Of a stretch of DNA of 64,000 nucleotides, positions 1-64,000 are shown one piece after another; within the stretch, counting starts at the first letter, position 1, and every line of letters begins with the position of its first letter. Position numbers and translations under genes: made by a program. This stretch comes from a bacterium (lineage in GTDB: Bacteria; Myxococcota; UBA727; JAUIJE01): positions 372,001 through 436,000 of the forward strand of contig JAUIJE010000007.1 of NCBI GenBank assembly GCA_030431455.1, in the 5' to 3' direction. The notes beneath the pieces were generated by a model. It did no database searches and had not been told where the DNA came from. It saw only the letters and a list, made by a program, of their open reading frames with translations.

Positions 1-837
1 GAGCTCGACGTACAGCTCGGTCTTGAGCTCCTCGTCGGTGGTGCGGGCGGCGACGTCCTCGAGCACCTCGGCCAGGGCTTCGTGGTCCTGGTGTTTGAGC
101 AGGTAGCGCCGGAGCGCGTCCAGCGCGGCCTGGTCCGACGGGTCCTCGACCAGCGCCTCACGGTACAGGCCGGCGGCGTCATCGGGCTTGCCCAGGCGGT
201 CGGCGAGGATGCGGCCTTTTTCGACCAGGAGCACGGCTTTGTTCTCGGCCCCGAGCTTGAGCTCTTCGTCGATGAGCAACACCACCAGCTGCCAGTTGGC
301 GAGCTCGGCGAACAAGCGCCGCGCCGCGTGCATGACCGGGCGGAACGACGGGTCCGCTTGTGACGCGGCCTGGTAGTGGTGCGCGGCCTGCGGCAGGTCG
401 CGCAGCTCGTCCTCGTAGATGCGGCCCGCTTCGAACCACAACGCGGCCGCCGCGGGCTGTCCCGCGCGGGCCTGGGCTTCGCCCACCAGGCTGTCGATTT
501 CGGTTCGCCAATGCTGGACCTCGTCGCCGCTCGGGCCGTCGGGCCGGGCCCCTTCGCTGGCGGGGGCGAAGGGCAACGGGGGCGCGACCGGCTCGGCGGG
601 GCGCGTCTTGGGCGGGTCCGCCCAGTTCTTGGCCGGGGGCGGTGCAGCGACATTGTCGAGGCGGTAGGGCACGGTGGCCTCCACCTCCTCCTCGCGCTGG
701 AACATGCCGCTCACGTCGATGGTCGCGGGGATGCGTTCGTCGTCGGCGCGGGTGACTTGAGCGGGACCGTCTTCATCGGCGGCGCCACCGAAAAAGGCGC
801 GCTCGGCGTCGTCGGTGTTGTTCTCGCGGTCGGACAA
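1..837 (-). CDS. TPR-repeat protein, 3' end outside the window
   Basis: The minus-strand frame is open from a TTG at 837 to the window edge, giving 279 codons with the C-terminus missing. A strong GGGAGG Shine-Dalgarno lies a few bases upstream and decides the TTG start. Residues 1-100 are acidic and then Pro/Ala-rich and look disordered. From about residue 105 the chain becomes helical with regular alanines and acidic residues, for example LWFEAGRIYEDEL and YREALVEDPSDQAALDALRR, which is typical of tetratricopeptide repeats. It therefore probably acts as a cytoplasmic protein-interaction scaffold; partners are unknown. The composition resembles the giant TPR gene at 49975-63885. One copy of the dispersed CAATG-N4-TGCA motif lies inside it at 643-655. 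The product class is clear, the specific role is not. Confidence 0.75.
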   Translation of the reverse strand, partial: MSDRENNTDDAERAFFGGAADEDGPAQVTRADDERIPATIDVSGMFQREEEVEATVPYRLDNVAAPPPAKNWADPPKTRPAEPVAPPLPFAPASEGARPDGPSGDEVQHWRTEIDSLVGEAQARAGQPAAAALWFEAGRIYEDELRDLPQAAHHYQAASQADPSFRPVMHAARRLFAELANWQLVVLLIDEELKLGAENKAVLLVEKGRILADRLGKPDDAAGLYREALVEDPSDQAALDALRRYLLKHQDHEALAEVLEDVAARTTDEELKTELYVEL

Positions 838-931
838 GGACCCTCCCCCGCGCCGGGGCGCATTCCAGAGACTCCGTCTAACACTCCTCGGGGGGCCAAA
901 GAAAGCGTCCCCCGGCCGAGGCAGGGCCCGC

Positions 932-1642
932 TCAGGCGCACAAGCGCGCGAGGGCGACCGAGGCCTTCTCGCGAATGCGGTGGGGGTACAGCTCGCTCAT
1001 CGGGGTCGGCTCGGGATTGACCTCGATGAGCGTGGCCCCGCTTTGGGCGGCCAACGCCGGGAGCTGGGCCGCGGGGTAGACCACCGCCGAGGTCCCGATC
1101 GACACCAGCAGGTCGCACCGCGCGATCGCGTCGGCGGCCGCCTGCACCGCGTCCATGCGCAACATGTCTCCAAACCACACGATGTCCGGTCGCCAGTGGG
1201 CGCCGCAGCGGTGGGTGCGCGGGACCAGCGGGTGCGCGACGTTGTGCTCGATGACGCCGCAAGCATCACACCGGAGCCGAAACATCGAGCCGTGCAGCTC
1301 GATGACGCGGTCGTCGGGAGCGCCCGCCCGTTGGTGCATGCCGTCGATGTTCTGGGTGACCACCAGCGCGTCCGGCAGGTCGCGCAACACGTCGCCGATG
1401 TGCCGGTGCCCGTCGTGGGGGACGCACGACAGCGCCATCGCCCGGCGCTTGTCGTGAAAATCCCAGACCTTCTCGGGGTCGCGGTCGAACGCTTCCTGAC
1501 ACGCGTAGTCTTCGAAGTTGTACTCGTTCCAGATGCCACCCGCGCCACGGTATGTCGGCACCCCGCTCTCGGCGCTCATGCCCGCCCCGGTGAAGAACAC
1601 CACCGACGAGAAGTCGCGCACCCGAAGGTCGTCGTTGCTCAT
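932..1642 (-). CDS. Sirtuin, NAD-dependent protein deacylase
   Basis: This 236-residue protein has the usual length and motifs of bacterial sirtuins, which remove acyl groups from lysines while consuming NAD. It shows the GAGMS loop (residues 19-23), TQNID (96-100), the catalytic histidine H117 in ELHG, the WFGD segment (156-159), GTS (183-185) and N209. The structural zinc site is atypical: C125 and C128 are present, but the second pair reads T143-H-R-C146, so one of the four cysteines is missing and His144 may substitute. In the acyl-pocket helix the sequence is F-H-D-K-R-R, where CobB/SIRT5-type desuccinylases have a tyrosine before the conserved arginine; the histidine there could alter acyl preference (inference). 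It lies downstream of the metallopeptidase gene in the same orientation. Confidence 0.9.
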   Translation of the reverse strand: MSNDDLRVRDFSSVVFFTGAGMSAESGVPTYRGAGGIWNEYNFEDYACQEAFDRDPEKVWDFHDKRRAMALSCVPHDGHRHIGDVLRDLPDALVVTQNIDGMHQRAGAPDDRVIELHGSMFRLRCDACGVIEHNVAHPLVPRTHRCGAHWRPDIVWFGDMLRMDAVQAAADAIARCDLLVSIGTSAVVYPAAQLPALAAQSGATLIEVNPEPTPMSELYPHRIREKASVALARLCA

Positions 1643-1663
1643 GCCCGAGCCTACCGCGGCGGC

Positions 1664-2599
1664 TCAGCCGCGGGACAGCCCCACCGACGGCAGGCGCACG
1701 ATGCGCACGTCAAAGGCCGGGCGCGGGGCCACATCGTCGGGCATGTCCGACAGCTCACGCCGCCGACGACGAAACACGAGCACCGCCGCGATCGCCGAGA
1801 GCACCCCCGCGAGCAGCATGCCCAAGTCGGCCTGGGCGAAAACCGTCATCCAGGCCGCGGCCGTGCCCACCGAGCGCTTGACCTGGGCGTCGAGCTGAAA
1901 GGTGCGCCACGACGTGGCCGCGTGCAGGGCCTGGTCGAACGGCACGCCGTCCCGCACCCCGGCGAGCACGTCCGCGATCGCGCCGCGCCCATGTTCCTGC
2001 ATGAGCAAGGAGATCGCGCGCCCGCTCACCGCGTAGGCGATGGCCGCGTCACCGTCCCCGGCGGGAAACGAACTCTCCAGCCCTTCGAGGGGAAAAAGCC
2101 GCGACGCGATCTTGGCCCGGGCGAGCACCTCGGCGTCCTCCACGGAGTGTTCGCCGGCGATGGTGCGGGCCACGCCCTCGTTGAACCAACGCGGCACGGG
2201 GTGGCCCCCCGCGGCCTGGGCGATGGACAGGTGCGCGAGCTCGTGGGTCAGCACTTGGACGCGATCGTGCCGGTGCCCGTCGGTGTGCACGGTGAGCAGA
2301 ATCGAGCGGCGGTCGGCTTGGGCCGCGCCCGCGGCCCAAGGGGGCACGTGCCACGCGGGCAGCACCCGGCGCGCGAGCTTGAGGTCGGTGGTCAGGTCTA
2401 CCCGGATCGGCGCGCAGTCGTCGGCCCCGGTCACGGTCGAGACCTCCTCGTACAGACCCTGCGCGGCGACCTCGAGATCGGCGGCCAAAGGGGCGGCATC
2501 GCCCACGCCCACGACGTGGACCGGGGTGAGCTGGGCGCCGTCGCACGCCGGCGCGGGGGCCGCGGACAAGAGCAGGGACAGGAGCGCGCCGAGCAACAT
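1664..2599 (-). CDS. Secreted, membrane-anchored gluzincin metallopeptidase (peptidase MA-like)
   Basis: The 311-residue product begins with a Leu-rich signal peptide ending near residue 17-19. It carries HELAH (119-123) followed by WFNEG with Glu141, the arrangement of the peptidase-MA gluzincin family in which two histidines and the downstream glutamate bind zinc. A hydrophobic segment near residues 258-277 followed by RRRRRE should anchor the C-terminus in the membrane with a positive cytoplasmic tail, leaving the catalytic domain outside. Cysteines at 19 and 62 could form a disulfide. It lies 51 bp downstream of the DUF167 gene and 21 bp upstream of the sirtuin, so the four genes are probably co-transcribed. 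The substrate is unknown. Confidence 0.82.
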   Translation of the reverse strand: MLLGALLSLLLSAAPAPACDGAQLTPVHVVGVGDAAPLAADLEVAAQGLYEEVSTVTGADDCAPIRVDLTTDLKLARRVLPAWHVPPWAAGAAQADRRSILLTVHTDGHRHDRVQVLTHELAHLSIAQAAGGHPVPRWFNEGVARTIAGEHSVEDAEVLARAKIASRLFPLEGLESSFPAGDGDAAIAYAVSGRAISLLMQEHGRGAIADVLAGVRDGVPFDQALHAATSWRTFQLDAQVKRSVGTAAAWMTVFAQADLGMLLAGVLSAIAAVLVFRRRRRELSDMPDDVAPRPAFDVRIVRLPSVGLSRG

Positions 2600-2650
2600 C
2601 GGGGTTCACCCTGCGCACGAGGTCCGCGCGGGCAACCGCCCGGGCCCTGC

Positions 2651-2989
2651 TCAATCGGACAGGGTCAGCCGGTCGAGCGCCTCTTTGTGCCCGATGCCCT
2701 CGACGCGGAAGGCCTTGTCCCGGCCCGTCGCCCCCCGCAGCAGCGTGATCCGGCTTTTGCCCACCCCGAGGAGCGACGCGAGCAGTTCGATCAGCCGCGC
2801 GTTGGCTTTGCCTTCGGTGGCGGGGGCCGCGATCTTGAACACCAGCCCGGTGGGGCCGGTCTGCAACGCTTCTTGTTTGGCCCCGGGGCGCGCGGTCAGC
2901 GACAGCACGAGGTGGTCACCGCGATCGACAAGCGCCGCCGACAAGGACGCCCGGTCCACGTCGACGGCGCAGGACTTCTTCTTGCTCAC
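2651..2989 (-). CDS. DUF167 (YggU-family) protein
   Basis: This 112-residue protein matches the DUF167/YggU family: the pattern of beta strands, RPGAKQEA, then the signature A-P-A-T-E-G-K-A-N-A-R-L and a late G-A-T-G-R-D-K, all in the usual order. The biochemical role of the family is not established. Genetic context is informative: YggU is commonly found with yggS, proC, yggT and divIVA, and here divIVA ends 6 bp upstream, with proC and yggS further upstream in the same orientation. An N-terminal MSKKK extension precedes the conserved core. Family identity is confident, function is not. Confidence 0.9.
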   Translation of the reverse strand: MSKKKSCAVDVDRASLSAALVDRGDHLVLSLTARPGAKQEALQTGPTGLVFKIAAPATEGKANARLIELLASLLGVGKSRITLLRGATGRDKAFRVEGIGHKEALDRLTLSD

Positions 2990-2995
2990 GCGCGG

Positions 2996-3553
2996 TCAGG
3001 AGCCGGTGCTGGAGACCGGCCCGATGCCCGACCCAATGCTCTGCACCTGCCCCGTCTCGGGCCGCTGTTTGCGCATGACCTTGAGGGTGTCCTCGACGCC
3101 GGTGTCGGAGGCCTTTTCGACCTCGAGCAACCGCTCGTGGGTCTTGAGCACACCCTCCATCTGGCTGAGGAACTGGGCGCGCTGGCGTTTGGCCTCGGCG
3201 ATGTCGGAGAGCACCTCGGTGAGCCGCTCTTGGGCCTTTTCCACGAGGCGCTCGGCCTCGAGCTCGGCCCGGCCGATGATGATGTCGGCTTCTTTTTTGG
3301 CGTTCTCGGTGATTTCTTCGGTCACGCGCTGGGCGGTCACCATCGTTTCCTTGATCGCTTGTTCTCGCGCTTGGAAGTCGGTGATCGTGCGTCGCTGGCG
3401 GGCGGTTTCTTCGCGCAGCTCATGAAGTTCGCGGTTCAACCCCTCGACATCTTGGGCGACGAGGTTGAGGAACCGATCGACCTCTTCCCGGTCGAGGCCC
3501 CGCCACACGACGGCGAAACGTTTTTGCTGAATGTCCAAAGGCGTGATGGTCAT
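2996..3553 (-). CDS. divIVA: DivIVA domain protein
   Basis: The 185-residue protein opens with the DivIVA signature (TPLDIQQKRF and GLDREEVDRFL in the first 30 residues), then has a long coiled coil rich in E, K, Q and R to about residue 150 and a flexible tail. DivIVA proteins bind negatively curved membranes at poles or septa and recruit division, chromosome or wall-synthesis factors. I chose the ATG at 3553, which has GGAGG seven bases upstream; the reading frame stays open further upstream only because it crosses the 49-bp repeat array. It is followed at 6 bp by the DUF167 gene. In deltaproteobacteria this short DivIVA form is usual, and its precise partner is not evident here. Confidence 0.9.
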   Translation of the reverse strand: MTITPLDIQQKRFAVVWRGLDREEVDRFLNLVAQDVEGLNRELHELREETARQRRTITDFQAREQAIKETMVTAQRVTEEITENAKKEADIIIGRAELEAERLVEKAQERLTEVLSDIAEAKRQRAQFLSQMEGVLKTHERLLEVEKASDTGVEDTLKVMRKQRPETGQVQSIGSGIGPVSSTGS

Positions 3554-3768
3554 GGGGCCTCCGCTTGTCGCTCGCCGATGAGCATAGGGCCGCCGCGGGC
3601 CCCACGCGAATATTCGGCCCCAATTTGTCGGGCACCGGCCCCACCCGGGGTGCAGGTGGGAGCGGCACGGCCCAGGTGGGTCGTACGGCCCCCGACGGCG
3701 CCTGCACACGATGCGTCCGGCGCGGGCGTGCATCGGTCTGCGCGGCCCGGGGAGTTGCGTACTGTACG

Positions 3769-3990
3769 GGACCGGTCGGCCACCCACGAACGGTTGCGCG
3801 CCCGACGTCCTGTACGGGACCGGTTGGGCCACCCACGAACGGTTGCGCGCCCGACGTCCTGTACGGGACCGGTTGGGCCACCCACGAACGGTTGCGCGCC
3901 CGACGTACTGTGCAGTACCGGTCGGGCCACCCACGAACGGTTCTGCACCCGACGTACTGTATAGTACTGGTCGGGCCACCCCCACCCCCG
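3769..3990 (+). repeat. 49-bp tandem repeat with covarying hairpins
   Basis: Units begin at 3781, 3830, 3879, 3928 and a partial one at 3977, each exactly 49 bp apart and sharing the phrase CCACCCACGAACGG. Each unit junction carries an inverted repeat. Units 2-3 have GTCC-TGTACG-GGAC, while the last two have GTACTG-TG-CAGTAC and GTACT-GTAT-AGTAC, so both arms change together. The arms extend outward as CCCGAC pairing with GTCGGG, or with GTTGGG through a G-U pair in plus-strand RNA, with a two-base CG bulge. No reading frame explains it. It occupies much of the 585-bp gap between proC and divIVA; 3554-3768 and 3991-4138 show nothing else I recognise. Confidence 0.9.
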
Positions 3991-4138
3991 CCCTCATTGG
4001 GTGGGCGGCAGACGCCCACCCGCCCGCCTCGGGGGCAAGCCTCTCTCGGCCCGCGCGGGGCGCGGGGGTGGCGGTGAACGTTCAACTGATGTCCGAAAAG
4101 CGCCCCGCCCGGTTGCGGCGGGCCTGGCAATACCCCGG

Positions 4139-4936
4139 CTAACTCTTTGACATCGCGCGGCTTTTTTCTGCGGCCGCCGACACCGCGGACCAGATCGCGT
4201 CCGCGCCGTTCTTCTCGGTCAGCGCGCGCAGGCCCTCGATGGTCGTGCCCCCCGGTGACGTGATTTCCGCGACCAAGGCGCTGGGGTCTTTGCCGGTCTG
4301 CTCGAGGAGCGCGGCCGCGGCGGTGAACGCGCCAGCCGCGTACAGGCGGGCCTCCTCCCGCTTGAGCCCGAGGTTGACCCCGGCCGAGAGCATCGCGTCG
4401 GCCAGCGCGAGCACAAACGCCGGGCCCGACCCGGCCAGGCCGATGACCGCGTGCAAGCTCTCCTCCGACGTGAGGAATCCACACGAACCCACTGCTTCAA
4501 ATAACATTTTGGCCCGCGGGCGGTCCTGGGCCTCGTCGCACCGCGGGCCGAGCACGACCGCGGTGGTCGATTTTTGGACCTGGGCCCCGGTGTTGGGCAT
4601 GGCCCGGGACAGGCGCGCGGTGGGCGCGGCCTCGGCCATCGCCGCGAGGGTCACGCCCGCGGCCACGGAGACCAGCAGAGCGGCCGGGTCGCACAACCGC
4701 GCGACCTCGCGCAGCAGCGGAACCGTCGCGTGCGGCTTCACGCAAAGCACAATGACTTCAGAGTCTTGCACTGCTTCTTTCAAGTTGTGAGCGACCTTGG
4801 CGGACGCCCCCCCGAGCGCGACCGCGACCTTGTCCGCGTGGCGGTCGTACACGCTGAGCGCAAAATCCGCGCGACCGGCCAGCCCGCGCACGAGGGCGCC
4901 GCCCATGCCGCCACAGCCGATGATGCAGGTTCTCAT
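4139..4936 (-). CDS. proC: Pyrroline-5-carboxylate reductase
   Basis: The 265-residue enzyme catalyses the last step of proline synthesis, reducing pyrroline-5-carboxylate with NAD(P)H in the cytoplasm. It has the Rossmann GCGGMGG loop (residues 7-13), MPN (113-115), SGP (170-172) in the dimerisation helix and the family signature SPGGTT (227-232); length is normal. Two patches use codons unlike the GC-rich neighbours (around 4486-4506 and 4750-4792, including TTA, CAA and GCA). It starts 9 bp after the yggS stop in the same orientation, so the three genes maf-yggS-proC appear to be one operon. Confidence 0.95.
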   Translation of the reverse strand: MRTCIIGCGGMGGALVRGLAGRADFALSVYDRHADKVAVALGGASAKVAHNLKEAVQDSEVIVLCVKPHATVPLLREVARLCDPAALLVSVAAGVTLAAMAEAAPTARLSRAMPNTGAQVQKSTTAVVLGPRCDEAQDRPRAKMLFEAVGSCGFLTSEESLHAVIGLAGSGPAFVLALADAMLSAGVNLGLKREEARLYAAGAFTAAAALLEQTGKDPSALVAEITSPGGTTIEGLRALTEKNGADAIWSAVSAAAEKSRAMSKS

Positions 4937-4945
4937 GGGGCCTCC

Positions 4946-5602
4946 TCAGGCCGGTCGTGGGCCAAAAATCGCCGTGCCGATGCGCACATGGGTGGCACCG
5001 TAGCGGATCGCGACCGGAAAGTCGGCGCTCATGCCCATCGAGAGCAGCCCCGCGCCGAGGGCGTCCCGGTGCCGGGCGAGGAGCGCCTCGGCCTGGGCGA
5101 ACACCGGGGCCGGGTCCCCCGCGAGCGGGCCCATGGCCATCAGCCCGTCGGGGCCGGTCTCGTGCGGTACCTTCAAAAAGTCCGCGAGGCCCTCTTGGTC
5201 AAAGCCATTTTTGGCTTGCTCGTCGGCGAGATTGAGCTGCAGCAGGTAGCGGGGGGGGCGGGTCGCGTGGCGCCACAGGGCCTCGGCGTGCCGCGCCGCG
5301 CCCACCCCGTGCACGACGTCGGCCTGGGCGATGAGCTTGGCTTTGTTGGTCTGGACCCGGCCGATGAAGTGCCACTCGATGCCGGGGCAGCGGTCCGCGA
5401 GCGCGGCGCGCTTGTCGAGCAGCTCCTGGATGTAGTTCTCGCCGAACGCGCGCTGGCCCGCGTCGTACGCGGCCGCGATCGCCTCGGGGGGGTGGCGCTT
5501 GGACACCGCCACGAGCTGCACCGCCGCCGGGTCGCGTCCCGCCGCCCGCGCGGCGTCCGCGATGGCTTGGCGGGTCTCGGCGAGCCGGGCCGCGACGGTC
5601 AC
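4946..5602 (-). CDS. YggS/PROSC-type PLP homeostasis protein
   Basis: This 218-residue protein is a single-domain fold-type III PLP-binding protein. The N-terminal strand VQLVAVSKRHP contains the PLP lysine (the K of VSK), followed by FGENYIQEL, WHFIGRVQTNKAK and the later GMSADFPVAIRYGATHVRIGTAIFG, which forms the phosphate-binding end of the barrel. YggS-family proteins buffer free PLP and influence amino-acid balance; no catalytic reaction is established. The start is a GTG at 5602 that overlaps the maf stop (GTGA), indicating translational coupling. proC follows directly. Confidence 0.95.
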   Translation of the reverse strand: MTVAARLAETRQAIADAARAAGRDPAAVQLVAVSKRHPPEAIAAAYDAGQRAFGENYIQELLDKRAALADRCPGIEWHFIGRVQTNKAKLIAQADVVHGVGAARHAEALWRHATRPPRYLLQLNLADEQAKNGFDQEGLADFLKVPHETGPDGLMAMGPLAGDPAPVFAQAEALLARHRDALGAGLLSMGMSADFPVAIRYGATHVRIGTAIFGPRPA

Positions 5603-6153
5603 GACAGCGCCCGGAGCAACGCCAAGCTCTCGTCGACGGGCAGGCCGACCACGTTGCTGTAGCTGCCCTCGATGCGGGCGGTGAGCGCGCCGCCGCCCCC
5701 TTGGATGCCGTAGGCCCCGGCCTTGTCGAGGGGCTCGCCGGTGGCGACGTAGGCCGCGGCCTCCCCGTCGTCAAAATCGCGAAACCACACGCGGGTGGTC
5801 ACCGCCACCTCGCGCCGGGCGGGGCCGCGCGCCACCGCGACCCCGGTGACGACCCCGTGTTCGCGGCCTCTGAGCAGGCCGAGCATGCGCTGGGCATCGC
5901 CCGCGTCGGCGGGCTTGGCCAGGATCGTTTCGTCCACAAACACCAACGTGTCCGCGCACAGGCACAGCGCGTCCGGGTGCCGGGCGGCGACGACGTCGAG
6001 CTTTTTGTGGGCGAGGCGAAGGGCGGCCCCCGACGGCGTTTCGTCGTGAAACAGTGACTCGTCGACGTCGGCCACGTCGATGACGAGCTCGAGCCCAATG
6101 GCCTCGAGGAGCATCCGCCGTCGAGCAGAACCGGAGCCCAGAACGATCCGCAC
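5599..6153 (-). CDS. maf: Maf-family nucleotide pyrophosphatase
   Basis: The 184-residue protein shows the Maf order: LGSGSARRRMLLE at the N-terminus (substrate-binding loop), ESLFHDETP, then CADTLVF with the catalytic aspartate region, AGAYGIQGGGG and SYSNVVGLPV near the end. Maf enzymes hydrolyse non-canonical or modified nucleoside triphosphates to monophosphates and are linked to division arrest. In place of the usual SAS(P)RR motif it reads GSARRR. The upstream intergenic region (6154-6293) is shared with the divergent gene at 6294 and contains TACAAT at 6188-6193, a possible -10 element for the plus-strand gene. Confidence 0.93.
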   Translation of the reverse strand: MRIVLGSGSARRRMLLEAIGLELVIDVADVDESLFHDETPSGAALRLAHKKLDVVAARHPDALCLCADTLVFVDETILAKPADAGDAQRMLGLLRGREHGVVTGVAVARGPARREVAVTTRVWFRDFDDGEAAAYVATGEPLDKAGAYGIQGGGGALTARIEGSYSNVVGLPVDESLALLRALS

Positions 6154-6293
6154 GGCTTCGTGTATGAACGATCCCGGCCGAATACGCTACAATGAACATG
6201 ACCCCTGCCCGGCCGCGGCCGAGATGACTCGAATTGCTTGACGCAAGGCCCGTCTTCTCGTCTACTTCGCGGTCTCTAGGATCGGTGGAAAGC

Positions 6294-7058
6294 ATGATGC
6301 GCAATCGCAAAATCTTGATTCGGTCGATGGTGGGCATGCTTGTGCTCGGCACCGCCACCGCGTTCGCCCAAGAAGGCGCGACCCCGGCAGAACCGGCGAC
6401 CCCCGCGGACCAGCCCGGCAATCCCGAAGGCGGCGAGCCGCCCGCCGCCGAGCCCGCGACCCCCGCCGAGCCCCCCGCCAACGACACGTCGGACATCCCG
6501 CCCCCGTCGGACACCACCGGCATCGACGAGAACGAGTCGAACGCCGAGAAGATCACCACCCCCCAAGGGCAATGGGGCGCGGAAGCCGAAGGCACCATCA
6601 GCGAGATGCGCAACATGTTGACCAAGTCCCTCGGCGACCTCGCCAAGGCGCGCAAGGACAACGACGCGGTCCGGGTCAACTGCCTCAACGAGAAGATCAC
6701 CGCGATGAAGGGCGTGCTCAAGATCGCCGACAACGGCTACATCGCCCTGCAGGAACATTTGGCCAACAGCGACGAGGCCTCGGCCCGCTACCAGTTCCAA
6801 AAAATCCGCATCGCCAACCGCAAGATGCGCAAGCTCAACGAAGAAGCCGAGAACTGCGTCGGCGCGGAGGCGAGCTGGACCGGCGGCACCGACGTGAAGG
6901 TCGCCATCGACGACGACCTCGTGGGCCGCGACGACTACTACCGCCCCGACTCCAACTTTTTTGATCCGGGCGGCACCGAGTTCACCGGGGGCAGCAACAC
7001 CATCGGCGGCGACGACCCCGTCGAGGTCCGCCCCCCCGTCGCCTCCATCTCGCAGTAA
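6294..7058 (+). CDS. Secreted or periplasmic helical protein of unknown function
   Basis: I do not recognise this 254-residue protein. It has a clear signal peptide (MMRNRKILIRSMVG then a hydrophobic run, cleavage near FAQ), a Pro/Ala/Glu-rich disordered stretch at about residues 25-90, and a helical domain of about 100 residues with heptad-like spacing and two cysteines (VNC and ENC) that could pair. The last 55 residues are acidic and Gly/Asp-rich. The ATG at 6294, preceded by GGTGGAA, is preferred because the signal peptide begins there; frame continues upstream without a plausible site. A stem-loop followed by T4 lies just downstream. It may be envelope-associated, but no function can be assigned. 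Confidence 0.8.
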   Translation: MMRNRKILIRSMVGMLVLGTATAFAQEGATPAEPATPADQPGNPEGGEPPAAEPATPAEPPANDTSDIPPPSDTTGIDENESNAEKITTPQGQWGAEAEGTISEMRNMLTKSLGDLAKARKDNDAVRVNCLNEKITAMKGVLKIADNGYIALQEHLANSDEASARYQFQKIRIANRKMRKLNEEAENCVGAEASWTGGTDVKVAIDDDLVGRDDYYRPDSNFFDPGGTEFTGGSNTIGGDDPVEVRPPVASISQ

Positions 7059-7060
7059 CT

Positions 7061-7128
7061 ACGAATCATCAGGCGCCTGCGGCGCGCTGATTCGTGAGCT
7101 GAACGAGCCCCACGTCGGGGCTCGTTTT
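7061..7128 (+). terminator. Hairpin pair with rho-independent terminator
   Basis: Immediately after the stop at 7058 is ACGAATCA (7061-7068) with its complement TGATTCGT (7088-7095), enclosing GCGCC-TGC-GGCGC. This is followed by a perfect 10-bp stem AACGAGCCCC / GGGGCTCGTT (7102-7111 and 7117-7126) and a T run. The second hairpin is a convincing rho-independent terminator for the plus-strand gene. The outer ACGAATC arms recur at 10288-10320, so the first hairpin also belongs to a repeat family. The rest of the gap to 7261 shows nothing else. Confidence 0.8.
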
Positions 7129-7261
7129 GCGTTGGGGCTCGGTACGATTGCTGGTGCCGGCGGGGTGTGGGTTACGGGTCGAGCGAGTCCTCACGACCAC
7201 GTAGGAACCGCTCCGGCTCGGAACGATTGGTGGGCCGAGAATGCACGCCGTGCGGGCGCGG

Positions 7262-8131
7262 CTAGGGGGGGCTTTTGATGGGGTGTTTGGGCTTGAAGGT
7301 GGACGGGGGGCGGCCGAAGCGGCGGCGGAAGGCGTCGCCGAATGCAGTGGGATTGTCGTACCCGATCTGCTCGGCCACGTCGGCGACGGAGTGGTGGCCG
7401 GCGCGCAAGAGGTCGAGGGCGCCGTCGAGTTTGCGGCGCCGCCACCAGGCGGCGGGGGTGTGGCCCACCTCGCGGCGGAAGGCGCGCAGCAACGAGCTTT
7501 CGCTGCACCCGGCGTGGGCGGCGATGGCCTTGACCGGGTGGCGTTCGAACAGGTGGGCGTCGATGAACGCCAGGGCGCGCTCGACGGGCGGGCTCAGCTT
7601 CTGCTGGATGGTCGCGCGGTCGGCGCCCTCGTCGCGGTCGCGGAACAGAAAGTAGAGCTCTTTCACGAACTCGACCTCGAGGAAGCGGACCGCGTCGGTG
7701 TCGTGCTGATCGAGCGCGTGGCGTTCGAACACATAGCGGTGCACGACCTCATGCACCCAGACCGTGCGCGGCAACAGCGCCGGCGCGTTCGTCCAGGTGC
7801 GCCAACGGTCTTCGCGCGCGCCGAGGTGGGCATAGGCCGCGAGCACCCGGGGAAAGACCGCGCCGGGCAGGCCGAGGACCGCGACCTGGGTGACGGCGGC
7901 GGTGGGCCGGACCTCGGCTTGGGCCCCCGTGGGCAACACCAACAGGCAGGACCGGTCGAGGGTGTGCACGTCGGCGCCGAGGGTGACGGCGGCGATCGCA
8001 GACTCGATGGGCACCAGCGCGGTCGGGTGCCCGGCCTCGACCACCAGCGGGCCCGGGGCGTACACGCTGTGCACGCGCAAGGTGACCGCGGCATCGCCGG
8101 GACCGGGGCGTGACGGTTTCGCTGGGATCAT
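7262..8131 (-). CDS. AraC-family transcriptional regulator
   Basis: The 289-residue protein has an N-terminal beta-rich segment (about residues 10-110, cupin-like) followed by a helical linker and a C-terminal AraC-type double helix-turn-helix (about 185-285). The C-terminal part shows VKAIAAHAGCSESSLLRAFRREVGHTP and the second-helix signature VADVAEQIGYDNPTAFGDAFRRRFGRPPS. I prefer the ATG at 8131, which has GGAG upstream; an in-frame start further upstream would overlap the promoter area of the amylase gene. It is transcribed divergently from the alpha-amylase gene 68 bp away, so control of that gene is plausible but inferred. It converges with the secreted protein gene at 6294. Confidence 0.88.
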   Translation of the reverse strand: MIPAKPSRPGPGDAAVTLRVHSVYAPGPLVVEAGHPTALVPIESAIAAVTLGADVHTLDRSCLLVLPTGAQAEVRPTAAVTQVAVLGLPGAVFPRVLAAYAHLGAREDRWRTWTNAPALLPRTVWVHEVVHRYVFERHALDQHDTDAVRFLEVEFVKELYFLFRDRDEGADRATIQQKLSPPVERALAFIDAHLFERHPVKAIAAHAGCSESSLLRAFRREVGHTPAAWWRRRKLDGALDLLRAGHHSVADVAEQIGYDNPTAFGDAFRRRFGRPPSTFKPKHPIKSPP

Positions 8132-8199
8132 CGACGTTTGCTCCGCTCGCGCCCGGGCCAGGGCCCCCCTACACGATCTCTGTCTCAAGGGAGGACCCC

Positions 8200-10179
8200 A
8201 TGCACAACGCCCATCTGTTCTGCCCCGCTGCGCTCGCCCTGTCCCTGCTCACGGCCTGTCCTGGCCCCACCACGCCGGGGCCGGTCACCTCGCAGCCCGC
8301 GGAGGACGCGGCCCTGGTCGCGCTTCAGCGCACCGAAGCCGAGCGGTCGGCCCAGCTCTCGGCCCTGCCCCCGGCGACCCCCTGGAGCGAGCGGGTGCTC
8401 TACTTTGCCCTGCTCGACCGGTTCTCGAACGGGGACTACGGCAACGACGACGCCCATGGGGTCGCGGCCTGCAACGACCATTTTGACCCCCACGCGTTTC
8501 AGGGCGGCGACCTCGCTGGCCTCCAGGACCGGCTCGCGTACATCGAGGAGCTGGGCGCGGACGCGCTCTGGGTCTCGCCTCTGTACCGGGGAGTACCGAA
8601 CAAGGCAGGGGCCAACTGCGGCTTCCCCGGGTACTGGGTCGATTTTGAAGACCCCTACGAGTTGGCCCTCGACCCGCGCTACGGGGACGCGGCCGCGTTT
8701 GACGCGGTGATCGACGAGGCCCATGGCCGGGGCATGACCGTGATGCTCGACATGGTGGTCAACCACGCCGGCTATGATGCGACATTGGTGGGCCAGCACC
8801 CGGAGTGGTTCCACGATCCGAACACCTGTGCGCAGGGTGGCCAGCCCGAGATCGATTGTCCCCTCGCGGGCCTGCCCGATTTTGATCACGACGTGCCCGC
8901 CGCCGCCGGCTACCTCGTCGACGTGCACCACCAATGGGTCGAGCGGTTCGACCTCGACGGCATCCGCATGGACACGGTCAAACACGTGACCCCGTCGTAC
9001 TTTTCCCGCTGGACCGACGCGATGCGCGAGGTGCGCCCGGCGCTTTACATGGTGGGCGAGCTGCTCGACGAGGGGAGCTTTGTTCACTACGACGGGTATC
9101 TCTCGTCGGGGTTCGATGGGCTGTTCAACTTTCCGTTGCGCCAAGGCCTGATCGCGACCTTCGCCCGGGGGGAGTCCACCGACGTCGTGGCCGGCCGCAT
9201 GCTCGAGACCTGGCAACGATTTGGCCCCGAACAAACCAAGCAGCTCGTGAACCTGCTCGACAACCACGACGTGCACCGCTTCACCGAAGAAATCCCCCGC
9301 CACCTCTCGCCCGACGTCACCCGCGCGCGCTACCTGATGGCGATGACCGCGCTGCTCACCCTGCCCGGCATCCCGCAGATTTATTACGGCAACGAAATCG
9401 GCATGTACGGCGGCCAGGACCCCGACAACCGCCGCTTTATGCCCTGGTGGGCCTTCTACCCGCTCACCCGCCAAGGCCAGTCCTCCGGCGTCATCGGGTC
9501 GCCCAACATTGTGTGGGACACGACCCAGCGGTTGATCGCCCTGCGCCGGGCCATGCCCGCGCTCAAGCGCGGCGATTACCGCGAGCTCTGGCGCCAAAAC
9601 GGCCCCGCCCACAACAACGTCTGGGCCTTTGCCCGCCACACCGACGAACAGACCGTGATCGTGGCGTTCAACAATGGCGAACAAGCCACCGACGGCGCTG
9701 TGCCCCTGCATGTGACTGGACTGTTCGGCGGCGGCACCGTGCTCACCGACGTGCTCGGCCGGGCCGGACTCTCCGACATCACCGTCGACGGCGACACCCT
9801 CTGGCTCGCCCTGCCCGCCCAAAGCGCGGTGGTGCTGCAAAACGCATCAAGCCCCCACCCCATCGACGAGCGCTTCGACGTGACCTTCAGCGTGCAGGCC
9901 CAGACACATTGGGGCCAAAACGTCTACCTCACCGGCTCCCCCCTCGACCTCGGCGGCTGGAACCTCGGTCAAGCGGTCAAGCTCGCGCCCCAAGACTGCA
10001 TCGATGACCAATGCAGCTGGCGCACGACGGTGGCCCTGCCCCGCGACGAGACGTTCACGTTCAAGTTCGTCAAGATCGACGACCAACTCAGCGCCCAATG
10101 GGAAGCCGGCTTCAACCACGTGCTCACCCCCACGGAAAACACGAGCGTGTCGACCACATTCCAAGAAACCTACCCGTAA
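8200..10179 (+). CDS. Lipoprotein alpha-amylase (GH13) with C-terminal starch-binding domain
   Basis: The 659-residue product starts with a lipoprotein signal (LLTAC, lipid-bearing Cys near residue 20), so it is exported and anchored. The GH13 barrel follows: GADALWVSPLY, VVNHAG, GIRMDTVKH with nucleophile Asp258, MVGELLDE with acid/base Glu287 and LLDNHD with Asp357. It would cleave alpha-1,4-glucans outside the cytoplasm. The last 100 residues (after about 555) form a CBM20-like module, recognisable by FSVQAQTHWGQNVYLTGS, LGGWN and W/K positions used to bind starch. The ATG at 8200 has AAGGGAGG at ideal spacing. Paired cysteines suggest disulfides. The AraC-type gene is divergent from it. 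Confidence 0.95.
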   Translation: MHNAHLFCPAALALSLLTACPGPTTPGPVTSQPAEDAALVALQRTEAERSAQLSALPPATPWSERVLYFALLDRFSNGDYGNDDAHGVAACNDHFDPHAFQGGDLAGLQDRLAYIEELGADALWVSPLYRGVPNKAGANCGFPGYWVDFEDPYELALDPRYGDAAAFDAVIDEAHGRGMTVMLDMVVNHAGYDATLVGQHPEWFHDPNTCAQGGQPEIDCPLAGLPDFDHDVPAAAGYLVDVHHQWVERFDLDGIRMDTVKHVTPSYFSRWTDAMREVRPALYMVGELLDEGSFVHYDGYLSSGFDGLFNFPLRQGLIATFARGESTDVVAGRMLETWQRFGPEQTKQLVNLLDNHDVHRFTEEIPRHLSPDVTRARYLMAMTALLTLPGIPQIYYGNEIGMYGGQDPDNRRFMPWWAFYPLTRQGQSSGVIGSPNIVWDTTQRLIALRRAMPALKRGDYRELWRQNGPAHNNVWAFARHTDEQTVIVAFNNGEQATDGAVPLHVTGLFGGGTVLTDVLGRAGLSDITVDGDTLWLALPAQSAVVLQNASSPHPIDERFDVTFSVQAQTHWGQNVYLTGSPLDLGGWNLGQAVKLAPQDCIDDQCSWRTTVALPRDETFTFKFVKIDDQLSAQWEAGFNHVLTPTENTSVSTTFQETYP

Positions 10180-10287
10180 AGACCGCGCCACGACGACGAA
10201 GACGGCTGCCCACCCACAACCTGGTGAAAGCAATCGTCCGAGCCCCCGCCCCCCAAGGCCAACCCGAACCCACACCTCGCTCAAGTC

Positions 10288-10320
10288 ACGAATCGGCGCG
10301 CAAAGCGCCTGCCGATTCGT
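10288..10320. terminator. Bidirectional hairpin between convergent genes
   Basis: The arms ACGAATCGGC (10288-10297) and GCCGATTCGT (10311-10320) are perfectly complementary, with an inner GCGC-AAA-GCGC stem. It lies between the amylase stop (10179) and the stop of the rhomboid-fold gene (10325), so it could terminate transcripts from both sides. There is no long T run. The ACGAATC arm is shared with the hairpin at 7061-7095. The rest of 10180-10287 shows nothing else. Confidence 0.6.
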
Positions 10321-10324
10321 AGGC

Positions 10325-11050
10325 TCAATGGATGTAGTCGGAGCCGTCTTTCTTTTTGGGCGGCGGCACGAGGGTGAGCTTGGGCTGCTTTTTGATGCGC
10401 AGCTTCACCAGCAACCAATCCCAGGCGAGCACCATGGTGTTGCGGCGGAACAGCCCCAACGTGAGCACCGCGGCGGTGGCGATGCCGCCCAGCGACGAGC
10501 CCGACGTCGGCCCGGTGGAGATAAAACCGAGGCCCACGATCAAAAGCTCGAGGTAGAGCAAGTGGATCGCCTTCATCGGCAACACAAAGAACGCGAGAAT
10601 TTCGCGTTGCGGGAAGGTCAGGGCCCACGCGGTCAAAAAGCCCGTGGCGATGGCGGTGGCGCCCGCGAAGCCGGTGACGTTGAGCCCCAAAAACGACAGC
10701 GCGAAGGTCGTCAGGCCCCCAAAAAACGCGGTGAGCACCACGAACAACAGCCAGCGTTTGTTGCCCCAGCGCTGCTCGAGCTCGGGCGCAAAAAAGTAGA
10801 GCAGCAGCGCGTTGAGCAGCACCGCGAACGGGGTGTTGGGCGGATGCAAAAACGACGACGTGACCAACGTCCAGAGCCGGCCTTCGAGAATGCCGTTGGG
10901 GTTCATCACGAGGGCGGAGAACAGCGCGGCCCCCGGCCCGGTGCGGACCGCGAGGGCAAAACCGATCCAGAGCACGACCAACGCGATGATGAGCCCGAGG
11001 GTCAGCGGCGGCGGGCGCTGGGGGCGAAAGGCAACCTGGCGGTCCATCAT
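10325..11050 (-). CDS. Rhomboid-fold membrane protein lacking catalytic residues
   Basis: This 241-residue protein has six hydrophobic segments and rhomboid landmarks: SSFLHP (65-70), LEQRWGNKRW (91-100), and a TM4 segment GFAGA (127-131). Active rhomboid proteases carry GxSGA there, and their TM6 histidine precedes a GG. Here serine is replaced by alanine and the TM6 site reads SSLGG (185-189) without histidine, so proteolysis is not expected. It is thus a predicted pseudoprotease of the derlin/iRhom type that may bind membrane substrates (inference). A basic cytoplasmic tail (KKQPK and PPPKKK) follows. It is divergent from greA. Confidence 0.8.
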   Translation of the reverse strand: MMDRQVAFRPQRPPPLTLGLIIALVVLWIGFALAVRTGPGAALFSALVMNPNGILEGRLWTLVTSSFLHPPNTPFAVLLNALLLYFFAPELEQRWGNKRWLLFVVLTAFFGGLTTFALSFLGLNVTGFAGATAIATGFLTAWALTFPQREILAFFVLPMKAIHLLYLELLIVGLGFISTGPTSGSSLGGIATAAVLTLGLFRRNTMVLAWDWLLVKLRIKKQPKLTLVPPPKKKDGSDYIH

Positions 11051-11195
11051 CGTCTGGGGCTCCTCGGCTCAATCCAGTGTAACGAACGCAACGTGCCCAC
11101 GCCGTGGCCGGCGGTCAAGGTGGGCCGCAGGGGCGTTGACGAGCGGGGGGAGGAGGCGGTACCAACACCGTTTCCGATTTCGCGAGAGGGTACCC

Positions 11196-11669
11196 GTGGA
11201 CAGCTTTCCGATGACCGTGAAAGGCCATGCTGCGCTGAAAGACGAGCTGAAGAAGCTCAAGAGCGAGGATCGACCGCAGATCATCGCGCAAATCGCCGAA
11301 GCCCGGGAGCACGGCGACCTGTCGGAAAACGCGGAATACCACGCCGCCAAGGAGCGGCAGGGCTTCATCGAGGCACGCATCAAGGAGCTCGAGGCCAAGC
11401 TCGGCCGGGCCCAGGTCGTCGACCCCACCACCCTGTCGGGGGACAAGGTCGTGTTCGGGGCGACCGTCACCTTCGCCGACGTCAACACCGACGAGGAGAA
11501 CACCTGGTGCATCGTGGGCGACGACGAGGGCGACGTGAAGAACGGGCGCATCGGCATCTCCGCCCCCATCGCGCGCGCCCTCATCGGCAAGTCGGTGGGC
11601 GACGAGGTCGCGATCCGCACCCCCAAAGGGGTGAAGGAAGTGGAGATCATCTCCGTCGAGTTCAAGTAG
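11196..11669 (+). CDS. greA: Transcription elongation factor GreA
   Basis: The 157-residue protein stimulates cleavage of backtracked RNA by RNA polymerase. It has the N-terminal coiled coil with the conserved acidic tip (the DLSENAEYHAAKE region, containing the Asp/Glu that reach the active site) and a C-terminal FKBP-like domain ending VGDEVAIRTPKGVKEVEIISV. I chose the GTG at 11196, with GAGAGGG five bases upstream, giving MDSFPMTVKG; this agrees with the family N-terminus xxxPMT, whereas the ATG at 11211 would leave the ribosome site too far away. The gene is divergent from the rhomboid-fold gene. Confidence 0.95.
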   Translation: MDSFPMTVKGHAALKDELKKLKSEDRPQIIAQIAEAREHGDLSENAEYHAAKERQGFIEARIKELEAKLGRAQVVDPTTLSGDKVVFGATVTFADVNTDEENTWCIVGDDEGDVKNGRIGISAPIARALIGKSVGDEVAIRTPKGVKEVEIISVEFK

Positions 11670-11675
11670 GCGGTC

Positions 11676-12566
11676 TCAGCCGCCGCGCTTGTTGCGCTCG
11701 TCGACGAGGAGCTGGGCCCAGCGCTTGGCTTCTTCTTCAGGCACATTGTCGAGCCCGTAGAGGCCGCGCACCGGCAGCGGCTTGACGCTGTCTTGGGGCC
11801 GAAGCGCAAACGCCACCGTGCCCTGCCCGCCCTGGCGCCCGACGACCACGGGGATGCTCTCGATGTGGGACAGGGGGATGGACTTGGCCGCGCCCGGGCC
11901 GAACAGCGCCACCACCCGTTGATCGGTGAGCGCGATGTAGCGCGCCCCTTTGGTGAACAGCAGCGCGCGCATGCCCCGGCCGAAGAGCCCCGCCCCCAGC
12001 GCGGTGAACGCCCCCAACAACGCCTGGCTGACCAGACCCGCGCCCACCAGCGGGGCCAACGTCACCGGCAAGCCGGCGAGCAGCACGCCCCACAGCGATT
12101 GGAACGCCCCGCCGAGCAGACGGGGCAAGGGCTTGTCCGGACCGTCGGCGGGGGCGTGGGCGAGGAGCGTCTCGCCGGGGTAGAGCCGGGGGAGCAGTTC
12201 GCCGAATTGCGAGAGGGCCGCGCTGGGGTCCGGCTCGCCCTGCGGCTTGCTGCGTTCGCGGCGGCGTGAATAAGAAAAGAGCGTGAACACCCCGTGCAAG
12301 GACGCGGCGAAGAACATCACCCCGGCGCCGAACACGTCCCCCGCCGCCACCCGGAGCGCGCCCCCCACCGCGGTGAGCACGGTGGCGAACAGCGGCAATG
12401 TCTCTGGACGGCTTGACCCTTCGACCCGCCCGTAGCGGCGGGCGGCGACGAGCTTGGCGAAGATGGCCTGGTCTTCGCTGATTTCGACGGACGGGCCCAC
12501 GACCTTCGGCCCGGTCTTTTGCTGGACCAGCCGGCGGTCGGATGCGGGGCGAATCTTCTTGGCCAT
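11676..12566 (-). CDS. Membrane protein with C-terminal PH-like domain
   Basis: The 296-residue product begins basic (MAKKIRPASDRR) and has a hydrophobic region at about residues 63-96 and another at about 155-200. The C-terminal 90 residues (KGARYIALTDQRVVALFGPG onward) resemble bacterial PH domains, which follow membrane segments in several uncharacterised families. The start at 12566 is the first ATG with suitable sequence. The CGTCCAGAGACATTG stretch encoding RPETL carries a dispersed motif copy at 12396-12408. Its 3' end lies 6 bp from the greA stop (convergent). Function is unknown. Confidence 0.78.
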   Translation of the reverse strand: MAKKIRPASDRRLVQQKTGPKVVGPSVEISEDQAIFAKLVAARRYGRVEGSSRPETLPLFATVLTAVGGALRVAAGDVFGAGVMFFAASLHGVFTLFSYSRRRERSKPQGEPDPSAALSQFGELLPRLYPGETLLAHAPADGPDKPLPRLLGGAFQSLWGVLLAGLPVTLAPLVGAGLVSQALLGAFTALGAGLFGRGMRALLFTKGARYIALTDQRVVALFGPGAAKSIPLSHIESIPVVVGRQGGQGTVAFALRPQDSVKPLPVRGLYGLDNVPEEEAKRWAQLLVDERNKRGG

Positions 12567-12598
12567 GGGTCCTCGTGTAGCACGCGCCCGGTGCGGCG

Positions 12599-13909
12599 CT
12601 ACGCCCGTTGGGGCACCGCCTTGGACCCGATGAACACGAACGCCAAGGTGATGCACAGGCCGCACAGCACCGCGGTGGCGGCCACGGTGAGGAAGATCGC
12701 GGTGTGGCCGTGCACGACGACCATCGCCACCAGCGGGATGCGCGCCCCGTAGCCCACGATGGCGATGGCGGTGGGCAACACCGTGCGGCCGGTGCCTTCG
12801 AACGCGCCGGTGCCGACCTGTTCCCAACCTTGCAAAACCATGGAGAGCGCGGAGACCGCGAGGTAGTCGCGGCACATCTCGATCACCGCGTGCTCGTCGG
12901 TGAAAAAGCCGACGATCTCCGTCGGGAACAGCAACAGGCACGCGGCCCACACCCCGATGAGCGCGGTGGCGAGCACCGTGGCCTTGGCGTTGACGTCGAG
13001 GGCGCGGGCCCGGTCCGCGGCCCCGGTGGCGTGTCCGACGAGGGCGGAGGTCGCGTGGCCGACGCCCACCCCGGTGAGGTAGCCGAGCGCCTCCATACGG
13101 TGGCCGACCCCGATGGCGGCGAGCGCGGCGGGCCCGGTCATGACCACGTAAGGGGTGAGCACCATCCAGATGAGGTCGAAGCACGCGTTGGTGATCGCCA
13201 GGGGCAAGCCCACGCGCATGAGGCGCGGGGCCCCGAGCAAGATGTCCGCGGCCGACGACGGGCGGGTCAAGTAGCCGCGGCGCACGGCGAAGAACAACAA
13301 TGCCAAGGACATGAACACCCACGAGATGCCGGTGGCGAGGCCGGTGCCGAACAGGCCGAGGGCGGGGATGGGGCCGGCCCCGAGGGTGAGGATGGGGTTG
13401 AGCGCGACGTTGACCAACGCGGCCGCGACCACGAGGTAGAGCGGGGTCTTGACGTCGAAAAAGGCGCGAAAGGCTTGTTCGCTGGTCTCGGCGATCCAAA
13501 AGAACGGGCCGAGCACGACGAGGCCCTGGACGTAGTCCACCGCGTGGGCGTGCGTGTCCGGCGGGAGATCGAGCAACCGTATGAGCGGGTCGGCCAAGAG
13601 ATAAAACGCCACCGACGTGAACAGCCCACACCCCACCGCGAGGGCGAGCGCGTCGGTGTACGTGCGGCGCGCGCGGTCGTCGTCGCCGGCCCCGCGGGCC
13701 TGGGCACAAAACGCGAGCGTGCCCGACGAGGTCAGGTGCCCCAGGCTGTGAATGAGCCAACCGAACAACACCCCGCTGGCGAGCCCGGCCAACGCCTGGC
13801 CCTTGAGTTGCCCCGCGGAGTACGTGTCCACGACGACGAAGCTCGCCTTGGTCCAGCCCGAAAACACCGTCGGCCACGCCAGCGCGACCAGCGTGCGCCA
13901 GGTGTTCAT
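12599..13909 (-). CDS. MATE-family efflux transporter
   Basis: The 436-residue integral membrane protein shows about 12 hydrophobic helices arranged as two repeats of six, the MATE fold, with PTVFSGWTKASFVVVDTYSAG at the N-terminus and the internal-repeat counterpart after residue 220. MATE transporters exchange H+ or Na+ for organic cations, drugs or metabolites at the inner membrane. Length is typical. Its ATG at 13907-13909 overlaps the mnmA stop (ATGA), so it is translationally coupled to mnmA; the pairing has no obvious functional logic. The substrate cannot be predicted from sequence. Confidence 0.92.
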   Translation of the reverse strand: MNTWRTLVALAWPTVFSGWTKASFVVVDTYSAGQLKGQALAGLASGVLFGWLIHSLGHLTSSGTLAFCAQARGAGDDDRARRTYTDALALAVGCGLFTSVAFYLLADPLIRLLDLPPDTHAHAVDYVQGLVVLGPFFWIAETSEQAFRAFFDVKTPLYLVVAAALVNVALNPILTLGAGPIPALGLFGTGLATGISWVFMSLALLFFAVRRGYLTRPSSAADILLGAPRLMRVGLPLAITNACFDLIWMVLTPYVVMTGPAALAAIGVGHRMEALGYLTGVGVGHATSALVGHATGAADRARALDVNAKATVLATALIGVWAACLLLFPTEIVGFFTDEHAVIEMCRDYLAVSALSMVLQGWEQVGTGAFEGTGRTVLPTAIAIVGYGARIPLVAMVVVHGHTAIFLTVAATAVLCGLCITLAFVFIGSKAVPQRA

Positions 13910-15099
13910 GTCACGGGGCGGCCGGTCACGACATCGGCGGACAGCGTACGCGGCAGGGCCCCGTCGAGGCGGGCCACGATGAGCCCGCCGCCGAGCAACA
14001 CGTCCCCGTCGTAGACCACCGCGGCTTGGCCGGGGGCGACCGCGTCCACGGGGGCGTCAAACGTGACCTCAAAGCCGTCGCCCGCCTCGTGCAGCCGCCC
14101 TTTGACCGCGCGGTGGCGGGCGCGGATTTGCACGCTGACCTCGTCGGGCCAGAGCTCGCGCGGGACCGCACACGAAAGCGGCGCGGCCCGGAGCTTGGTG
14201 CACGAGAGCGCGTCCTTTTCGCCCACCGTGACCCGGCCCGAGCCACCGTCCACGTCGAGCACGTAGAGCTTCTTGCCGGTCCCGACCCCGATGCCGCGGC
14301 GCTGCCCCACGGTGAACTTGTGCACCCCGTCGTGGGCGCGCAGCACATTGCCGGACAGCTCGACCACCTCGCCGGCGGTGGGCTGGGCCCCGGCTTTTTC
14401 GATCACCTTGGCGTGGTCCCCGTCGGGCACGAAACAGATTTCTTGGCTGTCCGGCTTTTGGAAAATGTGAATGCCTTCACGCTGCAAAAGCGCCCGGGCC
14501 ACGGGCTTTTCAATGTCCCCGAGGGGGAACAGCAGCTGCTCGACGTGCTCGTGGGGCGTGCCGTAGAGATAGTATGTCTGGTCGCGGCTCCGGTCGTCGG
14601 GCCGTGCAATGGCTTTGGTGCCTTTGTACTCGACGATGCGCGCATAGTGCCCGGTGGCGAGCTTGGCCCCGAGGCGCTGGGCGGTGAGCTGCAGATCGCC
14701 AAACTTCACCACGTGGTTGCAGGCCAGGCACGGAATCGGGGTCACGCCGTGTTCATACGCGCGCACGAAGGGCAAAAAGACCTCGTCGTAAAAGCGGTCC
14801 CGCGCGTCGATGGCGAAAAACGGAATGCCGAGCTGATCGCACACCTGGCGCGCGTCGGTCATGTCGTCGGCCGAGCAGCACCGGCCTTCGCGGCGCACCA
14901 GCCCGCCGGTCTCGGGGGCGAGGCGCAGGGTCACGCCGGTGACGTCGTGGCCGGCCTTTTTGAGGTAGAGGGCCACAAACGCCGAGTCCACGCCCCCGCT
15001 CATCGCCACCACCACCTTCTCGGCGCGCGCGGCCCGCGGAAACACGAACGATTCCGCGCCGTCGACATCGAGCACCGGGAGGGGACAAGAGGGGTCCAT
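13906..15099 (-). CDS. mnmA: tRNA-specific 2-thiouridylase MnmA
   Basis: The 397-residue enzyme installs sulfur at U34 of Lys, Glu and Gln tRNAs using ATP and a persulfide relay. It has the PP-loop SGGVDS (34-39), the first catalytic cysteine C127 in the IPCLACN stretch, LATGHYAR, SRDQTYYLYG, and the second catalytic cysteine C222 in QEICFVPDGDH, followed by the C-terminal beta-barrel (VGQRRGIGVG). The two family cysteines are both present. The start at 15099 leaves a 30-residue leader before the PP-loop that is longer than usual, so a later start is possible. The MATE gene follows with a 4-bp overlap. Confidence 0.95.
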   Translation of the reverse strand: MDPSCPLPVLDVDGAESFVFPRAARAEKVVVAMSGGVDSAFVALYLKKAGHDVTGVTLRLAPETGGLVRREGRCCSADDMTDARQVCDQLGIPFFAIDARDRFYDEVFLPFVRAYEHGVTPIPCLACNHVVKFGDLQLTAQRLGAKLATGHYARIVEYKGTKAIARPDDRSRDQTYYLYGTPHEHVEQLLFPLGDIEKPVARALLQREGIHIFQKPDSQEICFVPDGDHAKVIEKAGAQPTAGEVVELSGNVLRAHDGVHKFTVGQRRGIGVGTGKKLYVLDVDGGSGRVTVGEKDALSCTKLRAAPLSCAVPRELWPDEVSVQIRARHRAVKGRLHEAGDGFEVTFDAPVDAVAPGQAAVVYDGDVLLGGGLIVARLDGALPRTLSADVVTGRPVT

Positions 15100-15173
15100 G
15101 TCGCATCCATGCCGGGCCAAAGCCGGCTCGTAAACGCCCGCCGGCTCAGGCCGGGGCAGGCGGGGGTCAAAAA

Positions 15174-16421
15174 ATGTCGCCCCCCTGCCCGTCACACTAT
15201 CGTTTCGTCGTGGATTGGCTGGCCAAGACCGTGCTCGAACGCGGACTGGTGAGCGAGGGCCAGATGAAAAAGCTCCTCGCACATGCCGCCCTCGAGGGGG
15301 CCGGGGTCGCGGAGCGCCTGTACCGCACGGGGTTGCTGTCGTCGGAAAAACTGCTCGGGCTGTTCATCGAGGCCGGGGCCCACGACGCGACCCAACACCT
15401 CACGCGGGGCCTGCCCCCCGGGGGCGCGCTCGGCGCGGTGGAGAAGAACCTCGCCGTCGAGCAGCGGGTGATCCCGTTCGCCATCGACCAAAGCCGGGTC
15501 AAGGTCGGCATGCTCGACCCCGCCAACGCCGCCGCGATCGAGGCGATCACCTTTTACGCGGGCTTGGCGGTGGAGCCGTTTGTGGTCCGGGCCGATGTGC
15601 TGTTCTCGGCGCTGGCGGAGGCCTACGGGGTTGACCGCGTGGTGCCGGACCCGACCCTGATCGGGACCGAGATGCGGGTCATGCGTGACAGCGACGTGCC
15701 CGACGAGCTCCCGCCCCCCTCGGCGACCTTGCCCGAGGTCCGCGTGGTCGGCCGGCCCCGGATCGCGGACCCCAAAGAGTCCCCCCTCGCCGCCCAGCTC
15801 GCGGCCGCGGCGGGGGACACGCCCGATTACCTGCAGAACCCGGCCGGGGACGCGCCGCAGTTTGGCTGGTTGCGTCAGGAGGGGCCGCGCTCGCCCGTGG
15901 TCGAGGTCGAGGGCCCCAAAGAGGTCAAGACCGCGCCCATCGCGTTGCGGGATTCGATCCCCCCGCAGGTGCTGCCTGCGCTCGCCCCGTCGTTCCGGTC
16001 CGCGATTTTGTTTCTGGTGCGCGACGAGGTCGCGGTGGGCTGGGACGCGACCGGCCTCGAGCTGCAACGCAACGACGTGCGCGACGTGTTGTTGCCCCTG
16101 ACCGGCCCGAGCTGTTTTGCCCGGGCCTGGGGCTGGGGCATGGTCGCCGCGGGCAGCCCGCGCGCGCCCACGACGGTGGAGCGCATCTTTTTCCGGCTCT
16201 TGAAGGCCCGGCCCCCGACCGCGTTTGCGGTGGTGCCGGTGCGGGTCGGCGACGAGGTGGTCTGTCTGATGTACGTCGACAAGACGCACGGGGCGCTCAC
16301 CGACGGGGACTTGGAAGTGGCGTCGCAGGTGGGATCGACCATTGCAGATGCATTGGCGCCGCTGGTGAAGGAGGATGCGCTGTTCGGCATGGGCATCACC
16401 GAGGGGCCGGTCCCGGGTTGA
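15174..16421 (+). CDS. MshEN/GspE-N-domain protein with GAF-like C-terminus
   Basis: The 415-residue protein lacks Walker motifs but its first about 150 residues match the MshEN (GspE N-terminal) fold: LAKTVLERGLVSEGQMKKLL, then the nucleotide- or c-di-GMP-type segment AVEKNLAVEQRVIPFAIDQ and VGMLDPAN. A disordered Pro-rich linker (about 175-260) leads to a GAF-like C-terminal domain ending YVDKTHGALTDGDLEVASQVG. Myxococcota carry many such stand-alone MshEN proteins, some of which bind c-di-GMP. The ATG at 15174 may be replaced by GTG at 15210 (VDWLAKTV), which would begin at the domain boundary. A dispersed motif copy lies at 16343-16355. Regulatory role inferred. Confidence 0.75.
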   Translation: MSPPCPSHYRFVVDWLAKTVLERGLVSEGQMKKLLAHAALEGAGVAERLYRTGLLSSEKLLGLFIEAGAHDATQHLTRGLPPGGALGAVEKNLAVEQRVIPFAIDQSRVKVGMLDPANAAAIEAITFYAGLAVEPFVVRADVLFSALAEAYGVDRVVPDPTLIGTEMRVMRDSDVPDELPPPSATLPEVRVVGRPRIADPKESPLAAQLAAAAGDTPDYLQNPAGDAPQFGWLRQEGPRSPVVEVEGPKEVKTAPIALRDSIPPQVLPALAPSFRSAILFLVRDEVAVGWDATGLELQRNDVRDVLLPLTGPSCFARAWGWGMVAAGSPRAPTTVERIFFRLLKARPPTAFAVVPVRVGDEVVCLMYVDKTHGALTDGDLEVASQVGSTIADALAPLVKEDALFGMGITEGPVPG

Positions 16422-16600
16422 TCCGGACGGCTGATTTCCCAGTATTTTTAGATGGTTAGGGGCTGGTGGCGCAGGTCGTTTGTGCCGGCAAACGGATGTT
16501 GTGAACGCGCGCGGCGAGGCCAGTCGGGACGAGCGACGGGCGGGACAGGTGTGTCCCGTCGGGGTGGTGGTTCAATGTTTGGCCCCACCCTAAGAAGGGC

Positions 16601-16893
16601 CCCAGCGTCGGCTGCGCCGCCGCCTTGGGGCTTCGAGTTTGCTTCGCAAACGTCGGTGGGGGGCCCCAGCGTCGGCTGCGCCGCCGCCTTGGGGCTTCGA
16701 GTTTGCTTCGCAAACGTCGGTGGGGGGGCCCCAGCGTCGGCTGCGCCGCCGCCTTGGGGCTTCGAGTTTGCTTCGCAAACGTCGGTGGGGTGGCCCAAGC
16801 GTCGGCTGCGCCGCCGCCTTGGGGCTTCGAGTTTGCTTCGCAAACGTCGGGGCCGGAGCAAGCTCCGGCTTGGCCCAACGCGTCGCGTTGGGC
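16601..16893 (+). repeat. 64-bp tandem array of hairpins with three-base loops
   Basis: Four near-identical units begin at 16601, 16665, 16730 and 16794 (64-65 bp spacing). Each contains CGGC-TGC-GCCG and GTTTGC-TTC-GCAAAC, both perfect inverted repeats with three-base loops. The array ends in two larger hairpins: GCCGGAGC-AA-GCTCCGGC (16852-16869) and GCCCAACGC-GTC-GCGTTGGGC (16873-16893). It sits in the convergent gap between the MshEN gene and the gene ending at 16949; 16422-16600 additionally has GGGACA-GGTG-TGTCCC. Open frames crossing it only reflect the repeats, so I do not call a gene here. Confidence 0.9.
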
Positions 16894-16948
16894 ATGAACT
16901 GTTTGGTTTGCGGCTTCCGTGCCAGCTCACGAACCCCAAAAACAATGT

Positions 16949-17632
16949 CTACGCATCCGCGCGGGCGTAGGTGTGCCCTGCCCGCGTGCGCTCGAGCTCG
17001 ACGATGGCGCCCACCTTGCGGAGGCAATACGCCACCTGCTGGGCCAAGCGCCGCGGGCGGCGCAGGCCGCGGGCGAGGTCCGCGGTGGTGAACACCGGGG
17101 GCAAGTCCCCGGGCAAAAACGCGAGCAGGTCTGCCCGGTCCTCGAGGCGCACCACCTCGTGCACATCGAGCAACCGGCGATGGTCGATGACCCATCCCTT
17201 GCGGCGCCAGGCGCGGCCCGGCTCGTGCTGGCGCACTTCCTCCTCGACGGTGAGCACCACGTCGACGGCAAAGCCCGGGTGCAGCAGCAGCTCGGTACAG
17301 CCCACCAGCTCGGCGAAGGCGTCCACCGCCCGCCCCCGCCGCGGCGAGCGCCGGGGCTCGCCGCGCGTGCCCGCGGTGTCCAGCCGCACGATGTACTTCT
17401 CGCTCGCCACCGGGAGCACGACCGTGACCGGCCGGTCGTCGAGCAGCGCGGTCAACTTTCGCTTGAGCTTGGACAAGCCCCGGGTCTGGACCTCGACCAC
17501 GCTCCCGTCGGCGCGCAAGATGTCGACCACAAAGCGCCCCAGCGGCACCTCGAACGCGTCCCCCGGCCGCGCGTAGGCGTGCTTGAGGGCGGCGTGAAGA
17601 TCTTGCTCGTTGAGGGTGCCCACCTGACTCAC
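16949..17632 (-). CDS. Conserved hypothetical protein, possible nuclease-like fold
   Basis: The 227-residue product is not firmly recognised. Near the N-terminus, a strand-turn-strand reads GRFVVDILRADGSVVEVQTR, with an Asp and an E-x-Q spaced as in PD-(D/E)XK-type nucleases; this is a resemblance only. The central part repeats K/R-rich segments (LSKLKRKL) and the C-terminal 60 residues look like a winged helix (FTTADLARGLRRPRRLAQQVAYCLRKVGAI). The GTG start at 17632 has GGGAGG eight bases upstream and fits the domain boundary better than an upstream start in the divergent gene's territory. It is divergent from the gene at 17682. Confidence 0.7.
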   Translation of the reverse strand: MSQVGTLNEQDLHAALKHAYARPGDAFEVPLGRFVVDILRADGSVVEVQTRGLSKLKRKLTALLDDRPVTVVLPVASEKYIVRLDTAGTRGEPRRSPRRGRAVDAFAELVGCTELLLHPGFAVDVVLTVEEEVRQHEPGRAWRRKGWVIDHRRLLDVHEVVRLEDRADLLAFLPGDLPPVFTTADLARGLRRPRRLAQQVAYCLRKVGAIVELERTRAGHTYARADA

Positions 17633-17681
17633 GACCCGCGCCTCCCGTGACTTGGCTGCCGGCCCCGGCGTATCGTGGGGC

Positions 17682-18113
17682 GTGCTCGCTGTACACGCCG
17701 ACCACGACCGGGGGCTGTTCTTCCTGGTGGTCAACGACCACCCGCCGATGGACGGGGCGTTTCCCGACGCCCTGCACGCGTTCGCGGCGGGTCCCGGGGC
17801 CGACCCCACCATGCACACCTTGGCGATCTGGATCATCGATACCTCGATGAAGCCCGACCCGGTGGCGCGCAAACAAATGGCCGACCTCGACAAGCTCCAC
17901 CACAACCACACCATCGTGCTCGTGACCGACCGCCCCGCCGCGCGCCTGGTGATGACCGCGATCGCGTGGTTGTCCCCGAGCCGCGATGGGTTCACCCGCA
18001 AGGTGTGCAAGAGCTTCGAGGAGGCGCGCGACTACGCCGTCACCCGGACGGTGTTCTCCGCCGCCGACCTCGACGAGGTGTACGCCGACGTCACCCGCCG
18101 CGCCCAGCCTTAG
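17682..18113 (+). CDS. Small uncharacterised protein (STAS/SpoIIAA-like appearance)
   Basis: The product of about 143 residues alternates strands and helices (HDRGLFFLVVNDH, TLAIWIIDTSMKPDP, HNHTIVLVTDRPAARLVMTAIAWLS) in a pattern like STAS or SpoIIAA-like domains, but I cannot place it in a family. It has no signal peptide. A GTG at 17682 begins the conserved-looking part; a TTG at 17652 is an alternative. It is divergent from the nuclease-like gene, and its 3' end overlaps the end of queG by 23 bp (convergent). Coding is supported by codon bias and absence of low-complexity sequence, not by homology. Confidence 0.6.
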   Translation: MLAVHADHDRGLFFLVVNDHPPMDGAFPDALHAFAAGPGADPTMHTLAIWIIDTSMKPDPVARKQMADLDKLHHNHTIVLVTDRPAARLVMTAIAWLSPSRDGFTRKVCKSFEEARDYAVTRTVFSAADLDEVYADVTRRAQP

Positions 18114-19029
18114 GCGAGAGGGCCCGGCGCACCGACGCGCGCAGGCCGGCCTCTTGGGCCCGGGCCAAGGGCGTGCCCGCGAGATCCTCCGGCACCTCGT
18201 CCGGGCCGAACGCGACGTGTCCGGCCCGCGGCCGAAACCGGTCGTCGCGGGTCTCGGTCTGGAACCGGTTCCAGGGGCACACCTCCTGGCACACATCGCA
18301 CCCGAGGGCCCAGCCGTGGCCGAGCAAATGTGACTGCTCTGCTTCGGCGTCGAGCGGGGCCTCGACCGTCCACGTCGACAAGCACCGGGCCGCGTCGAGC
18401 ACAAACGGCGCCTCAAACGCGTCGGTGGGGCACGCGTCGAGGCACCGGGTGCAGCTGCCGCAGTGGTCGGTCTGAACCGGGCGGGAGGTCGGCGCGAGGT
18501 CCACGTCGGTGATGAGCCCGGCCAAAAACGTCCAGGTCCCGAGCTGCCGGTGGATCAGCATCGTGCTTTTGCCGACAAACCCGAGGCCCGCGGCCTCGGC
18601 CCAGGCGCGCTCGAGCACGGGTTTGGCGTCGGTGAACGGCGCGACCTGCGCCCCCGGCCGGTGCTGCAGCAACATTTTGCGCAGCTTGCCCAGCCGGCGG
18701 CGCATCACGTTGTGGTAGTCGGCCCCCCACGCGTAACGGGAGACCTTGGCCTGGCCGGGCCGCGCCCCGTGCTCGTCGTGGGCGCCGGCGTAGTAGCTGG
18801 TGACGAGCACGACCACGGTCTTGGCGGTGGGCACCAGCTCCCGCACGTCGAGCCGCGCGTCGAGCGCCCGGGCGAGGTACTCGAGCGGGCCATGCCGGCC
18901 CTGGGCCACTGCGTCCCGGACCTCGTCGGTGTGCCGCAGCGGGGCGTCCGCGGACACCACCGCGCCGTCGTCAAAGCCGAGCCCGGTGGCGTGCTTGAGC
19001 AGCGCCGCGGTGAGCGCATCGGGGGTCAT
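18091..19029 (-). CDS. queG: Epoxyqueuosine reductase QueG
   Basis: The 312-residue enzyme reduces epoxyqueuosine to queuosine in tRNA wobble positions, using cobalamin and two [4Fe-4S] clusters. The two cluster motifs are intact: C-G-S-C-T-R-C-L-D-A-C-P and C-D-V-C-Q-E-V-C-P. The N-terminal domain shows VVVLVTSYY, SRYAWGADYHNVMRRRL and the E-R-A-W-A-E-A-A-G-L-G-F-V-G-K-S segment of the family. The C-terminal HEAT-like part found in some homologues is mostly absent. Its start overlaps the rnc stop (ATGA), so the two are co-translated. Confidence 0.92.
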   Translation of the reverse strand: MTPDALTAALLKHATGLGFDDGAVVSADAPLRHTDEVRDAVAQGRHGPLEYLARALDARLDVRELVPTAKTVVVLVTSYYAGAHDEHGARPGQAKVSRYAWGADYHNVMRRRLGKLRKMLLQHRPGAQVAPFTDAKPVLERAWAEAAGLGFVGKSTMLIHRQLGTWTFLAGLITDVDLAPTSRPVQTDHCGSCTRCLDACPTDAFEAPFVLDAARCLSTWTVEAPLDAEAEQSHLLGHGWALGCDVCQEVCPWNRFQTETRDDRFRPRAGHVAFGPDEVPEDLAGTPLARAQEAGLRASVRRALSPKAGRGG

Positions 19030-19730
19030 GGGGTTTGGTATTGGCGCACCAAGGCCTCGTCGTCGAGGGCGGCCAACGCCTCAAGCGCCCGGGCCGCGGC
19101 CGAGGTGGACGCGACTTTTTGGCTCGGCCCCTCGGCCTCCCCGAGGGGGGCGTCGCCGAGGCTGACCCGGGCCACGAACACCGGCGCGTGGTCGGGGCCC
19201 CCCGCGCGCGCCACGTGGTAGGTCGGGGAGACGCCGAGCACGCGCTGCAGGCGTTCTTGGAGTTCGTTTTTGGCGTGAACCGGCTCGGCCACGTCGGGGG
19301 GGATGTCGCCGAGCCAGCGCGCCACGAGGTCGCGGGCGGCCGCGAGCCCTTGGTCGACGTAGACCGCGCCGATGATCGCCTCGGCCACGTCCGCCACCAC
19401 GCTCTTTTTGATCGGCCCTTGTTTTTGCAGGCCCGCGCCCACCCGGATGTGGGGCTCGAGCAGCGCCGCGGTGCGCGCGTACAGCGCGTCCTCGGACACG
19501 TAGCTCGCCCGCCGCCGGGTCAGGTCCCCTTCGTCGGCGTCGGGCGCTTCGGCGTAGAGCCGCTCGGCGGTGACCACGGACAAGACCGCGTCCCCGAGGA
19601 ACTCGAGCCGTTCGTAGTGGCGGGTGTCGTGCTCGTGCGCGTAGCTGCGGTGGGTCAGGGCCCGCTCGAGCAGCTCGCGGCGGTGGCAATGGATCTGCAG
19701 CGCCGCGCACAAGGCGTCGAGGTCGGGCAT
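19026..19730 (-). CDS. rnc: Ribonuclease III
   Basis: The 234-residue enzyme cuts double-stranded RNA in rRNA and mRNA processing. The nuclease signature ERLEFLGDAVLS (residues 40-51) with the catalytic acidic residues is complete, as is the second acidic cluster in VVADVAEAIIGAVYVDQG. A double-stranded RNA-binding domain follows (AKNELQERLQRVLGVSPTYHV through SAAARALEAL). Length is typical. It starts 2 bp after the phosphoesterase-like gene and overlaps queG by 4 bp. A dispersed motif copy at 19687-19699 sits here in a different reading phase from the copies elsewhere. Confidence 0.96.
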   Translation of the reverse strand: MPDLDALCAALQIHCHRRELLERALTHRSYAHEHDTRHYERLEFLGDAVLSVVTAERLYAEAPDADEGDLTRRRASYVSEDALYARTAALLEPHIRVGAGLQKQGPIKKSVVADVAEAIIGAVYVDQGLAAARDLVARWLGDIPPDVAEPVHAKNELQERLQRVLGVSPTYHVARAGGPDHAPVFVARVSLGDAPLGEAEGPSQKVASTSAAARALEALAALDDEALVRQYQTP

Positions 19731-19732
19731 GC

Positions 19733-20428
19733 TCAGCCCGCGCGCCGTCGGGTGGTCCGCCGCCGGGCCACCTGCAGGGTGTGGATGCCCACGAGCCCCC
19801 CGGCAAACTCTTGCACCAACAACGCGCTCGCCCGGGGCCCGGCCACCGCGCCGGGATGCGCCAACAACATCGGCCCCAGGGCGCGCACAAAGGGCCCTTC
19901 GCCTTTGCCCACGACGAGCACGTCCTCGGCCGCGCAGCCGCACAGGAAATCGAGCTCGTTGTCGCTCATGCGGGGGTGCACGCCCCGGTGCGGCAGCTTG
20001 GGGGTGCCGGACACGACCATGACCCCCGCGTGTCCGCCCAACGTCACCACCTGGGTGGTGGGCAGCTCGCCCAGCCGGCGGCACACCACGTCGCCGAGCT
20101 GGTCGCGGGTGCGCCGGTAGGCGTCGTAGCCCTCCTCGGCCTCGACGTGGGCGGGCACGTCCGCCACCGCCAAGGCATCGTCGGTCTCCCCGCGGACGAG
20201 CGCGGCCCCGACCTCGCCGAGCCGGCGGTACACCCCAAACGGGTCCGGGCCCCCCAAGCAGTGGTCGCCCGCGGCCACGATGCCGCACAGGTCGAGATGG
20301 CCGGTCTTGTCCAGGACCTCGTCGAGGGCGGCGAGGTCGCCGCGGATTTGGCTGATGACCAAAAGGGGCCCACCCACCGGGCGGCCGCCGAGGGGGTCAG
20401 GGAAGAAGGTCAACGTCGACCGGGTCAT
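19733..20428 (-). CDS. Calcineurin-like phosphoesterase fold, metal ligands degenerate
   Basis: The 231-residue protein follows the YfcE-type metallophosphoesterase layout, but the ligand motifs are altered. The expected S-D-x-H-G-N reads SQIRGD, so Asp and His are lost. The second motif GDHCLGGPDP keeps the Asp. GNHD is replaced by GETDD, and the terminal GHxH motif is not recognisable. I therefore infer a non-catalytic or altered-activity relative. It lies 2 bp upstream of rnc in the same direction. Upstream at 20496-20501 is TTGACA, a possible -35 element for the divergent gene, without a convincing -10. Confidence 0.7.
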   Translation of the reverse strand: MTRSTLTFFPDPLGGRPVGGPLLVISQIRGDLAALDEVLDKTGHLDLCGIVAAGDHCLGGPDPFGVYRRLGEVGAALVRGETDDALAVADVPAHVEAEEGYDAYRRTRDQLGDVVCRRLGELPTTQVVTLGGHAGVMVVSGTPKLPHRGVHPRMSDNELDFLCGCAAEDVLVVGKGEGPFVRALGPMLLAHPGAVAGPRASALLVQEFAGGLVGIHTLQVARRRTTRRRAG

Positions 20429-20592
20429 CTGCCCTAAAGGTACAAAACCCAGAGCGATTGCGCCAAATGCGTGCGCGCCGACGGGTGTCTTGCCCTTGAC
20501 AAATGACCCGCGGTTCGGGCCGTGTCACAGCCGCGTTGGCATTCGCGCACAGCGCCGGTGCCCCCCACGGCGTTTGGTGCTAGCGTGCGCGC

Positions 20593-22056
20593 ATGTCCGC
20601 GGTGTTGGTGGTCAACCCCTCGGAGCTGGGCGAGCTGCTTGCGACCCAGTTCAGCCAGTACGGCATCGAGGCGGTCCATGCCAAAAGTGGCGAGCAGGCA
20701 CTCGAGTTTGCCCTCGAGGACACCCCTTTGGCGGTGGTGGTCGACGCGGAGCTGCCCGACGGCCCGGGCATCGAGTACGCGGAGCTGCTCGCGGCGGAGC
20801 TGATGATCCCGGTGGTGCTCACCCACCGGCCGGGCCTGCCCGCCGAGGACGAAGACTTCCTGCCCCGGGCCAAGAACCTCGACGCGCTGTTCCGCCAGCC
20901 GTTCCGGTCGCTCGCGCTCATCGGCAAGGTCGCCGACCTCTGCGGCATGTCCCTGGAGGCCCCGCTGACCAGCCAGGAGGGGGCGGCCGCGGTCCCCCCG
21001 GGGCACGACGACGACGATGACGACGACACCCTGACCGAACTCGACGTCGCCTCCGAGGACGTGCTCAGCGCCAGGACCCAAAAAGACCCCGACGGGTTTG
21101 ACGATCTCGACATCGATGACTCCGCGTTCGAGGCCGCGCTCGCGGAGGAAGAAGAATCGAGCCGCATGTCCGCGGCGCCCGGCCTGCCCGCCGACGACAT
21201 CGCCGCGGTGGCGTTCGACCCCGCCGACATCGCCCTGTGGTACCGCAGGATGCGCGACCAGAAGGCGGCCGGCCCCGCGGAGCACAAAAAGTCCACCCCG
21301 CCCCGGCCCGCGTCCCTCGAAGGCGCGCTCAGCCCGCCGGTGCTGGTCGACGTGCTGGACGCGTTTCACCAATCGCAATCGACCGGCGAGGTGTTCCTCG
21401 AGCGGGGCAAAGACCGCCGGGTGATCCTGTTCCGCCGGGGCCGCATCGTCGGGGCCCGCTCCAACATCCAACGCGAAGAGCTCGCGTACATCGCCCTGGC
21501 CGAGCGCGCCCTCACCCCCGAACAAGCCCGCCAGGCCGCCCAAGCGGTGCGCGAAGGCAAAGCCAAGACCTTCACCGGGGCGATCCTGATCGAGAACCTC
21601 CTCGAGCGGGACGCCCTCGTGCCCTTGCTCGAAAAACGCACCCGCCGCGTGGTCATCGGCGCCTTCACCTGGGCCGACGGCCGCTACCGGCTCAGCTACC
21701 GCGGCCTGGGCAAACGCGAGCCGGTGCCGGTGGACCTGTCCGCGGGCGAAGCCATCCTCCGCGGCATCCTGCGGACCGACCGCCGGGTGGACCTCGAGAG
21801 CGCCGCCCCCGACGACGCCCGCTTCGCGCCCAACCCCGACGCGGCCTACGCCCTCACCGACCTGCGGCTCGACGACGTCGAGGCCCGTTTGGTGGTGAGC
21901 ATGGACGGCACCAAGACCGTGGCCGACCTGCGCACGCTGTTCGACGACGTGCCCGTGCGGGTGGTCCGCGGGCTCGCCGCCGGTCTGCACCGGTTGCGCA
22001 TGCTCCGGCTCGCGGGCCGCGGCCCGGCCGCCCCCCGCCGGATCGATTTCTTCTGA
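20593..22056 (+). CDS. Pseudo-receiver plus DUF4388 regulatory protein
   Basis: The 487-residue protein begins with a CheY-like domain (1-120): the phosphoacceptor equivalent Asp51 is in VVVDAELPDG, but the N-terminal acidic pair is replaced by N-P (residues 8-9) and the K-P-F motif reads R-Q-P-F, so normal phosphorylation is doubtful. An acidic linker (about 135-190) leads to a DUF4388/PATAN domain (about 235-330: LSPPVLVDVLDAFHQSQSTGEVFLERG, RGRIVGARS), common in deltaproteobacterial signalling proteins. A C-terminal region of about 130 residues is unassigned. A strong 11-bp hairpin follows the stop. Confidence 0.8.
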   Translation: MSAVLVVNPSELGELLATQFSQYGIEAVHAKSGEQALEFALEDTPLAVVVDAELPDGPGIEYAELLAAELMIPVVLTHRPGLPAEDEDFLPRAKNLDALFRQPFRSLALIGKVADLCGMSLEAPLTSQEGAAAVPPGHDDDDDDDTLTELDVASEDVLSARTQKDPDGFDDLDIDDSAFEAALAEEEESSRMSAAPGLPADDIAAVAFDPADIALWYRRMRDQKAAGPAEHKKSTPPRPASLEGALSPPVLVDVLDAFHQSQSTGEVFLERGKDRRVILFRRGRIVGARSNIQREELAYIALAERALTPEQARQAAQAVREGKAKTFTGAILIENLLERDALVPLLEKRTRRVVIGAFTWADGRYRLSYRGLGKREPVPVDLSAGEAILRGILRTDRRVDLESAAPDDARFAPNPDAAYALTDLRLDDVEARLVVSMDGTKTVADLRTLFDDVPVRVVRGLAAGLHRLRMLRLAGRGPAAPRRIDFF

Positions 22057-22060
22057 TTCC

Positions 22061-22085
22061 CGAGGGGGGAGTTCCTCCCCCCTCG
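22061..22085 (+). terminator. Perfect 11-bp hairpin after the DUF4388 gene
   Basis: CGAGGGGGGAG and CTCCCCCCTCG are fully complementary around the loop TTC, five bases after the stop codon. There is no T run, so termination is likely but not certain. The same TGATTCC plus GGGGGGAG-TTC-CTCCCCCC arrangement occurs on the minus strand at 31760-31789, next to another hairpin array. Confidence 0.6.
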
Positions 22086-22140
22086 CAGCTCACGATTCGC
22101 AAGCTCATCGAGTCGCTGCTCACCCCCGAGGCACGCCTCC

Positions 22141-22540
22141 AAGGGCCTCCGGCCCGTCGTCGTGGGTCGTAGGCTTCGCCTACGACAAGGTTGGGTGGGC
22201 TCAGCTCGACCCGGACGTCGTGGCCATTCCAAAGGAATGGCCCAAGCAACGCGAAGCGTTGCCATGCTCCAGGCGCCTCCGGCCCGTCGTCGTGGGTCGT
22301 AGGCTTCGCCTACGACAAGGTTGGGTGGGCTCAGCTCGACCCGGACGTCGTGGCCATTCCAAAGGAATGGCCCAAGCAACGCGAAGCGTTGCCATGCTCT
22401 AGGCGCCTTCGGCACGTCGCATCGGGTCGTAGGCGTCGCCTACGACGAGGTTGGGTGGGCTCACACCGTGGCCATTCCAAGGGAATGGCCCAAGCAACGC
22501 GAAGCGTTGCCGCCCGCACGTCGTGGGTCAGAGGCGTCGC
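22141..22540 (+). repeat. 130-bp tandem array of composite hairpins
   Basis: Three units repeat every 130 bp (landmark hairpins at about 22167, 22297 and 22427; the third has a deletion). Each unit carries, in order, GTCGTAGGC-TTC-GCCTACGAC, GGCCATTCC-AAA-GGAATGGCC and CAACGC-GAA-GCGTTG, all perfect inverted repeats with three-base loops. Loops vary (TTC to GTC, AAA to AAG) while stems stay complementary. It fills the gap from the DUF4388 gene to the operon at 22617; 22086-22140 and 22541-22616 show no feature beyond a possible promoter region. Frames open across it are repeat artefacts. Confidence 0.9.
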
Positions 22541-22616
22541 CGGCGACAGGTTTTGGTGGTCAGCGAGGCCGTGCGCGGTGGTGTTCGGCGGGGGGCGAGA
22601 TTGGTAGGCTCTCGGC

Positions 22617-23258
22617 GTGGACCGGCGCACATTTGTCAAACGTGGATTGCTCGGGGGCGGGCTGCTCGCCCTCGTCGGCGGGGGGGCGCTGTTTCTGCGG
22701 CGGGGGGCGTACACCCTACAGCCGCCCGAGCCGCTCAAGGTCCTCGACGAGACCACCTTCTGTGTGCTCGTGGCCGCGGCCCGGCGCATCGCGCTGGCCG
22801 ACGACGCCCTCGCCCTCCGGCTCGCCCGGGACGTCGACGAAGCCCTCACCTACGGCAACCCGGTCGCGGCCCAAGACTTCGTCAAGGTGCTCTACCTCCT
22901 CGAGAACGGCCTGCTGGGGCTCTTTTTCCGCTTGAGCCCCGCGTTGTTCACCGAGATGTCCCCCGCCGACCAAGACCGGGCCCTCAATGCCTGGCGCGAC
23001 TCGCGCATCACGTTGCTCAAGGGCGCCTACCACGGGCTGCGCCGGTTGGTGCTCGGCGCCTACTACACCAACCTGCGGCGGGCGAAGGAGACCGGCTACC
23101 CCGGTCCGCTGTTCGACAAGCCCGCGCCCCCCGCCATCGTCGAGACCGAGCCGTTGTCACCCCCCTACGTGGTGCAGCCCCCGGTCGAGGTCGTTGCCCC
23201 CGCCGCCCCCGACGAGAAGACCGCGCCCGGCGAGGCGCCGGCGAAAGGCACACCATGA
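22617..23258 (+). CDS. Tat-exported gluconate-2-dehydrogenase subunit-3-like protein
   Basis: The 213-residue protein starts (GTG 22617) with RRTFVKRG and a hydrophobic run, a twin-arginine signal, so it would be exported folded or as a complex. The helical body fits the small third subunit (gamma-type) that partners GMC dehydrogenases such as gluconate 2-dehydrogenase; there are conserved Leu/Arg-rich helices and no catalytic motif. The last 40 residues are Pro/Ala/Glu-rich and probably disordered. It overlaps the GMC oxidoreductase gene by 4 bp (ATGA). A cytochrome c subunit, usual in such complexes, is not present here. Confidence 0.75.
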   Translation: MDRRTFVKRGLLGGGLLALVGGGALFLRRGAYTLQPPEPLKVLDETTFCVLVAAARRIALADDALALRLARDVDEALTYGNPVAAQDFVKVLYLLENGLLGLFFRLSPALFTEMSPADQDRALNAWRDSRITLLKGAYHGLRRLVLGAYYTNLRRAKETGYPGPLFDKPAPPAIVETEPLSPPYVVQPPVEVVAPAAPDEKTAPGEAPAKGTP

Positions 23259-24811
23259 CCGCGTTGCCCAAAGTGCCCGGGGTGATCGAAGGCCAGACCC
23301 TCAAAGGCGACCTCGAGGTGAGCGTCGATGTCTGCATCATCGGCTCTGGCCCCGGCGGGGCCAGCGCCGCCCTCGCCTTCGCGGCCGCGGGCAAACGCGT
23401 GCTCGTCGTCGAGGAAGGCGGGTACTTCACCAAGACCCGCTTCCGCATGCGCGAGGACGAGGCCTACACCAACCTCTACCAAGACGGCGGCCAACGCACG
23501 ACCAAAGACCTCGCCATCAGCATCTACCAGGGCAAAGCGGTGGGGGGCGGGAGCGTGATCAACTGGACCACGTGTTTTCGCTTGCCCGAGCACGTGCTGG
23601 AGCATTGGGCCCACAAACACCAGGCCCGCGGCTTCACCCACAATGACATTGTTCCCCACTACGAACGCATCGAGAAGCGGCTGTCCATCACCAAAGTCGA
23701 CGAGGCCAGCGTCAACCCCAATAACCGGCTGCTCCTCGACGGCTGCCGCGCCCTCGACCTCGAGGTCGACACCATCAACCGCAACGTGCTCGGCTGCGCC
23801 CAGACCGGGGCCTGCGGCCTCGGCTGCCCCATCGACGCCAAACAATCGATGCTCGTGTCCCTGCTCCCCGACGCCATGGACCGCGGCGCCACCGTGCTCT
23901 CGCGTTGCCGCGTCGACCGGCTGCATTTCAAAGGGGACAAGGTCTCGCACCTGTCCGGCGTTCTCCTCGGCGCCACCGGCCGCGAACCCACCGGGGCCAC
24001 CATCGAGGTCAAAGCCGACCGCTTCATCCTCTCCGCGGGGGCCATCGGCAGCCCGGGCATCCTGTTGCGCTCCAAGGCCCCCGACCCGTCGGGCATGACC
24101 GGGCGGCGCAGCTTTTTGCACCCCGTCTCCATCTGCGCGGGCCTCTTCCCCGAGCCCGTGCACGGCTACCACGGCGCGCCCCAGAGCGTGGCCTCCCACC
24201 ACTTCGCCGAGCGCGGGGGCAAGGACGTCGGGTTCTTCCTCGAGGCCGCCCCGGTGTCGCCCGGCTTGGTCTCCACCGCGGTGCCCGGGTACGGCAAAGC
24301 CCACCGCGCGGTGATGAAGATGTTGCCCTTCGTCGGCGGCCACATCGCGATCACCATCGACGGGTTTCACGACGACGTGCCCGGCGGCACCGTCGAGCTC
24401 GACCCCCGGGGGCGCCCGCTGCTCAACTACACCGCGGCCCCGCGCACCTTGGCCGCGATGCGCGCCGGCCACAAAACCCTCGCCAAGCTACAGCTCGAAA
24501 TGGGCGCCAAGGAGGTGCACACCCTGCACCAGCCGCTGCGGGTGGTGCGGTCGCAGAAAGACATCGCCGCCCTCGACGACGCGCCCTACGGCCCGGGCGA
24601 GGTGTTCATGGCCAGCGCGCACCAGATGGGCGGCTGCATGATGAGCGACGATCCAAACAAGGGCGTGGTCCGCTCCGAGGACCTGCGGCACCACGCGGTC
24701 ACCAACCTGCACATCCTCGACGGGTCGGTGTTCCCCACGTCGCTGGGGGTCAACCCCCAAGAGACCATCTACGGCATCATGGGGCTCATCGCGGCGCGGC
24801 TCGCCGCCTGA
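23255..24811 (+). CDS. GMC-family FAD oxidoreductase
   Basis: The 518-residue enzyme has the FAD Rossmann motif VCIIGSGPGGASAALAFAA (residues 26-44), the glycine-rich active-site loop VGGGSVINW, and the GMC C-terminal domain with AHQMGGC and SVFPTSLGVNPQETIYGIM, including the catalytic His/Asn region. GMC enzymes oxidise alcohols, sugars or sterols at FAD. The cluster of cysteines in CAQTGACGLGCP near residues 183-192 resembles the bacterial alcohol/cholesterol-oxidase-like branch. It is translated with the Tat-signal protein and is likely exported with it; the substrate is unknown. It ends 3 bp from the lipoxygenase stop. Confidence 0.92.
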   Translation: MTALPKVPGVIEGQTLKGDLEVSVDVCIIGSGPGGASAALAFAAAGKRVLVVEEGGYFTKTRFRMREDEAYTNLYQDGGQRTTKDLAISIYQGKAVGGGSVINWTTCFRLPEHVLEHWAHKHQARGFTHNDIVPHYERIEKRLSITKVDEASVNPNNRLLLDGCRALDLEVDTINRNVLGCAQTGACGLGCPIDAKQSMLVSLLPDAMDRGATVLSRCRVDRLHFKGDKVSHLSGVLLGATGREPTGATIEVKADRFILSAGAIGSPGILLRSKAPDPSGMTGRRSFLHPVSICAGLFPEPVHGYHGAPQSVASHHFAERGGKDVGFFLEAAPVSPGLVSTAVPGYGKAHRAVMKMLPFVGGHIAITIDGFHDDVPGGTVELDPRGRPLLNYTAAPRTLAAMRAGHKTLAKLQLEMGAKEVHTLHQPLRVVRSQKDIAALDDAPYGPGEVFMASAHQMGGCMMSDDPNKGVVRSEDLRHHAVTNLHILDGSVFPTSLGVNPQETIYGIMGLIAARLAA

Positions 24812-24814
24812 CGG

Positions 24815-26497
24815 TCACACGCTCGTCGAGTTGGGGATCAACATCGGCATCAACACCTCGTAACGGAACCGCCGCTGGGTGTTGCGCTGGGCGATCTCCG
24901 CGTCGATGGCGGCCAGCTCGCTCCGGAACGCATGGGCGATTTGATCGGCCTCGTCGTCGTCGAAGGTCCCCGCCGGGTAATGACCCAGCCGGTCGTAGCG
25001 GTACACGCCGAGGTAATACATCGTCTCGAGTTGGGTGTGGGTCAGGCCCGACGGCGGCAACAAGTGCAGCAGGTCGTGATCGCTCAACGGGGGGTCGCCG
25101 ACCTTGGGGATGTCCCGGTAGGTCGCGAGGGGCACGTTGGCCGCGAACCCTATCATGTCCCATTGGGTGTAGTTGACCGCGGCGTGCTGGGGGCCCGAGG
25201 TCCAGATCACCCCGGTGAGCACCTCGATGAGGTGCGCCTTGGTGCGGATGCGGTTGCGATCGGGGGTCAAGCGCTTGACCTTGCCCTTGCTGCTGGTGCG
25301 CAGCTCCTGGGCGAACGCTTGGAGCTCGCCGTCTCCCACCACCGCGGCGTTGTTCGCGTAGTAGTGGTCGACGAAGTCGGTCACGAACCGGTGAATCGCG
25401 TCGTACACCAGCAGCCCGTCGTCGCGGTAGGCATAGTGGGGGAGCTTGGCGGGGTCGTCGACCCCGCGGGTGGCCAGCTCGGCGGGCAGCCGGGCGTCCT
25501 CCCAAAAGCTCCAGTCCCGGTACACCTCGGCCGCGAGGTCGAAGGCGGCGGCCCGGGTGCAGCCGAGGAGCTGTTCGATCCGGCCCCCGGGGTTGAGCAA
25601 CAGGTTGCGGGCGTCGTCGTTGATGTTGAGGATGAAGCGCAGGTGGGGGCGCAACAGCTGCAGCAGCGGGTGGCGCACCGAGAGGTTGCGCTCGGCCGCG
25701 ATCACGAACGGCTCGAGCACCAGGTGGGTGCGCACCAGGTGGGTCCCGACCTCGTGCAGCGTCGCGTCCGCTTGTTGCAGCACCATCCGCGCGGCCATCC
25801 AGCCCTTGCTGTCCGCGTCGTGGGGGGTGAACACGCGTTTGTCCGCCCAGGGCGCGCGCCGGACCTGAATGGCCACGGGCACAAACTCGCCGTCCGGGCC
25901 CGTGCCCGGCCCCGGGTCCCGCCAATAAAAGAGCGCCAACGGGCCCCACAGGCGTTTGGGCCCGGGGGCGGCGCTCCCCCACGGCAGGTCCTTGAGCATC
26001 GCGTAGTCACACACGAACAGGCGGCCGCTGCGCATCAGCCCGACGAGGGTGTGCCCGGGACCGAGGCTCCGCTGCACATCGGCATTGGTGATGTTGTTGT
26101 CCGCGGGCAAGTCCCGGCTGCTCTTGACCCGGCGCAGCACAATGGGATTGCATCCGGACAGCCTCTGCTCGGCGAAGTACACGTCGAGCCGCCAGTGGGC
26201 CACCGACGCGGGCGGGGGCAAGGTCTGGAAGTAGTCTTCGAAATCCTGGATGTGGTCGTGGGGGTCGAAGGTCTGGCGGGCCCGCACCGCGAGGGCGTTC
26301 TGGGCGATGGCGAACAGCCGGTTGGTGCCCGCCTGGTTGTAGCCCGCGTCGAACCGTTCCTGCGGGGGGAGCTGGGCGACCTGGGGCACGCCGAGGGGCG
26401 GCGGCTGGGTAAACCGGTACGCGGCTTTTTTGAGGTCTAGCTCCACAATGCGCTGCGCCCGTTCGGCAGCGGTGTCGTCCTGCGGCAGACTGGCCAT
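24815..26497 (-). CDS. Lipoxygenase-family non-haem iron dioxygenase
   Basis: The 560-residue protein adds O2 to polyunsaturated fatty acids if active. The iron centre is recognisable: HEVGTH gives His248 and His253, followed by TH at 257-258, then SGPQHAAVN gives His438 and Asn442. The family's C-terminal ligand is usually Ile; this protein ends in Ser-Val, so Val would serve. There is no obvious signal peptide. The protein lacks the plant-type N-terminal beta-barrel, as in other bacterial forms. A dispersed motif copy (26140-26152) lies in a non-standard phase. It converges with the GMC operon, suggesting but not proving a lipid-oxidation theme. Confidence 0.9.
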   Translation of the reverse strand: MASLPQDDTAAERAQRIVELDLKKAAYRFTQPPPLGVPQVAQLPPQERFDAGYNQAGTNRLFAIAQNALAVRARQTFDPHDHIQDFEDYFQTLPPPASVAHWRLDVYFAEQRLSGCNPIVLRRVKSSRDLPADNNITNADVQRSLGPGHTLVGLMRSGRLFVCDYAMLKDLPWGSAAPGPKRLWGPLALFYWRDPGPGTGPDGEFVPVAIQVRRAPWADKRVFTPHDADSKGWMAARMVLQQADATLHEVGTHLVRTHLVLEPFVIAAERNLSVRHPLLQLLRPHLRFILNINDDARNLLLNPGGRIEQLLGCTRAAAFDLAAEVYRDWSFWEDARLPAELATRGVDDPAKLPHYAYRDDGLLVYDAIHRFVTDFVDHYYANNAAVVGDGELQAFAQELRTSSKGKVKRLTPDRNRIRTKAHLIEVLTGVIWTSGPQHAAVNYTQWDMIGFAANVPLATYRDIPKVGDPPLSDHDLLHLLPPSGLTHTQLETMYYLGVYRYDRLGHYPAGTFDDDEADQIAHAFRSELAAIDAEIAQRNTQRRFRYEVLMPMLIPNSTSV

Positions 26498-26569
26498 GGC
26501 CCCCCCTGGTGAGGGCGCAAAGTTACTGCTCCCCGCCCACAGGGCGCAAACTGTCCCGCGTGACCAAGC

Positions 26570-27550
26570 TCAGATCGAGACCGCGTCGCGGGGCTCGACC
26601 AGCACGAGGATGTCCGCGATCTGCTCGTCGATGCCCTCCTGGGCCACCACCTGCGCGTCGTCGTCCTCGTCGAGGGTCACGGGCACGATGGTGAGCATGG
26701 ACAGGTCCGGCAGCCGGCGCTTCATGCGGTTGGGGATGCCGCGGTAGCCCCCCACGTGCCCCACCCCGGCGAGCACCACCACCCGCTCGGCCCCCTGCTG
26801 CAGGGCGCCCACCGCGTATTGGGCCATCGACTCGTCCCACAACACCTGGGCGGCGTAGAACTTCTCAAACATGCCCTCGGCCCCGGTCGGGGGGTGGTGG
26901 TGTTGGAACACATCCGCGATCGCCTGCTTGTGCTGCTCGTCGGTGAGGTCCATCTCCGGCAACCGCGCCTTGTCCTGTTCGCTCAGGCCGTCGATGCCCT
27001 GCTTGGCCACCGCCCGGACCAAATCCCGGGGGGCGTTGAGCGCGACGAAGGTCGCCTCCGCCTGGCGCCCGGCGGTGAAGATGTCCCGGTAGAGGTCCTC
27101 GTCGTGACCCCAGCTCTCCTTCCAGTCCAACGCCGAGAAAAGCCCGTCCTCGTCGATCTCCCCCCGGCCGTAGCGATCCAGGGCGGCCTGCCCCGGCCAG
27201 GTCACCATCTCGAGCCCCACCGCCATCGGCTTGCCGGTGCCGCCCACGGTGCGGATGATCTCGGCCTGCAGCCGGTGGTGCGGGAGCTGGTCGTGTTGCT
27301 CGCCCACCAGCACCGCCTGGGCCGCGGTCACCCGGGCCTGGACCTCTTCGAAGGTCATCACTTTGCCGGTCTTGCCGTCGACGAAAGCCATGCGCGTGGC
27401 CTCGTCGAACACCGGCTCCTCGGCCTCGACATCCGGCCGGGGCGCGGGCTCGTCTTGCACCGTCGGCACCGCCGACGCGGGCTTTTCCTGGGTGGTCTGA
27501 CAGCCCACCGCACACACCACCGAAGCGACCAAAAGCAAACGCGTTTTCAT
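26570..27550 (-). CDS. ChaN-like lipoprotein (haem-binding uptake family)
   Basis: The 326-residue protein starts with a lipoprotein signal (VVCAVGC, Cys near 17) and an acidic Pro-rich spacer. The core matches the ChaN/DUF399 family: AQAVLVGEQHDQLPHH, AVGLEMVTWPGQ, and the late VLAGVGHVGGYRGIPNRM. Related proteins have been linked to iron or haem acquisition, but the activity of the family is uncertain. Histidines and acidic residues within the first motif could bind metal. It is 72 bp downstream of the divergent gene at 27627, and reads away from it. Confidence 0.85.
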   Translation of the reverse strand: MKTRLLLVASVVCAVGCQTTQEKPASAVPTVQDEPAPRPDVEAEEPVFDEATRMAFVDGKTGKVMTFEEVQARVTAAQAVLVGEQHDQLPHHRLQAEIIRTVGGTGKPMAVGLEMVTWPGQAALDRYGRGEIDEDGLFSALDWKESWGHDEDLYRDIFTAGRQAEATFVALNAPRDLVRAVAKQGIDGLSEQDKARLPEMDLTDEQHKQAIADVFQHHHPPTGAEGMFEKFYAAQVLWDESMAQYAVGALQQGAERVVVLAGVGHVGGYRGIPNRMKRRLPDLSMLTIVPVTLDEDDDAQVVAQEGIDEQIADILVLVEPRDAVSI

Positions 27551-27626
27551 GCCGGCACCCTAACAAAAGACGCCAGCGCCGGCGCGGGGCGTTGTCGCCT
27601 CTGCACCGCGTGGCTATCCCGGGACC

Positions 27627-28190
27627 ATGGGCAAATGGACGTACGACAAGCTGTGCCACGCCAAGGGCAAAGAGCTCGACCAGGTGGTGCAAAACGGGCG
27701 CAAGCCCTCCCTCGAGACCCTGCAGGGGTACGAATGGCGCGGCTACAACGTGCTGCCCCCCCACGCCTATGCGGTGATGTGGCTCTTGGAGAACACCCGG
27801 TTCATCAAGTGCTTTTTGAAAGAGCCCACCGCCACCGATGACGACGGGCAACCCACCGAGCTCGCGGGCTACAACCTCAAGGTCACCCGCGGGGGCACCG
27901 GTGACCCTTGGACCACAAAACCGTCCGAAGAAAAGCCCCTCAAGATCGGCAAATACCGCGTGCTCCCCGACGGCGACCGCGGCAAGTACACCGGCAAATA
28001 CGACAACGCGGTGTTCCTCGACTACGACGTGCCCGACAACAACCTCTTCGACGGGCGCACGATCAAGGACTTCATCGTGCACCCCGACGACAACGACGAC
28101 CTCATCGTGGGCAAGGCCATCTTTCACCTCGGGCCCATCAGCACGCCGAGCTTTTTTATTCTCGAGCGCTACCAAGAACACAACCGCTGA
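27627..28190 (+). CDS. Uncharacterised lipocalin-like protein
   Basis: The 187-residue protein is not recognised as a named family. Motif-like parts are LQGYEWRGYNVLPP, WLLENTRFIKCFLKE, GRTIKDFIVHPDD and the end FFILERYQEHNR. Alternating aromatic strands and a final F-I-L-E-R resemble calycin/lipocalin-type barrels with a G-x-W-x-G N-terminal turn (inference). There is no signal peptide. The next gene follows after 30 bp in the same direction and may form a unit with it. Confidence 0.65.
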   Translation: MGKWTYDKLCHAKGKELDQVVQNGRKPSLETLQGYEWRGYNVLPPHAYAVMWLLENTRFIKCFLKEPTATDDDGQPTELAGYNLKVTRGGTGDPWTTKPSEEKPLKIGKYRVLPDGDRGKYTGKYDNAVFLDYDVPDNNLFDGRTIKDFIVHPDDNDDLIVGKAIFHLGPISTPSFFILERYQEHNR

Positions 28191-28220
28191 AGCCGGCCGC
28201 GGGGACGTTATGCTGGAGGC

Positions 28221-28880
28221 ATGAGCGGCGACGTCCCCCTGCCCGACTGGGCCACCCTCGCCCTCGCCGACGGCGAAGCGGTGCGCTGGGCCCGCGTGCC
28301 CATCCGCCGCGCCGGGGGCCCCCTCGGGGTGTACAGCATCATGGTGCTCGGGGTGGCGTTCACCTTCGCGTCGGGGGTCGCGTTGGTCGAGATGGCCGGG
28401 CGCTACGATCTCTCGATGGGCGTGGGCCGGGTGATGCTGCTCGCGCTGATCATGGCCCTGTGCACCCTGTGGCTGGTGTTTTCGTTGATGATGCTGGTGT
28501 GGCCGCTGCTGTCGGGGTGGGCGATGCGCAACCAGATCGCCATCGTCACCGACCGGCGGGTGCTGCACGTCCGCCGCCGGGTGGGGAACACCGCGCCCCC
28601 CCGGGTCAAGGCCACCCCGCTCAGCGAATGCACCCACGTCCAGGTCGTGCGCCGGCGGGGCGAGAGCGCGACGCTGGTGCTGTCCGAGGGCTTGCGCGAG
28701 CGGGCGTTCGATGGGCGCACCGTCTACGAATGGAACTGCATCCACGGCCTCCCCGACGCCGACGGGGCCCAGGCCGCGATCGAACGCGGGCTGGGGTCAG
28801 GGCACGGGGGCGGCGTCGACGGGCTCGACCGCGGGGACCGCGGAGAGGGCGCCGCGCATGCGGTGGGCGGGCCCGTATAG
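28221..28880 (+). CDS. Two-TM membrane protein with PH-like domain
   Basis: The 219-residue product has an N-terminal soluble segment, two hydrophobic helices (about residues 36-58 and 70-95), then a PH-like segment (NQIAIVTDRRVLHVRRR and following strands). The last about 28 residues are Gly/Asp-rich and overlap the 3' end of the yihY-type gene by 84 bp on the opposite strand, so the end of one or both genes is constrained. The architecture resembles the protein at 11676-12566, but without close sequence identity. Function unknown. Confidence 0.68.
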   Translation: MSGDVPLPDWATLALADGEAVRWARVPIRRAGGPLGVYSIMVLGVAFTFASGVALVEMAGRYDLSMGVGRVMLLALIMALCTLWLVFSLMMLVWPLLSGWAMRNQIAIVTDRRVLHVRRRVGNTAPPRVKATPLSECTHVQVVRRRGESATLVLSEGLRERAFDGRTVYEWNCIHGLPDADGAQAAIERGLGSGHGGGVDGLDRGDRGEGAAHAVGGPV

Positions 28881-29828
28881 CCGGCGCCGTTGCACCACCT
28901 TGGTGAGGTGGGCCGCGTACTGGAGCAGCACCGAGGTCACGAATATCCACAGCACGGTGGCCATCACCGCGGAGAAGCCGCCGTACAGCGCCCCAATGTC
29001 ACTGAATTCGACAAGATAGATCAAATAGATGGTGCGGCTCAGCTGCCAGGCGAGCGCGAAGAACAGGCCCCCGATGAGCGCGGGCCCCCCGTGGATGCGG
29101 TGGGTGGTGAAAATCTTGAGCAACACCAAAAACCACAGCGCGATCAGCGCGGCCGAGAACGCCTGGCTGAGCAGGGTCTCGGTGGTGCCGCCCCCGACGA
29201 AGAACGCGATGCCCTCGGGGAGCGCTTCCTCCACCCGGTCGAACAGGCTGATCAGGACCTTGAGCACAAAATAGCCGCCCAGCATCGCGAGCAAGAACAG
29301 CGAAAAGAACAGCTTGGACAGGAACACATTGCGCGGCTGGGCCGACCGGGGCCGGTCGTCGGGCAGCGACCGGGCAAAAATCCGCGCGAAGGAAAATTCC
29401 AGGGCCCGGAACACCTGGCTGGCCGAGAACAACAATGCCACTGTGCCCACCAGCCCGAGGCTCTCGCGGTTCTCGAGCATGCCGCGCAGGTCGTCGGCCA
29501 TCTCCCCGGACAGGAAGGGGGCGGCGGCGCGGATCTGTTCCATGAGGTCGCCGATGACCCGCTCGGTTTGTTCGGGGTCGGTGCCGAAAAACAACATCGC
29601 GTAGCCGGTGGCGGACGCGACGATGATCAGCAGCGGAATCATGGACAGCAGGGTGTAGAAGGCGACCGCGGCCGCGTACATCAAGGAATGGTCGCGAACA
29701 AAATCGCCCAGCATCCCGTCGACGAGCTCGAACACCCAACCGCCCACCGGGTGCCGGCGGACCTTGACCAAGGTCCGGAGCACAAAAAACCGCACCGGGC
29801 GCAGCAGGGTGCACAGCGCCTTGGTCAT
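28797..29828 (-). CDS. YihY/BrkB-family membrane protein
   Basis: The 343-residue integral membrane protein matches the YihY/virulence-factor-BrkB family: MYAAAVAFYTLLSMIPLLIIV near residues 49-69, PEQTERV, a long amphipathic region, and GALYGGFSAVMATVLWIFVTSVLLQYAAH near the end. About six membrane helices are visible. The E. coli homologue was once mis-assigned as RNase BN; no transport activity is firmly established. Its ATG overlaps the der stop (ATGA). The C-terminal tail is Pro/Ala-rich and overlaps the convergent gene at 28221. Confidence 0.9.
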   Translation of the reverse strand: MTKALCTLLRPVRFFVLRTLVKVRRHPVGGWVFELVDGMLGDFVRDHSLMYAAAVAFYTLLSMIPLLIIVASATGYAMLFFGTDPEQTERVIGDLMEQIRAAAPFLSGEMADDLRGMLENRESLGLVGTVALLFSASQVFRALEFSFARIFARSLPDDRPRSAQPRNVFLSKLFFSLFLLAMLGGYFVLKVLISLFDRVEEALPEGIAFFVGGGTTETLLSQAFSAALIALWFLVLLKIFTTHRIHGGPALIGGLFFALAWQLSRTIYLIYLVEFSDIGALYGGFSAVMATVLWIFVTSVLLQYAAHLTKVVQRRRLYGPAHRMRGALSAVPAVEPVDAAPVP

Positions 29829-31453
29829 CGTCGGCGGCGGGGCCCTTTTTTGCGGCCTTTTTTCCCTTGGGTGGCCTGGCGGCGTTTGCGGGCCTCGATG
29901 TTCTTTTCGCGGCCCTTGGCGTCGCCTTTGCGGCGCAGGATGAGCCGGATGGGGGCCCCTTCGAAGCCGAACGCCTCGCGCAGGCGGTTCTGCAAAAAGC
30001 GCCGGTAGGAAAAGTGCACCCCGGGCACGTCGTTGGTGGCGAACACGAAGGTGGGGGGCGCGGCCCGGACCTGGGCCCCGAAGTAGATTTTGACCCGCTT
30101 GCCTTTGTGCACCGGGGGCTGGTGCGCGGCCACCGCGGCGGTGATCACGCGGTTCACGTCGGCGGTGGGCACCCGGGTGAAGTGGGCGCGCGCGACCTCC
30201 ACCGCCCGTTCCACGATGTCGAACACCTTGCGGCCGGTCTTGGCCGACGCGAACAGAATCGGCGCGTAGTCCACAAACGGCATGCGGTCCCGCAGCATCT
30301 CGCGAAACTCTTTGGCGTCGAGCTCGTGCTCTTTTTTGAGGTCCCACTTGTTGACCACGATGAGCAGGGCCCGGCCCTTGTCGTGGGCGAAGGCCGCGAC
30401 CTTCATGTCTTGTTCGGTCAGGCCCGCGGTGGCGTCGATCATCATGATCGCGACGTCGGCCCGGTCCAGGCCCTTGAGCGCGCTCACCACCGCGTACTTC
30501 TCCATCTTCGCGCTGATCGAGCGTTTGCGCCGAATGCCCGCGGTGTCGATGATGCGGAACTTGTGGCCACCGTACTCGAAGAATGAGTCCACCGCGTCCA
30601 TGGTCGTGCCCGCAATGTCACTGACCAGGTGGCGCTCCTCGCCGAGCAGCCGGTTGACCAAGCTCGACTTGCCACTGTTGGGCTTGCCGATCACGCACAG
30701 CCGCAGCACCTCCGGCATCTGGATCACGGGGGACTTCTTGACCGGGGGCGGCTCGTCCGCGGGCTCCCCGAAGCCTTCGTCCCCGTCGTCGAGACCGTAC
30801 TCATCGTCGTAGGCCGCGCCGTCGTCGTCGTCGACATCGCCCTCGGCGAGACCCTCGGCCTCGTCCAGGGCATCGTCGATCTCGTCCTCGGACAGGTCGC
30901 CCTGCTGCTCTTTTTCCCACGCCTCTTGGGCCGCGCGCCCCGCCTCGGCCAACGCGGGGTCGAGATGTTCGAACAGGCCTTCCATCATGTCCCCCACCCC
31001 CCGCCCGTGCTCGGCGGAGATGGCGAACACCTGGTCGGCGCCGATCTCGTAAAACTCGTGGGCCAACGCGTCGTGTTTGGGCCCGTCCACCTTGTTGGCC
31101 GCGAGCAACAGCGGCCGGCCACTTTTGCGCAACAGGCGCGCGACCTCGATGTCCGGGGGGGTCGGCCCGGCCCGGGCGTCGACCACCATCAACACCACGT
31201 CCGCCTCCTCGATGGCGAGTTGGCTTTGGGTGCGAATCTCTTCGAACAGCTGGGTGTCCGGATCGGGCTCGAAGCCACCGGTGTCGATCAGGGTATAGCG
31301 GATGTCCTCGAACACCCCGTCGGCGTAGATGCGGTCCCGGGTCACCCCGGGCACGTCCTCCACGATGGAGATGCGCCGCCGGGCCAGGCGGTTGAACAGG
31401 GTGCTCTTGCCCACGTTGGGCCGGCCCACGATGGCGACGACGGGAACGCGCAT
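29825..31453 (-). CDS. der: Ribosome-assembly GTPase Der with acidic linker
   Basis: The 542-residue protein has two tandem GTPase domains. Domain 1 shows GRPNVGKS (10-17), DTGG and NKVD; domain 2 begins with GKPNSGKS near residue 256, with DTAGIRRK and NKWDLKK. The C-terminal KH-like domain (about 430-510) and a basic tail (RKRRQ, KKGRKKG, RRR) contact rRNA. Der helps 50S subunit maturation. Between the two G domains, residues 170-245 form an acidic D/E-rich insert much longer than the short linker of E. coli Der (490 residues). I use ATG 31453; a GTG two codons earlier is an alternative. The yihY-type gene follows by overlap. Confidence 0.93.
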
Positions 31454-31599
31454 GGGCACCGTGTAGCCTATTTTTTCAGCTTTGCGGCCCCCTTCGCACC
31501 GCCCGGGGGTCTTTGCCGGCCGCCAGACCACGGGCGTGGCGCTCGAATGCCACTGCATGCAGCCGATGGCGAACGCCGCGCTTGCCGGGCGCGCGGAAA

Positions 31600-31740
31600 A
31601 GGCTCCCCAGCGGTCGGATGCGAAGCGCATACGACCCGGCCCGATGGGCCAGAGGCCCCTGGAGGGCCGCCTTTGGGGGTGGGGCGGCAACGCGGCGCGT
31701 TGCTTGAGCCATTCCTCCGGAATGGCCACGCCGTGAGCGC
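31600..31740 (-). repeat. Hairpin array homologous to 22141-22540, inverted
   Basis: On the minus strand this region reads GGCCATTCC-GGA-GGAATGGCT, then CAACGC-GCC-GCGTTG, then a GGCC-rich hairpin and GTCGTATGCG-CTT-CGCATCCGAC. The order matches the elements of the 130-bp array at 22141-22540, but stem and loop bases differ in compensating ways. It lies in the 518-bp gap between der and an AraC-type gene. The remaining gap (31454-31599) shows GC-rich sequence with no gene that I can support and one near-match to the dispersed motif (31545-31557). Confidence 0.8.
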
Positions 31741-31759
31741 TCGCGCGCGCGAACGGGGC

Positions 31760-31778
31760 GGGGGGAGGAACTCCCCCC
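31760..31778 (-). terminator. G6/C6 hairpin after the tiny ORF
   Basis: GGGGGGAG and CTCCCCCC pair around a three-base loop. It starts eight bases after the stop of the tiny ORF and is nearly identical to the hairpin at 22061-22085. No T run follows. It could attenuate transcription into der or be part of the repeat family. Confidence 0.5.
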
Positions 31779-31786
31779 GGAAGGAA

Positions 31787-31816
31787 TCAGTAGAACATCG
31801 TGGGGACTTGAGTCAT
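31787..31816 (-). CDS. Possible 9-residue leader peptide (MTQVPTMFY)
   Basis: This minus-strand ORF encodes M-T-Q-V-P-T-M-F-Y and stop. It is preceded six bases upstream by a perfect GGAGG. The ribosome site and AUG are contained in an inverted repeat (TGGCAACC with GGTTTGCCA, one bulged base), so initiation might be regulated. A G6/C6 hairpin follows directly. The ORF is located 330 bp upstream of der in the same direction, with the hairpin array between. It is too short for similarity reasoning. It may be a leader peptide, a tiny product, or coincidence. Confidence 0.35.
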   Translation of the reverse strand: MTQVPTMFY

Positions 31817-31971
31817 GGCAAACCTCCGATGGTTGCCATCCTAGGGCGCGGGCCCGTTCCCGCTTGTCACATCACGCCAATCTTCAGCTCAGATGCGCCG
31901 GTCGGACATTCGACCGATGGGGGGCGGGTGCGGCTCGACGCGGCGCGCCACTGCACCATGGTGTGCCGGGC

Positions 31972-32991
31972 TCAGCGCCGCATCTCCGAGGGGGGCTTGC
32001 CCGTCCAGCGCCGGAACGCCTTGGAGAACGCGCCCACGTCGCCAAAGCCGAGCAGAAACGCGACCTCGGTCACCGGCATGCCCCCTTCGCGCAGGCAGCC
32101 CACCGCGACCTTGGCCCGGGCCTCGTCGAACACTTCGCGGAACGACGTGCCCTCGTCTTTGAGCCGCCGCTGCAGCGTGCGCGGGGGGATGGCCAGCGCG
32201 TCGGCCAAGGTCTGGACCGTGACCTCCCCGGGCAGCTCGGTCTGGATGTGCCGCAGCGCGGCGGTGCGCACCGTCTCGTCGCGGGGAAGCTCGGCCAACG
32301 CCCGGTCCGCGGCCTGCTTGAGCACTTGGTGCAACACCGGGTCCTGGTCCTTGAGCGGCGCCTTGGCGGTCTTCTTGTCGAACACCAACGCCCACTCCCC
32401 GGTGTCGTCGTGCACCTGGGTCCCGTAGATTTCTTCGAGCTGGTCGCGCCGGCAGCCCTTGGGCAGCTTGGTGGCGAGCGCCACGTATTGGGGGCGCGCG
32501 TCCCCGACGACAAACTCCCGCGCGGCCTTGATCCAGGTCCCGAGGGTAAACGTCAGGGCCATAAAAAAGTCCGCCCGCCCATTGGTCATCGCGATGACAA
32601 GCTCTTCGCTGTCGTCGGACGCGCTGCGCTCGGAGACCTCGACCTGCATCTCGCTGGCCAACAGTGCATAGTAGCGGGCGAGGCCGCGCCAGCCGTCGGT
32701 GGCGGTGCCCGTCGACGCGGCCACGTAGCGCAACATCGCCACCGCGCCTTTGTCGAACTGCATGCTCGTGCCCACCTTCGCCCCGAGGGTGAGGGTGGGA
32801 TCGAGGCGCTGCACGTCGTGCCAAAACTTGTAGACCGCGATCGCGGGCACCCGGGTCTTCTCTTCGATGCGCGAGAGCCCGCACTCCTCCGCGAGCGCGT
32901 CGGTCTGCGGCAACAGGGGCCGCATCGCGCGCAGCATGCCGGCGACGTAGCCGGCGTCGTGGGTGGCAAAGTGAGAGGTGGTGTCCGACAT
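31972..32991 (-). CDS. AraC-family regulator, OruR-like
   Basis: The 339-residue protein has an N-terminal arabinose-binding-like domain of the OruR/PF12625 type (DAGYVAGMLRAM..LLPQTDAL; LDPTLTLGAKVG; GRADFFMALTFTLGTWI), and a C-terminal AraC HTH (LADALAIPPRTLQRRLKDEGTSFREV, then VTEVAFLLGFGDVGAFSKAFRRWTGKPPSEMR). This differs from the AraC-type protein at 7262, which has a cupin-like sensor. The start at 32991 gives a typical length; the frame remains open upstream through the next gene. The effector and targets are unknown. The tiny ORF and der lie downstream in the same orientation. Confidence 0.88.
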   Translation of the reverse strand: MSDTTSHFATHDAGYVAGMLRAMRPLLPQTDALAEECGLSRIEEKTRVPAIAVYKFWHDVQRLDPTLTLGAKVGTSMQFDKGAVAMLRYVAASTGTATDGWRGLARYYALLASEMQVEVSERSASDDSEELVIAMTNGRADFFMALTFTLGTWIKAAREFVVGDARPQYVALATKLPKGCRRDQLEEIYGTQVHDDTGEWALVFDKKTAKAPLKDQDPVLHQVLKQAADRALAELPRDETVRTAALRHIQTELPGEVTVQTLADALAIPPRTLQRRLKDEGTSFREVFDEARAKVAVGCLREGGMPVTEVAFLLGFGDVGAFSKAFRRWTGKPPSEMRR

Positions 32992-33047
32992 GGGCGCCCC
33001 TGCTCTATCACGGGCAAGGGCGCCACGACATGCGGCTTGCGCCCGAC

Positions 33048-33626
33048 TCAGGGGGCCTCGAACGTGAGGCTCAGGGTGTCGATCACGGTCTCGAAGCCCG
33101 AGGTGGTGGCCGGGGTGATGGTGACCTTTTGGCCCACGGGCGCGTGGACGACAAAGCGCGCGGTGAGGATGTCGCAGCCCGCGTAGCCGTACATCTGGTT
33201 GTTGTGGTGCACCTCGCCGACGTCGAGGGTGATCGCGGGGTAGTGGTACCAGCCGGTGCTCTCGATGTTCGCCGCGGTCACGAGCACCTCGAGTTGGTCG
33301 TCGTCGAGGCGCTCGCCCAGCGCGACGTCCGCGAGCAACCAGCCGTCGGCGTTGTCGAGCGAGAAGTCCTCCTCCTCCGCGGCCACACACGCGCTGTGGG
33401 CGTCCTGCACGGCGTCGAACCGGTCCTGGACCGCGGCGGGCACACAAAGGCCGGGGCAGCCGGCGGGGTCCGGGAGCGACACCGGGTCTGGGTCCGGGGC
33501 GCCGGTCGCCTCGGCCGGCTCGCCCGCGCCGTCTCCGGTCCGGGGGAAGGCCGGTCCGCCGCACGCGGTGGCGACGAGGGGGAGCAGCGTCAGGGACAGA
33601 CCGAGCAGGCCGGCAGGGACTCGCAT
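33048..33626 (-). CDS. Lipoprotein of unknown function
   Basis: The 192-residue product has a lipoprotein signal (LVATAC, Cys near 22) followed by a disordered Pro/Asp-rich stretch and a pair of cysteines (CPGLC). The rest is a beta-rich domain (DQLEVLVTAANIESTGWYHYPAITLDVGEV, and a C-terminal VTITPATTS segment). I do not recognise a family. The gap 33627-33734 upstream is AT-richer than its surroundings, with two ATCAGGA copies about 32 bp apart, and may hold a promoter for this gene. Confidence 0.65.
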   Translation of the reverse strand: MRVPAGLLGLSLTLLPLVATACGGPAFPRTGDGAGEPAEATGAPDPDPVSLPDPAGCPGLCVPAAVQDRFDAVQDAHSACVAAEEEDFSLDNADGWLLADVALGERLDDDQLEVLVTAANIESTGWYHYPAITLDVGEVHHNNQMYGYAGCDILTARFVVHAPVGQKVTITPATTSGFETVIDTLSLTFEAP

Positions 33627-33734
33627 GGGGGACCTCCTTGTGGGTTGGTCACAGCATGCGCGATCGGCGGGGTCCGGTAAATCAGGATGTTGGGAATCCT
33701 ATTATGTGGCACATCAGGACAGTTCGCGAGGTAC

Positions 33735-33760
33735 AAAAAAGCCCGCGAAGTCGCGGGCTT
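33735..33760 (-). terminator. Rho-independent terminator of ftsH
   Basis: On the minus strand a 9-bp stem (AAGCCCGCG / CGCGGGCTT) closes a short loop and is followed by T6. It starts 9 bases after the ftsH stop codon. This is the clearest classical terminator in the window. Confidence 0.9.
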
Positions 33761-33768
33761 CTCGTCGG

Positions 33769-35772
<2,004 letters not shown>

Positions 35773-35821
35773 ACCATCATGGGCGCGCTTGGCCAGGCGG
35801 ACAAGCGCTGGCCGCAGATGC

Positions 35822-36862
35822 CTAGCCGCCCGCGTCCGGCGGGGGCACAGGGACCCGGACCCGCATGGAGACCGTGTGCGGGGCCTGCAAAAACGCATCT
35901 AACCCGCTGAATTGAAAGACTTTTCCGGACTCTCCAGCCGCGGCCGCGGCCGCGCACGCGGCCAGGGTCGGCGCCCCCCGCCGCGGATCTGTCGATGGCC
36001 GGGCCGCCATCTCCGCCTGCAGGGCCCGCCGCCAGAGCGCCACCCGCGCCGCGGCCGGCACGTCGGGGGCCATGCGCAGGACCACCTCGCCGGTGTGCAC
36101 GGTGCGCGCGACCGCGGATGCCGCCCACGCCCGCAGCGCGTCCTCGTCGTCCCGCCGCAAAAACGCCCGGTCCGCGCACCGGTCGGACAGCGCCGCGCCG
36201 GTCTCCGCAGCCCAATGCTGCAGGAGGCGCCGCGCCTGGGCGCGCCGGTTGTCGCCTGCCTCGTCGGCGGGGTCGACAAACACGTCCGTGACCCCTTGGG
36301 CCTCGAGCGCCGCCCGCAACGTGGCCCGGGGCAGCGACAAGAACGGACGGCACAAGGCCACGCCGGGCCCGAGGGGGCGCACCGCGGCCATGGCCGCCCC
36401 GCCCGGGCCCCCGCCCCAGCCGAGCAGGTCGAGCAAAAAGCCCTCCGCGACATCGTCGCGGTGGTGGGCCACGACGACGGTGGCCGCGCCGTGGGCGCGG
36501 GCGTGCGCGGTCAACAGGCGGTACCGCGCCGCCCGCCACGCGGCCTCGCCGAGGCCTCGTCCGTCCTCGTCGGCGTGCAGCACCGCGGCGGCGAAGCCCA
36601 GGGCCTGCGCCCGGCGCGCGACGTCGTGGGCGGCCTGGGTCGACGCGGGGTGGCTCTTGTGATCGACCGCGGCCACGATCAGAGGGGCGCGGTCGTCGTC
36701 GGGCAGGTGCGCGCACATCTCGAGCATGGCGCGGGAGTCCGGCCCGCCGCTCACCGCGAGCACCACCCCGCCCGGGGCCCGGGGCCCGACGTGGGCGGCC
36801 CAGGCGTTGCGCAACGGCTGGTGGGCACGCCGCACGGTGGTGGGGAGGGTCGGGCCGGTCAT
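35822..36862 (-). CDS. tilS: tRNA(Ile)-lysidine synthetase TilS
   Basis: The 346-residue protein has the N-type ATP PP-loop SGGPDS (38-43), the AHHRDDVAEGFLLDLL segment (family: AHHxDDxxE), and a downstream NRRAQARRLL stretch. TilS modifies cytidine 34 of tRNA-Ile2 to lysidine with ATP and lysine, changing codon and identity specificity. The VDHKSHP segment deviates from the usual VDHGLRPES. The ATG at 36862 is chosen because frame upstream has no plausible ribosome site. ftsH follows 49 bp downstream; tilS-ftsH adjacency is common in bacteria. Confidence 0.88.
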   Translation of the reverse strand: MTGPTLPTTVRRAHQPLRNAWAAHVGPRAPGGVVLAVSGGPDSRAMLEMCAHLPDDDRAPLIVAAVDHKSHPASTQAAHDVARRAQALGFAAAVLHADEDGRGLGEAAWRAARYRLLTAHARAHGAATVVVAHHRDDVAEGFLLDLLGWGGGPGGAAMAAVRPLGPGVALCRPFLSLPRATLRAALEAQGVTDVFVDPADEAGDNRRAQARRLLQHWAAETGAALSDRCADRAFLRRDDEDALRAWAASAVARTVHTGEVVLRMAPDVPAAARVALWRRALQAEMAARPSTDPRRGAPTLAACAAAAAAGESGKVFQFSGLDAFLQAPHTVSMRVRVPVPPPDAGG

Positions 36863-37021
36863 GTGCCCTTTGTGCGCGGCGATCCAAAAGTGTGCAACCC
36901 GCGCCGGGGTGCACCGATTTGGCCCGGTCTGGGGCGGCAAAAGCACCAAGCGACGCGGGCGCAGAGCCGGCACGGTCCTTGGACTCTCCGGGGGCAGTCA
37001 CCCACCGCTGAGGAGGAACAG

Positions 37022-37849
37022 ATGAAGGTGCGTTTTTATGGAGTGCGGGGATCGATCGCGACGTCGGGGCCGGAGACGGTCCGCTATGGCGGCAACACCA
37101 GCTGCGTCCTCGTCGAAGCCGGCGACCAAAAGCTGATCTTCGATGCCGGGACCGGCATCCAGCGGTTGGGCACGGAGCTCGGCCCCACCGACGTCGACGC
37201 CCATCTGTTCTTGAGCCATTTGCATTGGGACCACATCCAGGGCTTTCCCTTCTTCACCCCCGCGTTTGTGCCCGGCAACCAATTGTCCGTGTACCGGGTG
37301 GCCCTCTCCGACAGCGACGTGGGCATCCGACAAGCCCTGGCGGATCAGATGCAGCCCCCCAACTTCCCCGTGCCCCTCGACATCATGGGCGCGGACCTGC
37401 GCTTTTGGGATGTGCCCGAGCACGACCGAATCCGGCTGCCCCACGTCGAGGTGATTCCCCTCGCGGTGGACCACCCCAACGGCTGCGTGGCCTACCGGGT
37501 GCAACGGGGCCAAAAGGCGGTGGTGTACGCCACCGACCTCGAACACCACGAGGGCGAAATCAACGGCGGGCTCGTCGAGCTCTGCCGCGGCGCGGACGTG
37601 CTCATCTACGACGCGATGTACACCCCCGAGGAATACGCCGGGGAGGTGGGCATGAGCCGCAAGGGCTGGGGTCACTCCACGTTCGACGCGGGGGCGGCGA
37701 TCGCGGAGAAGGCGGGGGTCAAGACCTTGTGTCTGTTCCACCACGATCCCGGCCACGACGACGTCTTTCTCGACGGGCTCGGTGATCGGGCCCGGCGGCG
37801 CTTCGCCGACACCGTGGTCGCCCGCGAGGGGCTGACCCTCTCGCTCTGA
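37022..37849 (+). CDS. Metallo-beta-lactamase-fold hydrolase
   Basis: The 275-residue protein has the MBL zinc motif HLHWDH (66-71 region), GGNTSCVLVEA at the N-terminus, and downstream metal ligands (LAVDHPNGC, YATDLEHH, LFHHDPGHDD). The N-terminus MKVRFYGVRGSIATSGPETVRYGGNTSC resembles the phosphodiesterase branch related to PhnP and cyclic-nucleotide hydrolases. GAGGAGGAACAG precedes the ATG at 37022. Its 3' end lies opposite the reading frame of the gene ending at 37672. Whether it cleaves cyclic nucleotides, RNA or another ester cannot be told from sequence. Confidence 0.85.
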   Translation: MKVRFYGVRGSIATSGPETVRYGGNTSCVLVEAGDQKLIFDAGTGIQRLGTELGPTDVDAHLFLSHLHWDHIQGFPFFTPAFVPGNQLSVYRVALSDSDVGIRQALADQMQPPNFPVPLDIMGADLRFWDVPEHDRIRLPHVEVIPLAVDHPNGCVAYRVQRGQKAVVYATDLEHHEGEINGGLVELCRGADVLIYDAMYTPEEYAGEVGMSRKGWGHSTFDAGAAIAEKAGVKTLCLFHHDPGHDDVFLDGLGDRARRRFADTVVAREGLTLSL

Positions 37850-38229
37850 CCGGGGCCGCCGGCCGCGGGGGGGTCGTCGTCGAGCAACCACACGTCGGCC
37901 GCGAGCATGCTCGCCCCCAGGGCGAACAACACCGCGGCCGCGCTGGTCACGAAGAGGCCGGTGAGCAATTGGGCATAGGGCCGGATGTCGTCAAACAACT
38001 GCTCGTTCTCTCGAACGGCAAACAGCGCCAAGCCGGCGGCCATCACCCCCACCGACAGCCCGATGCAAAACGCGCCCGCCACCCCCAAGGCCCCCACCGA
38101 AAAGCCTCGCTCGACGTCGGGGGCCGCTTCGGCGGGCGCGGCCTCCGCTCCCGCCGCCACCGCCGGCCGATGAAGGCCCATTGTGCCCAAAAGCCCCACG
38201 AGGACCATGACGATGAACGAACGCGACAC
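37672..38229 (-). CDS. Small membrane protein whose frame runs into the MBL gene
   Basis: This 185-residue frame starts (GTG 38229) with a signal-like hydrophobic segment and two further helices (about 45-70 and 85-112), as expected for a small membrane protein. After about residue 125 the sequence becomes R/S/P-rich and reads antisense through 178 bp of the MBL hydrolase gene before reaching a stop. That part looks non-selected, so the original C-terminus probably lay near 37850. The gene may have lost its stop by mutation, or the call may end prematurely in another frame. Its 5' end lies near the start region of the divergent sigma-54 activator. Confidence 0.55.
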   Translation of the reverse strand: MSRSFIVMVLVGLLGTMGLHRPAVAAGAEAAPAEAAPDVERGFSVGALGVAGAFCIGLSVGVMAAGLALFAVRENEQLFDDIRPYAQLLTGLFVTSAAAVLFALGASMLAADVWLLDDDPPAAGGPGQSERVSPSRATTVSAKRRRARSPSPSRKTSSWPGSWWNRHKVLTPAFSAIAAPASNVE

Positions 38230-38296
38230 GTGTCACCCGCTTTCCGGTGATGGCCATCTCTTCCAACATCACGCGGCCTGGGTCAAACTCCTCGAC

Positions 38297-39817
38297 ATGG
38301 AACGCGGTCGTACCCGCATCGGCACCAACCCCAAGATCAACTCCCTCGCGTCGGCCGCGGCCCCGTACCTGACCCGCGGCGTGGAGCTCAACGACTTGCT
38401 CGCGGCCCTCGTCGACACCATCGTCAAAAACCTCGACGCCGACCGCGGCACCCTCTACCTCGTCGAAGGCAAAGCCCGGCGGGTGACGTCGATCATCGCG
38501 CACCTCCCCGAGCTCGAACAAATCCGGCTCAACCTCGGCGAGGGCATCGCGGGCTGGGTCGCCCAACAAGACCAACCGGTGCGCACCGACGACCCCGGGC
38601 TCGACGAACGGTTCAACGACACCGTCGACAAAAAGACCGGCTACAAGACCACCTCGATGCTCACCGTCCCCATCCGCGACACCGGGGGGCGCGTCATCGG
38701 GGTGCTGCAGCTGCTCAACAAAAAGTCGGGGCCCTTCACCGCGGACGACGAGACCCCCGCCCTCGAGCTCGCGGCCCAGGCCGGCCGGGTGCTCGAGTGC
38801 ACCAGCCTCTACGCCGAGCTCAAACAAAGCCCCATCGGGGGCGCCGACGACGAGGCGAGCGCCGGCCCCCTCACCTACCGCTTCAACCAGATCGTGGGGG
38901 AGTCAGACGCGATGCAGCGCGTGTACGGCCTCGTCGAGAAGGCCGCCCGGACCGACGCGTCGGTGCTGCTCACCGGGGAAAGCGGCACCGGCAAGGAGCT
39001 CATCGCGCGGGCGGTGCACATCAACAGCCCCCGCAAGCGCGAACGTTTCGTCAAGGTCGACTGCACCACCTTGCCCGAGGCCTTGATCGAAAACGAACTG
39101 TTCGGGCATGAAAAAGGCGCGTTCACCGGGGCCGACCGCACGGTGCCGGGCAAGTTCGAGGTGGCGCACAAAGGCACCCTGTTCATCGACGAGATCGGCG
39201 AACTCCCGCTCAAGTTGCAGGGCAAGCTGCTGCGGGTGTTGCAAGACCGCGAGTTCGAGCGGGTGGGCGGCACGACGACGATCCAGACCAACATCCGCGT
39301 CATCTGCGCGACCCACCGCAACCTGATGGACATGGTCGCGCAAGGCAGCTTCCGCGAGGATTTGTACTACCGGATTCGGGTGGTGCCGGTGGCTTTGCCG
39401 CCCCTGCGGGACCGCGGGCGAAAAGACCTGATGCGCCTGGTCGAACACTTCCTGGACAAGTTTTCTCGTCGACACGGTCGACCGATCTCGCGCATCACCG
39501 ACGAGGCGCTGGCCGCGCTGTCAGGGTATCCGTTCCCCGGCAACATCCGCGAACTGGAAAACTGCATCGAGTCCGCGGTGGTGCTCTGCGACGACGCGGT
39601 GATCGACGAGAGCGACCTTCCCCTGCCCCACGTGCGCCGGCGGCCCACGGCGTCGGCGGCGGGCGGCGACGGCTTGGGCGACCCAGACCTGAGCCTGGCC
39701 GACGTCGAGCGGCTGCACATCCAGCGGGTGCTCGACGCGGTGGGGGGCAACCAAAGCGAAGCCGCGCGGCGGTTGGGCATCGGGCGCAACACCCTCGCGC
39801 GCAAGCTCACGGACTGA
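38297..39817 (+). CDS. GAF-domain sigma-54-dependent activator
   Basis: From the ATG at 38297 the 506-residue protein comprises a GAF domain (about 25-170), an AAA+ sigma-54 activation domain (about 195-430) and a C-terminal Fis-type HTH. Key motifs are Walker A GESGTGKE, the intact GAFTGA loop in the stretch HEKGAFTGADR that touches sigma-54, Walker B FIDEIGE, an arginine-finger region in FREDLYYRIRV, and HTH residues in GNQSEAARRLGIGRNTLARKL. It activates promoters of the -24/-12 type. Earlier in-frame ATGs at 38207/38213 would overlap the divergent gene's start. No receiver domain is present, so a small ligand on GAF is likely. Confidence 0.9.
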   Translation: MERGRTRIGTNPKINSLASAAAPYLTRGVELNDLLAALVDTIVKNLDADRGTLYLVEGKARRVTSIIAHLPELEQIRLNLGEGIAGWVAQQDQPVRTDDPGLDERFNDTVDKKTGYKTTSMLTVPIRDTGGRVIGVLQLLNKKSGPFTADDETPALELAAQAGRVLECTSLYAELKQSPIGGADDEASAGPLTYRFNQIVGESDAMQRVYGLVEKAARTDASVLLTGESGTGKELIARAVHINSPRKRERFVKVDCTTLPEALIENELFGHEKGAFTGADRTVPGKFEVAHKGTLFIDEIGELPLKLQGKLLRVLQDREFERVGGTTTIQTNIRVICATHRNLMDMVAQGSFREDLYYRIRVVPVALPPLRDRGRKDLMRLVEHFLDKFSRRHGRPISRITDEALAALSGYPFPGNIRELENCIESAVVLCDDAVIDESDLPLPHVRRRPTASAAGGDGLGDPDLSLADVERLHIQRVLDAVGGNQSEAARRLGIGRNTLARKLTD

Positions 39818-39859
39818 CGAGGCCGCCCCCGCGACGGTAGACTGGCGCGGGAGGCAGGC

Positions 39860-41071
39860 ATGGCGGGGCGACGGCTGGGGCTTTTTCTGGTGTGGGGCAC
39901 ATTGGTGTGGACCGGGTGCCCGGCCGGCCCACAGGGGCCCGACGCCGGCGATGGCGACGGCGACGGTGACGGGGATGGCGATGGACCGGATGCGGGGGCG
40001 TTCGTCGACGGGGGCGCGGGGGTGGACGGCGGGGCCGGCACCGACGCGGGCATCGACTGCGCGGCCTGGCGCGCCGGCCTCGAGGCCGAGATGGACACCA
40101 TCCTCGGCGGGCTCAGCACCGACGTGGACTTCACCTACGCCATCGAAGCCGCGGACGGCGCCACCTACCAACACGCCCGGGGCGCGTCCTCGCTCGACAC
40201 GGTCTACGAGTCCGCCTCGTCGTCGAAGTGGCCGAGCGCGGCGATCATCCTCTGGGTGGTCGAGCGCGGGCTCGACGTCGGCGGGGTCCCGTTCGACCTC
40301 GACAGCACCCCGGCCGACTTTGTGCCCGGCTGGCCCATTCCCGACGACGACTCGTTGGCGGGGGTGCAGCTTCGCCACCTGCTCAACTTCACCTCCGGGC
40401 TGCACGACAACCTGCCCTGCGTGCAGACCTTCGCGGTGGGGGTCTCATTTGACCAATGCGTCACCCAGATCGGCGAAGACCACATCGGAACCGGGCGCAC
40501 GCCAGGCACACAGTTTCATTATTCGGGCAACCATCTCCAGGTCGCGGGCCGGATGGCGATGACCGCGATGGGCACCGACGACTGGCAGGACGTGTTCGAT
40601 GCGTTTCGGTCCGCCACCCAGCTATTCCCCAATTCCGCCTACGATCTCCCCCTCCCGGCCAAGCCGCGCCTGGCCGGGGGCATGCACTGGACCGGGAACG
40701 ACTACCTCGCGTTTTTGCGCGCCCTGCGCGACGGCGCCATCCTGTCCCCGGCCCGGCAGGACGCGATGCTGAGCGACCAACTCGCGGGGGCGGTGATCGA
40801 CTACTCCCCGGCCTACGAGGGGCTCGGCGAGGACTGGCATTACGGCTACGGGGGTTGGATCGAGTGCCCCGCGGACCCCTTCGACTGCGACACGGGGCTG
40901 CCGCGGACCTCGTGTGCCGGGGCCTACGGGGCCTACCCGTTCTACGACCGGGCCCGGGACGCGATCGGCCTGGTGGCCCGGCAAGGCGCGATCGGGACCT
41001 TTCAGCAGGGGGCGCTGGTGGCGCGAAGCGTACAAACCCAATTCGAGGCCTGGGCCGCCTGCCCACCCTGA
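39860..41071 (+). CDS. Serine hydrolase lipoprotein (beta-lactamase/AmpC-like fold)
   Basis: The 403-residue protein begins with a lipoprotein signal (LVWTGC, Cys near 20), then a repetitive G-D tract and a Gly/Ala/Asp-rich spacer (about 20-65). The hydrolase fold shows SxxK (Ser120-Lys123), LRHLLNFTSGL, and Tyr221 in YSGN, the equivalents of class C beta-lactamase and DD-peptidase catalytic residues. It may be a carboxypeptidase, esterase or an unrelated beta-lactamase-fold protein; the KTG motif is not clear. The GD tract could vary in number and be phase-variable in length (inference). Confidence 0.8.
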   Translation: MAGRRLGLFLVWGTLVWTGCPAGPQGPDAGDGDGDGDGDGDGPDAGAFVDGGAGVDGGAGTDAGIDCAAWRAGLEAEMDTILGGLSTDVDFTYAIEAADGATYQHARGASSLDTVYESASSSKWPSAAIILWVVERGLDVGGVPFDLDSTPADFVPGWPIPDDDSLAGVQLRHLLNFTSGLHDNLPCVQTFAVGVSFDQCVTQIGEDHIGTGRTPGTQFHYSGNHLQVAGRMAMTAMGTDDWQDVFDAFRSATQLFPNSAYDLPLPAKPRLAGGMHWTGNDYLAFLRALRDGAILSPARQDAMLSDQLAGAVIDYSPAYEGLGEDWHYGYGGWIECPADPFDCDTGLPRTSCAGAYGAYPFYDRARDAIGLVARQGAIGTFQQGALVARSVQTQFEAWAACPP

Positions 41072-41111
41072 CGCCCATTTGGCTCGAGCCGCGCGTGGGC
41101 TAGAGGCGGTT

Positions 41112-41936
41112 GTGCCCAAAGAACGCCGCTATTCCGATCAGGAAGTGTCCGCGCTGCTGGCGCGGGCGGCCGACCTGTCCGTCGAACAGAACAAAGGCGG
41201 CCTGTCGCTGACCGAGGTCGAGCGCATCGCGCAAGAGGCCGGCCTCGACGCGGCCCTGGTGCGCCAGGCCGCGGCCGAGCTCGCCCGCGGGGCCGCCCCC
41301 ACCCGGGCGGGGACGACCACGACGTGGCAAAAGCTGTTCGGCAAGGTGCGGCTGCGCTTCGAGACCGTGGTCCCGGGCGAGATGGACGAGGCCGCGCACG
41401 AGGACCTCTTCGACGCCGTGCAGGAACATTTGGGCCTGCCCGGCACGCTCAACCGCGCCGGCCGCGCGTTCTCGTGGACGCTCACCCCGGGGGCCAACGG
41501 CGGGCGGTCGTTGACCATCCACGTCTCCCCCAAGGGCGGCCAGACCGTGGTCCGGGTCGAGGAGCGCCTCGGCAATCTCGCCGGCGGGCTGTACGGCGGC
41601 CTGTTCGGCGGGGCCGGCGGGGGCCTGTCGCCCATGGCCGGGCTCGGGGGGGCCGCGCTGTTCGGTCCCGTGGGCGCGGTGCTCGGGGTCGCGGCCACGT
41701 TGGCCCTGACCCTGGCCGGGACCCGCGCGCTCTATGGCAAGCTGGCCGGCAACCGCGAGGAGGACCTCGCCCGATTGTTCGAAGCGTTGACCGACATCGT
41801 GGCCGAGCACGCGGTGACCGACGAATCCGCGCTCGCCGCGGCCAAGGAGCGGCAGGGGCTCTTGCCCGCGGCGGCCGCCGAGGAGCCGGTGCCGGTGGCG
41901 CAGACGGTGGACGCGGCGCTCACCCGAGAGGGGTGA
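41112..41936 (+). CDS. Membrane protein with predicted N-terminal helical domain
   Basis: The 274-residue protein (GTG 41112, GAGG six bases upstream) begins with a helical region typical of so-called 2TM or SHOCT-adjacent proteins (ALLARAADLSVEQ, LTEVERIAQEAGLDAALVRQAAAEL). A beta-rich middle section (about 70-150) precedes a Gly-rich hydrophobic pair (about 155-205). The end is acidic and disordered. The function is unknown. It is 40 bp downstream of the serine hydrolase gene in the same direction. A near-match of the 15-bp TGCAGGAACATTTGG sequence shared with the gene at 6294 lies inside. Confidence 0.68.
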   Translation: MPKERRYSDQEVSALLARAADLSVEQNKGGLSLTEVERIAQEAGLDAALVRQAAAELARGAAPTRAGTTTTWQKLFGKVRLRFETVVPGEMDEAAHEDLFDAVQEHLGLPGTLNRAGRAFSWTLTPGANGGRSLTIHVSPKGGQTVVRVEERLGNLAGGLYGGLFGGAGGGLSPMAGLGGAALFGPVGAVLGVAATLALTLAGTRALYGKLAGNREEDLARLFEALTDIVAEHAVTDESALAAAKERQGLLPAAAAEEPVPVAQTVDAALTREG

Positions 41937-42088
41937 GCGGGCGGATCTGTCCCCCGGGGTGCAGGCAGATTGTCGCGCCCCTTCCTCGCCGCCGCGGCAA
42001 GTTGCCGGGGGCCGCGAACAAACCGCGGCGCCAAGCCACCGAAAAGCTGGTTCTGGTTTTGCAGTGATGCTCCCCACCAGGGGGACAC

Positions 42089-42253
42089 ATGCTCAAGATT
42101 GTGCTCAAGACGTATCTGATGACCGCGCTGTCGGTGCTGCTGTTCGCGGCGTCGGCGATGGCCTTCCCGTTCGCGTTCGTGGCCATCCTCGTGCTCATGA
42201 TGGCGCCGGCGGTGGTGGCGGGGCTGTTCCCCGGGGCGGGCTCATCGGAGTAG
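42089..42253 (+). CDS. 54-residue single-pass membrane peptide
   Basis: ATG 42089 to TAG 42251-42253, with GGGGG a few bases upstream. The sequence begins MLKIVLKTYLMTALSV and is hydrophobic through about residue 45, giving one or two membrane spans with a basic N-terminus. The composition and lack of interruption suggest a real membrane peptide. It overlaps the 3' end of the convergent HEYVH gene by 12 bp. No family recognised. Confidence 0.5.
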   Translation: MLKIVLKTYLMTALSVLLFAASAMAFPFAFVAILVLMMAPAVVAGLFPGAGSSE

Positions 42254-43033
42254 GCGGGCGATGGCGTCGGCGTACGCGCGGGCCTCGCGCTCATAAGGCG
42301 TGACCCCGCCGGCCTGGGCGCGCTCCAAGAACCCGCGCAGGGCGTGGGCGGCCTCGGTGGGGGCGGTCGCGGCGTGGGCGGCAAAACTGTGCAGAGCGGT
42401 CTCGACCTCGCGCCACCGGTCGCGCCAAATCTCGGCCCAAGCGTGGTTGGCGTCGTCGTAGGCGGAGATGAGCCGCTCGTTCTCGTCGCCCGCCGTCGGG
42501 GTGGCCATGGCCCGGGCGCGCTCTTGCTGAAAAAAAGCGACAAAGCCGGCGCGGTCTTCGCGCCACTGGGCCACCCGGGCCGGGTCGGCCAAGTACCGAT
42601 CGGCCCAGATCTCGAACGAGAACGTGCGGTCCCGCAGGCCGGGCACGGCAAAATAGATGAACACCTCGGAGCACAGGCTCGCGTCGCGTTCGTTTTCCCA
42701 GATGCGCCGGGCGAAGGCCGCGTCCTCGTCGTGGGGGGCGTACACCAGGTCAGCGGCGTGGACGTACTCGTGCAGGTAGTACAGGTCCGAGATCGCGTCG
42801 TTCGTGTATTCGTCCCGGTGCGGAACCACGCCCATCCAGGTCAAAAAGTGCGACCGCTCCATGCGCGGCTCGCTGAGGTCACACCACAGCCGCGGCAGCC
42901 GGGCGAAGCGGCGCACAATGTCGTTCACATAGCCACCGGGCGCGTGGTGGGCGGCGCGGAACAGGTCGGTGCGCCAGAGCGCGCGCACGTGTTCGACGGT
43001 GCCGTCCCCGACGGTGACGGTGACGTTCTTCAC
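42242..43033 (-). CDS. HEYVH-motif protein, possible metal enzyme
   Basis: This 263-residue protein is not recognised. Its core YYLHEYVHAADLVY carries H-E-Y-V-H (residues 88-92), which fits the HExxH zinc motif, with acidic residues 20-35 downstream (ENERDASLCSE). The spacing would suit a gluzincin, but other metal enzymes with histidine-rich helices are possible. The region before it (TWMGVVPHRDEYTNDAISD) and the helical C-terminal part (SAYDDANHAWAEIWRDRWREVE) show conserved-looking aromatic and acidic residues. The GTG start at 43033 overlaps the PLP-enzyme stop, so the two genes are translationally coupled. Confidence 0.6.
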   Translation of the reverse strand: MKNVTVTVGDGTVEHVRALWRTDLFRAAHHAPGGYVNDIVRRFARLPRLWCDLSEPRMERSHFLTWMGVVPHRDEYTNDAISDLYYLHEYVHAADLVYAPHDEDAAFARRIWENERDASLCSEVFIYFAVPGLRDRTFSFEIWADRYLADPARVAQWREDRAGFVAFFQQERARAMATPTAGDENERLISAYDDANHAWAEIWRDRWREVETALHSFAAHAATAPTEAAHALRGFLERAQAGGVTPYEREARAYADAIARLLR

Positions 43034-44022
43034 CGGGCGGCCCCCTGCCCTTTGATGCGCGCATCGAGCCCGGGGGTGAGGCAGTACCGCGGCCCCTCCG
43101 CCCGGGCGAACGCGGCCGGCCCGGTGGGGCTGTGGGCGAGCAGGACCACGTCGCTGGCGGTGACCGCGGCGCCGGTGGCGGCGGCGAGCTCGGCCACCAG
43201 TGCGTCCTGGTGGGGGCGGTATTTCTGCGGAATCTCGTCCAGACCATGGGACTGCATGAGCGCGGTGCCGTAGCGCAGGGAGAGCAAGTTCTTGAACCAC
43301 ACGTTGCCGTACATCGACGGCCGCTCCGCGGTGCAGAGCACGCCCCCGACGCGGTGGTAGTAGACCCCGAACACTTTGCTCAACGAGAAGAACAGCGTGT
43401 CGATGCTGGGCGAACCCAATGGGACTGCATACGCACGGCCCGACCCGATGCAGCCCACGTAGCAGAGGTCGAGGGCGACGCGCACGGTGGGGTGGCGCTG
43501 GGCGAGATGGGCCAAGAACGGCCCGAGCCCGTCCCAGACATTGCCGTCGATGCTGCTGGGGGCGCTGATGAAGAATCGGTCGTGAGGCCCCACGTGCTCG
43601 TCGAGGGAGGCGGCGAAATCGATGCGAGGGTGCCGCACCACCCGGCAATGATAGGCCGCGGCGAACGCGGGAAAACCCTCGTACTCCCCGTCGAAGATGT
43701 GCATCACCGGCTCGCGGCCGGCCTGGCGGGCCTCGGCCACGTGCACCGCCACCGCGTCGCGGATGGCCTCGGACGAGCCCGCGGAGACATAGCGGTGGGC
43801 GAACCGGGCGAAGTCCACGTCGGCCACCGGCTTGACCCAGTCGCGCCAGGTCTCGAGCAGCTCGTGGTGCATCGGGTCCTGGTGTTTTTCCCAGGCGCGC
43901 TCGTACATGTCCCCGAGCGCGGGGGTGGTGCGCAGCCGGTCAAACGCCGCCCGGGTCTCGGGGTACACCAGCGAATAGACGGTGGGGATGACCCCGAGCG
44001 AAGCCAGCGCGTCGTCGTGCAT
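43030..44022 (-). CDS. Fold-type I PLP-dependent enzyme
   Basis: The 330-residue protein shows the fold-type I PLP architecture: a phosphate-binding loop SAGSSEAI (80-87), an Asp (D185) in VALDLCYVG that should contact the pyridine nitrogen, and the PLP lysine K216 in FSLSKVFGVYYHRVGG. It is somewhat short for an aminotransferase and has no clear substrate-binding arginine. The coupled downstream gene encodes the HEYVH protein, suggesting a two-step modification of an amino acid or small molecule (inference). A dispersed motif copy lies at 43417-43429. The nearest known family is not clear. Confidence 0.75.
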   Translation of the reverse strand: MHDDALASLGVIPTVYSLVYPETRAAFDRLRTTPALGDMYERAWEKHQDPMHHELLETWRDWVKPVADVDFARFAHRYVSAGSSEAIRDAVAVHVAEARQAGREPVMHIFDGEYEGFPAFAAAYHCRVVRHPRIDFAASLDEHVGPHDRFFISAPSSIDGNVWDGLGPFLAHLAQRHPTVRVALDLCYVGCIGSGRAYAVPLGSPSIDTLFFSLSKVFGVYYHRVGGVLCTAERPSMYGNVWFKNLLSLRYGTALMQSHGLDEIPQKYRPHQDALVAELAAATGAAVTASDVVLLAHSPTGPAAFARAEGPRYCLTPGLDARIKGQGAAR

Positions 44023-44088
44023 GCCCGCAGGCTAGCACGGGCCCTGGTCGGGCCCGGCGGGGTGCCTCAGCCTGCGGCGGGCAAAAGG

Positions 44089-45243
44089 TCAGCCATGGGC
44101 GGCGAGGACCTCGCGGGCGATCACGATGCGCTGGACCTCGCTGGTGCCTTCGTAGATGCGCGTGACCCGCGCGTCCCGGTAGAGCCGCTCGATGGGGTAG
44201 TCCTCGACGTAGCCGTAGCCCCCATGCAATTGCAACATGCGGTCCACGATGCGGCCGCAGGACTCGGTGGCCCAGAGCTTGGCCATGGACGAGGCTTTGC
44301 TCGACCGGCCGGTGCGGGCGTTCTCGTCGGCGGCGCGGAGCATGAGCAGCCAGGCCGCGTCGAGCTCCTGGCGCGAGTCCGCGATGGCGAACTGCGACGC
44401 CTGAAAGGTCGTCACCGGGGTGCCGAACGCTTTGCGCTCGAGCGCGTAGCGCACGCCCTCGTCGATGGCGGCTTCGGCGATGCCGATGGCCTGGGCGGCG
44501 ATGCCGATGCGCCCGCCGTCAAGGCCCGCGAGGGCGATCTTGTAGCCCTCGCCGAGGTCGCCGATCATGTTGCGCGCGGGCACCCGGCAGCCTTCGAACA
44601 CCAACGGCACGGTGTTGGAGCTGCGCAGGCCCATCTTGCGCTCGGGCTCGCCCACGGTGAGGCCCGGCGTGCCCCGCTCGACGAGGAAACACGTGATGTT
44701 GCGGCCCTCGCCCTCGGTCCGCGCGAACACGATGTGAAATGGGGCATAGCCACCGTTGGTGATCCACTGCTTGGCCCCGTCGATGACGTAGTCATCGCCG
44801 TCTCGTCGGGCGGTGGTGGACAGGGCCGCGGCGTCCGACCCCGCGCCGGGCTCGCTCAGGCAAAAACTCCCCGCGCCGCTCTTGCCGAGCAGGTAGGGCG
44901 CGAGGTGTGCTTTTTTCTGCTCGTCGTTGCCGAACCGCGAGAGCACATCCGCGGCGAGGTTGCACACCGCGCAGGTGACCGCGGTGGACGCGCAGGCTTT
45001 GGCCAGCGCGGCGATGACCAGGCCGTAACTGACCATGTCCGCTTCCGAGCCCCCGTCGTCGGCCGGCACCTTGATGCCGAGCAGGCCGAGCTCGCCGAGC
45101 TTCTGCACGATGTCGGCGGGGAACGTATGGGTCCGGTCGCGCTCGGCCGCGGAGGGCGCCACCTGGTGGGTGGCGAACTGCTCCGCGGTCTGGGCGATCA
45201 GCTTCTGCTCCTCGGTGAGCAGGTCGGCAAAGGGCAACGCCAT
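44089..45243 (-). CDS. Acyl-CoA dehydrogenase
   Basis: The 384-residue FAD enzyme oxidises acyl-CoA to trans-2-enoyl-CoA, passing electrons to electron-transfer flavoprotein. The three-domain layout is clear: helical N-terminus, middle beta domain (FCLSEPGAGSDAAAL, KQWITNG), and C-terminal helices with the catalytic Glu in YEGTSEVQRIVIA. Length is typical. It is the last gene of an operon that starts at the thiolase. The next gene upstream is a second, similar dehydrogenase, and the pair presumably covers different chain lengths or branched substrates (inference). Confidence 0.95.
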   Translation of the reverse strand: MALPFADLLTEEQKLIAQTAEQFATHQVAPSAAERDRTHTFPADIVQKLGELGLLGIKVPADDGGSEADMVSYGLVIAALAKACASTAVTCAVCNLAADVLSRFGNDEQKKAHLAPYLLGKSGAGSFCLSEPGAGSDAAALSTTARRDGDDYVIDGAKQWITNGGYAPFHIVFARTEGEGRNITCFLVERGTPGLTVGEPERKMGLRSSNTVPLVFEGCRVPARNMIGDLGEGYKIALAGLDGGRIGIAAQAIGIAEAAIDEGVRYALERKAFGTPVTTFQASQFAIADSRQELDAAWLLMLRAADENARTGRSSKASSMAKLWATESCGRIVDRMLQLHGGYGYVEDYPIERLYRDARVTRIYEGTSEVQRIVIAREVLAAHG

Positions 45244-45256
45244 GGTCCGCTCCTCG

Positions 45257-46402
45257 TCAGCCGTAGGCTTTGAGCACTTGGCCGGCGATGACCAACCGCT
45301 GAATCTCGCTCGTGCCTTCGTAAATCTCGGTGATGCGCGCGTCGCGGTAGTGCCGCTCGACCGGGTACTCGGTGACGTAGCCGTTGCCGCCAAAGATTTG
45401 GATCGCTTGGTGGGCGACGAACGTCGACGTCTCCGAAGCGGCGAGTTTGGCCATGGCCGCTTCTTTGGTGTAGCGGCCGCCTTGGTCCTTGAGCATCGCC
45501 GCCCGCCAGGTCAAAAGCCGCGCGGCCTCGAGCCGGGTGGCCATGTCCGCGAGCTTGAACTGGATGGCCTGCAGCTTGGCGATGGGCGCGCCGAAGGCTT
45601 GGCGCTCCAGGGCATAGCCGGTGGCGGCGTCGAGGGCGGCCTGGGCGATGCCGAGGGCCTGGCTGGCAATGCCAATGCGTCCGCCGTCCAAGGTCCCCAT
45701 GGCGATCTTGAAGCCAAACCCGGGCTCGCCCAGCATGCTGTCCTTGGGGAGCTTGCAGTCTTCAAAGATGAGGTTGCACGTCGAGGACGCGCGGATGCCG
45801 AGCTTGTCCTCTTTTTTGCCCAGGCTGAGCCCAGGGGTGGGCATCGGCACCAAGAACGCGCTGATGCCTTTGTGCTTGAGCGCGCGGTCGGTGGTGGCGA
45901 ACACGATGGCCGCGTCCGCCTCGTAGCCGTTGGTGATCCAGCTCTTGGTGCCGTTGAGCAGCCAGTGGTCGCCTTTGTCCTCGGCCACGGTGCGGGCCGC
46001 GCCGGCGTCGGAGCCGTTGCCCGGCTCGGACAGCGCGAAGCAGCCGAGCTTTTCCCCCGACGCGAACGGCTTGAGCCAGGTCTCCTTCTGGGCGTCGGTG
46101 GCGTACTTGCTGACCGGGTCGCAGTACAGGGAGTTGTTGACGCTCATGATCACGCCGGTCGACGCGCAGCCGCGCGAAATCTCTTCCATGGCGATGGCGT
46201 AGGCGAGGTTGTCGAGGCCGGTGCCGCCCCACTCCTCGGGCACGGCCACGCCCATCAGGCCGAGCTCGACGAGCTTTTGCACCTGCTCCTTGGGGTAGCG
46301 GTGTTCGCGATCGCATTCCGCCGCCTTGGGGGCGAGTTCTTTGTCGGCGAGGGCGCGGCAGGTGCTGCGCAACATGTCGTGGGTTTCGGAGAGCTCAAAC
46401 AT
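45257..46402 (-). CDS. Short-chain acyl-CoA dehydrogenase (butyryl-CoA type)
   Basis: The 381-residue enzyme resembles butyryl-CoA dehydrogenases: [12 protein letters not shown] in the middle domain, [33 protein letters not shown], and the catalytic Glu in [17 protein letters not shown]. It would interconvert butanoyl-CoA and crotonyl-CoA using FAD and ETF. It lies between the crotonase-type gene (33 bp upstream in the operon) and the second dehydrogenase. etfA and etfB are not in the window. Confidence 0.95.
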
Positions 46403-46435
46403 GCGTCGAATCCAATGCTGCAGGAGGGTCGAGGG

Positions 46436-47218
46436 CTACTTGCGCTGAAAGTGCGGCTTGCGCTTGTCGAGGAACGCGGTGATGCCCTCGCTGGCGTCGT
46501 CGGTGCCGAACATCAAACCAAACGAGTGCTGCTCCAGCCGGTTGGCGGTGCCTTGGTCCGCGTCCTGCCCGTCGTGGATCACCAGCTTGGCGTACTCCAC
46601 CGCGTAGGGGCCTTTCTCGGCGATGTGCTGGGCGGTCTTGACCGCTTCCTCGACGACCTGCTCGGGGCCGAACACCTTGTTGACCAGCCCCACCTCCAGG
46701 GCCTCTTGGGCCTTGGCGATGTGCGCGGTGTAAATGAACTCGCGGGCCTTGCTCACCCCGATGCGGCGCACCAACCGGGCGATGCCGCCAAAGCCGGGGA
46801 TCAACCCGAGGTTGACCTCGACGAGGCCGAGCTTGGCGGTGTCCGCGGCGTAGATGAAGTCGCAGGCCAAGGCGAGTTCGAGCCCGCCCCCGAGGGCGAA
46901 GCCGTTCACCGCGGCGATGACCGGGACCCGGGTCTGTTCGATCTTGTCCATCACCCGGTGGCCGAGGTTGGAGAAGTACTCCGCCTCCGCGGGGCGGAGC
47001 TTCTTCATCGACGCGATGTCGGCGCCGGCCACGAACGCTTTGTCCCCGCAGCCGGTGATGACCGCGGCCCGCACCGAGTCCGCGCCCTCGACGTCGTCGA
47101 GCGCCGAGGAGAGCTCGACGAGAACCTGCCGGTTGAGGGCGTTGAGCACATCGGGGCGGTTGATGGTGATGATGCGGGTGGGCCCGCGGTCGGTGACGAT
47201 CAGCGTCTCGTAAGCCAT
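46436..47218 (-). CDS. Enoyl-CoA hydratase/crotonase
   Basis: The 260-residue enzyme hydrates trans-2-enoyl-CoA to 3-hydroxyacyl-CoA. It shows the crotonase oxyanion-hole elements AGADIASM and the signature NGFALGGGLELALACDFIYAA, followed by the E144/E164-type catalytic glutamates in LGLVEVNLGLIPGFGGIARL. Residue context matches true hydratases. It begins 16 bp after the 3-hydroxyacyl-CoA dehydrogenase stop and is followed by the butyryl-CoA-type dehydrogenase gene, the order expected for a C4 pathway. Confidence 0.95.
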   Translation of the reverse strand: MAYETLIVTDRGPTRIITINRPDVLNALNRQVLVELSSALDDVEGADSVRAAVITGCGDKAFVAGADIASMKKLRPAEAEYFSNLGHRVMDKIEQTRVPVIAAVNGFALGGGLELALACDFIYAADTAKLGLVEVNLGLIPGFGGIARLVRRIGVSKAREFIYTAHIAKAQEALEVGLVNKVFGPEQVVEEAVKTAQHIAEKGPYAVEYAKLVIHDGQDADQGTANRLEQHSFGLMFGTDDASEGITAFLDKRKPHFQRK

Positions 47219-47234
47219 GAGATCCTCGGCGCGC

Positions 47235-48089
47235 TCAGGCGCGGTAGTCGTAAACGCCTCGGCCAGTTTTTTTGCCGAGCCAACCGGCGTCGACGTACTG
47301 GCGAAGCAACGGGCACGGGCGATATTTGGCATCGCCGAGGCCCTGGTGAAGCACGTCCATGATCGCGAGGCAGGTGTCGAGGCCGATGAAGTCCGCGAGG
47401 GTGAGCGGGCCCATGGGCTGATTGGTGCCAAGCTTCATGGTGGTGTCGATGTCCTCGGCCGAGCCCACGCCTTCCATCAGCGCGTAGAACGCTTCGTTGA
47501 GCATGGGCATGAGGATGCGGTTGGCGATGAAGCCGGGGAAGTCCCGGCTCACCGTCGTGTCCTTGCCCATGCGTTCGGCCAGGGCGGCGGTGGTCCGGTA
47601 GGTCTCGTCCGACGTGCCAATGCCGCGGATGACCTCGACCAGCTTCATGATCGGGACCGGGTTCATGAAGTGCATGCCGATGAATTTCTCGGGACGCGAG
47701 GTGGCGGCGGCGAGCCGGGTGATGGAGATGGACGAGGTGTTGGACGCGAGGATGACCCCCGCGGGCACGACCTCGTCGAGGGACTGGAAGATCAGCTTTT
47801 TCAAAGACTCATCTTCGGTGGCCGCCTCGACGACAAAATCCGATTCTGCGTGACCCGCCACCTCGGTGGAAAACGCCAAGCGCCCGAGCACGGCGTCCTT
47901 GTCCGCCGCGGTCAGCTTCTCCTTTTTCACCAAGCGGTCGAGAGACTTGTCGATCGCGGCCCGGCCACGGTCGAGGGCGTCTTGGTTGAGGTCGGTGCAC
48001 AGCACGTCGATGCCGGCCTGGGCCGCCACCTGGGCGATGCCCGATCCCATCTGTCCTGCGCCCACCACGCCCAATCGCTTCACCGTCAC
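47235..48089 (-). CDS. 3-hydroxybutyryl-CoA dehydrogenase
   Basis: The 284-residue enzyme oxidises 3-hydroxyacyl-CoA with NAD(P)+, or works in reverse in butyrate synthesis. It has the dinucleotide-binding loop [19 protein letters not shown] at the N-terminus, the catalytic His in GMHFMNPVP, and [13 protein letters not shown]. The GTG at 48089 has AGGAGGCAAC directly upstream and is the best start; an extension reaches into the lipoprotein gene. Size and motifs agree with the small (Hbd) type rather than the fused FadB type. It is co-oriented with thiolase and crotonase. Confidence 0.95.
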
Positions 48090-48097
48090 GTTGCCTC

Positions 48098-48739
48098 CTA
48101 CTGCACCAGTGCGCTGTCCACGCACGTCGACGGGCCCTCGAGCACGGGGACCACCCCGGGGTTGCTCGACGGCCCGTTGTATTCGATCTGTACCGCGTTG
48201 CCCTCGTCGGTGACCCCGTCGAGGTAGAACGCCAACTGGCCATCAAAGCCGTTGAAGTCGTAAAACTCGACGCTGCCCGAGACAATGAAACTGGCCGCGG
48301 TGGTCTCCTCGTCGTTCTCGAGATTGGCCCCCGGGGTGTCATCGACATTGGACCCCACGACCACAAACGCGGTCAGGTCGTTGGCGAGGTCGTGCGTCCC
48401 GCCGTCCTTGGCGTCCACCGCTTCATAGACCCCGCCGGCCACCCCATCGACCACACATTGGTTGGTGCCGATCTGACTCAGCACCGTGGCCCCCGGTCGA
48501 CCGATGTACACGTTGACGTGGTGTTCGCCGACGCACCCCTGGGCCGTCACCCGAAGGTCACAGGGCCACCACTCCGCCCTCGAGCCTTCCGAGAGATAGT
48601 CGACCTCGACGCCGCCCACCGCGGTGTTGGAGATGCCGTCGCGCTCGAGGGTGCCGAGCACGCTCAAACGCTCCTCGCCGCCCACCCGGGGGCAGCCACA
48701 CAGGCCCAACGCCACGAGGAGGACAGCGGCCCGCACCAT
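48098..48739 (-). CDS. Lipoprotein inserted in the C4-CoA operon
   Basis: The 213-residue product has a lipoprotein signal (LGLCGC, Cys near 16), then a beta-rich body with four further cysteines (WPCDLRV, AQGCVGE, TNQCVVD and a late STCVD) and acidic loops. I do not recognise the family. The gene begins inside the thiolase stop (ATGA overlap) and ends 8 bp before the 3-hydroxyacyl-CoA dehydrogenase start, so it is embedded in a metabolic operon although its product would be exported. Its role in that operon is unclear; the surrounding genes would make sense without it. Confidence 0.75.
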
Positions 48740-49911
48740 CAGCGCTCGACGACCACCGACACCGCCTCGCCGCCGCCGATGCACAACGAGGCCAAGCCGC
48801 GCTTTTTCTGGTCGCGCTTCAGCTGCGCGAGGACCGTGAGCAGCAGACGCGCGCCGCTGCACCCGATGGGGTGGCCCAGCGCGACCGCCCCGCCCCACAC
48901 GTTGACCTTCTCGTGGGGGATGTCGAGCGACTTCATCGTCACCATGGTCACGACGGAGAACGCCTCGTTGATCTCAAACCGGTCGATGTCAGAGACCTTG
49001 AGCCCGGCTTTTCCGAGGTTGCGTTCGATCGCCCCCGCGGGGGCGGTGGTGAAGTACTCGGGCGCGTGGGCGTAGGTACCGTCGGCGACCCAGCGGCCGA
49101 TGATCGGCGCGTTGCGCTTTTCCGCTTCTTCGCGGCTCATGAGGATGAGCGCGGCCGCCCCGTCGTTGATCTTGCTCGCGTTGGCCGCGGTGACGGTGCC
49201 GTCTTTGGCGAACGCCGCGCGCAACCCGGGCATCTTGTCCGGGCGGTAGTTGGCCGGCTCCTCGTCTTGCTCGACGGTGACGGTGGATTTGCGGCTCTTG
49301 ACCTCGACGGGGACGATCTCGTTTTTGAGCCAGCCTTCGCTCTGCGCTTTTTGCGCGCGCTCGTAGCTCTCTTTGGCGAACGCGTCCTGCTCCTCACGGC
49401 TGAAGTTGTTCTCCCGGGCGCAGAGGTCGCCGAAGTTGCCCATGTGGGCGTTGCCGTAGGGGTCCCAGAGCCCGTCGTGGATCATCAAGTCCAGCGCGGT
49501 CTGGTTGCCCATGCGCATGCCGCCGCGCGCGGTGGGCAAGGCGTAGGGCGCGTTGCTCATCGATTCCATGCCCCCGGCGACGACGATGTCGGCATCGCCG
49601 AGTTTGATCGCTTGGGCGGCGAGCATCGCGGCCTTGAGGCCGCTGCCGCACACCTTGTTGATCGTCATGCAGGGCGTGGTGTTGGGCAGGCCGGCGTACA
49701 GCGCGGCTTGGCGCGCGGGGGCTTGGCCGACGCCACCGGTGAGCACCTCCCCCATGATGACCTCATCGACCTCGTCCTTGTTGACCTGGGCCCGCGACAG
49801 CGCAGCTTCGATCGCCACCGCGCCGAGCTTTGGCGCCGACATGGTCGACAACGCGCCTTGAAAAGAACCGATGGGGGTGCGGGCTCCGCCCACGATGACC
49901 ACGTCACGCAT
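48739..49911 (-). CDS. Acetyl-CoA acetyltransferase (thiolase)
   Basis: The 390-residue enzyme condenses two acetyl-CoA or cleaves 3-ketoacyl-CoA. Catalytic features are VCGSGLKA (nucleophilic Cys), the His/Asn of NEAFSVV and GGAVALGHPIGCSGAR, and the late Cys in CIGGGEA. GGAGG precedes the ATG at 49911. It is the first gene of the operon thiolase - lipoprotein - hbd - crotonase - butyryl-CoA-type dehydrogenase - dehydrogenase, capable of converting acetyl-CoA to butanoyl-CoA or the reverse. Direction cannot be decided from sequence alone. Confidence 0.95.
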   Translation of the reverse strand: MRDVVIVGGARTPIGSFQGALSTMSAPKLGAVAIEAALSRAQVNKDEVDEVIMGEVLTGGVGQAPARQAALYAGLPNTTPCMTINKVCGSGLKAAMLAAQAIKLGDADIVVAGGMESMSNAPYALPTARGGMRMGNQTALDLMIHDGLWDPYGNAHMGNFGDLCARENNFSREEQDAFAKESYERAQKAQSEGWLKNEIVPVEVKSRKSTVTVEQDEEPANYRPDKMPGLRAAFAKDGTVTAANASKINDGAAALILMSREEAEKRNAPIIGRWVADGTYAHAPEYFTTAPAGAIERNLGKAGLKVSDIDRFEINEAFSVVTMVTMKSLDIPHEKVNVWGGAVALGHPIGCSGARLLLTVLAQLKRDQKKRGLASLCIGGGEAVSVVVER

Positions 49912-49974
49912 GATGACCTCCTGCAAAGGCGCTAGCATGCGTCAACCAGGGCGAAAAGGTCTTCGCGCGACGGG

Positions 49975-52900
49975 CTACTGCTCCTCGGAAAGCCCCAAAT
50001 CTGTTCGCAAAATCCACATGTTGTCCTTCGCGGTGAACGACAACAGATCGAGGGCCCTTGGGCTCTGCCCGAGCTGGGCCGCCCGCTCCGGGCCCGGCAT
50101 GTCGACCACGCCCGGGACCGGCCCGGCGGCCAACGCGCCGACCACCGAGCCGCTGGCCATCAACGAGAACCGATCCACGGTGCGCCGGGTGGCGGCCAAC
50201 ATGTCCGCCAACCCCGCCTGGTCCTTGAGGTGGTCGCGCGCGATCAACGCCGCGCGCTCGATGACCGCCTCCCCCGCCCGCGACTTGAGGTGGTCGGCCA
50301 TCACGCGCACAGGATCATTGGGGGGCAGCTCGTCGAGCAGCACCGTGCGCAGCACGTAGTACAGCTCGGCCAAGCGGGTCTGGGGCATGAGCTCGGCCAT
50401 CGCGCCATAGAGCCTGGCCACCGCCAACCCGCGGGCGATCCAGGCCGCGCTCAGCCCGTCGGCGTCGGCGATCTGCAGGGGGAGCACGACGACGAACGGG
50501 TCGCCGGGCATCACGTGCAGCCGATCGTCGGCCCCGGCCAGCACCCTCACCTCCCGGCCCGGCAGCAGCGCGTCCAAGCGTTGGCGCAGCGCGTCCGCGC
50601 CCTCGCTCACCTCGTCGAGCGGCCGGCCCAGGGGCGCACTATCGGGGTTGCGCACGAACATGTCCTCGAGCGCGGGGGCGAGCATGCGCAACATTTCTTG
50701 AAGCGGTTCGCCGAACCCGTCGGGGGCCAACTTCTGCACAATGTCGGCCTCGGCCAACGGCTGCAGCGGTCGTTGGGGGGCCGCCGACGCGTCGAGGTGG
50801 TGCCGCTCGAGCACACGGGTGGGGTCGAGCAGCGCGGCCGCCGACGCCAACGCCCGGGCCCGCTCCGCCCGACGCTGCCGCGCGGCGAGCTGCGCGCCAA
50901 TGTCATATACCCGATGCGATTGCGGAACCCGCCGCAGCAGCTGCAACACCCCGGTCTGGGCATGCGCGAACAAGCGCGGAATCTCCGCGTACAGCGACGT
51001 CAGCTCGATGCGGATGTCGATGTTCTCGGGGTCGGCTTGGTGGGCCAAGTACAGAAGCTCTGCCGCCTTCTCGGGTTTGGCCAACTGTTGCCAGAACGCG
51101 CGCCCCGCCTCGAGGGCCAGGGACCGCACTTCGGTTTGGTCTTCGGCGGCTTTGAGGCGCTCTTCGATGAAGGTGACGAGGTTGGCCGGGTCCTCGGCAC
51201 CGCGTGCGGCCACGATGCCCAGACGGGCGAGTTCCGCGTCGCGGGTGCCCTCGTCGTAGGCGTCGCGCAACAGCTGAACCGCCTCGATGTATTTGTGATC
51301 GCCCACGAGGTCTTGGGCCTGAATGCGCAGGGCGAGGACAGGCTCGTCGACGGCGTCGCCGTCGGTGGAGGTGTGGGGGGTCGGGGGCGGCAGGGGGGTC
51401 TTGACCGTACCCTCGAGCAGCGCCGCGCGTTCGCGGTAACTCTGGTCCTGGGTCAGGCGGTACAGGCGTTCGTACACCTCGACCGCTTGTTCCTCGTCGC
51501 CGTTGCGTTCGAGGTACTCCGCGAGGCGGCTCAGCCGCGGCTCGCGGTCCTCGGCTTCGAGGATGCTGTCGAGCCGCTTGAGGGTTGCGATCGCCTTGTC
51601 ATACACGCCGCCCAGCCCGTAGGCCCGTGAGGCCACGTCGAGGACCTCGGGGGCCGAGGGGCGCAGCTCGAGCGCGCGCTCGGCGGTCTGGACCGCGTCT
51701 TCCTTGCGCTCGTGGGCGATGTGCAGCTCGGCGAGGTCGGCGAACACTTTGGCCGCCTTGAGCGGGTCGTCGTGGGCGTCGACCAGGCCGGACAGGGTGT
51801 GCAGGGCGAACTCGGCCGCCGGGTGGTCGCCGGCGCGCAGGGCTTGCCGGGCCATCAACTCGAGGGCGGGTACGTGTTTGGGGTCCTTGCGCAGCACCTG
51901 GCGCAGGCGGTCTTGCGCGTCGTCCCGGTCGAGGAGCAGGGCGCAGTCCGCGCGCATGAACAGCAGGTCGGCCTCGCCCCGGGACCAGTCCTGGGGGTCG
52001 ATGCGATCGAACAGCTCCAATGCTGTTTGGTAGTCGCGCGCGGCGTAGGCCACCGGCGCCAGCCGCAGCAAGGCGGAAGGCTGCTGGGGGTCCAGGTCGA
52101 GCGCGGCCTCGAACGCGTGCCGGGCCTTGACCTCGGCGCCGATCTCGTCGAGCAAAAACGCCCCGTACTCGGACAGGCGTTTGGCCCGCTCCGCGTCTTC
52201 GGTCGCGGCCTCGGCCCAGGCCGCGAACCGGGGCTCGGCCCGCTCGAGCCGGCCGCGCTTGAAATGCAGGTCGCGCACCTGGCGCAACGCGGCGGTGTCG
52301 CCCGGTTCCACGTCGAGCAACGCGGACAGGGCGTCAAGTTGCGCCCCCTCGTCCCCGGCCTCGGCCCAGACCGCGGCCTCCTCCCGCGCGAGCTGGCGGA
52401 TGCGGTCGCCGTCCTCGCTCGCCTCGCGGGCCGCGCGCAATGCCGCTGCATACTGGTCGGGCTCGCCGTCGCCTTGCACCACGTCGAGCAAGCGGTCCCA
52501 CGCCCGGTCCCCGACCTCCTCGTCGCGGGTGGCGGACTCGAACGCGGCCCGCGCCCCGGCCCGGTCGCCGGACACGAGCAGCGCGTCCCCGCGCACCAAC
52601 TGCAGCATCGCGGGCAGGTCCGTGACCCCCGCGGCCTCGGCGCGCTCGAGGATCGCGGGCAGCCCGTCGACGTTGCCGCGCTTGGCCATCAGCTCGCCCT
52701 TCTTGACGAGGATGGACGCGTCGTCGGGCCGGAGCTCCAAGGCCCGGTCCAACGACGCTTCCGCCGCGCGCAAGTCATGGAACTGCCGGTCGTCGATGGT
52801 CGCGATCTCGAGCAAGAACGTGACCGCGGTCTGCGGCTCGTCAGCGACCTCGGCCGCGCGGGACAGCGCGGCGCGCAGCGCCCCGTACGACGAGGTCTCG

Positions 52901-55900
52901 TCCGCGGCCTCGCGCATGAACGCCAATGCTTCTTCATGGTCCGGGGCGAGCTCGAGCACCCGGTGCACGGCCCGGCGGGCCCCGTCGGCATCCGCCAGCT
53001 GCCTCCGGCGCAGGCGGGCCCGCTCCATCCACAGGTGGGCGCGCTCCTTGGCGTCGGAGATGAGCTCAAGCTCTTTTTCGAGCAGCTCATCGACCCGGGC
53101 GTGGTTTTGGTGAGCCCGGTGGAACGCGGTGGCCACCGTGAGCACGCGCTCGTCGGCGATGCCCAACGACAGGGCGCGCTCGGCCAAGGGGCCGGCGCGC
53201 TCGAGATCGCCCAACGCGGAGAGCAGACACGCCGCCTCCCGCGCCGGGGCCGCGGCCGCGATCGCGGGCAGGCCCGGGATGCTCGCCGCGCTCTCGTAGG
53301 CCAAAGCCGCGTCGAGGATGCGCCGGTCGTCGAGGTACCACTCGGCCAAGGCCAGCCGCGACGCGAGGTCCTGCGCGTCCTCGACCGCCTGCCGCTCGAG
53401 GATGCGAATGGCCGCGCCGCGATCGTGGAGTTCTTGTTCGAACAGGCGGGCCCGCTCCAAGGCGATGCCCCGCTTTTTCTCCACCGAGGGCTCGACGTCG
53501 AGGCGCACCTCGAGCACCCGGGCCAAGGCCCGGGCGGCGTGAAGACTGCGCGCCTTTTCTTCGGCCTCGTCGAGGCTCGGCGCGTGGCCCTCGGCCCCGC
53601 TGTCCGCGAGCAGGAAGATCGCCTCTTCCCGATCCCCGAGCTCGAACATGTGGTCCGCGGCCCGCCGGCGCAGCCCGGCCCGGGTCTCGCCGTCGTCGGC
53701 CACATCCGCGGCCCGACGGTAGGCTGCGGCCGCGGCCCGGCGATCGCCGGTGGCCTCGGCGCACTCGGCCCACATCGCCAACACCGCCTCGGTGGGGTCC
53801 CGCTCGGCCGCGGCCGCCAGCAATGCCAATGCAGCCGCCGGCTCCTGCCGGTCGTCGAGGTGGACCCGGGCCCGGCGCAGGAGGGCCTCTTCCCGCTCGT
53901 TCTCCTCGAGGAGGGGCTCGCGGGCTTCGAGCGCGGCCACCAGCTCGTCGGGCCGCTGCGCGACCTCGGCAAAACGCACCCACGCGTCCACCGCGCCCCG
54001 GCGGGCCGGGGCCAGGGCCGCGGCTTGCCGGGCACAAGCCAAAGCCCCGGTGACGTCCTCGAGTTGTTCGGCCCGCAGCCGGGCCCGGTCGAGCCACCGG
54101 TCGACGGCCTCGTCCTGGCCGTCCCGAAGCCGAAGCTCGCGCCCCAAGGACGCGTCGAGGGCCGCGTGGGCCCCGGCCTGTTCGGCCAATGCCTGGATCC
54201 GCCGCTCGGCCTCGAAGGAGGTGCCCCGGGTCGCGAGCTCCAGCAAGGCCACCCCGAGGGCGGCGGTCGGGGACGCGGGCTCTCGCCGCGAGAGTTCTGC
54301 AACTGTCAAAGCGGACGGCAACGGCCCCGCCCCGGGCCGGAGCCCAGGATGCAGGGCCGCCGCGAGCGCGCCCTGCCCCGCGGCGAGCGCCAGCGCGGCC
54401 AGCCCGGCGCGGTCGCCGGGCGACAGGTGCCGGCCCCGGCGCGCGAAGGTCATGCCCAGGCTGATGCGCTGCCCCCGATCCAAGCGGTCCACGAGGGGGC
54501 CGACCCCCGGGTCGGGCTCATCGCCGAACACCAGGGCGCGGTCGTCGGCCCCCGCGTACCCCGCGTCGTCCAGCGACGAGAACAGCGCGAGCAGCCGGCT
54601 GCGTCCCGCCGCGTCGAGGGTGGGGTCCTCGGAGATGGCCGAGGCCACCGCGTGAACGCGCACCTCGAGGTCGGCCAGCGCGGGGTCGGCGGCGAGCCGG
54701 ATGTCGATGGGGGCGTCGGACAGCGAGGCCCCGCTGCGGAGCAGGTAGCGCGCGGCGTCGAGGTGGTGGCCCTGGTTGGTCTCGTCCTCGGCGAGTTCGC
54801 GCCACGCCCGGCGCCGGTCGTCCCGGGACAGCATGCGGGCCCGGTCCAGCAATGTCTCTGGACGAGGCCGGGGCGCGTCGAGGGCGACGTCGCGGAACCG
54901 CAACGCCTGGGCCCGGGCGATCTGCTCGGTGGGGGGCTGGGCCACGGGCGAGGCTTCCCCGTCGAGGGCCAGGGCGGCGCCAAAGAACGCCCGGGCGGAC
55001 TCTGTCCCCCGGTTGGCGACCAAGTTGCGCGCGGCTTTGTCGCGCGGGTCCTGCCGCAGGCGCCAGGCCGCCACCGCCACCGCCATGGCGTCGTCGTCGG
55101 TGCGCATGGCCTTGAACAGCACCCGGTCGACATCCTCCTTGTCGTGGGCGGTGGACTCCGCGACCCGGACGAGCAACGGCAGCGCCGCCGGCCCCACCTG
55201 CTCGGCGACCGAGACCGCGGCCCGGCGCACGTCGTCGTCGTAGGCGGCCAGCGGCAAGCTGAGCAGGCAGGCCATGGCCTCGAGCTCGGCCCGGCCCTCG
55301 GTGAGCAGCGCGGCCGCGCGGAGAGCCTGCGCCCGCCGCTCGTCGAGCGTGGCGCAGGGAATGCGCAACAGGGCCCGGGCCGCGTCGACGGGTTTGCCCT
55401 CTGCTTGCAGCAGCCCCACCAAGCGGTGCTGCAGCGCGGGGTGGGTGAGCGCGCCCCGCTCGTCGGCGAGCGCGAGGATCGCCCGGGCCTCCTCGTCGGG
55501 TACGCGGGACAAGGCCCGGCCCATGTCGTCGGGCGCGTCGGCCGCGCACTGGGCCAGCAAGGGGTGGCGCCCGGCGTTGGCCAGCACCGCCTCGTCGAAG
55601 GCGTCGGCCCGGCCCGCGGCCAGGACCCGGCGGAGGTAGGCGCCCCAGGACGCGTCGTCGTCGCGTTGTTCGGCCAGGGCGCGCAACGCGGCGAGGGCGT
55701 CGTCCTCGGAGCCGGCCCGGGCCGAGGCGCGCGACCACGCTTCGATCAACAGCGACCCCGCGCGGGTCTTGGTGTGCTCCTGGTCGAGGGCGAAACGCCG
55801 GATGACGTCGAGCGAGCCCTGCACCACTTGGTCGGGGGCTTGGTCGAGGGCCACGGCGAGCGCCTCGACCACGCGGTCATCGGCGGCGAACTCGCGCAGG

Positions 55901-58900
55901 TAGGCGAGCGCCTGGCGCACAATCTCTTCCGGGTCCTGCGCGCGCTCGGCGAGCTCGACCAGCCGCCGGCGGGCTTCGGGCCCGGCGCGTTCGTCGTCGA
56001 CGATGCGGTAGAGCACCGAGCGCTCTTGGTCCACGTCGCCGGCGAGCAGCGCGAGCTCGGCCCGGGCGTACAGGCTCGGCAGGTTGCCGATGGCCGCGAG
56101 CACCCGTTCGCCCGCGGTGCGCCGGCCCAGCAACACGAGCAGGCCCGCCTCGGCCAACGTGTCATCGACCACTTCGAGACACGCCTCGGTCAGGCCCTCC
56201 TCCACCGCCAAGCGGTAGGCCTGGTCGGCCAACGCGCCGTCGTCGTCCCCCGGCTCCCGGCGCGCGTCCATGAGCACGTCGAACGCCCCTTGCGCGTCCT
56301 TCATCTCGGTGCGGCGGAACGTGGCCTGCCGCTGCACCGCCGTGCGCCGCTGCTCATCGTCGAGGTCGCTTTTCACCTGCCGCCCGTAGAGCTCGTCCAC
56401 CACCACGATGCGCCGCGCGGCCTGGGCCAGACGCAGCACTTCCTCGGCGGTGTCCGGATCCCCGGCCGCGTCCACCCACCCCATCAGGCAGAGGTCGAGG
56501 TCGGGGTCGTCCCCCGTGGTCTGCACCGCCACCTCCACCGCGCGGCGGAACAGCGCCACCCGCGCCTCGTCGTCCACCGCCACCGGTGCGGCCGCGAGCA
56601 CGTGCCGGGCGCTTCGCGGCTCTTTGCGGGCCAAGGCCAACTCCGCCCGTCGGAGCAACGCGGCATCGCCGAGCGGCTGCACCGCGGCGAGCTCATCGAG
56701 GGCGGCGGCCGCGGCGTCGAGGTCCGCGCCCTGCTCGGCCATGTCCACGATGCGCAGGATCTCGTCGCCGCGCGCGTCTTCCTGCAGGTAGCGCTGGGTC
56801 AACAAGCGCAACGGATACCGCTCGGGCCCCATCGGCCGGCACACCAACGCCTCGGCCAGCGCCGCGCGTTCGTCGTCGTCGCGCCGGTCAAACCGCAGCC
56901 GGAACAGCGCGCTGTGGGCCGCCCGGTACACCGCCACATCCGCGGCCGGCCGGGCCGCGGCCGCCCGCACCCCGGCGAGCCCCTCGGCCTCGAGACGGTC
57001 CCGCAGCCCCTGCGCGTCCGGCGCGAAGGCTGACAATGTCTCTGCAGCGACCGGGGCGATGGCCTGCAGCCCTTCGAGCGCGGCGGCCGCTCCCTCCAGG
57101 CGCGCGGTGAGCCCAAAGCGAACCAGGCCCCGCGCCTCTTCGGCGAACGCATCCGCGAACCGATCAAACGTCTGCCGCGCGGCCCACGGCCCCCGGGCGC
57201 GCCGGGTCCGGGCCACGTGCGCGACGCCGAAGCGCGACACCACCCCGGCCACCCCGGCCTCGGACAGGCCGTCGACCACCTCCACCGCGGTCTGGTCGTC
57301 GACCGGCGCCAAAGCCTCGCCGAGCGTGCGCAGGAACGCGTCGAGGTCGGCGCCGCGGCTTTTGCCCATCGCCACCAGCACCACCCGGCGGTCGGCGGCG
57401 GTTCCGCGGGCCAGCGCGTGCTGGACCAAGGCGAGCGGGTCGGCCCCGGCGTCGAGCATCACCCCGGCCGCGAGCCCCCACAGGGCAGCGGGGGCGGCGT
57501 CGAGCCCCCACAATGTTTCTGCATCTTCCCGTTGCGGTCGCCGGGCCAATTCCTCGCCCAAGAACGTCGCCAACGCGTCGTCGCCGGCGCTTTGGCGCAG
57601 CTCTCGCTCGAGCGCTTTGAGCTCTGCGTCGTCGGGGTCATCCGCCCGCGCGGCTTGGACCTCGGGGAGCGCCTCCGCGCCACGTCCCAGCCCGACGAGG
57701 ACCTCGCCCTTGCGCCGGATGAGCTCGCGCCGTTCGACCCCGTCCACGTCGGCGATGCGGCGCGACAACGCCGCGACCAGCCCTTCTTGGTCGTCTGCGG
57801 CCTCGAGGGTCTCCAGGTACTCACCCCACACCACCCGGTCCTGCCCGTCCACCTCGATCAACATCTCGAGGTGGCGGGCGGCCCGGGCATGGTCGCCGAG
57901 CCCTTCGCGCAACACCGCCACCGCCTCCAGCCGCAGGTCCCGCGCTTCTTTGGCCTCGGCCGCGTCCGCGGCGCGCTCCAGCACGTCGACCACTTGGCTC
58001 CAGGCCTCGGCGTCGCGGAATCGCCGCAGCACCTGTTTGCGCAGCCCCGGATCCAATGCCCATGTCTGCGCGCACGCGTCCGCCCGTGCGATCAACACCC
58101 CGACGTCGACGTCGGCCTGGGCGAGGACCTCCGCGGCCTGGACGAGCAACGCCTCTGCGCCTGCGGGGTCCGCTTGTCGGGCGGCGTCGGCCAGGGCGAT
58201 GAGCCGATCCGCGGCCCGGGCGGGAGACACGTCCTGCTCCTGGCCCACCGCCAACAACACCAAGCTGCTGCGGTCGGAAAAGCGGTCCGCGAGGGGCACC
58301 ACGACCTCGGCAGGAAGCGTGGCCCCGGCGTCGGCGGCCACGCACACCGCATCGACCAGAGGCGCGGCCGCGGCATCGCCCAATGTCAACGCTTCGGCCG
58401 CCACCGCGGCGGGGTCCGCGCCGGCGATGCGCGACAGCAAATCGCTGTCGTCGGCAAAATCCTCCCGGGCCATCGCCTCGACCAACGTGGCCAGCGCCCG
58501 GCGAGCATCCTCTTCGTCCTCGAGCAGGAGCTTGGCCGCGTACAACAGCGCGTCGGTGGGGACCGCGTCGCCCTCCCCGCGCATCTGCTCGATGAGGGCG
58601 AAGGCAGCCGCCCGGTCGTGGGCCTCCCGCAAACACGCCAGGTGCTCGGCGCGCAACCCCGGTCCGTCGTAGAGCGCGCGCGCGTCCCGGAACAGGTCAG
58701 CCGCCGCCCCCGGGTTCTTGTGCCGCTCGAGGGTGTCGCGGGCCAACCACAACAGGCGGGCCAGGCGTTCGTCCTCGGTGCCGGCCTCGAGGTGGCGCAA
58801 CCGGTCGCCGGCGTGCCGCGCGGCGTCGAGGTCGCCCAACTCCCGACCCAATGCTTCTGCACGAGTCAAGGCTTGCACGTCGTTGGGCACCCGTTCGGCC

Positions 58901-61900
58901 CGGTCCGCCCAGGCCTTGAGCGCCACCTCGGCCTGCCCGGCGTGCTCGGCCGCCACCGCGAGCCGGCCCAGCAACGCCACTGTCTCCTCGGCATCGCCGC
59001 CCCCGTCCTCGAGCAGCGTGCGCAGGCTGATCACCGCGTCGCCAAACTCCTCGCGCAGCTCGGCCAACCGCGCCCGGCGCAGCTCGGACCGCCGGGTGAG
59101 CTTGCCCAGGGCCGCGGCCTCGTCGAGGGTGGCCAACGCTTCGTTCTCGTCGCCCGCGTCTTCGAGCAGGCCGGCGATGCGCTCGAGCACCGTGCGCCGA
59201 CCGCCGAGCAGCTCGGTCCCGTCTTCAAACTCGTCGAGAATGTTCTGCAGGTGGCGCGCGGCTTGGGCCGGCTCGCCGAGGGCGGTCTCGACCTCGACCA
59301 GGTCGTCGACGATGGCGTCGGACCGCGGATGGCGGGACAGACCCGCGAGCAAGGTCTTGCGGGCGGCGGCCATGTCGTCGAGCGACTCGCGTTCGATGCG
59401 CGCCTTCTTCCGCACCAGGCCGATGTCCTGGGCTTGCTCGAGGGCGCCGCTGGCGAGCAGCGCCCCGATTTCGTCGGCCGCCTCGGCGGGCTTTTTGATC
59501 GTGAGCAGCAGCTCCACGCGGCGGCCCCGCAGCGAGCTGAGCTGGGGGTTGGCCTCGAGGGCGATGCCCGCCAGCTCGGCGGCGAACGCGGGGTTTTCCA
59601 GTTGCTGCTCGGCGATTTCCGCGAGGTAAGCGTAGGTCTGGGCGCGTTGGGCCGGGGCCTCGGCCGCGTCCGCCAAGCGCCGGCGCACGTCGATGGCGCC
59701 GGCCACGTCCCCGCTGTCGCGCAGGTAGCGCTCCAATGCCAATGCAGTGGTGCGCTGACCAGGGTTGAGTTCGAGGGCCTCGGCCCGGGTGACCGCGGCC
59801 AAGTCCGGTCGCTCGCACATGCGGTCTTGCACGTCGGCCACGAGTTCGAGCCCGAGCCCGAGGGCCTCGCCGCTCAGGCCCTCGGCGTAGGCCCGCGCCG
59901 CGTCCAACGCCCCGTCGGCGTCGTCCACCGCCCGGTACAACTCGACCAACGCCCGGTGACAGGGCGACGGGTCCTCGAGCCGGTCCGCGGCAAACCGGTA
60001 GGCGGCGATGGCCAGGCGCGGCTTCACCAGGATGCCCGCCAGCAGCGCGGCCGCCTCCTCCGCGCACACGCCCGCCTCTTGGGCTTCGGCCAACGCACGG
60101 GCGTGGGCGATGTGGGCCCGGACCCGGAGCCGGTGGCTGTTGGTGGCCTCCGCCACCGTCATCAAGCGCTGAAAGGGCGTGTCCGACGCCGGCCGCTCCC
60201 GGGCGGCGCGGATCCAGGCCCGCACCGCGGCCTCGCGCTCCCCGAGGCTGTCGTACAGGGTGTCGCCCAGCCCCACGAGCAGCGCGATGCGATCCGCGGG
60301 CTCCATCGGCAACCGCGACCGGCGGGCGAGTTCGCGGGCATAGCCGGCGTGGTCACCGGCCTCGTGCAGGGCCGCGGCGTATTCCTTCGATAGTTCTATA
60401 TTTGTCGAATCAGCCCACACCGCGTCCGCGAACGCCTCCGCCGCGCGGCGGGGATCGCCGAGCTGGTCGCGGGCGAGCCGGGCCCGATCCGCGTCCACCG
60501 CGGCCCGGTCGGGCTCGTCGCCCAGCCGGGCCGCCAACTGCCCCAACGCGTCGTAGGCGTCCGCGTGCCGGTCGGCCGCCCGCAGCAGGTCGACCAACGA
60601 CCGCAGCTGCACGATCGCTTCCCGGTGATCGCCCAAGCCCACCGCGAGCTGCCGCGCCCGGGCCTCGACCTCGACGGACCGCCCTTCGGCGGCGTCGATC
60701 ACGTCGTGGACCAAACCGGCGATGAGGCCGTCCTCGGCCCCGGCCTGGGACGCCGCCTCCAACCGCACCATCGCGTCATCGGCGTGCCCACGCTTCAACA
60801 GGGTCGTCACCACCCGGCCGAGGGGCTCCCCCGCGTAGGGGAAGCGGTTGAGCCACGCGATCTGCACATCGAACGCCTGCTCTTTGTCGAGCGGGCGCAA
60901 CGCATCGGTCAGCCGCTTGAACCACGCCTCGGCCTCGGGCTCGGTCGCGGCTTGGTCGACGAGCCGCTCGCCCACCCGCCGCAAGGCGGAGGTCGCGCTC
61001 TCTTCCTCGGCGAGGGCAAAACCCAATGTCAACACATCCGGACTCTGCTCCCCGCCGTCCACCTGGGCCATCAGACCCGCCAGCGCGAGGTCGCGCCGCC
61101 CCGCCTGCTGACGTCGCTCCGCCGCGGCCACGAGGTAGGCCGCCCGCTCGAGACGGCGCCCAAAGTCTTCGAACGCGTCCGCGGCCGCCAGCGGCTCGCT
61201 GTGCGCTTCGGTGTCGGCCAGGAAGGCCTCCACGTCGGCGTCCGACTCGTTTCTCTCCGCGAGCACCCGCCCCGCCCGGAGCCGGGCCGTGGGCTGGTCG
61301 GCCAACGGCCCGTCCGGGGCCACCAACGCCCGCAGCTGTTCGGTCGGGACCCGGCCGATGTCGGCGGCCTCGTCGCCCACCGGGCCCACCAGCGCGGGGA
61401 GGTGCCCGGTGCGCAACGCCGCGTCCAGCCACTCCTCGACGACCGCGCCTCCCAGGGCGTGGGCTTGTTCGAACGCGGCCGCGGCCGCGGCCGGCCCCGC
61501 TCCCCCGGGGGCGTCCTCCAACCGGGCCAACCGTGCATAGTGGGCGGCGGCCACGTCGGCCTCGAGGCTCGTGACGAAGTCGCCCACCACCAAGCTGCGC
61601 AACTCGTCGCGCTCCAGGTCCGCGTCCTCGAGGGCCCGGGCCAGGGTGGCGCGGCGCAGGCCGTCGGCGCCGTCGTCGAGACCGACCAGGGCCCGGTGGG
61701 CGAGCTTTTGTTGCCCCGCCGCCTCCGCCCGCTCGGACACCATCCGGCGCACGTCGGGCGACACTTTGCCAAACGCCCCGGCCACGTGTTCGGCGAGGGC
61801 GTCGGGGGCCTCGGCGAACAGCTCGACCACCGGCTCCACCGCGGCCATGCCCGTGGCCAGCGCTTGGCCCATCACGTCCGCCGCCGCGGTGTGGGCGTCG

Positions 61901-63885
61901 GCGCGCAAGAACAAGCGCGCGGCGTCGGTGAGCAACGCGGCCCGCTCCCGGTCGGTGCTCGCCTTGTCCGCGTCGCCGCTGAGCAGCTCCGCCAATGGTT
62001 CTGGATCGCCCATCAGGGCCAAGGCCTCGGCCTCGACCCGGATCACGTCCCGGCTGCGGTCGGCGTCGTCGAGGCGGCCGAGCACCGCCCTGGCCCGCTC
62101 GGGGTCGCCGGGCTTGCCCCGGGCCACATAGAGCCGCGCGACCTTGACCGCGGCGGGCACGGGGATCGGGTCCTGGGTGGCCAGGGGCAAGAGCGCCTCG
62201 ATCGCCCCGGCCAGGTCGTCGTCGCGCTCGAGCAGGGCCGCCTGGCGGACCGCGATGTCCGCGTCCTGGGGCAGGATCGAACGCGCCTGCGCGAGGGCGG
62301 CCTTGGCCGCGCCCCGCTCGCCCTGGGCCTCGGAAAGCTCGGCGCTGAGCACAAACACCGCGGCCCGGTCCTCGGGCCGTTGGGTCTTGTCCGCCACCGC
62401 GAGCAGGCGGGTCATCAACTCGGCGGCGTGGGTGAGCTCCCCTTGCTGGATGTGAATGTCGATGAGCCGGCGCAGGGCGTCCACCCGGTCCCGCTTGCGC
62501 AGGGCCCGGCGCAGCAACGTCTTGGCCGCGTCGGGACCCTCCAGGTCGTTGGCCACCTCGGCCAAGAACACCGCCACCGCCTCGGCCTCGTCCTCATCGG
62601 TGATGCGCTCGAGGGCTTGACGCCCCACCCGCAATGCCTCTGCACCGCGATCCGCAGACGCCAAAACCCGCGCGTAGTGCGCGCCGCTCTCGCCCCAGGT
62701 GGGGTCCGCGTTCCAGGCTTTCTCGGCCAAGGGCAGACGCAGCGCGCGATCCGCCACCGCTTCGGCCGCGGCCAAAAACGCCCGCGCGCTCACCCAGGTC
62801 TCGTCCCGCTCGTCGGCGGCCTCGCCCAGGCGGCTCAGCCGCGCGGCCCGCTCCTTGTCGTCGAGACCGAGGGCGTCGACGTGCGCGGAGAGCACCCCGA
62901 GGTGGTCGGGGGCGCGGTCCACCGCCGCCTTGACCACGTCGTCGGCCTCATGTTTGCGCCGCTCGTCCGCGCGCAGGACCTCGACCACAAACGGCACCAA
63001 CGCCGCCGGGGGCGGCCCCGCGTCGAGCAGCGCATCGACCGCCGCGATCCTCTTGTCGGGATTTTGCATGTCGAGGCTGTCGGCGAACACCGCCAGCGCC
63101 ACCGCGTCCTCGAGCGCCCCCCGTTTCAGAGACCGCGCCTTTTTCCAGCCATCGGGCCGATCCTGGGACCACCCCCGCAATGCCAATGCACCGCGGCCGA
63201 GGTTGGCCTCGTGAATGCGCACCTCGCCCATCGCCGGCACCTTCCAACCGTAGGACGGCAAAAGCGTGCCAAACACCGCCCGCAGCACATCCGCGCGGCG
63301 CACCAGCCCGTGGGCTTTTTTCCCCCCCGGGACCTCGATGGCCTCGAGCATGCCCTGGGCGAGGTCGAGCCGGGGCCGGTGGGCCCGCCCGAAGGGAATC
63401 ACCTCGTGCACGACGGTGGCCAGCCCCGCGTCGCCGGCGGCCACGAACACCGCGCGGGCGCGCACCACCACCGGGCCGCTCGGGCCTTGGACCTCGGCGA
63501 GCAGCTCCACCCCACCGCCCCGCGAGCGCTGGCGCAACAGCTTGATGCCCAGCTGCTCGAGCCGGTCGCGCGCGAACAGGCTCTCGAAATCGAACGTCAT
63601 GTCCAACGCCCGCAAGCGCAGCCGCTTGTCGATGAACCGCTCCGCGCCGCCGGTGACGTCGAGGGGGAACGCGACGTCCGGTACCTCGAACAACGCGGTG
63701 CGGATCTTCACCCCCTCGACGCGCTCGCAGTTTTCGAGCGCGAGCATCGCCTTGCCGTTTTCGAAACGCAGGTCGAAGCCGAGCTGTTCGGGGGTGCCTT
63801 CTTCGGTCACCGCCGGGGCCTTCGCCACCGGTTCGGAAGGGGGTCCCACCGGGACCAGCAACGGGCGGTCGTCGTCGCGGCTCAT
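49975..63885 (-). CDS. Giant TPR-repeat scaffold protein
   Basis: The frame encodes 4,636 residues without interruption. The first about 250 residues have a mixed alpha/beta character with PilZ-like or sensor-like features (not assigned). After that come dozens of TPR-like helix pairs across the entire length, e.g. AVYERLYRLTQDQSYRERAALLEG. The last about 330 residues (around LAPDGFGEPLQEMLRMLAPALEDMF to the end) form a distinct helical domain. No membrane segment or signal peptide is visible. I used the ATG at 63885. It probably organises a large complex or regulates gliding, division or development; no partner is identifiable. Ten copies of the CAATG-N4-TGSA motif lie within it in one orientation. 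Confidence 0.85.
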   Translation of the reverse strand: MSRDDDRPLLVPVGPPSEPVAKAPAVTEEGTPEQLGFDLRFENGKAMLALENCERVEGVKIRTALFEVPDVAFPLDVTGGAERFIDKRLRLRALDMTFDFESLFARDRLEQLGIKLLRQRSRGGGVELLAEVQGPSGPVVVRARAVFVAAGDAGLATVVHEVIPFGRAHRPRLDLAQGMLEAIEVPGGKKAHGLVRRADVLRAVFGTLLPSYGWKVPAMGEVRIHEANLGRGALALRGWSQDRPDGWKKARSLKRGALEDAVALAVFADSLDMQNPDKRIAAVDALLDAGPPPAALVPFVVEVLRADERRKHEADDVVKAAVDRAPDHLGVLSAHVDALGLDDKERAARLSRLGEAADERDETWVSARAFLAAAEAVADRALRLPLAEKAWNADPTWGESGAHYARVLASADRGAEALRVGRQALERITDEDEAEAVAVFLAEVANDLEGPDAAKTLLRRALRKRDRVDALRRLIDIHIQQGELTHAAELMTRLLAVADKTQRPEDRAAVFVLSAELSEAQGERGAAKAALAQARSILPQDADIAVRQAALLERDDDLAGAIEALLPLATQDPIPVPAAVKVARLYVARGKPGDPERARAVLGRLDDADRSRDVIRVEAEALALMGDPEPLAELLSGDADKASTDRERAALLTDAARLFLRADAHTAAADVMGQALATGMAAVEPVVELFAEAPDALAEHVAGAFGKVSPDVRRMVSERAEAAGQQKLAHRALVGLDDGADGLRRATLARALEDADLERDELRSLVVGDFVTSLEADVAAAHYARLARLEDAPGGAGPAAAAAAFEQAHALGGAVVEEWLDAALRTGHLPALVGPVGDEAADIGRVPTEQLRALVAPDGPLADQPTARLRAGRVLAERNESDADVEAFLADTEAHSEPLAAADAFEDFGRRLERAAYLVAAAERRQQAGRRDLALAGLMAQVDGGEQSPDVLTLGFALAEEESATSALRRVGERLVDQAATEPEAEAWFKRLTDALRPLDKEQAFDVQIAWLNRFPYAGEPLGRVVTTLLKRGHADDAMVRLEAASQAGAEDGLIAGLVHDVIDAAEGRSVEVEARARQLAVGLGDHREAIVQLRSLVDLLRAADRHADAYDALGQLAARLGDEPDRAAVDADRARLARDQLGDPRRAAEAFADAVWADSTNIELSKEYAAALHEAGDHAGYARELARRSRLPMEPADRIALLVGLGDTLYDSLGEREAAVRAWIRAARERPASDTPFQRLMTVAEATNSHRLRVRAHIAHARALAEAQEAGVCAEEAAALLAGILVKPRLAIAAYRFAADRLEDPSPCHRALVELYRAVDDADGALDAARAYAEGLSGEALGLGLELVADVQDRMCERPDLAAVTRAEALELNPGQRTTALALERYLRDSGDVAGAIDVRRRLADAAEAPAQRAQTYAYLAEIAEQQLENPAFAAELAGIALEANPQLSSLRGRRVELLLTIKKPAEAADEIGALLASGALEQAQDIGLVRKKARIERESLDDMAAARKTLLAGLSRHPRSDAIVDDLVEVETALGEPAQAARHLQNILDEFEDGTELLGGRRTVLERIAGLLEDAGDENEALATLDEAAALGKLTRRSELRRARLAELREEFGDAVISLRTLLEDGGGDAEETVALLGRLAVAAEHAGQAEVALKAWADRAERVPNDVQALTRAEALGRELGDLDAARHAGDRLRHLEAGTEDERLARLLWLARDTLERHKNPGAAADLFRDARALYDGPGLRAEHLACLREAHDRAAAFALIEQMRGEGDAVPTDALLYAAKLLLEDEEDARRALATLVEAMAREDFADDSDLLSRIAGADPAAVAAEALTLGDAAAAPLVDAVCVAADAGATLPAEVVVPLADRFSDRSSLVLLAVGQEQDVSPARAADRLIALADAARQADPAGAEALLVQAAEVLAQADVDVGVLIARADACAQTWALDPGLRKQVLRRFRDAEAWSQVVDVLERAADAAEAKEARDLRLEAVAVLREGLGDHARAARHLEMLIEVDGQDRVVWGEYLETLEAADDQEGLVAALSRRIADVDGVERRELIRRKGEVLVGLGRGAEALPEVQAARADDPDDAELKALERELRQSAGDDALATFLGEELARRPQREDAETLWGLDAAPAALWGLAAGVMLDAGADPLALVQHALARGTAADRRVVLVAMGKSRGADLDAFLRTLGEALAPVDDQTAVEVVDGLSEAGVAGVVSRFGVAHVARTRRARGPWAARQTFDRFADAFAEEARGLVRFGLTARLEGAAAALEGLQAIAPVAAETLSAFAPDAQGLRDRLEAEGLAGVRAAAARPAADVAVYRAAHSALFRLRFDRRDDDERAALAEALVCRPMGPERYPLRLLTQRYLQEDARGDEILRIVDMAEQGADLDAAAAALDELAAVQPLGDAALLRRAELALARKEPRSARHVLAAAPVAVDDEARVALFRRAVEVAVQTTGDDPDLDLCLMGWVDAAGDPDTAEEVLRLAQAARRIVVVDELYGRQVKSDLDDEQRRTAVQRQATFRRTEMKDAQGAFDVLMDARREPGDDDGALADQAYRLAVEEGLTEACLEVVDDTLAEAGLLVLLGRRTAGERVLAAIGNLPSLYARAELALLAGDVDQERSVLYRIVDDERAGPEARRRLVELAERAQDPEEIVRQALAYLREFAADDRVVEALAVALDQAPDQVVQGSLDVIRRFALDQEHTKTRAGSLLIEAWSRASARAGSEDDALAALRALAEQRDDDASWGAYLRRVLAAGRADAFDEAVLANAGRHPLLAQCAADAPDDMGRALSRVPDEEARAILALADERGALTHPALQHRLVGLLQAEGKPVDAARALLRIPCATLDERRAQALRAAALLTEGRAELEAMACLLSLPLAAYDDDVRRAAVSVAEQVGPAALPLLVRVAESTAHDKEDVDRVLFKAMRTDDDAMAVAVAAWRLRQDPRDKAARNLVANRGTESARAFFGAALALDGEASPVAQPPTEQIARAQALRFRDVALDAPRPRPETLLDRARMLSRDDRRRAWRELAEDETNQGHHLDAARYLLRSGASLSDAPIDIRLAADPALADLEVRVHAVASAISEDPTLDAAGRSRLLALFSSLDDAGYAGADDRALVFGDEPDPGVGPLVDRLDRGQRISLGMTFARRGRHLSPGDRAGLAALALAAGQGALAAALHPGLRPGAGPLPSALTVAELSRREPASPTAALGVALLELATRGTSFEAERRIQALAEQAGAHAALDASLGRELRLRDGQDEAVDRWLDRARLRAEQLEDVTGALACARQAAALAPARRGAVDAWVRFAEVAQRPDELVAALEAREPLLEENEREEALLRRARVHLDDRQEPAAALALLAAAAERDPTEAVLAMWAECAEATGDRRAAAAAYRRAADVADDGETRAGLRRRAADHMFELGDREEAIFLLADSGAEGHAPSLDEAEEKARSLHAARALARVLEVRLDVEPSVEKKRGIALERARLFEQELHDRGAAIRILERQAVEDAQDLASRLALAEWYLDDRRILDAALAYESAASIPGLPAIAAAAPAREAACLLSALGDLERAGPLAERALSLGIADERVLTVATAFHRAHQNHARVDELLEKELELISDAKERAHLWMERARLRRRQLADADGARRAVHRVLELAPDHEEALAFMREAADETSSYGALRAALSRAAEVADEPQTAVTFLLEIATIDDRQFHDLRAAEASLDRALELRPDDASILVKKGELMAKRGNVDGLPAILERAEAAGVTDLPAMLQLVRGDALLVSGDRAGARAAFESATRDEEVGDRAWDRLLDVVQGDGEPDQYAAALRAAREASEDGDRIRQLAREEAAVWAEAGDEGAQLDALSALLDVEPGDTAALRQVRDLHFKRGRLERAEPRFAAWAEAATEDAERAKRLSEYGAFLLDEIGAEVKARHAFEAALDLDPQQPSALLRLAPVAYAARDYQTALELFDRIDPQDWSRGEADLLFMRADCALLLDRDDAQDRLRQVLRKDPKHVPALELMARQALRAGDHPAAEFALHTLSGLVDAHDDPLKAAKVFADLAELHIAHERKEDAVQTAERALELRPSAPEVLDVASRAYGLGGVYDKAIATLKRLDSILEAEDREPRLSRLAEYLERNGDEEQAVEVYERLYRLTQDQSYRERAALLEGTVKTPLPPPTPHTSTDGDAVDEPVLALRIQAQDLVGDHKYIEAVQLLRDAYDEGTRDAELARLGIVAARGAEDPANLVTFIEERLKAAEDQTEVRSLALEAGRAFWQQLAKPEKAAELLYLAHQADPENIDIRIELTSLYAEIPRLFAHAQTGVLQLLRRVPQSHRVYDIGAQLAARQRRAERARALASAAALLDPTRVLERHHLDASAAPQRPLQPLAEADIVQKLAPDGFGEPLQEMLRMLAPALEDMFVRNPDSAPLGRPLDEVSEGADALRQRLDALLPGREVRVLAGADDRLHVMPGDPFVVVLPLQIADADGLSAAWIARGLAVARLYGAMAELMPQTRLAELYYVLRTVLLDELPPNDPVRVMADHLKSRAGEAVIERAALIARDHLKDQAGLADMLAATRRTVDRFSLMASGSVVGALAAGPVPGVVDMPGPERAAQLGQSPRALDLLSFTAKDNMWILRTDLGLSEEQ
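52438..63190 (+). repeat. Dispersed 13-bp motif CAATG-N4-TGSA (cluster in giant gene)
   Basis: Exact copies on the plus strand begin at 52438, 53821, 54850, 57034, 57511, 58849, 59734, 61993, 62632 and 63178. Other exact copies in the window begin at 12396, 19687, 26140 and 43417 (plus strand) and 643 and 16343 (minus strand). In the giant gene every copy encodes nnT-GCA/CCA-nnn-nCA-TTG, all codons that are rare here; the copies at 643, 19687 and 26140 use other phases. Near-matches include CAATGCTGCAGGAGG at 36210 and 46410. I detected these by reading; the list may be incomplete. Confidence 0.75.
60384..60411. other. AT-rich palindromic island inside the giant gene
   Basis: TTCGA (60386-60390) and its complement TCGAA flank an AT-rich core containing ATAG-TT-CTAT. 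The codons it encodes in the minus-strand gene (ACA, AAT, ATA, GAA, CTA) are among the rarest seen in the window. It could be a protein-binding site or simply a local composition anomaly. Confidence 0.4.
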
Positions 63886-63953
63886 GGGTCGGCAAACTAG
63901 CAAACCCCTCGACGGGGAGCGAACTTGCGCCCCCGGTTTGCTACACTTGTCCG

Positions 63954-64000
63954 GTGGCGGTCATTCCGTTGGCGTTTGGGTTGTTGTTCGTGGCCGCGGG
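63954..64000 (+). CDS. Start of a plus-strand gene, probably a membrane or exported protein
   Basis: A GTG at 63954 opens a frame reading MAVIPLAFGLLFVAAG to the window edge, a hydrophobic N-terminus. It is divergent from the giant TPR gene 68 bp away. The rest lies outside the window, so no function can be suggested. Confidence 0.4.
   Translation, partial: MAVIPLAFGLLFVAA

Follow-up and report, generated by a model that had tools for sequence, protein, structure and literature searches.

A hairpin minisatellite in an enlarged proC-divIVA gap, with arms possibly kept matched by template switching

Several classes of described repeats resemble the tandem array analyzed here, which lies between proC and divIVA in a genome of the Myxococcota (assembly GCA_030431455.1). 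All coordinates given without a contig handle refer to the window, the 64,000-nucleotide stretch of DNA that was analyzed (contig JAUIJE010000007.1, positions 372,001 to 436,000, forward strand). Bacterial intergenic minisatellites, or VNTR loci, are alike in being tandem, non-coding in appearance, of a period that is not a multiple of 3, composed of slightly diverged units and confined to one lineage, whereas at the present locus the individual units are palindromic and their changes maintain the pairing. Clusters of intergenic palindromes are also typical of REP and BIME elements, but here a single locus is occupied in place of many dispersed ones, and no match to PF01797 (Y1_Tnp), the family of REP-associated transposases, was found in the genome in a search in which the positive controls gave matches. 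In quasipalindrome correction, several bases of one arm change together and become the reverse complement of the opposite arm (PMC8794818, PMC7202029, PMC8604942); changes that may be of this kind are seen here too, although between the units of a tandem array, in one genome and without ancestral reconstruction. A 28-bp palindromic repeat at regular spacing recalls a CRISPR array, which is ruled out because the 21-bp spacers are themselves repeats, identical in units 1 to 3. An integron attC site, prompted by the GTTGGGC end, was set aside given that the palindrome comprises only 28 bp.

Tandem Repeats Finder detected a 49-bp period at 3758-3981 on the plus strand, with 4.6 copies, 92% matches and a score of 336, so that the start at 3769 given in the first-pass annotation has to be moved to 3758. 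The copies are arranged head to tail between two genes (the proC stop is at 4139 and the divIVA start at 3553), and their length falls within the 10-100 bp range of minisatellite units. When cut at CGT[AC]CTGT, the units correspond to 3758-3805, 3806-3854, 3855-3903, 3904-3952 and 3953-3981, with a first step of 48 bp, steps of 49 bp thereafter and a truncated unit 5. At every full unit joint there is a 28-bp palindrome (CCCGAC-GTNC-TGTNNN-GNAC-CG-GTYGGG), after which comes the spacer; spacers are conserved to the same degree as arms. Palindrome 1 (3758-3780) is without the outer left arm, has lost one base and carries the mismatched inner arms GTAC/GGAC. Palindrome 2 (3801-3828, CCCGACGTCCTGTACGGGACCGGTTGGG) and palindrome 3 (3850-3877), which has the same sequence, possess the inner arms GTCC/GGAC, whereas these are GTAC/GTAC in palindrome 4 (3899-3926, CCCGACGTACTGTGCAGTACCGGTCGGG), in which 12 of 12 pairs are Watson-Crick, and in palindrome 5 (3948-3975, CCCGACGTACTGTATAGTACTGGTCGGG); all five are given on the plus strand. 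The annotation had described five units at exact 49-bp spacing. Five palindromes and the 49-bp period are indeed present, but the palindromes follow each other at 48, 49, 49 and 49 bp; since the base lost from unit 1 sits between its right arm and its spacer, the spacing is 49 bp throughout when measured on the spacers. A separate perfect hairpin (GGGTGGGCGGCAGACGCCCACCC, 3999-4021) is located shortly past the array.

The array is located in a gap of 585 bp (3554-4138; 73% G+C), of which it represents 38%. On one side is divIVA (2996-3553; PF05103, E 5.7e-37), which starts with MTITPLDIQ at 3553 and has an N terminus that matches those of relatives, and on the other is proC (4139-4936; PF14748, E 8.3e-29), encoding pyrroline-5-carboxylate reductase. 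Both genes, like their neighbors maf, yggS and yggU, are on the minus strand. Five relatives, compared at the level of the order, possess adjacent proC and divIVA genes, and their gaps measure about 5-80 bp and are devoid of the array (about 21 bp in G006 and 64 bp in G002 and, from coordinates, at most about 49, 35 and 5 bp in G037, G019 and G020, respectively). However, the two genes were not seen side by side in the stretches retrieved from G003, G008 and G010 of the same order, and this adjacency is therefore not universal. The earlier suggestion that the array separates an otherwise tight, conserved operon thus applies to the enlargement of the gap but only in part to the conservation. 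Among the genomes compared, the enlarged gap that houses the array appears to be particular to its lineage. The array sequence itself was not detected elsewhere: at up to 3 mismatches, the palindrome occurs in its own 7.7-Mb genome only in this array and at one chance-like site, a 98-bp array query retrieved nothing from 194 other genomes of the phylum, and a DNA search of GTDB contigs, plasmids, phages and viral contigs identified no homologue of the array.

Covariation of the two arms of a hairpin is usually taken as proof of a selected RNA structure. At this locus, the replacement of GTCC/GGAC by GTAC/GTAC on both arms, as reported in the first-pass annotation, is borne out by palindromes 2 and 3 versus 4 and 5 but is broken in palindrome 1. 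It amounts to a single base pair, C-G to A-T, among four distinct sequences, and a two-sided change of one pair was reached in 263 of 500 shuffled controls, which the palindrome thus does not exceed. The annotated outer stem, CCCGAC/GTYGGG, was found as described and is G-U compatible on the plus strand only. All one-sided changes of the palindromes likewise result in G-U on the plus strand and not in A-C, a weak pattern that involves about 6 non-independent sites.

A second hairpin, mutually exclusive with the palindrome, joins the right arm of each unit to the spacer. In unit 4 it corresponds to GTGCAG-ACCG-TCG ... CGA-CGGT-CTGCAC (3910-3948, plus strand), and the spacer cluster CTGCA of this unit, which reads GCGCG in units 1 to 3, is the reverse complement of TGCAG within unit 4. 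Over both hairpins, 25 of 26 pairs are Watson-Crick in unit 4 compared to 19 of 26 in unit 2, the pairs having been chosen after unit 4 was seen. Random substitutions at the same eight positions matched the pairing of unit 4 over these 26 post hoc pairs in 0.24% of trials. Because the pairs had been picked in this manner, the comparison was repeated with free folding, for which the fold energy was computed over all 6561 substitution sets for units 2 and 4, on two strands and with RNA and DNA parameters. The observed units were in the lowest 2.4% and 0.6% for plus-strand RNA, 8% and 8% for minus-strand RNA, 4% and 6% for plus-strand DNA, and 8% and 19% for minus-strand DNA. The differences between units 2 and 4 are thus likely to preserve pairing, modestly and on very few events. 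Two of these differences are clusters of five bases, each of which corresponds to an in-register reverse-complement copy of the opposite arm: ACGGG to GCAGT, matching GTACTG, and GCGCG to CTGCA, matching TGCAG. Each cluster fits a single copy of this type, with matches that are too short to decide.

Hairpin arrays are not restricted to this gap. In the 2.36 Mb that were sampled, corresponding to 31% of the genome, about 14 such arrays were observed, which look non-coding by eye and are for the most part unrelated in sequence, and some of which are located at contig ends. Contigs C4 and C6 begin inside tandem arrays, and C6 also ends in one; the assembly probably breaks at tandem repeats and may understate the copy numbers of arrays. 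Contig C4 contains 28 perfect hairpins with a stem of at least 10, versus 7 in Markov control sequence. Of the arm covariation observed in this genome, the clearest example, much stronger than that at the proC-divIVA array, is a 42-bp array at C8:404358-404506, which begins within the last part of one gene and occupies the space up to an apparently convergent gene. Units 1 and 2 of this array are identical; between units 2 and 3 there are four differences, which together make up two compensatory pairs in the stem AACCCATTTC/GAAATGGGTT. Four random substitutions generated this pattern in 15 of 400,000 trials (P of about 4e-5; below 0.001 after correction for about 14 arrays). Covariation is cited here for individual arrays only, as compensatory changes, when counted systematically in every tandem array, gave a mixed picture, with periods divisible by 3 also yielding double changes; arrays with such periods are likely to be mostly coding and are likely to be more diverged.

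We estimate at about 0.6 the probability that the proC-divIVA array is a lineage-specific hairpin minisatellite in a near-neutral gap, in which template switching keeps the arms matched. In this scenario, slippage or unequal recombination would have generated head-to-tail copies of a self-complementary sequence in the gap, and replication template switching between the arms of the imperfect palindromes, that is, quasipalindrome correction, would then copy one arm into the other. Arms would in this way change together in the absence of selection for an RNA or an operator, and the operon would be affected, if at all, only indirectly, through a longer gap that decouples divIVA from proC. We infer the switching step, the order of these events and the near-neutrality of the gap. 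This reading was preferred in view of the restriction of the array to one lineage, its broken first copy, the lack of structure above chance in the operon-sense strand and the similar behavior of unrelated sequences elsewhere in the genome. Of the three options offered in the first-pass annotation, namely an operator array, an RNA-level element and a repeat source, the last provides the best fit, given a local minisatellite in a genome with many unrelated non-coding hairpin arrays. Template switching can create stems and may help to maintain them (Monttinen and Loytynoja, PMC8794818), and it yields compensatory stem changes, although short matches have little statistical power (PMC8794818) and the clusters of the array comprise only 5-6 bases. 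Selection for the hairpins would leave the same footprints as template switching, and the data do not separate the two.

Strand and folding data bear on the idea, which we regard as quite unlikely, of a gap-spanning antisense RNA whose tandem hairpins are maintained by selection. Its best evidence, which is not accounted for by template switching, is the fold excess of the plus strand together with the G-U pattern of the variable palindrome pairs: as plus-strand RNA, the array folds better than shuffles (z = -2.82; -1.59 as plus-strand DNA), whereas minus-strand RNA shows no excess (z = -0.09). The plus strand is, however, antisense to the operon, whose genes proC and divIVA lie on the minus strand, and the operon mRNA would therefore carry the strand that is without excess structure. 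Tandem hairpins trivially fold well on at least one strand, the palindrome covariation does not rise above shuffles and relatives lack the array. Furthermore, a promoter scan found no promoter-like site, and an Rfam search of the array at a permissive threshold retrieved only two microRNA matches far below the gathering score and no convincing family. The RNA-level option of the annotation is thereby weakened. The same fold result for the minus strand is relevant to a transcript-end or insulating element, in which the hairpins stop or protect the minus-strand proC transcript and thus separate divIVA. The enlarged gap and the common orientation of the two flanking genes are compatible with such a role, as is the fact that another array, at C8:404358, starts in the end of a gene. 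But the hairpins here are without a U-tract, whereas ordinary terminators consisting of a hairpin and a T-run are present elsewhere in the genome; the region after proC shows no fold advantage over shuffles on the minus strand, and a terminator scan called none in the array, its one terminator-like site being outside the array, within proC. This role is hence considered unlikely.

Control of divIVA, which is downstream on the minus strand, by a dimeric DNA-binding protein that recognizes the 28-bp palindromes would account for the dyad symmetry, the regular spacing and the location upstream of divIVA, in a gap enlarged enough to leave additional promoter room. Apart from the chance-like site mentioned above, however, the genome contains no related single site for a regulator. 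Palindrome 1 is broken, the end of the array nearest divIVA is still about 200 bp upstream of its start (3758 versus 3553), spacers are conserved as much as arms and many unrelated arrays of like style exist in the genome. The operator option, for which no positive support was obtained, is therefore judged to have a low probability, comparable to that of the antisense transcript. By far the least probable is a coding repeat, whether it is translated as additional N-terminal residues of DivIVA or as some other peptide. A minus-strand frame is open from 3997 through the array into divIVA, but five of the six frames are open, as expected for G+C-rich sequence, and with a period of 49, which is not a multiple of 3, each unit would be read in a different frame; moreover, relatives align from MTITPLDIQ onward and have their upstream genes tightly spaced.

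Under the preferred reading of a minisatellite with template switching, the proC-divIVA array and the clearer one at C8:404358 are natural test cases for covariation that arises from template switching without selection. Until a transcript or a binding protein is shown, the proC-divIVA array should be annotated as a minisatellite, and not as an operator or a non-coding RNA. At C1:9508-9611, a 20-bp hairpin array changes from GCAACGC/GCGTTGC to GCAACCC/GGGTTG between units, with matching changes in both arms. It is possible, though less likely than not, that the non-coding hairpin arrays across this genome (proC-divIVA, C8:404358 and C1:9508) keep their arms matched while their units diverge, as a result of either hairpin-templated mutation that is unusually active or selection of hairpins as a structural class. 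The window contains two further arrays, which are among the about 14 counted above. One of them, intergenic in appearance, is located at 16597-16850 (65 bp, 3.9 copies) and carries the hairpin GTTTGCTTCGCAAAC, which is also found in the array that opens contig C4. The other, at 22137-22511 (130 bp, 3 copies), contains the hairpins GTCGTAGGCTTCGCCTACGAC, GGCCATTCCAAAGGAATGGCC and GCAACGC/GCGTTGC, and related modules are also present in an array at C16:114677, which suggests a family of dispersed hairpins that has no REP transposase.
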